A stretch of DNA of 26,128 nucleotides from positions 1-26,128 of the IMG/VR virus record IMGVR_UViG_3300032240_002528; one strand, 5' to 3'. Position numbers and translations under genes: made by a program. Shown here piece by piece: positions 1 to 26,128 of the stretch. How positions within the stretch are numbered: position 1 is the first letter of the stretch; each line of letters starts with the position of its first letter. This DNA is from a virus. Below the pieces are notes generated by a model. That model was given only the letters and a program-made list of their open reading frames with translations, had not been told where the DNA came from and did no database searches.

Positions 1-123
1 GCCTTGAGCTCCTTGATCACCCTGAGGGCCTTGGCGGCCTTGAGCTCCTTGATCACCCTGAGGGCCTTGGCGGCCTTGAGCTCCTTGATCACCCTGAGGG
101 CCTTGGCGGCCTTGAGCTCCTTG
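1..123 (-). repeat. Perfect 36-bp tandem repeat inside the collagen gene
   Basis: Three identical 36-base copies (1-36, 37-72, 73-108) and 15 bases of a fourth. Each encodes four collagen triplets, [12 protein letters not shown] on the minus strand. The unit is 23/36 G+C, far above the surrounding gene, and the copies show no synonymous differences, whereas collagen repeats from about 124 onward are degenerate. The array reaches the window edge, so the copy number is unknown. Confidence 0.95.
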
Positions 124-2376
124 TAAACCCGTTGGACCTTGATTACCTTGAGGACCAATCCCTCCAGTATTACCTGTTATACCTGTTGGACCTTGATTAC
201 CCTGAGGTCCTGTTGCTCCTGTATTTCCTGTTGGACCTTGGTTACCCTGAGGGCCTATTGGGCCTTGATTACCTTGAGCTCCAGTTGTTCCTTGTAAACC
301 TGTAGGACCCTGATTGCCTTGAACTCCTGTTGTTCCTTGAAGTCCAGTTGGACCTTGGTTACCCTGAGAGCCTGTAGGACCCTGATTTCCTTGAGAGCCT
401 GTTGTACCTTGTAAGCCAGTAGGGCCTTGGTTACCTTGGGCTCCAGTAGTTCCTTGTAAACCTGTTGGTCCTTGATTTCCTTGAGCACCAGTCGTTCCTT
501 GAACGCCAGTTGGACCTTGATTTCCTTGAGATCCATTTATACCTTGTAGACCAGTTGGTCCTTGATTTCCTTGATCGCCCTTAGGTCCTTGATTACCTTG
601 AGAGCCTGTTGTTCCTTGAAGACCTGTTGGACCCTGGTTGCCTTGATCGCCTTTAGCACCTTGAATACCTGTAGGACCTTGGTTGCCTTGATCGCCTTTA
701 GGGCCTTGATTACCTTGTTGTCCTATAGGTCCTTGGTTACCTTGAGGACCTGTAGTACCCTGAAGGCCTGTTGGACCTTGATTACCTTGGTCTCCTTTAA
801 AACCTTGATCACCTTTAGTACCTTGTAAACCAATAGGGCCTTGGTTACCCTGAAACCCTGTAGGGCCTTGATTACCCTGATCGCCTTTTATACCTTGAAG
901 ACCTTGGTTGCCTTGAGAACCAACATTACCTTGAAAACCAGTTGGACCTTGTCTTCCTTGAGCTCCTTGAAAACCTGTATCTCCTTTATCTCCAGTTCTA
1001 GCAAATGTAATTAAAACATCTAGATTATCAGTAAGGGAAGTTGTACCTGAAACATATGCTATAGGGACATCAAAATGGTCTGCATGTTCTGTGTGAAATC
1101 CAATAATAGCAAACATCACATAATTAGATGGGTTTGCTTTTTCTTTTATAATAAAGTGTCCTTTAATTTGAGAGGACGAATCATCAATTGTTTGTAAAAA
1201 TGTATAATTTGAAACATTTAAATCATCATGATAATTAATATACATTACAGAAGCACTTATAAAGTTAGTATTATTAACTTTAACTAATCCATCAACAGGA
1301 CTACTATCTGAAGTATTAGTGCTAAATGTATAGTCAAATGTTTCTCCTCCAAAGCTACCTTGTGGGCCTTGAGCACCAGTTGGGCCTTGATTACCCTGAT
1401 CACCTTTAGCTCCTTGATTACCCGTTGTACCTTGAAAACCTTGATCACCTTGAGGGCCTTGATCGCCTTGGAAACCAACTTCACCTTTATCTGCAACTGG
1501 AGTCCATGATGCGTTTATTGAACCTGGTTGAGGAGGATAGCCTGGGTTGCCTGGGTTGCCTGTTCTATAATAATATCCTCCTTGATAGATAACAGCATCA
1601 CCTATACCATAATAAAATCCATTATTATATTCTGTAGCTGGTAAATTCCATGGAAGTGGACCTTGATATCCTTGATCGCCTTGAGGGCCTTGATCACCTT
1701 GGAAGCCTTGGTCGCCTTGAGGACCTTGATCACCTTGGTCGCCTTTAAATCCTTGATCTCCAGTAAGTCCTTGATTACCAGTAATTCCTTGAAAGCCTTG
1801 GTCACCTTTTGGACCTTGATTACCTTGAAAACCTCTTATACCTTGAAATCCTTGATCGCCTTTATCTCCTTTATCACCTTGAAAACCTCTAGCACCTTGA
1901 ATACCTTGTTCACCAGTTGTACCATTAAATCCTTGATCACCTTTATCACCCTTATTACCTTGAAAACCTTGATCACCTTTTGGACCTTGATTTCCTTGAG
2001 GACCTATTGGACCTTGGTTGCCTTGGGGACCTGTTAAACCTTGATCACCTGTTAATCCTTGAAATCCCTGAACGCCATTTGGTCCTTGATTACCTTGAGG
2101 ACCTGCTATACCTTGGGGACCTTGATCACCTATTGAACCTTGTGGGCCAAGAGGACCTGTTGCTCCCGGGGAACCAGTAGCACCTGTTGGGCCTTGAGCA
2201 CCTGACGTTCCAGATCCTTCTCCTAGTTGAACAATAGTTTCAACACCATTAACATTCTTTTTAAGATAAACTTTACCATCGTAAGTATTGATGGCTAATT
2301 CCCCTAACTGTAAGTCAGCAACTGTAGGAATTTTTCCAGGCGTAGAGGTTCTACGCAGAGTAATAAGACGAGACAT
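1..2376 (-). CDS. Collagen-like tail fibre protein, 3' end beyond left edge
   Basis: A reading frame open from ATG at 2376 to base 1 (792 codons, no stop), so the C-terminus is missing. Residues 1-58 are a non-collagenous head with [19 protein letters not shown], a type of N-terminus common on phage fibres that probably attaches to the virion. Gly-X-Y triplets follow at about 59-238, 294-340 and 463-792, with Gln, Asp, Thr and Pro frequent in X/Y. Two non-collagenous modules interrupt them. One, at about 240-294, has Y-x2-G-x3-GD-x-V-x-Y-x-G-x-Y-Y and a late Trp, like a CBM5/12 chitin-binding fold. The other, at about 341-462, is beta-rich and ends [10 protein letters not shown]. It is the last gene of the virion cluster, behind its own promoter-like motif. 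Assignment as receptor-binding or decorating fibre is an inference; a head fibre is possible. Confidence 0.88.
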
Positions 2377-2437
2377 AAGCGCTCAGATAATTTAAAGTAT
2401 ATACTTGCACCTTACGGTGACCTATCAATCAGGCGCG
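2377..2437 (-). other. Leader of the collagen-like fibre gene
   Basis: Sixty-one bases between the promoter-like motif and the ATG at 2376. It holds a perfect 12-base palindrome AAGTATATACTT (2395-2406) and a small stem CACC/GGTG with a GTAA tetraloop on the transcribed strand (2408-2419). No open reading frame is seen. Its role is unknown; it is longer than the 11-39 base leaders at most other units. Confidence 0.4.
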
Positions 2438-2446
2438 TATAAATAT
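2438..2446 (-). promoter_or_regulatory. ATATTTATA promoter-like motif before the collagen fibre gene
   Basis: The coding strand reads ATATTTATA directly after the terminator of the preceding unit, 62 bases before the ATG of the fibre. One of nine copies of the ATATTTAT core at transcription-unit boundaries in this window. Confidence 0.5.
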
Positions 2447-2449
2447 AAA

Positions 2450-2469
2450 AGAGCTCCGTTTGGAGCTCT
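2450..2469 (-). terminator. Rho-independent terminator after the 445-aa fibre gene
   Basis: On the minus strand an 8-bp stem AGAGCTCC/GGAGCTCT with an AAAC loop is followed by TTT and AT-rich sequence. It lies 30 bases past the stop of the 445-aa gene and separates it from the collagen fibre. Confidence 0.85.
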
Positions 2470-2498
2470 CTTAATTATATTAAAATTAATTTTTAATC

Positions 2499-3836
2499 TT
2501 AGAATGTACCACCATCAATTACATTACTCATAGTCCAAGCGCTTCCGTTCCATTGAGCAATTTCTCCAGAACCTGAAGGAGCCGTCATTGAAACTATTTG
2601 GCTTGTTGAGTTGCCGTACAGTAAAGCATTTGTTGTTAATGTGTTTGCATTTAAAGTTGCAATTCTTTTTTCAGTACCTAACGGACCTGCTATCCAGTAA
2701 TCATTTGATGAATCCCAAAGTAATGAACCTGATACTGTATAAGGTGAAGTTGGGTCTTTAACAACCAAACCGGCATTTGTAGCACCAGTACCATTTAATG
2801 AAATTATATTATCACCAATTTCAACTGTTGTTGAATTAACAATTGTTGAAGTACCATTTACTGTTAAATTACCACCTACTGTTACACTTCCTGAGAACCA
2901 ACCTGAACTAGCTGAAATGTTATTTTGGAAAAATGCTGAACCTGTTACTTCTAAGTCTTGGCCAATTGTTACTTTATGATCAAATGAACCAGAATGTGCA
3001 TGTAAATCATGAATATATGAGCTTCCTGTTACTTCTAAAGCTCCAGATACTGTTAACTTTTGAGCAATAGTAACATCATCAGGTAAACCAATTTGTACTG
3101 TATATCCGTCTGATCCGCTATTTAAAGAAATAGCAGTATTAATTTCATTAGTAGTACCTAAAACTTTTAAGTTTTGAGTCTTTAAATTAATTGATTGACT
3201 AATATTACCATCACTGTATACTACTAAATTTGTAGCAATACCTGTTAATTGACTACCATCTCCGGCAAATGAACCTGTAAAGTAACCACTTGCAGTAACG
3301 AAAGCACCGGTTGTTGCATATACACCACTCCAGTAACTACCTGTACTACCCAAACTATACATGTTATCATGTTCTGGGAACAAGTTAGATGAGATATACC
3401 CACCCATTACTAAGTTAGAAAGTATTGCATGTCCTATACTTGCATAAGATGCTGTTACAACACTAGCACTTAAATTTGTATCAACGCTTACATAAGAAGC
3501 ACTTACTACCGCTGGGGTAATTGTACTTCCACTTACTGAACCTGCTAAATCTAAACGTTGGTTACTACCAGATGATTGTAAGATGTAAAGATTCTTACCT
3601 GTAGTATCATAGAAAGATACACCATCTAATTGACTATAAGTTGAAATATTAGGTACTGAAGAACCATAATATAATTGTGGTACTGCTTTATATGATGAAG
3701 AATCACCAACAAATAATACAGGGCCGTTTAAACTACCTACTGAGCCTGTACCTAATATAATTTCACCAGGATTTACAGGTGATAGAGTGCCTACGTTACT
3801 TATCGAACCGCGGCGATGTTTAATTATTTGAGCCAT
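2499..3836 (-). CDS. Tail fibre / receptor-region structural protein, 445 aa
   Basis: Full-length ORF. It begins MAQIIKHRRGSISNVG, followed by a PGEIILGTGS segment, a start often seen on phage fibre and appendage proteins. The body is low in Cys and Lys and rich in Ser, Thr, Gly and Asn, with recurring GxLxVTGS/SASYxS strands. Near the C-terminus, VGGNLTVNGTSTIVNSTTVE followed by IGDNIISLNG is a module recurrent in fibres of T4-like marine and freshwater phages. The protein ends DGGTF, echoing the DLGTF end of the 86-aa neighbour upstream. It has its own promoter-like motif 39 bases ahead and a strong terminator behind, so it is probably a monocistronic late gene. Fibre is the best call; which appendage it belongs to cannot be told. 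Confidence 0.75.
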   Translation of the reverse strand: MAQIIKHRRGSISNVGTLSPVNPGEIILGTGSVGSLNGPVLFVGDSSSYKAVPQLYYGSSVPNISTYSQLDGVSFYDTTGKNLYILQSSGSNQRLDLAGSVSGSTITPAVVSASYVSVDTNLSASVVTASYASIGHAILSNLVMGGYISSNLFPEHDNMYSLGSTGSYWSGVYATTGAFVTASGYFTGSFAGDGSQLTGIATNLVVYSDGNISQSINLKTQNLKVLGTTNEINTAISLNSGSDGYTVQIGLPDDVTIAQKLTVSGALEVTGSSYIHDLHAHSGSFDHKVTIGQDLEVTGSAFFQNNISASSGWFSGSVTVGGNLTVNGTSTIVNSTTVEIGDNIISLNGTGATNAGLVVKDPTSPYTVSGSLLWDSSNDYWIAGPLGTEKRIATLNANTLTTNALLYGNSTSQIVSMTAPSGSGEIAQWNGSAWTMSNVIDGGTF

Positions 3837-3874
3837 ACTTTTTTATATAAATTTTTAATGGTATTATGTCTATT

Positions 3875-3883
3875 AATAAATAT
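3875..3883 (-). promoter_or_regulatory. ATATTTATT promoter-like motif before the 445-aa fibre gene
   Basis: The coding strand reads ATATTTATT in the 51-base gap between the 86-aa and 445-aa genes, 39 bases before the ATG. The gap has no other obvious signal apart from A/T-rich sequence before the start. Confidence 0.5.
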
Positions 3884-3887
3884 TGAT

Positions 3888-4148
3888 CTAGAACGTACCC
3901 AAGTCAACTGATTGAGGAGTTGTTTCGTCTCCTAAAGTATCTATGTTATCTATTGTTAAAGAAGCAGGTGATACTCCAGGTAAATCGTGTATTACAGTAT
4001 CTCCATATATAGTAACTGCAGGTATTGATTCAGTTTGTTGATAGAAAGTTGATGATCCACTTGCTACAAGTAAATCTCCTGTAATTTCTAACCCATTTCC
4101 AGATAATTTTAATGGGGCTGCTATTTGTTCTAATCTAATTAATGACAT
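3888..4148 (-). CDS. Small fibre-type structural protein, 86 aa
   Basis: Starts MSLIRLEQIAAPLKLSG and continues with LEITGDLLVASGSSTF, the short beta-strand plus SGS pattern found in the 445-aa fibre next door. It ends DLGTF, close to the DGGTF end of that protein, and stops with TAG. Its ATG is one base past the stop of the gp15-like gene (TAATATG), so it is the last gene of the neck/tail-completion operon and probably translationally coupled. Probably a small fibre-base or adaptor protein. I do not know a named family, so function is inferred only from composition and position. Confidence 0.65.
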   Translation of the reverse strand: MSLIRLEQIAAPLKLSGNGLEITGDLLVASGSSTFYQQTESIPAVTIYGDTVIHDLPGVSPASLTIDNIDTLGDETTPQSVDLGTF

Positions 4149-4149
4149 A

Positions 4150-5385
4150 TTATATTACTTTACCTATTACTGTTATTTCATCTGTAGGGATTAATGTGTA
4201 TCCTAAAGATGTTGGGTCTATTGTTAATACTAAGTTAGCTCCTATATCTACAAACGATACAATTGATTGTCCTGGTATATAAATACCATTTGCAAAGAAA
4301 TTGAAGTTTGATAATGTTGGAGCTGGGATTTTTGATCCTTCTGGTGGATTTAAAATATTTACTCCAACAAATACAGCTTGGTTTGCTGTAACTGTTGTAG
4401 CTACTCTTGTATTATTTGTTTGTAAGTATTCAAGATCAGTAGCTGCTGTATCGTAAATAGTAATGTTATTTGAACCTTCAACAAATGATGAACCACCACC
4501 TGCATTTGGTCTTAAACCAATAGTTTGAACTTGTTCAACATCACCCATTGTTGTTTCTAAACCAAATACTACTTGAGATTTAGAATAAAATATATCGCTA
4601 TTTGCTAATTCTTTATTAATTGAATCAGGAATTATATATCCATTTAATGTAATACTAAATGTTGTTTTTGCAATTCTATCGTTATCTGATTCTACAGCTA
4701 CTGTTGTAGCAAATGAATCAATTTTAGATCTAAATTGAAAACGTTTTGGATCACCCCAATATGAATCTGAAGCAAATTGAATTGCTTCTACGATTTTATT
4801 ATTTTGTTCTACATAGTTTGTAAATATAATACATTCATATGTTACAGTAACATAATCAGGTACTACAGACATGTAGTATTGTTTTGAAGGTGTTCTATTT
4901 GTTAGTATTGAAAAACTATCATAATGATTTTTAGAATTATATTTGGTTTCAAACACTTGAAATAAATGTGCTTTATTACCATCTATCTTATTACCTAAAC
5001 TTCTATTTTTTTCAATATTGTTTCTTCTAAATACTATAATAGGAACCCTAACTTTATTATTTGAATCTCTTAAAAATCCATTTTGTTGTATTGATTTCCA
5101 TCTTTCAGGAGAACCATACACTATAGGAACTTTAATCATCTCCCCATCTTGAAATACTTGAGGTTTAATAGTATTATCAAAATAATAAGTAATAGCACTA
5201 TCTAAATCTTGTAAACCAACAGAAAAATCTTTTATTTTATCATTTCTACGAGATATTTCTTTAGCTCTGTTATGGGTAAAAGAAGTTGTAGAAACAGGTT
5301 TACCTATAGCTTTATCATAAGCAGATATCTGTGATTGAGCTACTTCAAAAGGTTTAGTTGTTTCTATGGATCTTTTTCTAGTCAT
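4150..5385 (-). CDS. Tail sheath stabiliser/terminator, T4 gp15-like, 411 aa
   Basis: The N-terminal two thirds follow the T4 gp15 pattern. LQDLDSAITYYFDNTIKP matches the early helix. MIKVPIVYGSPERWKS corresponds to gp15's FIRVPITYASKEHFM. VTVTYECIIFTNYVEQNNKI matches its YELSIFTRYEDDMFQIVEQ. TTFSITLNGYIIPD matches its WSLTFEVNGWMYP. In T4 this hexamer caps the tail tube and sheath and joins the tail to the neck. At 411 aa it is longer than T4 gp15 (about 270 aa); the extra C-terminal part (about 290-411) contains NFFANGIYIPGQSIVSF and looks like an added beta domain. It sits with the gp13- and gp14-like genes, as in T4. Its start overlaps the previous stop (TAATG). The assignment rests on motif comparison from memory, without a search. 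Confidence 0.75.
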   Translation of the reverse strand: MTRKRSIETTKPFEVAQSQISAYDKAIGKPVSTTSFTHNRAKEISRRNDKIKDFSVGLQDLDSAITYYFDNTIKPQVFQDGEMIKVPIVYGSPERWKSIQQNGFLRDSNNKVRVPIIVFRRNNIEKNRSLGNKIDGNKAHLFQVFETKYNSKNHYDSFSILTNRTPSKQYYMSVVPDYVTVTYECIIFTNYVEQNNKIVEAIQFASDSYWGDPKRFQFRSKIDSFATTVAVESDNDRIAKTTFSITLNGYIIPDSINKELANSDIFYSKSQVVFGLETTMGDVEQVQTIGLRPNAGGGSSFVEGSNNITIYDTAATDLEYLQTNNTRVATTVTANQAVFVGVNILNPPEGSKIPAPTLSNFNFFANGIYIPGQSIVSFVDIGANLVLTIDPTSLGYTLIPTDEITVIGKVI

Positions 5386-5735
5386 TATATTCTACCTTGT
5401 TTTTCTAAGGCCATTAATTTGTCTAAAGCATTCATTGCTCTAAATAATTGATTATATAATTTGCTGATTTCTTTAGCTGTAGAAGCTATATCAGGATTAG
5501 TAGAAAAGGTAAATACATCAAATTCTCTTTTATTTTGAATGATGTTTCTTTTTATATTATCAATCTTAGGTAAATTGATTACTTGAGAAGCAGTCATTTC
5601 AGGACGATTTGGATCCTTAGGCAATGATACTAAAATTGTTCCTTTCTTATATAATTCTCTTTTTTGTTCTGGAGATAAATCAGAAATTGCAATTTCAGCT
5701 TCTGTAATTTCGTTTAGTATATCTGTTAATTTCAT
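5385..5735 (-). CDS. Unknown small protein of the neck operon, 116 aa
   Basis: Not recognised. It begins MKLTDILNEITEAEIAIS, which resembles the MKLENLLNEILSI start of the next gene upstream and places an L-x-E tripeptide about eight residues from the N-terminus. The middle carries PKDPNRPEMTASQVINLPKI. The C-terminal third (STAKEISKLYNQLFRAMNAL) is probably an amphipathic helix or coiled coil. It is mostly hydrophilic with no membrane segment. It lies between the gp14-like and gp15-like genes, one base from the upstream stop (TAATATG) and overlapping the downstream start (TAATG), so it is likely made with, and may belong to, the neck or tail-completion complex. Confidence 0.6.
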   Translation of the reverse strand: MKLTDILNEITEAEIAISDLSPEQKRELYKKGTILVSLPKDPNRPEMTASQVINLPKIDNIKRNIIQNKREFDVFTFSTNPDIASTAKEISKLYNQLFRAMNALDKLMALEKQGRI

Positions 5736-5736
5736 A

Positions 5737-6075
5737 TTAATATTGACCTACTTTTTCAATTGTTTGTAATCTAGGAACAAATTGCAATAACCCGTCTACT
5801 TTATGAGTAGTTGATGCTGCAACTTTAATTTTTTGAATATCTGCTTCTGGTGTTGATGTTACAATATATTTTATTTTTAATAATGCAAATTCAGCTACAT
5901 TAGTAGCTTTATTATCTAAAAAGTCACTTTGTTGTACAGTTACAACCACAACTCCAGGTAATGCTCTAACCTCATTATAAATCAATACTTGATTATAATT
6001 TGAGTTAGTTTTTATCAATACCTCTATTTTGTATATAGATAAAATTTCGTTTAATAAATTTTCTAATTTCATCAT
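5737..6075 (-). CDS. Unknown small protein of the neck operon, about 112 aa
   Basis: Not assigned to a family. The start is placed at ATG 6075 (or the adjacent ATG at 6072): ATGATGAAA overlaps the upstream TGA in the classic ATGA arrangement, whereas the longer frame opening at 6117 would run into the gp14-like gene. The sequence MKLENLLNEILSIYKIEVLI continues with alternating strand and helix (YNEVRALPGVVVVTVQQS, then FALLKIKYIV, then ADIQKIKVAA), which suggests a compact alpha/beta ferredoxin-like fold. Being between gp14-like and gp15-like genes, a tail-completion or neck role is plausible but unproven. Confidence 0.6.
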   Translation of the reverse strand: MMKLENLLNEILSIYKIEVLIKTNSNYNQVLIYNEVRALPGVVVVTVQQSDFLDNKATNVAEFALLKIKYIVTSTPEADIQKIKVAASTTHKVDGLLQFVPRLQTIEKVGQY

Positions 6076-6665
6076 GATGCTAGTATATTCAATTTTGTCA
6101 TTCTTGTTAAAGAACAATTTAAAATATATATAATAAGACTACCAGCTGAGTTTGCAGTTTGTGCAGTAACAGGAGATCCAGCAGCTGTATAAAACTGAGC
6201 ATCTGTTGATGTTACTTCATAATATCTATCTCTATCAACTAATATATCTCCTACCTCTGGTGTAAAATTAAATTGTTCAACTGTGGTTTTTGGTATACTC
6301 ACTGTAATATTTTGAGTAGGATCAGAACCATAATCAGTATCGGTATAAGTTAAAGCACTTCTTTCAATTAAACACTTTATTTCTAATGGAGGGTAATACC
6401 ATTTTTCAATTGCCTCCCCATACATATTAGCTACTGTGTTGTCTAAGTCACATTTAAAATATCCCACCTTCATACCAGCAAAATTAATTAATTGCTGAAC
6501 TGTAGCTGCTGCTTGACCACCAGGGCCCGGAGGGGGTGGAGGAGGAGCAGGGGATGGTGTTGGTGCAGGGGATGGAGGTGTTCCTATTCCTCCACCTTTT
6601 GGAGGGGGTGGATTAACGGGAGTTGGTGACGGGGTTCCTCCTATTTTTATAATTCCTTTAGCCAT
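6072..6665 (-). CDS. Neck protein, T4 gp14-like, with proline-rich N-terminal linker, 197 aa
   Basis: Residues 1-11 (MAKGIIKIGGT) lead into a very proline-rich tract at about 12-50, including PAPPPPPPGPGG. The folded part from about residue 55 holds the gp14-type pattern: YGEAIEKWYYPPLEIKCLIE, then PEVGDILVDRDRYYEVTSTD, then a short YILNCSLTRMTKL strand. In T4 gp14 the corresponding region reads GDI-YFPL-x-K-x-F-E-I and joins portal to tail. T4 gp14 is about 256 aa, so this is a shorter core. It follows the gp13-like gene with a TAATG overlap and precedes the gp15-like gene by two small genes. Assignment is moderate because only short motifs are shared. Confidence 0.6.
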   Translation of the reverse strand: MAKGIIKIGGTPSPTPVNPPPPKGGGIGTPPSPAPTPSPAPPPPPPGPGGQAAATVQQLINFAGMKVGYFKCDLDNTVANMYGEAIEKWYYPPLEIKCLIERSALTYTDTDYGSDPTQNITVSIPKTTVEQFNFTPEVGDILVDRDRYYEVTSTDAQFYTAAGSPVTAQTANSAGSLIIYILNCSLTRMTKLNILAS

Positions 6666-8647
6666 TACTTAATATAAATTGGTAAAGGAATAGATGCTAA
6701 TGTATCTTTTAAGAAACCAGCTTCTTGTTGTTTTCTTTCAAGTTGACTCTTACGAGAAACTTCATTTAACATTTCCTTTAATTCAGTAATTAAATCTTCT
6801 TTTTCCTTTCTAGCATCTGTAATCAATTCAGAACCATTTATAGGTCCTATACCTTGAATACTTGTACTAGAATATTGAATACGAATATGTGCTTCAACCT
6901 CTCTAGCTAATGCTAAAGTATATTTAAATATCCACATTCTACCAACTGTATTAATGTTCATATATACAGGATTTCTGTAAGGAACATTCATTATGTCAGT
7001 AACAACATTTTTTCTTTTATCCCTTACAATAGAACTCTTTTGACTTTTTTTAACATATTCAAAGAATAAATTAAGTTCAATAGAAGGTCTTGGAAATATA
7101 GTTAATTGGTTGTTTCTTAATTCAAATGAATAACCAGCACGTCTAATAGTATCGTTTAATTCAATTGATTGGATTTTTTGTAAGTCAAAATTCATAGGCA
7201 TTAACAAGAAGTTAATACCAGGAGAAAACTGACCAAATCCAAAGGTTTCAAGTAATGATTGAACACCAGTACCGGTACCAGCATATGGGTCAAAATAACG
7301 TGCAATTGCTGGAGGTTGTTCATAAAATACTCTTCTAACTTCAATTGTATCTCCTGCTGCTAATGATTCTGAAGCTGCAGCCCAAGCATTTAAGTCATAG
7401 TGTTGTTGACCAGGAATTAAAGGTAAAGTACCTTTTTTAACATCATAATTACCACCCACATTTGCCTCAGCACCATATCCATCAGCAATAACAGAACTAA
7501 TTGTTGTTAAATTATTACTTAATATTTTATCATTAAGTGTTTCTTGAGTTGTTTGGATATAAACTGTAGGGATAGTTCCATTTGATCCTGTAAATCTTGA
7601 ACCATTACCAGCAATTTCTGGTGTTGTTACAAAGAAATAGATATGAGAATATCCTTCAGGAATATTATAAGTAGATCCTGATGTTACTCCTGTAAATAAA
7701 GTGCTGTTATCAACTGCAAAGTTAGTTATATTAGCATAAGATAATGAAGAAGAAACATTTAAAGTTGTTGGTGTAGATCCTGTTGTAAATGTTATTGAAG
7801 TTCCAAATGAAGCTGAAGATACTGCTGTTAATTTGTCTGCAATATTTTTAGCGGTTTCATTTGTTGTGCTTCCAGTTACAATATAGAAATCTATATCTGT
7901 ATCAATCCCACCACTACCAACATGAAAAGTTGTAATTGTATTATTACTACCTGTTACAACAAATGATGATGGTGATGTATAAGCAGAAACATCTAAAGAT
8001 GCTGTTGATGGATTATAATATGGTGTAACAATTGTTGCTCCTCCAGTTCTATTAAACTGATTGTACACAAATTGACTTAAGTCCATTACATAATCACCTG
8101 AACCAGTATAGGTTGGATCAACAAATCCTGAGCCTAAAGTAAATGAGTTAATATAATTAAAATCAGGCGCGATAAAATCGTTAATAGAGGCGGAAATAAC
8201 CCAGATCTCTTGTCCATCAATAGATGCTGAGTAAGACTGATTGTAGTTTACTTCAGCATAATTCGCTGGTCTTGGAGCTGACCAAGATACTGGAGAACCA
8301 ATATCATCACTTAATATATGTGTGTAACCTATATTTGAAAATGGAGAGGTTTCTGAACCTTCCATGTTAATATAGTTATCTCTAATTTTATATTGGTAAA
8401 CTAAATTACCATAAGTAGTAACTGCTTCTTCAAATGCTGCATATACAGTTAAATCACTAATATTCAATGTTGATAAACCAATACCTGTACCTAAACGTTG
8501 AGCTACGTACTTAGCAGCACTTTTAGCATCGCGTAAAAATTCAGGATCATCAGTATAATATTCAAAAGGACAATTGCCCTTTACATTTGAAAGATATGAT
8601 ACATCACCTTGGTACGTATCGTATAGTTGCATTAAGTTAACTGCCAT
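6665..8647 (-). CDS. Neck protein, T4 gp13-like, with large inserted domains, 660 aa
   Basis: The ends look like T4 gp13. Residues 1-125 are helical with DLTVYAAFEEAVTTYGNLVY. The C-terminal 250 residues hold LPLIPGQQHYDL, YSFELRNNQLTIFPRP, VGRMWIFKYTLALAREVEAH and GSELITDARKEKEDLITELK, the helical end of gp13-type neck proteins. Between about 205 and 395 lies a Ser/Thr/Gly-rich region with strand-like repeats (SFVVTGSNNTITTFHVGSGG, then DFYIVTGSTTNE, then TSITFTTGSTPTTLNVSSS) that T4 gp13 (about 309 aa) lacks. It opens the neck operon behind a promoter-like motif and is followed by gp14-like with a TAATG overlap. The gp13 assignment is by C-terminal pattern and gene order. Confidence 0.7.
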   Translation of the reverse strand: MAVNLMQLYDTYQGDVSYLSNVKGNCPFEYYTDDPEFLRDAKSAAKYVAQRLGTGIGLSTLNISDLTVYAAFEEAVTTYGNLVYQYKIRDNYINMEGSETSPFSNIGYTHILSDDIGSPVSWSAPRPANYAEVNYNQSYSASIDGQEIWVISASINDFIAPDFNYINSFTLGSGFVDPTYTGSGDYVMDLSQFVYNQFNRTGGATIVTPYYNPSTASLDVSAYTSPSSFVVTGSNNTITTFHVGSGGIDTDIDFYIVTGSTTNETAKNIADKLTAVSSASFGTSITFTTGSTPTTLNVSSSLSYANITNFAVDNSTLFTGVTSGSTYNIPEGYSHIYFFVTTPEIAGNGSRFTGSNGTIPTVYIQTTQETLNDKILSNNLTTISSVIADGYGAEANVGGNYDVKKGTLPLIPGQQHYDLNAWAAASESLAAGDTIEVRRVFYEQPPAIARYFDPYAGTGTGVQSLLETFGFGQFSPGINFLLMPMNFDLQKIQSIELNDTIRRAGYSFELRNNQLTIFPRPSIELNLFFEYVKKSQKSSIVRDKRKNVVTDIMNVPYRNPVYMNINTVGRMWIFKYTLALAREVEAHIRIQYSSTSIQGIGPINGSELITDARKEKEDLITELKEMLNEVSRKSQLERKQQEAGFLKDTLASIPLPIYIK

Positions 8648-8668
8648 TATAAACTAGTATTTGTCATG

Positions 8669-8677
8669 TATAAATAT
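8669..8677 (-). promoter_or_regulatory. ATATTTATA promoter-like motif before the gp13-like gene
   Basis: The coding strand reads AATATTTATAC in the 40-base gap after phoH, 22 bases before the ATG of the gp13-like gene. It heads the six-gene neck/tail-completion unit. Confidence 0.55.
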
Positions 8678-8687
8678 TGAACATACT

Positions 8688-9356
8688 TTACTTTCCGTAT
8701 TCATAATCCAATATCTTACCGACTAGGTCCGATCTGTGGTTTGTTGCTAATTTAATCCATTGAATTTCTTCAATTTTTTTAGATAATTCAATAGCATATG
8801 TTAACCCATTCATTTCACCTGTTGGGTTTTTAATATCTGTTTGTTCATTATCCCCGTTGATTACTATTTTACCATTTTTACCTAAACGTGTTAATATAGC
8901 TAACATTTCACCTTTAGTTAGGTTTTGAGCTTCTTCAACAATTAAAATATCATCAATGGTTTTACCACGAATAAACTGAACAGGTAATGCTTTAATTTTT
9001 TCGTCTTGTACTAATTTTGCAACCTCATTTTTATCAGAACAACATTTAGCTAAATTTTCTAACAGCGCCTCCATATATGGGTCAAACTTCTCATTTAATG
9101 CCCCTGGTAAGAATCCTAAACTTTTACCTACTTCTACTGCTGCTCGTGTATTATATATACACTCTATTTGTTTTTTCTTTAAAAAATCTAATGCTGCTTG
9201 AGCGCATACTAATGATTTACCACTTCCTGCTCTACCTGTTACTACAACTATTTGATTTTCTACTATTAATCGTTTTGCTTCTTTCTGTTCATCATTTAAT
9301 TGAACAGCGTTAATTGATTTGATTTCACTTTTTCGTTCGCGATTAGGTTCTCTCAT
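8688..9356 (-). CDS. phoH: PhoH-like P-loop ATPase, 222 aa
   Basis: Residues 16-35 (AVQLNDEQKEAKRLIVENQI) form the entry motif, 41-48 (GRAGSGKS) the Walker A and 137-145 (ILIVEEAQN) the Walker B with the EEAQ signature of PhoH proteins. The C-terminal IKLATNHRSDLVGKILDYE completes the fold. PhoH-like genes are common in T4-like phages of aquatic bacteria; the family includes ATPases with proposed RNA-related roles and a phosphate-stress link in Escherichia coli, but the phage role is unsettled. The ATG at 9356 is preferred over one at 9389, because the longer version would cover the promoter-like motif and start inside the T-tract of the capsid terminator. It is a single-gene unit between capsid and neck genes. 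Confidence 0.92.
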   Translation of the reverse strand: MREPNRERKSEIKSINAVQLNDEQKEAKRLIVENQIVVVTGRAGSGKSLVCAQAALDFLKKKQIECIYNTRAAVEVGKSLGFLPGALNEKFDPYMEALLENLAKCCSDKNEVAKLVQDEKIKALPVQFIRGKTIDDILIVEEAQNLTKGEMLAILTRLGKNGKIVINGDNEQTDIKNPTGEMNGLTYAIELSKKIEEIQWIKLATNHRSDLVGKILDYEYGK

Positions 9357-9375
9357 ATATAACGGTTTATTTCCA

Positions 9376-9383
9376 ATAAATAT
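9376..9383 (-). promoter_or_regulatory. ATATTTAT promoter-like motif before phoH
   Basis: The coding strand reads TTAATATTTATTGG just after the T-tract of the capsid terminator and 19 bases before the preferred phoH ATG. Its position helps fix the phoH start at 9356. Confidence 0.55.
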
Positions 9384-9393
9384 TAACAAAAAA

Positions 9394-9417
9394 AGCCCGA
9401 CCTTACGGGGTCGGGCT
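9394..9417 (-). terminator. Strong Rho-independent terminator after the major capsid gene
   Basis: On the minus strand the 9-bp stem AGCCCGACC/GGTCGGGCT with a CCGTAA loop is followed directly by at least six T residues (9393-9388). It lies about 50 bases past the capsid stop. It is the best-formed terminator in the window, as expected after the most highly expressed gene. Confidence 0.93.
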
Positions 9418-9464
9418 CTTTAGAACTATAATACTGAGACTATAGCGGGGTATGTTTAATTAGA

Positions 9465-11060
9465 TTAAACAGTTTCTAAACCGTGAACGATCACTTTACC
9501 ATAGAATTCTGGACGAACCATTTTCTTAGCGTAACGAGTCATTAAACCTTTACGTGGAGTAAATGTTGTTGGATCGTACACTAATGGAGTCATCATTACT
9601 GGGATGTATGGAGCAAATACAGCACCTGTTTCCAAGAACTGAGCACCTTTGTAACCCATCAAGATGATGTTTTCAGTGAAGTAAGGGTTTTTATAAACTT
9701 TGTAACGGCTGTTTAAAGAACCGATCTTTTGGATACCGAAATTGAATTCAGCTTTATCACCATCACCATCAGAAGCAAATCCTGGGATTGATTCTAAGAT
9801 TGTAGCAACAGTTGGAGATACTACTAAGAAGTTAGCACCACCACGCATTGTTAATTGGTGAATTTTGTTAGATACTTTTTGTAACTTAGTACCTAAAGTT
9901 TGGAACCAACCACCTTGAGTGTTGTAGAATGTGTTTGTTAAAGAAGCGAAAGCGCTACCGTTCCAAGCCACATTGTTTTGAGCTGACCAGTACTCAGTTG
10001 TTGAAGTTGGTACATTCTTGATCAACATTTCTAAGATTTCTAAATCGATTTCCATAGAGATGTATTGGCTCATTAAGCTAGTTAATTCAGCTTCAGCATC
10101 AATGCTATGGTAAGCGTTTAAATCTTGAGCGAATTCTGGAGTCCATTGTGCTTTTAACTTACGAGTTTTAGCAACAACTGCTTCAGACTTCATGTTAACG
10201 TCTAATGAAGGGATAACGATTTGAGAAGCGCTATTAGCGTTAGGTACGCTATAATCAGCTCTATCTTCGAAATCACCACGAGCGTTATCACGGTTTGCTT
10301 TGTTGAAGAACAATACTACGTTTTCTTTAGCACCACCATCTACTACGTAGATAACGTTGTTTCCAGAAACTTTAGTGTATTGAGGTAAAACTTTAGTTTC
10401 GTCAGCAGAAGAACCACTGATGAAAGTACCACGTACTGCTTCTAAATCTAAATCAGAAATGATTGCAGCATCTGTGATAGTTACTTTTTTCAAAGTAGTT
10501 AAATCTACAGTTGTGTCAAAGTTAACATCAGCTAATGTAGCAGAAGCAGTAGCAACTGAAGCAGAAGCAAATGATTGAGAGAATTGGTTGATTGAATAAC
10601 CAAATTTACCAACACCATACAAACCTTTAGTTGTATCAGTTGATTTTAAATCAGCAGAAGAACCATATAAAGATCCTGCGAATTTTTTCTTATCTGTACC
10701 ATACTTGAAATCAAGATAGAAGATAAGACCTGAAGGTAAGCTCATTGATTGAACTGAAACGAATTCTTTTGCGCTAATATCACCGAATACACGACGAACT
10801 AACGGTAAAGCAACTCCAGCCCAGTTTTCACCGAAACCAGCAGTGAAAGTTGCAGCACCACCACCGATACCAGTTTGGTTGCTCTCAACTACTAATTGCT
10901 TAGCTTGGTTTTCTAATAAAATAGCCATGTTGTTTTTCTCAACTTCGCCTTTAAGACCTTCTAAAAGGCCAGACTTAGTCCACTTAGAGACTAAAGTGTT
11001 AGCTGTATCCATTACACGAGCGTAAGGGTTAGCTGATTCTAATAATTGTTGAATTTCCAT
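9465..11060 (-). CDS. 23: Major capsid protein, T4 gp23-like, 531 aa
   Basis: HK97-fold capsid subunit of the T4 type. Hallmarks: WAGVALPLVRRVFGDISAKE (T4 gp23 MGMVRRAIPNLIAFD), VQSMSLPSG followed by YLDFKYGT, LKAQWTPEFAQDLNAYHSID (T4 LKAAYSIELAQDLRAVHGMD), IGSLNSRYKVYKNPYF, ILMGYKGAQFLETGAVFAPY, and TFTPRKGLMTRYAKKMVRP near the end. Length 531 against about 521 in T4. The first 59 residues are helical and charged and resemble the N-terminal arm that T4 gp21 removes. The likely cut is after E59 in LVVESNQTG; LLE at 48-50 is an alternative. Right after it comes GGGAATFTAGFGENWAG, which has a counterpart in a 373-aa protein of the prohead operon. The gene follows the scaffold by 25 bases with no separate promoter motif and ends at a strong terminator. 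Confidence 0.96.
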   Translation of the reverse strand: MEIQQLLESANPYARVMDTANTLVSKWTKSGLLEGLKGEVEKNNMAILLENQAKQLVVESNQTGIGGGAATFTAGFGENWAGVALPLVRRVFGDISAKEFVSVQSMSLPSGLIFYLDFKYGTDKKKFAGSLYGSSADLKSTDTTKGLYGVGKFGYSINQFSQSFASASVATASATLADVNFDTTVDLTTLKKVTITDAAIISDLDLEAVRGTFISGSSADETKVLPQYTKVSGNNVIYVVDGGAKENVVLFFNKANRDNARGDFEDRADYSVPNANSASQIVIPSLDVNMKSEAVVAKTRKLKAQWTPEFAQDLNAYHSIDAEAELTSLMSQYISMEIDLEILEMLIKNVPTSTTEYWSAQNNVAWNGSAFASLTNTFYNTQGGWFQTLGTKLQKVSNKIHQLTMRGGANFLVVSPTVATILESIPGFASDGDGDKAEFNFGIQKIGSLNSRYKVYKNPYFTENIILMGYKGAQFLETGAVFAPYIPVMMTPLVYDPTTFTPRKGLMTRYAKKMVRPEFYGKVIVHGLETV

Positions 11061-11085
11061 TTTTTAAATGAATTGGGTTTTGTTT

Positions 11086-12123
11086 TTAATATTTTGTTAT
11101 ACCTGCTAACTTCTGGAATCTAGAAATTTGTTCGTTTGTTTCAACGATTTGTTTGCTAGGTGCATTGCCAGCTGGTTTTGAAGCGAATCCTTTAATGATT
11201 CCTTCTTTAACTATACTTTTAGAAGATTCTTTAGCATCTAGAGACTCGTTAAGAGCTTCGAATACTAATTTAGCTTCGTTTGGTGTAGTTGCTTTATCAA
11301 AGGAGTTAATTACTTTGATTTTGTTTTCTTCAGATAAATTTTTAGCTTTGAAAATCTTGTTAACATATAATAACTTAGCGTTCAATAAGTTAACTTCATT
11401 CAATTCGTTACGTAAAGTTTCGATTGTAGCAATAGCTTCGTCTAATTCTTTATCGTCTTTTTTAGCTTTCTTAGCTTCATATACTTCGCCATCAGTTGCA
11501 TCTTCTTCATCTAAAGCATCTAATTCAGCTAATAATTCTTCTAAGTTAATTTCAGCATCTGAAGCGTCTGGAGAGCTCATATCATCTAAATTGATTGCAT
11601 CGTCATTATTTCCAGTATCGTTTTGGTGAACTGCTTCACCTTCTTCGTCAGCTTCAGTTTCATTTTCTTCAGCTTCTAATTCAGAATCAACGATGTCTTT
11701 AATAATGTCTTTTAAATCTTCAATAGATAAGTCAGCTACCGACTTTTCTTCTTCTTCTTCTTCACCTTCTTCAGATTCTTCATCTTCAGTTGGTTCTTCT
11801 TCTTCTTCGGATTCTTCTTCTTCTTTAGCTTCGTTGATTTCTTCATCAGAACCTTCTTCAAGTTCTAATTCAGCTAAAAACTCATCTAAATTTAATTCTT
11901 CATCCATGTTTTCTTTGCCTTCTTCTTCGTAGGCAGCTACTTCTTCGATTTCTTCTTTCATTTCATCTTCATCTTTTGCCATTTCTTCTAATTTAGAAGC
12001 TAACATTGATTGTAAATGAGGAGTTAAAGTTTCTTCAAGAGCAGCTTTTGCATTAACTAACGCAGCTTCGCGAATAGTTTTTGCTTCGGCAATTGCTTGC
12101 TTAAACAATTCTTTGTTTGTCAT
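11086..12123 (-). CDS. 22: Prohead core scaffolding protein, T4 gp22-like, 345 aa
   Basis: Directly upstream of the major capsid gene, as gene 22 is in T4. Residues 1-65 are helical (MTNKELFKQAIAEAKTIREA), residues 65-225 extremely acidic with long Glu/Asp runs, and residues 225-320 a predicted coiled coil (IATIETLRNELNEVNLLNAK). It ends ISRFQKLAGITKY. The acidic, helical build and many L-x-E sites suit a core protein chopped up by the prohead protease before packaging. T4 gp22 is about 269 aa, so this one is larger because of the acidic block. The same RxQKLAGI tag is found on three other proteins of the region. AAGGA lies upstream of the ATG. The call rests on composition and position; T4 gp22 similarity itself is weak. 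Confidence 0.8.
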   Translation of the reverse strand: MTNKELFKQAIAEAKTIREAALVNAKAALEETLTPHLQSMLASKLEEMAKDEDEMKEEIEEVAAYEEEGKENMDEELNLDEFLAELELEEGSDEEINEAKEEEESEEEEEPTEDEESEEGEEEEEEKSVADLSIEDLKDIIKDIVDSELEAEENETEADEEGEAVHQNDTGNNDDAINLDDMSSPDASDAEINLEELLAELDALDEEDATDGEVYEAKKAKKDDKELDEAIATIETLRNELNEVNLLNAKLLYVNKIFKAKNLSEENKIKVINSFDKATTPNEAKLVFEALNESLDAKESSKSIVKEGIIKGFASKPAGNAPSKQIVETNEQISRFQKLAGITKY

Positions 12124-12149
12124 TTTGTCCTTAAATTTAATTTCGGAAA

Positions 12150-12174
12150 TAAGCTTATTAGAGTGGGAAGCTTA
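12150..12174 (-). repeat. Inverted repeat in the scaffold-gene leader
   Basis: Perfect 7-base inverted repeat TAAGCTT/AAGCTTA with an 11-base loop, 27-51 bases before the scaffold ATG. No T-tract follows, so it is not a terminator. It could be a leader hairpin affecting scaffold and capsid expression; no protein-coding frame is seen here. Confidence 0.4.
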
Positions 12175-12210
12175 ATAGGGATTTGTATAATACCTGGAAC
12201 TACAATAAGA

Positions 12211-12237
12211 ATGGGTAGTCCATTTTAGGCTACCCAT
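12211..12237 (-). other. Stable hairpin downstream of the promoter-like motif, scaffold leader
   Basis: An 8-bp perfect stem ATGGGTAG/CTACCCAT with a further CC/GG pair across a bulge. Its outer edge overlaps the ATATTTAT motif, so a transcript starting near there would begin in or just before this hairpin. No T-run follows on the minus strand (TCTTATTG). A 5' stabilising structure is more likely than a terminator. Confidence 0.45.
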
Positions 12238-12243
12238 AAATAT
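12236..12243 (-). promoter_or_regulatory. ATATTTAT promoter-like motif before the scaffold-capsid unit
   Basis: The coding strand reads CATATATTTATGGG in the 157-base gap between the protease and scaffold genes. It is 112 bases from the scaffold ATG, the longest leader of all copies in the window. Confidence 0.5.
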
Positions 12244-12256
12244 ATGTAGATATGAA

Positions 12257-12272
12257 AAACCGCGAAGGGTTT
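12257..12272 (-). terminator. Weak terminator after the prohead protease gene
   Basis: On the minus strand AAACC/GGTTT with a CTTCGC loop is followed by TTC and continues AT-rich, starting 9 bases past the protease stop. Only five clear base pairs, so termination is probably partial. It fits the operon end deduced from the promoter-like motif just downstream. Confidence 0.45.
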
Positions 12273-12280
12273 CAATATGT

Positions 12281-12889
12281 TTAGCAAAGAGAGCAAACAC
12301 CAGTTTGATTACAGATAATTTCTGTAACTAGGCTGCTTACTTTACTATAATCTTTTGTAATTAATTGTTGTTTTCCTTCAGCTAATTTCATATATGCGTT
12401 AGGTGTACTTGGTACTGATACCAAATCCCAACATAATAATTCGAAATCATCTTGTACTTCAACTGTTTCACCCAATTGTTTAACACTACCCATACCTCTT
12501 GATGAGATACCTAATGGGATACCTGCTAATACAATTTCTTGTGCAATTTTACCTGCAGGTGTATTTAATAACATTAATTCACCCATAACATCGTTTCCTT
12601 CCCACCAAACCTTTGTGATTAGATGTGAAACGTTATTTAAGTTAATGATACCTGATTCTGGATGATCTAATTCACCTGTAGATGTTCTAGAAGCAATAGG
12701 TCCTTTTGTATAAACGTCTACTTGCTTTTTAAGAATGTCCATAGGATAAACACGGCCATTACCGTTTTTAACTTCAGCTTCCTGAAGTTTACCTTTTACA
12801 TACATTCTTCCATCACCATTACCTTTACCTTCAGTTAAAGATAACTTAGCAACGTGGAATGGGATATGATCTACTAATAATTGTTTCAT
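12281..12889 (-). CDS. 21: Prohead maturation protease, T4 gp21-like, 202 aa
   Basis: Serine protease of the herpesvirus-assemblin/T4 gp21 class that digests scaffold and trims capsid proteins in the prohead. NGNGRVYPMDILKKQVDVY is the N-terminal signature. GELDHPESG carries the likely catalytic H76, and GISSRGMGS (127-135) carries the likely nucleophile, S129 or S130. The LLCWDLVSVPSTPNAYM strand (151-167) holds D155. At 202 aa it is near T4 gp21 (about 212). The tail ends CNQTGVCSLC with three Cys close together, which is unusual for this family and could bind metal or be removed. Its ATG overlaps the previous stop (TAATG). It closes the prohead operon before the scaffold-capsid unit. Confidence 0.93.
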   Translation of the reverse strand: MKQLLVDHIPFHVAKLSLTEGKGNGDGRMYVKGKLQEAEVKNGNGRVYPMDILKKQVDVYTKGPIASRTSTGELDHPESGIINLNNVSHLITKVWWEGNDVMGELMLLNTPAGKIAQEIVLAGIPLGISSRGMGSVKQLGETVEVQDDFELLCWDLVSVPSTPNAYMKLAEGKQQLITKDYSKVSSLVTEIICNQTGVCSLC

Positions 12890-13710
12890 TATTTATTATT
12901 TTCTTCTTCTAATACTTCGCGCACAATACCTTCTAATGTTGCTTTAAATTTTTCAAAAGCAGCACCTAAATCTCTTTCACCAGTTCTAAATTGAGATGGT
13001 TTTGGGGTTAAGATATAAGCAATTTTCATTCCTGTATCTTCGTCATCAAGAATATCTTCTTCAATATCAAATTGAATTGATAATTTTTCATAAACACCTT
13101 GTGGTAATTTTTCCCAATATCCAAATTTTAAAACAGCATCTTCATTATGATTTTGTAATGTAATATCACCTGAGAATTGTTTTACTTGATTGTTTAAATC
13201 AATAAATTGAGCGGCTTGTTTTACTGCTTCGTTTGGTTGTTCGTTAGGAGCTAAATTTAAACCTGTTTCTTCTAATTCAGCAGATTCTTTTACAATTTCT
13301 TTAACTTTTTTCATACCGTTTTCGGTATCAACATCACTAGCTTTTTTAGCTTTTTTTACCTTAATTTTTTCAGGTTCAACAGCTTTACCAGATATGTTTA
13401 ATTGGCTATAATAAGAAGAATTTTTCTTCAAATTAGCATAAACAGTTTTTTTAGCTTTTTCAACATCACCACCATGTTTAGCTACTTCAGCTCTTAAACC
13501 TAAATCAACCTCAACTGGGTTGCAATTATGAGATTCCTCTTTTTTAGCCTCAGATAAAATACCTTTATTTTTAAGGATTTTAACTGAATCATCAAAGTTG
13601 GTTACATTAGTGATAAATTGAGGAAAAGTCATGCGGATATTTCTCATGAAATTCGCTTGTGAAATATTTCCTTCTAATAACTGGTTATATTGATTTTGTA
13701 TACTTTTCAT
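12889..13710 (-). CDS. Unknown prohead-operon protein, 273 aa
   Basis: No named family recognised. The first 55 residues (MKSIQNQYNQLLEGNISQAN, then NFDDSVKILKNKGILSEAKK) look like a conserved helical head; GNISQANFMRNIRMTFPQFI gives it a distinctive signature. The middle (110-185) is Lys/Glu-rich and probably disordered. The C-terminal part (190-255) has strands around FGYWEKLPQGVYEKLSIQFD and KIAYILTPKPSQF, followed by GAAFEKFKATLEGIVREVLE. The ending IVREVLEEE matches a helix motif present in three other proteins of the region. Located just before the protease with a TAATG overlap, so an internal head or core protein is likely. Confidence 0.65.
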   Translation of the reverse strand: MKSIQNQYNQLLEGNISQANFMRNIRMTFPQFITNVTNFDDSVKILKNKGILSEAKKEESHNCNPVEVDLGLRAEVAKHGGDVEKAKKTVYANLKKNSSYYSQLNISGKAVEPEKIKVKKAKKASDVDTENGMKKVKEIVKESAELEETGLNLAPNEQPNEAVKQAAQFIDLNNQVKQFSGDITLQNHNEDAVLKFGYWEKLPQGVYEKLSIQFDIEEDILDDEDTGMKIAYILTPKPSQFRTGERDLGAAFEKFKATLEGIVREVLEEENNK

Positions 13711-13722
13711 TTATATTTTATT

Positions 13723-14241
13723 TTAATCGCCTGTGTATTTACCAAATGCTGTTTGAACACCACCGTTAGGACCATATCTATCATCAAATGCGGATTGTGC
13801 TTTAGCTTTTTCTTCTGGTGTTCTTGTATCTGCTTTTGGTGCAGTTGGTTTATCTTCCATTGGTTTTAACTCAGCTGGTTTACCATCAATTTTTATTCTT
13901 TCTGGTTCGCCTATTAAGTCTTTAATGAAAATATTTTCTCTATCGTTGTATTTCCATTTTTGACCGTCTCCTCTATGAAGTGCTCCAAAAGCTTGTACTA
14001 CTTTATCTATTTTAACTGGAGTTCCGTCTTCGTCTACGGTTACTGTTTTACCGGCTGCAATAGCTTCTTTAGCTGCTTTTAAAATAGCATTTACATCACC
14101 ACTAGAGTATACAGCTTCTTCAACTATTTCTCTAACTAATGAACGAATTTGTGATTCATTTAAACCAGTATTTGCATCATCTTTGACTTCTAAGCCAGCC
14201 AATTTTTGCATTCTTTTAGCTTCGTTGATATATTGTTTCAT
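13723..14241 (-). CDS. Unknown prohead-operon protein with LAGL tag, 172 aa
   Basis: Not assigned to a family. It begins MKQYINEAKRMQKLAGLEVK: an I-x-E site at residues 5-7, similar in position to T4 capsid-targeting sequences (for example MKTYQEFIAE of the internal proteins), followed by the RMQKLAGL tag. Residues 27-44 (LNESQIRSLVREIVEEAV) carry a second shared helix motif. Residues 48-115 hold a small alpha/beta region (AIAAGKTVTVDEDGTPVKID). The C-terminal part is Pro/Lys-rich with DDRYGPNGGVQTAFGKYTGD. It is soluble with no membrane segment. Candidate for a protein carried into the prohead; the function is unknown. Confidence 0.62.
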   Translation of the reverse strand: MKQYINEAKRMQKLAGLEVKDDANTGLNESQIRSLVREIVEEAVYSSGDVNAILKAAKEAIAAGKTVTVDEDGTPVKIDKVVQAFGALHRGDGQKWKYNDRENIFIKDLIGEPERIKIDGKPAELKPMEDKPTAPKADTRTPEEKAKAQSAFDDRYGPNGGVQTAFGKYTGD

Positions 14242-14252
14242 TGTTTTAATTT

Positions 14253-14387
14253 TTATTTTCCTTGTCCTCTATATTTTTTTGGTCTTTGTTCTTTTGGGCC
14301 ATAACTTTTTTTACCTGAAGTTGGACCTGATTTTCTTTTACCAAAAGAGATTTTTTGAGAAGATGCGGCTGATTTTGCTTTTGCCAT
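14253..14387 (-). CDS. Small basic protein of the prohead operon, 44 aa
   Basis: Reading the minus strand from ATG 14387 gives 44 codons and TAA at 14253. The protein starts MAKAKSAASSQKISFGKRKS and ends PKKYRGQGK; about one third of residues are Lys or Arg, with no hydrophobic stretch. The ATG overlaps the stop of the 373-aa gene (TAATG), and 11 bases separate its stop from the next ATG, so it fits the operon exactly. I recall similar short Lys/Gly/Arg proteins ending in YRGQG in the head region of T4-like environmental phages, which could not be checked here. Binding to DNA or to the acidic scaffold is plausible from the charge but is inference. Confidence 0.75.
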   Translation of the reverse strand: MAKAKSAASSQKISFGKRKSGPTSGKKSYGPKEQRPKKYRGQGK

Positions 14388-15508
14388 TATTGGTTCAAGT
14401 TTTTAATTTTATTATTAAGTTGGTTAACCATTTCTGAGATACTAGCAACATTCTTTTGTGTTGCTTTCCAATATTTTATTCCTTCTTCTCCTTCACTTAA
14501 TTCTTGCTTCATACGAGATGTATATTCAACAATACGATCAATTTCAGATAATTTACGTTTTACTTCACGAATTGCTTTATGTAATTGTTCAGATTTTGTT
14601 CTAAACGTTACTTCTTTTTTAAATTTACCGTATGATACTTCACTAAGTATACCGGCTTCAATCATATCATTTAATTTCATCTCTTTTATTTTTTCAAGTT
14701 TACTAGGCATTACATTTGTAGCAGGTAATCCTTTAAGATTTTTTAATCTAACCAAACCATTAGAAAGAATACTTAATACTTCCCATTCTTGGTTTTCATA
14801 TTTAACTTTATCACCTACTTTAAATTCACCTACAGCTTCAAATATTTTTTTATAATCAAACATTTTTGAGTGTTTAGGTAGCGTTAAATCCGCTACCGTC
14901 CAACCCATTTTTTTTAAAAATTTTACTGCTCTATTTTCACCTTTTGGCTTTTTCTTTCCAAAAGCAAATGGTGTAGCATAATTTTCACCAGAACCTGCAC
15001 TAAAAGAAGCACCACCACCAGTTACATTTTCCTCGTTCATCATTATTTCACGAGCATATGCTTTGATAGCAGATTTTAATGCTGCTTTTTTATCTTCTTT
15101 AATACCAGATACTGTACGACCTTGATATTGTTTTTTTAAATAATCAACCATTTTGGCATTCATATTAAAATCAGGCTCTAATGGTTTATCATCAGATTCT
15201 GCTTCTATAGATGCTGCCATTGCTTTCATAAATCCATTTTCAACAGTATCATCTACAATTGCAGACATTTCATCATCAATATCTAACTTATCTAACCAGG
15301 TATTTGTTTTTTTAATATCTGGTTTTGCAATTGCTGCTCTTATAAAATCAAAAGTTGTTTTTGCATTTGAAGCACCTGGTATTAATCCTAGTACTTGATC
15401 TAAAGCAAATGACTTACCTTGTGAAACAATAGCTTGTCCTTTTTGTTTAAGAGCAATTGTTTTAATAGCTTTTTTTAAATCACCATATGTGTTGAGATTC
15501 AATGCCAT
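14387..15508 (-). CDS. Unknown prohead-operon protein with capsid-like segment, 373 aa
   Basis: Family not named. Residues 1-100 are helical (KTNTWLDKLDIDDEMSAIVD is typical). Residues 135-160 end YAREIMMNEE, a shared helix motif, and lead into NVTGGGASFSAGSGENYATP (161-180), closely matching GIGGGAATFTAGFGENWAGV after the presumed cleavage site of the major capsid protein. Residues 228-262 (FKVGDKVKYENQEWEVLSIL) resemble an SH3/KOW-like barrel. From 290 to the end the chain is coiled coil (LHKAIREVKRKLSEIDRIVE). The modular build and position between portal and protease suggest an internal or core protein that the protease may process. It is linked to both neighbours by TAATG overlaps. Confidence 0.65.
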   Translation of the reverse strand: MALNLNTYGDLKKAIKTIALKQKGQAIVSQGKSFALDQVLGLIPGASNAKTTFDFIRAAIAKPDIKKTNTWLDKLDIDDEMSAIVDDTVENGFMKAMAASIEAESDDKPLEPDFNMNAKMVDYLKKQYQGRTVSGIKEDKKAALKSAIKAYAREIMMNEENVTGGGASFSAGSGENYATPFAFGKKKPKGENRAVKFLKKMGWTVADLTLPKHSKMFDYKKIFEAVGEFKVGDKVKYENQEWEVLSILSNGLVRLKNLKGLPATNVMPSKLEKIKEMKLNDMIEAGILSEVSYGKFKKEVTFRTKSEQLHKAIREVKRKLSEIDRIVEYTSRMKQELSEGEEGIKYWKATQKNVASISEMVNQLNNKIKNLNQ

Positions 15509-15789
15509 TATTTATATCCTAACTTAGTTAATACTTGATCAACTTGACTTCTAACTGTAGATTTGCTAATTTTTCCGGGTTGGAACCCTAAAGATTGACA
15601 CCAAACTTCAAAAGCTCCAGGAAATTCCTGAATGCTATTAATATTTTTAGATTTGCTAGCTACAGTTGTTGCAGAGGCTTGTGCTCTACCTAAAGCAGCT
15701 ACATCACTAGGTACGGCCGCTGTTGGAGCTGCTGGTGTTCCTAGAGGTGCTATTTCATGTATGCCTGCTAATTTTTGTAATCTATTCAT
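15508..15789 (-). CDS. Unknown prohead-operon protein with LAGI tag, 93 aa
   Basis: Not recognised. It opens MNRLQKLAGIHEI, the N-terminal form of the tag found in three other proteins. An Ala/Pro/Thr-rich linker follows (15-45), then a compact domain (52-93) with FEVWCQSLGFQPGKISKSTV and QVDQVLTKLGYK, which may be a small helical fold. No membrane segment. The ATG is one base past the upstream stop (TAAGATG) and its stop overlaps the next ATG (TAATG). An internal head protein is possible but the function is unknown. Confidence 0.62.
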   Translation of the reverse strand: MNRLQKLAGIHEIAPLGTPAAPTAAVPSDVAALGRAQASATTVASKSKNINSIQEFPGAFEVWCQSLGFQPGKISKSTVRSQVDQVLTKLGYK

Positions 15790-15790
15790 C

Positions 15791-16645
15791 TTATTTAACT
15801 GATTTTAATTCTGCTACTAATTGATGGTAAGTTAAAAGTGAGATAATATCTTCATCTTTTACACTTTGATTTTTATCTAATGGTTTAATTAAATTAACTA
15901 CTTCGTTGATTTTAATTTTAATAGTACTATCTTCAACCTTTTCAACTAATTTAATTAATTGTTTTTTAACACTTTCAATATTATTATTAACAAACTCTTT
16001 TAATTTTGTAGTACTTGATACATTATTAATGAATTCTTTTAATACTAATTTTTGATCTGTAGTTAAATCACCATATTTCTCATTGAATTTTTCAATAAGC
16101 ATTTTATAAGCTAAAATACGAGTTCCTTTATCCATTGAACTGTATTCTTCCATTACACGATCCTTAACTTCTTCTTTATTTACTTCTTTGCGAGTAATAT
16201 GTTCAAGTAAAGTTACTTTATTATCAATAACACTAGCTGGATCTACAAATTCTAATGTAGAATAAGCTTCCATTAATGTGTAAACAGCGGCGTGTTGCTT
16301 ATAGTTGTTTACTTTAGCTTTAAAAAATTCTTCTAAATTATAATGTGACTTAATTTCTTTAATCAAGTTATATTTTTCTTTACGAAGAGCAGTACGGTTT
16401 AAACGTGCGTGGATTTCTAAAGTTGTGTTGATTAATGATTCAGCTTTACCCTCAGAAATTGCTTTATTAGCAATTAATGTTTGATATAATTTATATTCCT
16501 TAGCTAATTCAGATTTGCTAAAATACTTTTTAATTAATGGCAAAGATGCGGAATCTTTACCAGAAATTGTGTCGGATGTTACTTGTCTTAATAATAATTC
16601 AAATAAAATCCCAGTATTTTTATATTTGTTGTGTTTTATTTTCAT
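15791..16645 (-). CDS. Unknown helical protein opening the prohead operon, 284 aa
   Basis: Not assigned to a named family. Almost entirely alpha-helical and charged; the opening KHNKYKNTGILFELLLRQVT followed by SDTISGKDS is distinctive. Heptad-like patterns recur in LKEFVNNNIESVKKQLIKLV. No membrane segment and no catalytic motif. It is the first gene after the portal, behind a promoter-like motif 22 bases upstream of the ATG, and leads the seven-gene set ending in the protease. By position it is a candidate for an initiator, core or portal-associated protein, with no sequence evidence to choose among them. Confidence 0.65.
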   Translation of the reverse strand: MKIKHNKYKNTGILFELLLRQVTSDTISGKDSASLPLIKKYFSKSELAKEYKLYQTLIANKAISEGKAESLINTTLEIHARLNRTALRKEKYNLIKEIKSHYNLEEFFKAKVNNYKQHAAVYTLMEAYSTLEFVDPASVIDNKVTLLEHITRKEVNKEEVKDRVMEEYSSMDKGTRILAYKMLIEKFNEKYGDLTTDQKLVLKEFINNVSSTTKLKEFVNNNIESVKKQLIKLVEKVEDSTIKIKINEVVNLIKPLDKNQSVKDEDIISLLTYHQLVAELKSVK

Positions 16646-16666
16646 AAAAAGTATGTAATCACTGCG

Positions 16667-16675
16667 TATAAATAT
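16667..16675 (-). promoter_or_regulatory. ATATTTATA promoter-like motif before the prohead operon
   Basis: The coding strand reads ACATATTTATACGC in the 31-base gap after the portal gene, 22 bases before the ATG of the 284-aa gene. Confidence 0.55.
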
Positions 16676-16676
16676 G

Positions 16677-18539
16677 TTATTTTTCTATACCCTTGATATT
16701 ATCTTCGTTTAATAAATCGGATTCTACTGGTTTTGTACTTTCATACAATGTTATTTTCTTAGCCTCAGCAGCTTCTTTAGCTCTTTTTAATTCAGCTAAT
16801 GCTAATGGTGAACCACCTTTATAAGCTTGTTGCATTGGGTTTTTATCTTGATTAGCAGTCATATTGTATTCTTTACTACCAATTGGATCTTTACCAAATG
16901 AACTTTTCTGAGTACCAAATATAGATGCTTTTTGTGTTGGGCGACCTACTGGATCCTTTTCATCGTATCCTACAGGTACAGCGCCTTGTCCATTTCTACC
17001 TTTACCATATAATGAAGCTAAATCATGTGGTGTACCAAATGATCTACCTGTTTTAGCTGGGTCATTACCTTCATTTTCAACTTGTTGAAGTCTAAATGCA
17101 CGTTTTTTATCTTCTAAAACTAAATCACGGTATTCTTCTACTTGATCATCACTAAACTGGAATATTCTATCGTATATAAAATCTGATGGGATAATTCCTG
17201 TGTCAAGAGCATCTTTAGCAAGTGATACTTTTTCCTTCCACATTGCAATTTGTTCTTGCTGGTAGATGATAGAAGGTGGTGTTAATGTTAATTCAAAGCT
17301 TGTTAAAGAATCACCATCAAATCCTTGTGTATATAAATGCACTAAGGCAATTTTATATAATTCAGATACAAGTACCTTTTGTACACGTTCAATTGTACGA
17401 GCAAATCTAATATCTTCAGCAGCTAATGTAGCTTTACCTGTTAAATCTTTTTCAAATCCAAAGAACGCTTTAGGTACCTTAAGAGCAGCTAACATTTCAT
17501 CACGTAGGAAGTTAACATCCTCAATACCATTATATTCTAAACCTTTTAAAGTATCGATTTTAGTATTTTGGTTTGCACCTCTAACAGGAATAATAAAGTC
17601 TTCTAATGAATTTTGAATATTGAAACGTAAATTATATTCACCAGTTTGAGCATCCATAAATGGAGTCTTTTTCATTTTATTGGTGATACGTTCCATATAG
17701 TTATCAACTTCGTGTGCTGGTATTCCACCAACGTCTACGTAGAAGATACGCTTTTCAGGCGATCTCATAATACGATGAATTAACATCGCATCTTTCATTA
17801 AAGTATATTGCTTATAAACTTTACGAGCCGGTTCAATAAACGAACGTCCATAAGGAAGATAATTAGCATCTGCATATAATCTAAAGTGAGCAATTTCATA
17901 ATTTTCAAAACGCTTTTTCATACCACTCTTATCCATATGGATTGTAGATGCTAAAGCATTTGGATCGTATTCATAATAAACCTCGAATGGGTTTTCAGGA
18001 TTTAAACCTTCTTTTCTAGCTAATTCATATGATGATAAAGGCATAACATTATATACCCCTACCTCACTATTAATTTCTAAAAATAAATAAAAATCTCCGT
18101 ATTTACACATTTGGCGCGTCCAAGGCCAAAGGTTAAATTCTACGTTTAAAATATCGTAGAATAAGTTATAAAGTACTCTTTGTACTTTTTCATCTGAAGA
18201 ACGAATTTGTAATACTTCTCCAGCTTCATTTTTTAATGTAGTTTCATCAGCAACAATGTCAAGAGCAGAAGCAATAATTGATTCTGAATCCATTGCTTCG
18301 TAATCATTATATAATTGTGTTCTTAATGTCTGATAGTTAATAGCAGGATTGAACATAGCAGACATGCTAGTTCTGTGTAGACGTGTAAAACGGTCTACTA
18401 AGCTATTAGTTTGTGCACTTCCATAGGCTTGAACACGGTCCGTGTCCATCACTTTTAATTGAGATCCACCAACGTTTCTTACGATGACGTCAGTTGAAAA
18501 CAATCTCCTCAGCCTTGAAAATAAATCTGTATTAGCCAT
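16677..18539 (-). CDS. 20: Portal protein, T4 gp20-like, 620 aa
   Basis: Forms the dodecameric portal ring at the special vertex, the docking site of terminase and later of the neck. The T4 gp20 signature is clear: MRSPEKRIFYVDVGGIPAHE at about 258-277, followed by MDAQTGEY, SLEDFIIPVRGANQNTKIDT, then GLEYNGIEDVNFLRDEMLAA and LKVPKAFFGFE. The clip and wing regions precede these (WTRQMCKYGDFYLFLEINSE). The last 130 residues, from LQQVENEGNDPAKTG on, are Gly/Lys-rich and probably disordered, which makes it longer than T4 gp20 (524). The extreme C-terminus has SDLLNEDNIKGIEK, with another LNE tripeptide. It follows the terminase by 33 bases, with no sheath or tube genes between. Confidence 0.95.
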   Translation of the reverse strand: MANTDLFSRLRRLFSTDVIVRNVGGSQLKVMDTDRVQAYGSAQTNSLVDRFTRLHRTSMSAMFNPAINYQTLRTQLYNDYEAMDSESIIASALDIVADETTLKNEAGEVLQIRSSDEKVQRVLYNLFYDILNVEFNLWPWTRQMCKYGDFYLFLEINSEVGVYNVMPLSSYELARKEGLNPENPFEVYYEYDPNALASTIHMDKSGMKKRFENYEIAHFRLYADANYLPYGRSFIEPARKVYKQYTLMKDAMLIHRIMRSPEKRIFYVDVGGIPAHEVDNYMERITNKMKKTPFMDAQTGEYNLRFNIQNSLEDFIIPVRGANQNTKIDTLKGLEYNGIEDVNFLRDEMLAALKVPKAFFGFEKDLTGKATLAAEDIRFARTIERVQKVLVSELYKIALVHLYTQGFDGDSLTSFELTLTPPSIIYQQEQIAMWKEKVSLAKDALDTGIIPSDFIYDRIFQFSDDQVEEYRDLVLEDKKRAFRLQQVENEGNDPAKTGRSFGTPHDLASLYGKGRNGQGAVPVGYDEKDPVGRPTQKASIFGTQKSSFGKDPIGSKEYNMTANQDKNPMQQAYKGGSPLALAELKRAKEAAEAKKITLYESTKPVESDLLNEDNIKGIEK

Positions 18540-18563
18540 TTTTTTATTTTAGTATGTATAACA

Positions 18564-18571
18564 ATAAATAT
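18564..18571 (-). promoter_or_regulatory. ATATTTAT promoter-like motif before the portal gene
   Basis: The coding strand reads AGAATATTTATTG in the 33-base gap between terminase and portal, 24 bases before the portal ATG. Confidence 0.55.
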
Positions 18572-18572
18572 T

Positions 18573-20150
18573 CTAACCCAATAACCATCGTATATCTTCT
18601 GCGTTTCCATGAACATCATCTATTTTGTATGGGTTGCCACCAGGTATCCATTGACCACCTCCATACATTTGATCCCCAGTTCTTCTGAAGTTTAATAAAC
18701 TTGCAGTTGCTAGATCACGACCTATTTGCGCAAATCTGGATGCTGTATCTCTAATAAATAAGCCCATTGATAATGATAATACTAAGTCATCATTATATCC
18801 ATTTTGTGCTTGCCCTTTACCATGCATCCAAATAAACACTCTTAATTCCTCAAGTAAGCGTTTTGAATGAAAGGTAAATGACTTATCTCGAAGGTACGAC
18901 TCCATTTTTGAGATAACAAGTGGTCTTGTCTTTGCTGATGTAGTAAATCCAGGAACTGTTTGTCCTGAGTCTAATTTTGATAGGTATTTGTCAGCACTTA
19001 ACTCACCATATGAGCGAGGTGAATAGTATAAATTCGCGTACTCGCGGTCTATAATAGTATTTACGACATCCCAACCGATATTAGCATTTTCCACCACTAA
19101 AAGCGCATTATTATATTCAGTAGCAACTGATACTAACATGTTTCCATATTCACGTGTACCTATTTGAGATTTAAATTCAGCCACTTGTTGACAGGCCTCT
19201 AAATCAATAACTTGAAATGCAGAATAGTCACTTCCATCTCCACGGGCAACGTCAGCTGATACAATATAGTTTTTATTGTAGTCAGGATATTGCCAAATCC
19301 AAAAATCACCTCCCATGAATCGTCGTTCAACAGGATCCATTATAAACCCATCATAATATTCTAAGGTTTCTGGGTCAATTACTGTTGCTCCTGATCCTAG
19401 AAAGTCACAATCATATTCCTGCGCAAAATCTCTTGCAGTCATATTTTCCTTTTCATTTCTAACCCAGGCATCGTCTCTATCAGGGTGAACATCCCATTTT
19501 AATTGAATTGGAACAAAACTATTTTTACTTAATTCTGCTTCAACCCAAGTTTTATGGAACCAGTTACCAACACCGTTTGGAGAAGATAATGCAACGCAAC
19601 CACCACCTGTTGAAATTGTAGGTTTAATAGCGGTATAAATTTTATCAATGCCGTCAATAAAGGCGGCCTCATCCATGATCAACCAAGATACTGCAAATGA
19701 ACGACCAGCGTCGCTAGAAGCAGAGGTCGCTTTAATAAACGAACCATTTGATAGTTTTAGGGATGTTTGGTTTGATGCTACTGGTTTAGAACCTTTTAAC
19801 CATGAAGGTAAGTTATTATACATGAATTGAACCTTTTCAACCATGTTTTGTGCTGTAAGTTGCTTAGTTGCAATACATAATATTGCTTTATCCTTATGAA
19901 ATAACATTAACCACAAAGCATAACCAGCACATAAGGTAGAAATACCTAGCTGACGAGATTTATTAATAATGTTGTAGTCATTTGATCTAAATGATTTTAA
20001 TACATCTTCCTGGAATGGGTATAGATGGAATAAAATTCTACCTTTAATTGGGTGGGTGATGAAACAGTATTTCCTAAAGAAATGGACAGGATCTGAAGCA
20101 CATTTAATGTATTCCTGTTTAATTATGTCTTTTATATTTTGGTCGCTCAT
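18573..20150 (-). CDS. terL: Terminase large subunit, T4 gp17-like, 525 aa
   Basis: ATP-driven DNA packaging motor and headful nuclease. ATPase half: IINKSRQLGISTLCAGYALW contains the Walker-A-like SRQLGIST (65-72), WLIMDEAAFID holds the Walker B and catalytic Glu (157-162), and ALSSPNG (187-193) is the coupling motif. Nuclease half, RNase H-like: YIVSADVARGDGSDYSAFQV with D300, VVENANIGWDVV with E354, and NGYNDDLVLSLSMG with D454/D455. Length 525 against about 610 in T4; the missing part is mainly N-terminal. It has its own promoter-like motif and stands alone between a terminator and the portal. No small terminase subunit was identified in the window. Confidence 0.96.
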   Translation of the reverse strand: MSDQNIKDIIKQEYIKCASDPVHFFRKYCFITHPIKGRILFHLYPFQEDVLKSFRSNDYNIINKSRQLGISTLCAGYALWLMLFHKDKAILCIATKQLTAQNMVEKVQFMYNNLPSWLKGSKPVASNQTSLKLSNGSFIKATSASSDAGRSFAVSWLIMDEAAFIDGIDKIYTAIKPTISTGGGCVALSSPNGVGNWFHKTWVEAELSKNSFVPIQLKWDVHPDRDDAWVRNEKENMTARDFAQEYDCDFLGSGATVIDPETLEYYDGFIMDPVERRFMGGDFWIWQYPDYNKNYIVSADVARGDGSDYSAFQVIDLEACQQVAEFKSQIGTREYGNMLVSVATEYNNALLVVENANIGWDVVNTIIDREYANLYYSPRSYGELSADKYLSKLDSGQTVPGFTTSAKTRPLVISKMESYLRDKSFTFHSKRLLEELRVFIWMHGKGQAQNGYNDDLVLSLSMGLFIRDTASRFAQIGRDLATASLLNFRRTGDQMYGGGQWIPGGNPYKIDDVHGNAEDIRWLLG

Positions 20151-20165
20151 ATACTGATTGTTGTA

Positions 20166-20174
20166 TATAAATAT
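20166..20174 (-). promoter_or_regulatory. ATATTTATA promoter-like motif before the terminase gene
   Basis: The coding strand reads TATATATTTATATAC right after the upstream terminator and 16 bases before the terminase ATG. Confidence 0.55.
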
Positions 20175-20184
20175 ATAAAAGAAA

Positions 20185-20202
20185 CCCCAACTTGCGTTGG
20201 GG
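20185..20202 (-). terminator. Rho-independent terminator upstream of terminase
   Basis: On the minus strand a 7-bp stem CCCCAAC/GTTGGGG with a GCAA tetraloop is followed by TTTCTTTT. It ends the unit containing the 386-aa and 231-aa genes. Confidence 0.9.
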
Positions 20203-20234
20203 TCGGTCCTACAATGCTATCATAGGAGAGGTAC

Positions 20235-20930
20235 TTATTTTGCTAACATTAAATAACCTAAACCACCAATTACAATATAGCTTCCTATACGTTGGAATTT
20301 AGATTTTACTTTTAATTTCTTTAATTGTAAATCAATTTGATTATATTGATCTTCCCAACCAGCAATTTCTTTATCTTTGTTGGCTAAGATTAATTTATAT
20401 TTACCTTCTTTACTTTCAAATTTAGTAATAACACTATCTTTAACTGTTACTTTTGCTTCTAATGTGTTGATAGTACTATCTTTTAATACAATAATTTGTT
20501 TAGCACCATCTAATTCCACTAAATCCTTAGCAGCAGATACTAATACTGGTTGTGCTAATGGTAATGGGTTTGTAACTGTATCTTTAGAATATCTTGTGTT
20601 AAAGAAAGTTACTAACTGGTGTTCTTGTAAATTGTCAATTTTATTTTTTTCAATTTCAACCGTTTCAACAATTTTAACAACTTTTGCTTTTTGATGTTCT
20701 ACTTTATAAGTTAATTCTTCACTAACTTGATTTAATGAATCAATAGCAGCATCATCTTTTTTAATTTCTAAAGATAAAGAATCGTTTACTTTATGTAAAC
20801 TATCTACTTGGTTTAAAAATGCTTTATGGCTAGCGTTGCTGCCGCATTTTTCAAAAACTACACTAATAATTGCAATAACAGCTACTGCTAAAACAATTTT
20901 TGGGAAATGTTTTTTTAATTTTGATAACAT
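20235..20930 (-). CDS. Two-membrane-segment coiled-coil protein, possibly spanin-like, 231 aa
   Basis: Residues 1-10 are basic (MLSKLKKHFP). Residues 11-27 form a membrane segment (IVLAVAVIAIISVVF). Residues 36-110 and 150-210 are long coiled coils with Lys/Glu/Asp heptads. Residues about 214-229 (IGSYIVIGGLGYLML) form a second hydrophobic segment at the C-terminus. There is no lipobox, although C29 follows the first segment. An Rz-type inner-membrane spanin has the first half of this layout, and a single protein anchored at both ends would resemble a unimolecular spanin, but these usually use an N-terminal lipoprotein signal. It could instead be an unrelated membrane or injection protein. 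Next to terminase, outside any visible lysis cassette; no endolysin was seen. Confidence 0.55.
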   Translation of the reverse strand: MLSKLKKHFPKIVLAVAVIAIISVVFEKCGSNASHKAFLNQVDSLHKVNDSLSLEIKKDDAAIDSLNQVSEELTYKVEHQKAKVVKIVETVEIEKNKIDNLQEHQLVTFFNTRYSKDTVTNPLPLAQPVLVSAAKDLVELDGAKQIIVLKDSTINTLEAKVTVKDSVITKFESKEGKYKLILANKDKEIAGWEDQYNQIDLQLKKLKVKSKFQRIGSYIVIGGLGYLMLAK

Positions 20931-20934
20931 ATTT

Positions 20935-22095
20935 TTATTTTTTAATTCCTGCGTAATATTGCATTCTGTGTTTAAGACCTTCGTTTAAATCATCCATTTC
21001 ATCTTCATCCTCAAGTGGATTTTCAATTGGTGGAGGTAATTCTTTACCAGTTTTCTTAGCAATATCTTTTTGTAAATATTCTGATTTTTTAACTAAAGCG
21101 TCAATTCTTTGTTCTAGGCTTGCTTTTAAATCAGTTAAACCTTTAATTTCTCTAGCTGTACTACCTACATCATTGATATCACCTGGTGTACTTCTATATC
21201 GTTTTGCTTTTAATAAGTTACTTTTAACACTTGTTAAACGATCAGATAATTTTTTATATTCCATCCAATCTTGGAAATCTTCGTTTGATATAGTAACATT
21301 AGATCTTGATCTTTCACCACCTGCAATTTCTGGTTCTGGTTCTTCACCTGAAGCTCTTGCTGCTGCAAATGCTGCATCTACTTCATCATCAGACATTTCT
21401 TCTCTTCCTGATAATCCTAATGCATCTAACTCATCTTGAGTAAACATACCATTACCTGTAGAAGGTCTTCTGCCTCTTGGGTTATATAATTCTTCACCAT
21501 TACTGTTTGTTGCTGGAGCAGCTGCGGGTGCTTCTGGTCTTGGATTTGTTAAACGAGGTGCTGCTTGATCTGTAGATGAAACAATAACACCTGCATCAAC
21601 TAATTCCATAAAATCTTTGTTGATTGGATTTTGTTTATTATAACCCATATTACCCGCTACATTCATTTTAGATACTGCTGAACCTGCTGCTTGAATAGCT
21701 GCTAAGATTTTTGCTTTCTTACCTGTATATCCTGCAATCTGAGCATCAGTAACATTATCTGCTAACTGATAACGAACACCTACGTTTGCCATTTCTTCTA
21801 AATCTAAAGAAGAAACACCCGGTTTGCTTACATTTTGTAATTTAAGACCTAATCCTTGAATTTTTTTATTTATAGCAACCACTTCAGCATCTTGAGCTGG
21901 TTTATCAGCTGCTGATGGTTGTTTTGCAGATAATTCGGATTTTTTCTTATTTAAGGCTGCTATTTGGGTTTGTATAGCTGCTTTTGCTCTATCCTGTGCT
22001 GCTTGATCTTCAGCTTGACCTTCGTCAATAACTTCTAACAAGGCTTCACGGATAATATCTTGTAGCTCAGATTTTTTCATAGTATCGTTATTCAT
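20935..22095 (-). CDS. Unknown protein with core-protein-like ends, 386 aa
   Basis: No family recognised. The start (MNNDT, or MKKSEL at 22080) leads into KKSELQDIIREALLEVIDEG, a helix motif shared with prohead-operon proteins, and the end reads LNEGLKHRMQYYAGIKK, a variant of the LAGI tag. Residues 40-90 and about 285-350 are coiled coil. Residues about 104-175 (KKAKILAAIQAAGSAVSKMN, then KDFMELVDAGVIV) look like a winged helix. An Ala/Pro linker and an acidic stretch fill the middle. Its overall build matches the scaffold and core set even though it lies upstream of terminase. Internal head protein is a hypothesis. Confidence 0.6.
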   Translation of the reverse strand: MNNDTMKKSELQDIIREALLEVIDEGQAEDQAAQDRAKAAIQTQIAALNKKKSELSAKQPSAADKPAQDAEVVAINKKIQGLGLKLQNVSKPGVSSLDLEEMANVGVRYQLADNVTDAQIAGYTGKKAKILAAIQAAGSAVSKMNVAGNMGYNKQNPINKDFMELVDAGVIVSSTDQAAPRLTNPRPEAPAAAPATNSNGEELYNPRGRRPSTGNGMFTQDELDALGLSGREEMSDDEVDAAFAAARASGEEPEPEIAGGERSRSNVTISNEDFQDWMEYKKLSDRLTSVKSNLLKAKRYRSTPGDINDVGSTAREIKGLTDLKASLEQRIDALVKKSEYLQKDIAKKTGKELPPPIENPLEDEDEMDDLNEGLKHRMQYYAGIKK

Positions 22096-22105
22096 AATTT
22101 ATATG

Positions 22106-22114
22106 TATAAATAT
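22106..22114 (-). promoter_or_regulatory. ATATTTATA promoter-like motif before the 386-aa gene
   Basis: The coding strand reads TTAATATTTATACAT, overlapping the stop codon of the upstream kinase-like gene. It lies 11 bases before ATG 22095 and 26 before ATG 22080. Confidence 0.5.
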
Positions 22115-22632
22115 TAAAGATTTTGTAAAATTGTAGCGATACGTTCCTCTGTTGTACCTTCTATTGTAATTAATTTTTGTGGTGGATATTCTGCTAATGC
22201 TAATTTAATAACCTCATCAATTTTACGTCTGTAATGTAAATCAGTTTCACGAACACCATTATCCTCCATAACAACACCACGAGGATCAACATAAATAACT
22301 AAATCATATTGATTACGAAGCATCATAGCTGCTTCAACAAATGTACGTTTATCAAAATCACTAATTGATTTAGCACCTAATGTAAATGCACATACATCCC
22401 ATACTGTTCTATCTGTTAATACATTTTCACGTAATAACTCACTAGCACGCTCTGCTAGAAATACAAATTGACCATTTAATGTTGAATCGGTATTTAATGG
22501 AATACCTAAATCACGCAAATATTTACTACGTTCAGTAGCAATAAAATAATCTTTAAACTGATCTAATTCAGCTAATGCTTTAACTAATGTAGTTTTACCT
22601 ACACTCATAGTACCTGCTAATCCTATTCTCAT
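22114..22632 (-). CDS. P-loop nucleotide-kinase-like protein (NadR/AAA_28 type), 172 aa
   Basis: Starts MRIGLAGTMSVGKTTLVKAL, with the Walker A motif at residues 7-15. ATERSKYLRDLGIPLN follows. LTDRTVWDVCAFTL, with a D-R pair, resembles the substrate and lid region of deoxynucleoside or NadR-type kinases. YDLVIYVDP is the Walker-B-like strand, and DLHYRRKIDEVIKLALAEYP is the closing helix. At 172 aa it is a single kinase domain. The substrate cannot be told; nucleoside, dNMP or nicotinamide riboside phosphorylation are all possible. It starts within the 3' end of the 83-aa gene (ATGA) and shares a unit with the FAD enzyme, so both may serve host-metabolism takeover. Confidence 0.7.
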   Translation of the reverse strand: MRIGLAGTMSVGKTTLVKALAELDQFKDYFIATERSKYLRDLGIPLNTDSTLNGQFVFLAERASELLRENVLTDRTVWDVCAFTLGAKSISDFDKRTFVEAAMMLRNQYDLVIYVDPRGVVMEDNGVRETDLHYRRKIDEVIKLALAEYPPQKLITIEGTTEERIATILQNL

Positions 22633-22880
22633 TTTTTATTTCTTTCGTTTATTTTTTTCATTTGACGTGCATTCCTACGATCTATTTTAGCTTGTTTAAC
22701 ATGTTGTTTGAATGCTTTCTCACCACCTGGTTTATATTTAATATCCACAGAAATAGGACCATTTGGGAATTTATCCAAATTGTAGGTCCATGTTTCTGTA
22801 GTAAATTCATCCTCATACACACGAGTAAACTTGCGTAATGGATCGTTTTGTATTATTGCTGCTGGTCTTCCTCTACTCAT
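22629..22880 (-). CDS. Unknown small basic protein, 83 aa
   Basis: Not recognised. The N-terminal half (TRVYEDEFTTETWTYNLDKF, then ISVDIKYKPG) has a strand-rich pattern; the C-terminal half (KAFKQHVKQAKIDRRNARQM) is a basic helix that could bind nucleic acid. No membrane segment. It overlaps the kinase gene by four bases (ATGA) and follows the 76-aa gene by a 27-base gap. Real-gene status rests on this close packing. Confidence 0.55.
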   Translation of the reverse strand: MSRGRPAAIIQNDPLRKFTRVYEDEFTTETWTYNLDKFPNGPISVDIKYKPGGEKAFKQHVKQAKIDRRNARQMKKINERNKK

Positions 22881-22907
22881 ACTATAAATGTATGAATCTT
22901 ACTTTGC

Positions 22908-23138
22908 CTAAACTCTAGCACCTGATGCTTTACCGGCTGCCGTTTTGTAGAATGGTTGACCATTGCAATCTTTCTTTCTATCTTCCCATTGGTCTTTAGT
23001 ATATTGAATACCAAATAACCAATACTCAGCGGCACGTTTATTGCCTTGAGGAATGTAAGCGGGTCCATCCCAGTTATGCATTTTACCGTCTGAATAGTAT
23101 ACTATTGTTCCGTCTGCTGTTTTTAATTTTTGTGTCAT
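22908..23138 (-). CDS. Unknown small protein with DGPAYI repeat-type motif, 76 aa
   Basis: TIVYYSDGKMHNWDGPAYIP, followed by AEYWLFGIQYTKDQWEDRKK, has the D-G-K-x-H-N-x-D-G-P-A and E-Y-W-x-x-G pattern of short beta-hairpin repeats seen in many phage hypothetical proteins. Only one or two units fit here. The function of this repeat is not known to me. It lies 4 bases after the FAD enzyme gene, so they are co-transcribed. Confidence 0.6.
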   Translation of the reverse strand: MTQKLKTADGTIVYYSDGKMHNWDGPAYIPQGNKRAAEYWLFGIQYTKDQWEDRKKDCNGQPFYKTAAGKASGARV

Positions 23139-23142
23139 TAGT

Positions 23143-24546
23143 TTATTTTAAAAGTGATTCTGCAACATAAATACCATGCGCACCTGATACTGTAATACCA
23201 CGAGCACTCAAAGCATCACCTACAAAATACACATTAGGAAATTCTGTTAAAGATAAATTATTATAATTTACAAGAGGTTCAGGTGATAAGTATTTTACTT
23301 CAGGAATATACATTCCCCAATCATTACCAAATTTAAATACCTTTTTCATATCGGCAATAAAATTAATAATATAATTAGCATATTCACCTAATGCTTCTTT
23401 AAATGTAACTAAAGTATCAGTTTTAGAGGCACTTACAATTGTACCTTCAGATGTATTTGAAGGAGTACGAGAAGGTGAATAATACAAACCGGTACCATCA
23501 CTTTGTAATTTTTGTACTACATCTCTACTCCAAGCAAATGGATCTTCAATGCCCTTAATTTCCATCAAAATACCAAAGTTAGTCATATCATTTCTAAATT
23601 CCTCACCTTTCTTAGCGTGACCATTGTAACTAACATCACCATATGTTTCTTCTACAGCAACATAAGCAGCATTGTTATTCGTGCAGAATGAACGTAAAGA
23701 AACATTATCGAATTTCTGGTAAAGTTTAAAATCGTAAGATACATCTATTAATTTTTGGAAATATTTTTGTGGTGCTTCAAACCGAACACCGATTTGTACT
23801 GATTTAGGTTCGTTAGGTAATTCGTATTGGTCTGCTAGTTGTTGAGCAAAGTCAATACCTGATTTACCTACTGCAAAGATTAATTCATCATAATAAGTAA
23901 ATCGAGCATCAAAGTGGTGGAATCCATCTTTACCTAAAGTATGACTATATAATACTCTGTTATTAAAATCAATTTTATCTACTTGTTCTAACCACTCAAA
24001 CTTAACACCTTTATCTAACAAATATTGATACCAAGTCTTAGCAATTTCATGTAAGAAATTAGATCCAATGTGCCATACAGGAAACATTCTTAAACCAAAA
24101 TAGGGTTTAATAAATTCAGGTTCTTCCTGAGGATCAGACATAAATATTTCATCAGGCTTGGGGTGAAAACGAGTAAAGTTATCTACTACTTGTTTCATTA
24201 ATTCCATAGCCTTTTCTTCACCACAATACTTAGATAATTGACCACCAATAGATGTATGATATGTTAATTTACCATCACTCCATCCACCAGCACCAAGCAT
24301 ACCAGTCATTACTTCTTCAGGTAAACGATTAATTGGATCATTTCCTTTATCTAAGATAGTAATATACTCTCCAGGATAACCATTATCCACTAATGTAGTA
24401 GCAGCATTAATACCTGCCACACCAGCACCTATAATAACAATCTTTTTATATTGTTTTTCTGGTTTTGATTTGATAATTCTTGATGTTATTTTAGGGGTAT
24501 CAAGTAACTCCTGTGTTCGTCTAAATGAATTTTGATATTCTCTCAT
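23143..24546 (-). CDS. FAD-dependent dehydrogenase, COG2509-like, 467 aa
   Basis: A Rossmann FAD-binding fold starts at residue 35 (KKIVIIGAGVAGINAATTLV; GAGVAG 40-45), with D66 ending the second strand (ITILDKG). MLGAGGWSDGKLTYH (83-97) and LIFAVGKSGIDFAQQLADQY, with IGVRFEAP further on, match the COG2509 uncharacterised FAD-dependent dehydrogenases. Other matches are SLRSFCTNNNAAYVAVEETY, VSYNGHAKKG and the C-terminal FVGDALSARGITVSGAHGIY that closes the FAD site. It is full length and apparently intact. Such enzymes are bacterial and their substrates are not established. In a phage late region this is best read as an auxiliary metabolic gene, perhaps acquired from the host group. A near-motif (ATATTTAA) and AAGGA precede the ATG. 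Confidence 0.82.
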   Translation of the reverse strand: MREYQNSFRRTQELLDTPKITSRIIKSKPEKQYKKIVIIGAGVAGINAATTLVDNGYPGEYITILDKGNDPINRLPEEVMTGMLGAGGWSDGKLTYHTSIGGQLSKYCGEEKAMELMKQVVDNFTRFHPKPDEIFMSDPQEEPEFIKPYFGLRMFPVWHIGSNFLHEIAKTWYQYLLDKGVKFEWLEQVDKIDFNNRVLYSHTLGKDGFHHFDARFTYYDELIFAVGKSGIDFAQQLADQYELPNEPKSVQIGVRFEAPQKYFQKLIDVSYDFKLYQKFDNVSLRSFCTNNNAAYVAVEETYGDVSYNGHAKKGEEFRNDMTNFGILMEIKGIEDPFAWSRDVVQKLQSDGTGLYYSPSRTPSNTSEGTIVSASKTDTLVTFKEALGEYANYIINFIADMKKVFKFGNDWGMYIPEVKYLSPEPLVNYNNLSLTEFPNVYFVGDALSARGITVSGAHGIYVAESLLK

Positions 24547-24562
24547 AAATTTTCCTTAATTA

Positions 24563-24570
24563 TTAAATAT
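24563..24570 (-). promoter_or_regulatory. Near-match ATATTTAA motif before the FAD dehydrogenase gene
   Basis: One base differs from the ATATTTAT core. It lies 16 bases before the ATG, the same spacing as the motif before terminase, and follows a terminator-like hairpin. Probably the start of the FAD-76-83-172 unit. Confidence 0.35.
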
Positions 24571-24603
24571 ACGATTTTATTTTGCCATTACCAAAAGAGA
24601 GAG

Positions 24604-24624
24604 GGCGCACCTTTTGAGTGCGCC
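24604..24624 (-). terminator. Terminator-like hairpin upstream of the FAD dehydrogenase unit
   Basis: A perfect 7-bp GC-rich stem GGCGCAC/GTGCGCC with a TCAAAAG loop on the minus strand, followed by CTCTCTCTTTTGG. The stem is strong but the T-tract is broken by C residues. It probably ends transcripts from the 80-aa gene. Confidence 0.6.
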
Positions 24625-24674
24625 ACAGCTGCATTAATATTTTCGATGCGACAGGCTATGAATCTGTCTATAAA
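24625..24674 (-). other. Structured intergenic segment with near-promoter motif
   Basis: Between the 80-aa stop and the terminator-like hairpin the minus strand holds AATTTATA overlapping the stop codon, a stem GACAG/CTGTC (24650-24668) and a short GCAT/ATGC stem. No reading frame is seen. Could be a 3' leader-type structure or a short RNA ending at the hairpin at 24604; no known RNA family is recognised. Confidence 0.3.
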
Positions 24675-24917
24675 TTAAGAAAGAATATTAGCTAATTTCT
24701 TTAATCTTTCTTGTAATTTTTGTTCTTGTGTATTAACAATAGAATCATAATCACTCATTGTTAATGTTTTTCCTTCTGCACTTGCTGCTATTGCTTTTTC
24801 AGTTACTGTATGTAAATCCATATCTGTTTTAGCGTCTTCACGAGCATATTCTAATAAACGAATAAACAATGGAATATCCACTGTTATTTTATCTGCTGGG
24901 TTAAAATTATGTTCCAT
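24675..24917 (-). CDS. Unknown conserved-looking small protein, 80 aa
   Basis: Sequence MEHNFNPADKITVDIPLFIR followed by LLEYAREDAKTDMDLHTVTE has the even, charged-helical look of a conserved phage protein; I recall similar sequences from environmental T4-like phages but cannot verify that. The C-terminal helix (TQEQKLQERLKKLANILS) is amphipathic and may oligomerise. No enzymatic motif and no membrane segment. The ATG is one base past the upstream stop (TAATATG), giving a unit with the nuclease-fold candidate. Confidence 0.65.
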   Translation of the reverse strand: MEHNFNPADKITVDIPLFIRLLEYAREDAKTDMDLHTVTEKAIAASAEGKTLTMSDYDSIVNTQEQKLQERLKKLANILS

Positions 24918-24918
24918 A

Positions 24919-25944
24919 TTATCTTATTTGTGGGTTCATGTCACTTGCGGTGAATGTTTTGATTTTTATTAAGTTATTATTAACTACTTCTGAAATTTGT
25001 TCTACTGTGAATAACACATAATTTCCTTGGCTTGTTTTAGTATCAATATACATCATTTTGTCTATTCCTTCTTTAGTAAAATAGTCAAGCATATATACTT
25101 TATTTAAAGCTAAACGAATTTCTTTTTGTGATTTAATTGTATTTGGAGTAATATATTGTGTTATATCTATCTTAGTAAATATATTCTTTAAAAAATCTAT
25201 TACTGCTTTATATACTATATCATTATCAGCCTCTTCTGCTAAACTAGGTATTAAAACGTCCATTCTAACACTATCTACTTCATAATCAACTGCTAATTTA
25301 GCTAAATCACTATTAGTAAATAAAGATGCATTGGTTCCTCTAGTTCCTAAACGAGCATCATATGCTTTTATTTCTAATGAACCTTCAGATGAAGTTATAT
25401 CGCCTTTTCCTTCAGAAATTTTAGCATCACCAAAGAATAAAGCTAATACTATTTCACCTTTACCAATACCTCTACCACCTTCCTGTCCTATTAAGTTTAA
25501 TAATTGAACTATTGAATTTTGTGATATACCTGTTTCTCCTAATATTGCTGTTATATTTCCTGTTTGGGATAAATCAGCAAGTTTTAAAGGTGACTTTCTA
25601 TATTCATTAAACTTATCTAAATCATCATTATCAGATAATATTTCAAATATGTTATCACTTAAAGAACCAATATGTTCAGCATTAAGATTGTGTTTATCTA
25701 AATAACCATAAAACCCATCTTCACCTACTTTTTCAGCAGATTTACTAGTGGATTTTTTAATAAACTTTAATACTTTTGCTTTTGTATCAGGATCAGCTTT
25801 AACTAAAGCATTTAATAGATCATCATCAATATCTTCTCTAAGTATTTCGAATAAAATCTTTACTTTAGTAACATCTGTTAAATCAACAACACCATCATTA
25901 CAACGGTAAGACCACTCGTTTAATATTTTATCTATAACTGTCAT
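24919..25944 (-). CDS. Unknown protein, possible PD-(D/E)XK nuclease fold, 341 aa
   Basis: The start is set at ATG 25944 (MTVIDKILNEWSYRCNDG): it lies one base after the previous stop in the recurrent TAATATG junction, whereas a frame starting at 26022 would overlap that gene by 77 bases. Residues 15-150 are helical, with a Ser/Lys-rich piece at 60-72. Residues 158-193 contain GKGE (E164), then GDITSSEGSLEIKA with D182 and E191-x-K193. That is the order and approximate spacing of the catalytic residues in PD-(D/E)XK nucleases (E, D, ExK). The rest (to 341) is alpha/beta. The ILNE start resembles those of two neck-operon proteins. If it is a nuclease it could act in packaging or host DNA breakdown; equally, it may be a structural protein with a chance motif. 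Confidence 0.55.
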   Translation of the reverse strand: MTVIDKILNEWSYRCNDGVVDLTDVTKVKILFEILREDIDDDLLNALVKADPDTKAKVLKFIKKSTSKSAEKVGEDGFYGYLDKHNLNAEHIGSLSDNIFEILSDNDDLDKFNEYRKSPLKLADLSQTGNITAILGETGISQNSIVQLLNLIGQEGGRGIGKGEIVLALFFGDAKISEGKGDITSSEGSLEIKAYDARLGTRGTNASLFTNSDLAKLAVDYEVDSVRMDVLIPSLAEEADNDIVYKAVIDFLKNIFTKIDITQYITPNTIKSQKEIRLALNKVYMLDYFTKEGIDKMMYIDTKTSQGNYVLFTVEQISEVVNNNLIKIKTFTASDMNPQIR

Positions 25945-25945
25945 A

Positions 25946-26128
25946 TTATGCTTCTGCTGGTGGGTTTTCTTCAGCCGGAGCTGGAGTTTCAGGAGTTGCT
26001 GGAGGTGGAGGTGTACCTGCACCTGCTAAGTCATTAAATGCTGCTTCACCTGCATCAGGAGCTGGTGCTTCTGGAGCAGCGGCAGTTGCGTCTGCTGGAG
26101 CAGCGGCGTTAACATCTTCTTTAAGAGC
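25946..26128 (-). CDS. C-terminal end of an Ala/Pro-rich protein, 5' end beyond right edge
   Basis: Sixty codons and a TAA at 25946, open to the window edge. The visible sequence (LKEDVNAAAPADATAAAPEA, continuing with GEAAFNDLAGAGTPPPPATP) is Ala, Pro and Glu rich and probably a disordered tail. It contains FNDLAGAG but not the R-x-Q-K-LAGI tag. Followed at once by the ATG of the next gene. Function cannot be judged from the fragment. Confidence 0.7.
   Translation of the reverse strand, partial: ALKEDVNAAAPADATAAAPEAPAPDAGEAAFNDLAGAGTPPPPATPETPAPAEENPPAEA

Follow-up and report, generated by a model that had tools for sequence, protein, structure and literature searches.

Several tailed phages are known to direct proteins into the head by means of sequences located at the protein N-terminus. 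In T4, a short N-terminal peptide, the capsid targeting sequence (CTS), packages unrelated small proteins and is then cut by gp21 (PMC3012670, PMC9958956), and the N-terminal targeting sequences of both T4 and P1 package foreign proteins as well (PMC3012670, PMC9958956, PMC9024508), the N-terminal 30 residues of P1 DarB being enough to target a reporter protein to the capsid (PMC9024508). In SPN3US and related giant phages, the prohead protease removes N-terminal propeptides of ejection proteins, and two diverged proteins of this group have identical N-termini (PMC5694885). Reportedly, the T4 CTS is not a conserved feature of the other proteins of the core, and the sorting of proteins into the T4-type core has been described as still mysterious (PMC9958956).

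The window analyzed here, i.e., the whole stretch of 26,128 nucleotides of a 26-kb IMG/VR record of an uncultured virus, carries a T4-like head gene cluster composed of terminase, portal, small ORFs, a gp21-type protease, an acidic ORF, and gp23, all on the minus strand (cf. Table 1). The closest isolates are Flavobacterium phage immuto (55% identity for the portal and 57% for gp23) and Microcystis phage Mel-JY01. An earlier note on this DNA had claimed that a recurrent peptide tag is present at the termini of four proteins. When the six-frame translation of the window was searched with the strict pattern R.Q[KY][LY]AG[IL], four matches were found, all on the minus strand and each at the terminus of a plausible gene, which confirmed the four tagged termini exactly, with coordinates that had been correct within a few codons. 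A fifth, degenerate copy at the C-terminus of an 80-aa protein had been missed, and a profile built from relatives marked exactly five places across the entire window at a score of 9 bits or more, every one of them terminal. Neither PHROG nor Pfam gave a match for the 80-aa protein, and relatives' proteins of like size end with KRMQKLANIN, KRIQYIAGITK, or KRMQRLAGILK directly before the stop. Likewise, no Pfam or PHROG match was found for the tagged 172-aa protein. The tag is missing from the prohead protease and from other core-position ORFs of the window, which excludes it as the sole route into the core.

Table 1. Features of the window that bear on the tag, in order of position (a slash marks the predicted cut; AF2, AlphaFold2)
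Feature	Position	Strand	Evidence
Major capsid protein gp23	9465..11060	-	PF07068 2.3e-75
Predicted gp23 propeptide junction LVVE/S, used as protease rule	10884..10895	-	95 relatives: [LI][VI][TVS]E/[ASTNQG]
Predicted prohead scaffold, gp22 position; acidic, helical 345-aa ORF immediately preceding gp23	11086..12123	-	position between protease and gp23; AF2 shape
Tag RFQKLAGI, C-terminus of predicted scaffold, 3 residues before stop	11098..11121	-	strict pattern
Predicted protease site IVE/T, linker before scaffold tag	11140..11148	-	I-V-E conserved 1.00/0.97/0.94 in 36 scaffolds
Prohead protease, gp21-type, Peptidase_S77	12281..12889	-	PF03420 E=3.7e-31; phrog_207 8.6e-55
172-aa N-tagged candidate core/cargo protein	13723..14241	-	5-member family in relatives
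Predicted site LNE/S after tag of 172-aa protein	14155..14163	-	sequence
Tag RMQKLAGL, residue 10 of 172-aa protein	14191..14214	-	strict pattern
Predicted site INE/A before tag of 172-aa protein	14221..14229	-	sequence; N-tag [ILV]xE statistics
93-aa N-tagged candidate core protein	15508..15789	-	12-member family, several keep tag at residue 3
Weak candidate site IHE/I, overlaps tag end in 93-aa protein	15754..15762	-	sequence only
Tag RLQKLAGI, residue 3 of 93-aa protein	15760..15783	-	strict pattern
386-aa C-tagged protein, upstream of terminase	20935..22095	-	strict tag; AF2
Tag RMQYYAGI, C-terminus of 386-aa protein, 2 residues before stop	20944..20967	-	strict pattern
Predicted site LNE/G before tag of 386-aa protein	20980..20988	-	sequence; LDE/LNE common in family
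80-aa C-tagged protein	24675..24917	-	ends QERLKKLANILS
Fifth, degenerate tag RLKKLANI near C-terminus of 80-aa protein	24684..24707	-	profile, 14.6 bits

The 345-aa ORF has the features of a gp22-type protein, that is, it is acidic, helical, and encoded between the protease and gp23. It was recognized by no gp22 family profile of Pfam or PHROG, and we refer to it as the predicted scaffold by its position and shape. Taking the ORF immediately before gp23 as the scaffold at every locus, we obtained 78 distinct tails, all of which terminate with the tag or with a closely similar form, R-x-[Q/K/R]-x-[L/I]-A-[G/N/D]-[I/L]; 53 of them were flagged automatically, while the other 25, with LAN, LAD, or a near variant, were judged by eye. 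In nearly all of the 78 tails, the tag lies 5-10 residues downstream of [IVL]xE. The tagged scaffolds include those of immuto, Mel-JY01, and the 484-kb phage LR756508, the last of which also carries two N-tagged small ORFs. Both the universality of the scaffold copy and the flanking [ILV]xE sites were absent from the earlier note.

Within the 386-aa family, no other part is as well conserved as the tag, and among 40 homologues (24-80% identity) Y-A-G-I makes up four of only six invariant columns. AlphaFold2 predicted helices, a disordered linker (about 303-330), and a terminal helix (331-339) for the scaffold, and a disordered stretch (352-369) followed by a helix (367-381) for the 386-aa protein. 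As the overall confidence of both models was low, their local helix content alone was used, and a Foldseek search with the 386-aa model gave no match (best E 0.21). In these two models, the tag is thus drawn as a short helix behind a disordered linker, and its general form may be written as [RK]-[M/W/L/F]-Q-x-[L/Y]-A-G-[I/L], a short helix at the terminus that is carried on a flexible linker. At N-termini, 192 distinct contexts gave the consensus M-K-x-x-[IL]-[NS]-E-x-K-R-M-Q-x-L-A-G-[IL]-[IL]-x-E, with the tag mostly at residue 3-12 and conservation dropping beyond about +15. An [ILV]xE stands before the tag, at -5/-6, in 142 of these contexts and after it, at +7/+8, in 161. The same rule describes the gp23 propeptide junction of 95 relatives (cf. 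Table 1), and since the tag-flank sites LITES, IITEA, and INE/A obey it, they suit the same protease. On these sequence grounds, the gp21-type protease is predicted to cut the sites flanking the tag.

The terminal position of the tag was borne out well outside the window. Nine near-complete related genomes, belonging to relatives collected via the protease and portal, contained 36 strict matches, compared with 0.48 expected from composition, and 35 of these (one counted after correction of an upstream start) were in or adjoining terminal zones, which make up 11% of positions. The nominal binomial p of ~1e-32 overstates the case, because the scaffold tails have a common ancestry. With the profile, 53 places of at least 14 bits were found in the same genomes versus 0.2 in shuffled proteins, and many of the tagged genes lie tens of kb away from the head cluster. 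In a scan of IMG/VR by a DNA pattern blind to position and homology, 122 contexts among the matches listed comprised 84 N-terminal, 30 C-terminal, one open-ended, and seven other cases. Four of these seven have an ATG shortly upstream of the tag, which leaves L168, L271, and L253; the latter, together with two N-terminal cases (L188 and L222), represents a different protein type. Internal copies among the matches listed were few (L168 and L271), and further internal copies in L009/L010, L078, and L268 are placed at apparent joints between fused modules. Internal copies as frequent as terminal ones, which the earlier note had named as evidence against its proposal, were thus not observed, and the modularity it had suspected was found as well, the 194 tagged bodies falling into 118 families at E 1e-3 (94 singletons). 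In a bacterial-genome control of the DNA pattern, matches were mostly internal or in frames that were short and doubtful, which makes the N-terminal counts of this control uninformative, and clear phage-like tags were present only in L293 and L326. Among isolated phages, tblastn with the bare tag matched immuto only, while the scaffold tail as a query added Mel-JY01. In immuto, genes 41 and 188 encode N-tagged proteins.

When 100 tagged representatives were scanned against Pfam, PHROG, and PADLOC, nearly all were left without an assignment, with a few single weak matches. One cargo (L214:4266-4826) was Acb1-like according to Pfam PF23474 (29.1 bits versus a cut-off of 27) and contains two H-x-T motifs, HCT at 65 and HMT at 140, which makes it a candidate anti-CBASS protein. 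A further one, adjoining the protease gene (L073:3895-4359), has a similar HCT/HIT pair and no Pfam match. Many tagged cargoes are probably ejected effectors. We found no proteomics of tagged phages, including immuto virions, in the papers searched, hence no tagged protein is known from a virion.

These findings led us to hypothesize that the tag serves as a modular peptide for prohead docking (capsid targeting). We consider this reading likely, and in it the tag probably acts as a detachable address label by which cargo is loaded into virus particles. We favor a docking label because the peptide is (i) common to scaffold and cargo, (ii) terminal, (iii) placed on a flexible arm, and (iv) flanked by head-protease sites. 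The model makes predictions about the binding partner, encapsidation, cleavage, and ejection. The scaffold C-terminus is the universal home of the tag, which most likely serves there to anchor the scaffold to an assembly partner. Judging from scaffolds of other systems, this partner is probably gp23, at its inner face, the portal and the scaffold being rival partners. Otherwise unrelated proteins that bear this peptide, whether N- or C-terminally, would bind to the sites of the scaffold tail and be drawn into the core during prohead formation, after which the gp21-type protease may cut the flanking [ILV]-x-E sites, freeing both scaffold and cargo from the tag. Small cargoes would then stay in the head and be ejected with the DNA, like the T4 internal proteins.

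An alternative partner for the tag would be the scaffold, the portal, or an initiation complex rather than gp23, with loading preceding the shell. This possibility, which overlaps with the docking model, seems doubtful to us, as the scaffold tail of herpesviruses and of other tailed phages more commonly binds the shell. It would agree with the presence of the same peptide on the scaffold and with the assembly of the T4 core on the portal (PMC9958956). The tag might also be mainly an element recognized by the prohead protease, either a docking site or an extended substrate, and its carriers would then be the proteins that need cutting. Although [ILV]xE does flank most tags and matches the gp23 junction, we think this unlikely, since at the gp23 junction of these phages the site is present and the tag is not, some tags have one flanking site or none, and in C-terminal tags invariance is highest within the tag, at a distance of several residues from the site.

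The sharing of the tag by many unrelated genes, with near-identical copies in immuto and G011, could in principle mean that recombination between gene ends has spread a short segment that plays no role in assembly, such as a mobile 5' segment or a translation/stability signal. We regard this as highly improbable, because codons differ among the copies of one genome while the residues are kept, and because the tag is universal and conserved on the scaffolds of diverged phages. Furthermore, it is found at C-termini too and is therefore not a translation-start signal.

A tag common to a scaffold tail and to cargo appears to be undescribed so far, and none of four spellings of it was found in the papers searched. 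The presence of the same peptide on both turns the question of core sorting into a simple one, namely, whether the tag binds the partner of the scaffold tail. The tag also provides a sequence handle on probable ejected proteins of many uncultured phages, which belong to more than 100 families, mostly of unknown function, and immuto is a cultured phage suited to testing it. We would give an even chance to the broader proposal that a whole group of aquatic T4-like phages, all uncultured, marks proteins for loading, at one end or the other, with a single portable peptide that is a copy of the scaffold's docking tail, and thereby equips its particles with fast-changing ejected effectors, including Acb1-like counter-defence enzymes, so that the injected proteins of ungrown phages could be listed from sequence alone.

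Among known systems, the scaffolds of herpesviruses and those of the P22/phi29 type bind the shell by a C-terminal helix, and the herpesvirus scaffold tail is removed by the maturation protease; we know of no such tail, however, that has copies on unrelated cargo proteins by the dozen. The propeptides of the SPN3US group resemble the tag in being N-terminal and cut off by the prohead protease, but they are mostly longer than 100 residues and share no short motif, and no counterpart of the T4 scaffold has been confirmed there (PMC5694885). P1 DarB also has an N-terminal capsid targeting sequence, whereas the Dar proteins share no consensus and a separate scaffold is apparently absent in P1 (PMC9024508). 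With T4, the analogy drawn in the earlier note appears to hold for function and anatomy and fails for sequence, the motif being absent from IPII, IPIII, gp22, gp67, and gp68, all of which scored negative with the tag profile. Core proteins of T4 and cyanophages, including the scaffolds of T4 and S-MbCM6, were without the motif. A likeness between the T4 gp22 tail VSVYAKVAS and VSRWQKLAG was dropped, as it had no profile support. Similarly to the T4 CTS, the tag is a short N-terminal peptide, found here in 192 distinct contexts on presumed core proteins, and a gp21-type protease (PF03420) is encoded in the same cluster, with a matching predicted site at the tag. Both peptides reach an [IL]xE/A, since T4 IPII and IPIII, as read from their sequences, start with MKTYQEFIAE/A and the 172-aa protein of the window with MKQYINE/A. 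Only this M-K-x..[IL]xE start is alike, the R-x-Q-x-L-A-G core being missing from the T4 internal proteins. By analogy, then, the tag would work like the T4 CTS, yet it differs in having another motif, which is that of the scaffold's own tail, and in being found at C-termini as well and on more than 100 families.

Besides the tag R-x-Q-[KY]-[LY]-A-G-[IL], a second recurring N-terminal module was found, M-K-K-S-x-L-x-x-[IL]-I-[RK]-E-x-[LI], which lay at the N-terminus in 12 of its 17 matches in the nine near-complete related genomes. Its carriers were genes 191 and 199 of Flavobacterium phage immuto, proteins of the related genomes G006, G011 and G007, and the 386-aa protein of the window, with a module of this type at its N-end and the tag at its C-end. 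A third module, F-[DN]-L-[KR]-x-[FY]-L-x-E-N-[KR]-L-T-x-N-[SA], was N-terminal in all five matches (immuto genes 194 and 195 plus two more; G007). These phages may possess several targeting labels.

The N-tagged 155-aa protein of locus L073, which contains HCT and HIT motifs and had no Pfam match, is possibly another 2H-type enzyme. Within tagged proteins of loci L020, L039, L078 and L051 there was a run of hydrophobic residues together with LASCG/LSSCG, which resembles a lipobox; this would be unexpected in a cytoplasmic core protein. A separate family of long proteins (L188, L222, L253) carried KRMQALAG about 22–26 residues in, downstream of YGxFxxTGID.

Coordinates of proteins and genes in the window and its relatives
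Feature	Location	Remark
386-aa protein	window 20935-22095 (-)	
Collagen-like long protein	window 1-2376	GPQGNQGP-type glycine repeats; ORF open at window edge
immuto gene 204, predicted scaffold	MW353175.1:125626-126867	GenBank label: DNA polymerase phi-like protein
Annotated ribosomal protein S21 gene, Microcystis phage Mel-JY01	L161:20734-20961	within head cluster, between protease and gp23
155-aa protein	L073:3895-4359	N-tagged; adjoins protease
Internally tagged protein	L268:2589-3338	
Internally tagged protein	L009:10614-12122	
Internally tagged protein	L078	355-aa ORF

The internally tagged proteins resembled fused modules, and predicted [IL]xE protease sites were located on the flanks of their tags, an arrangement that we liken to a polyprotein.
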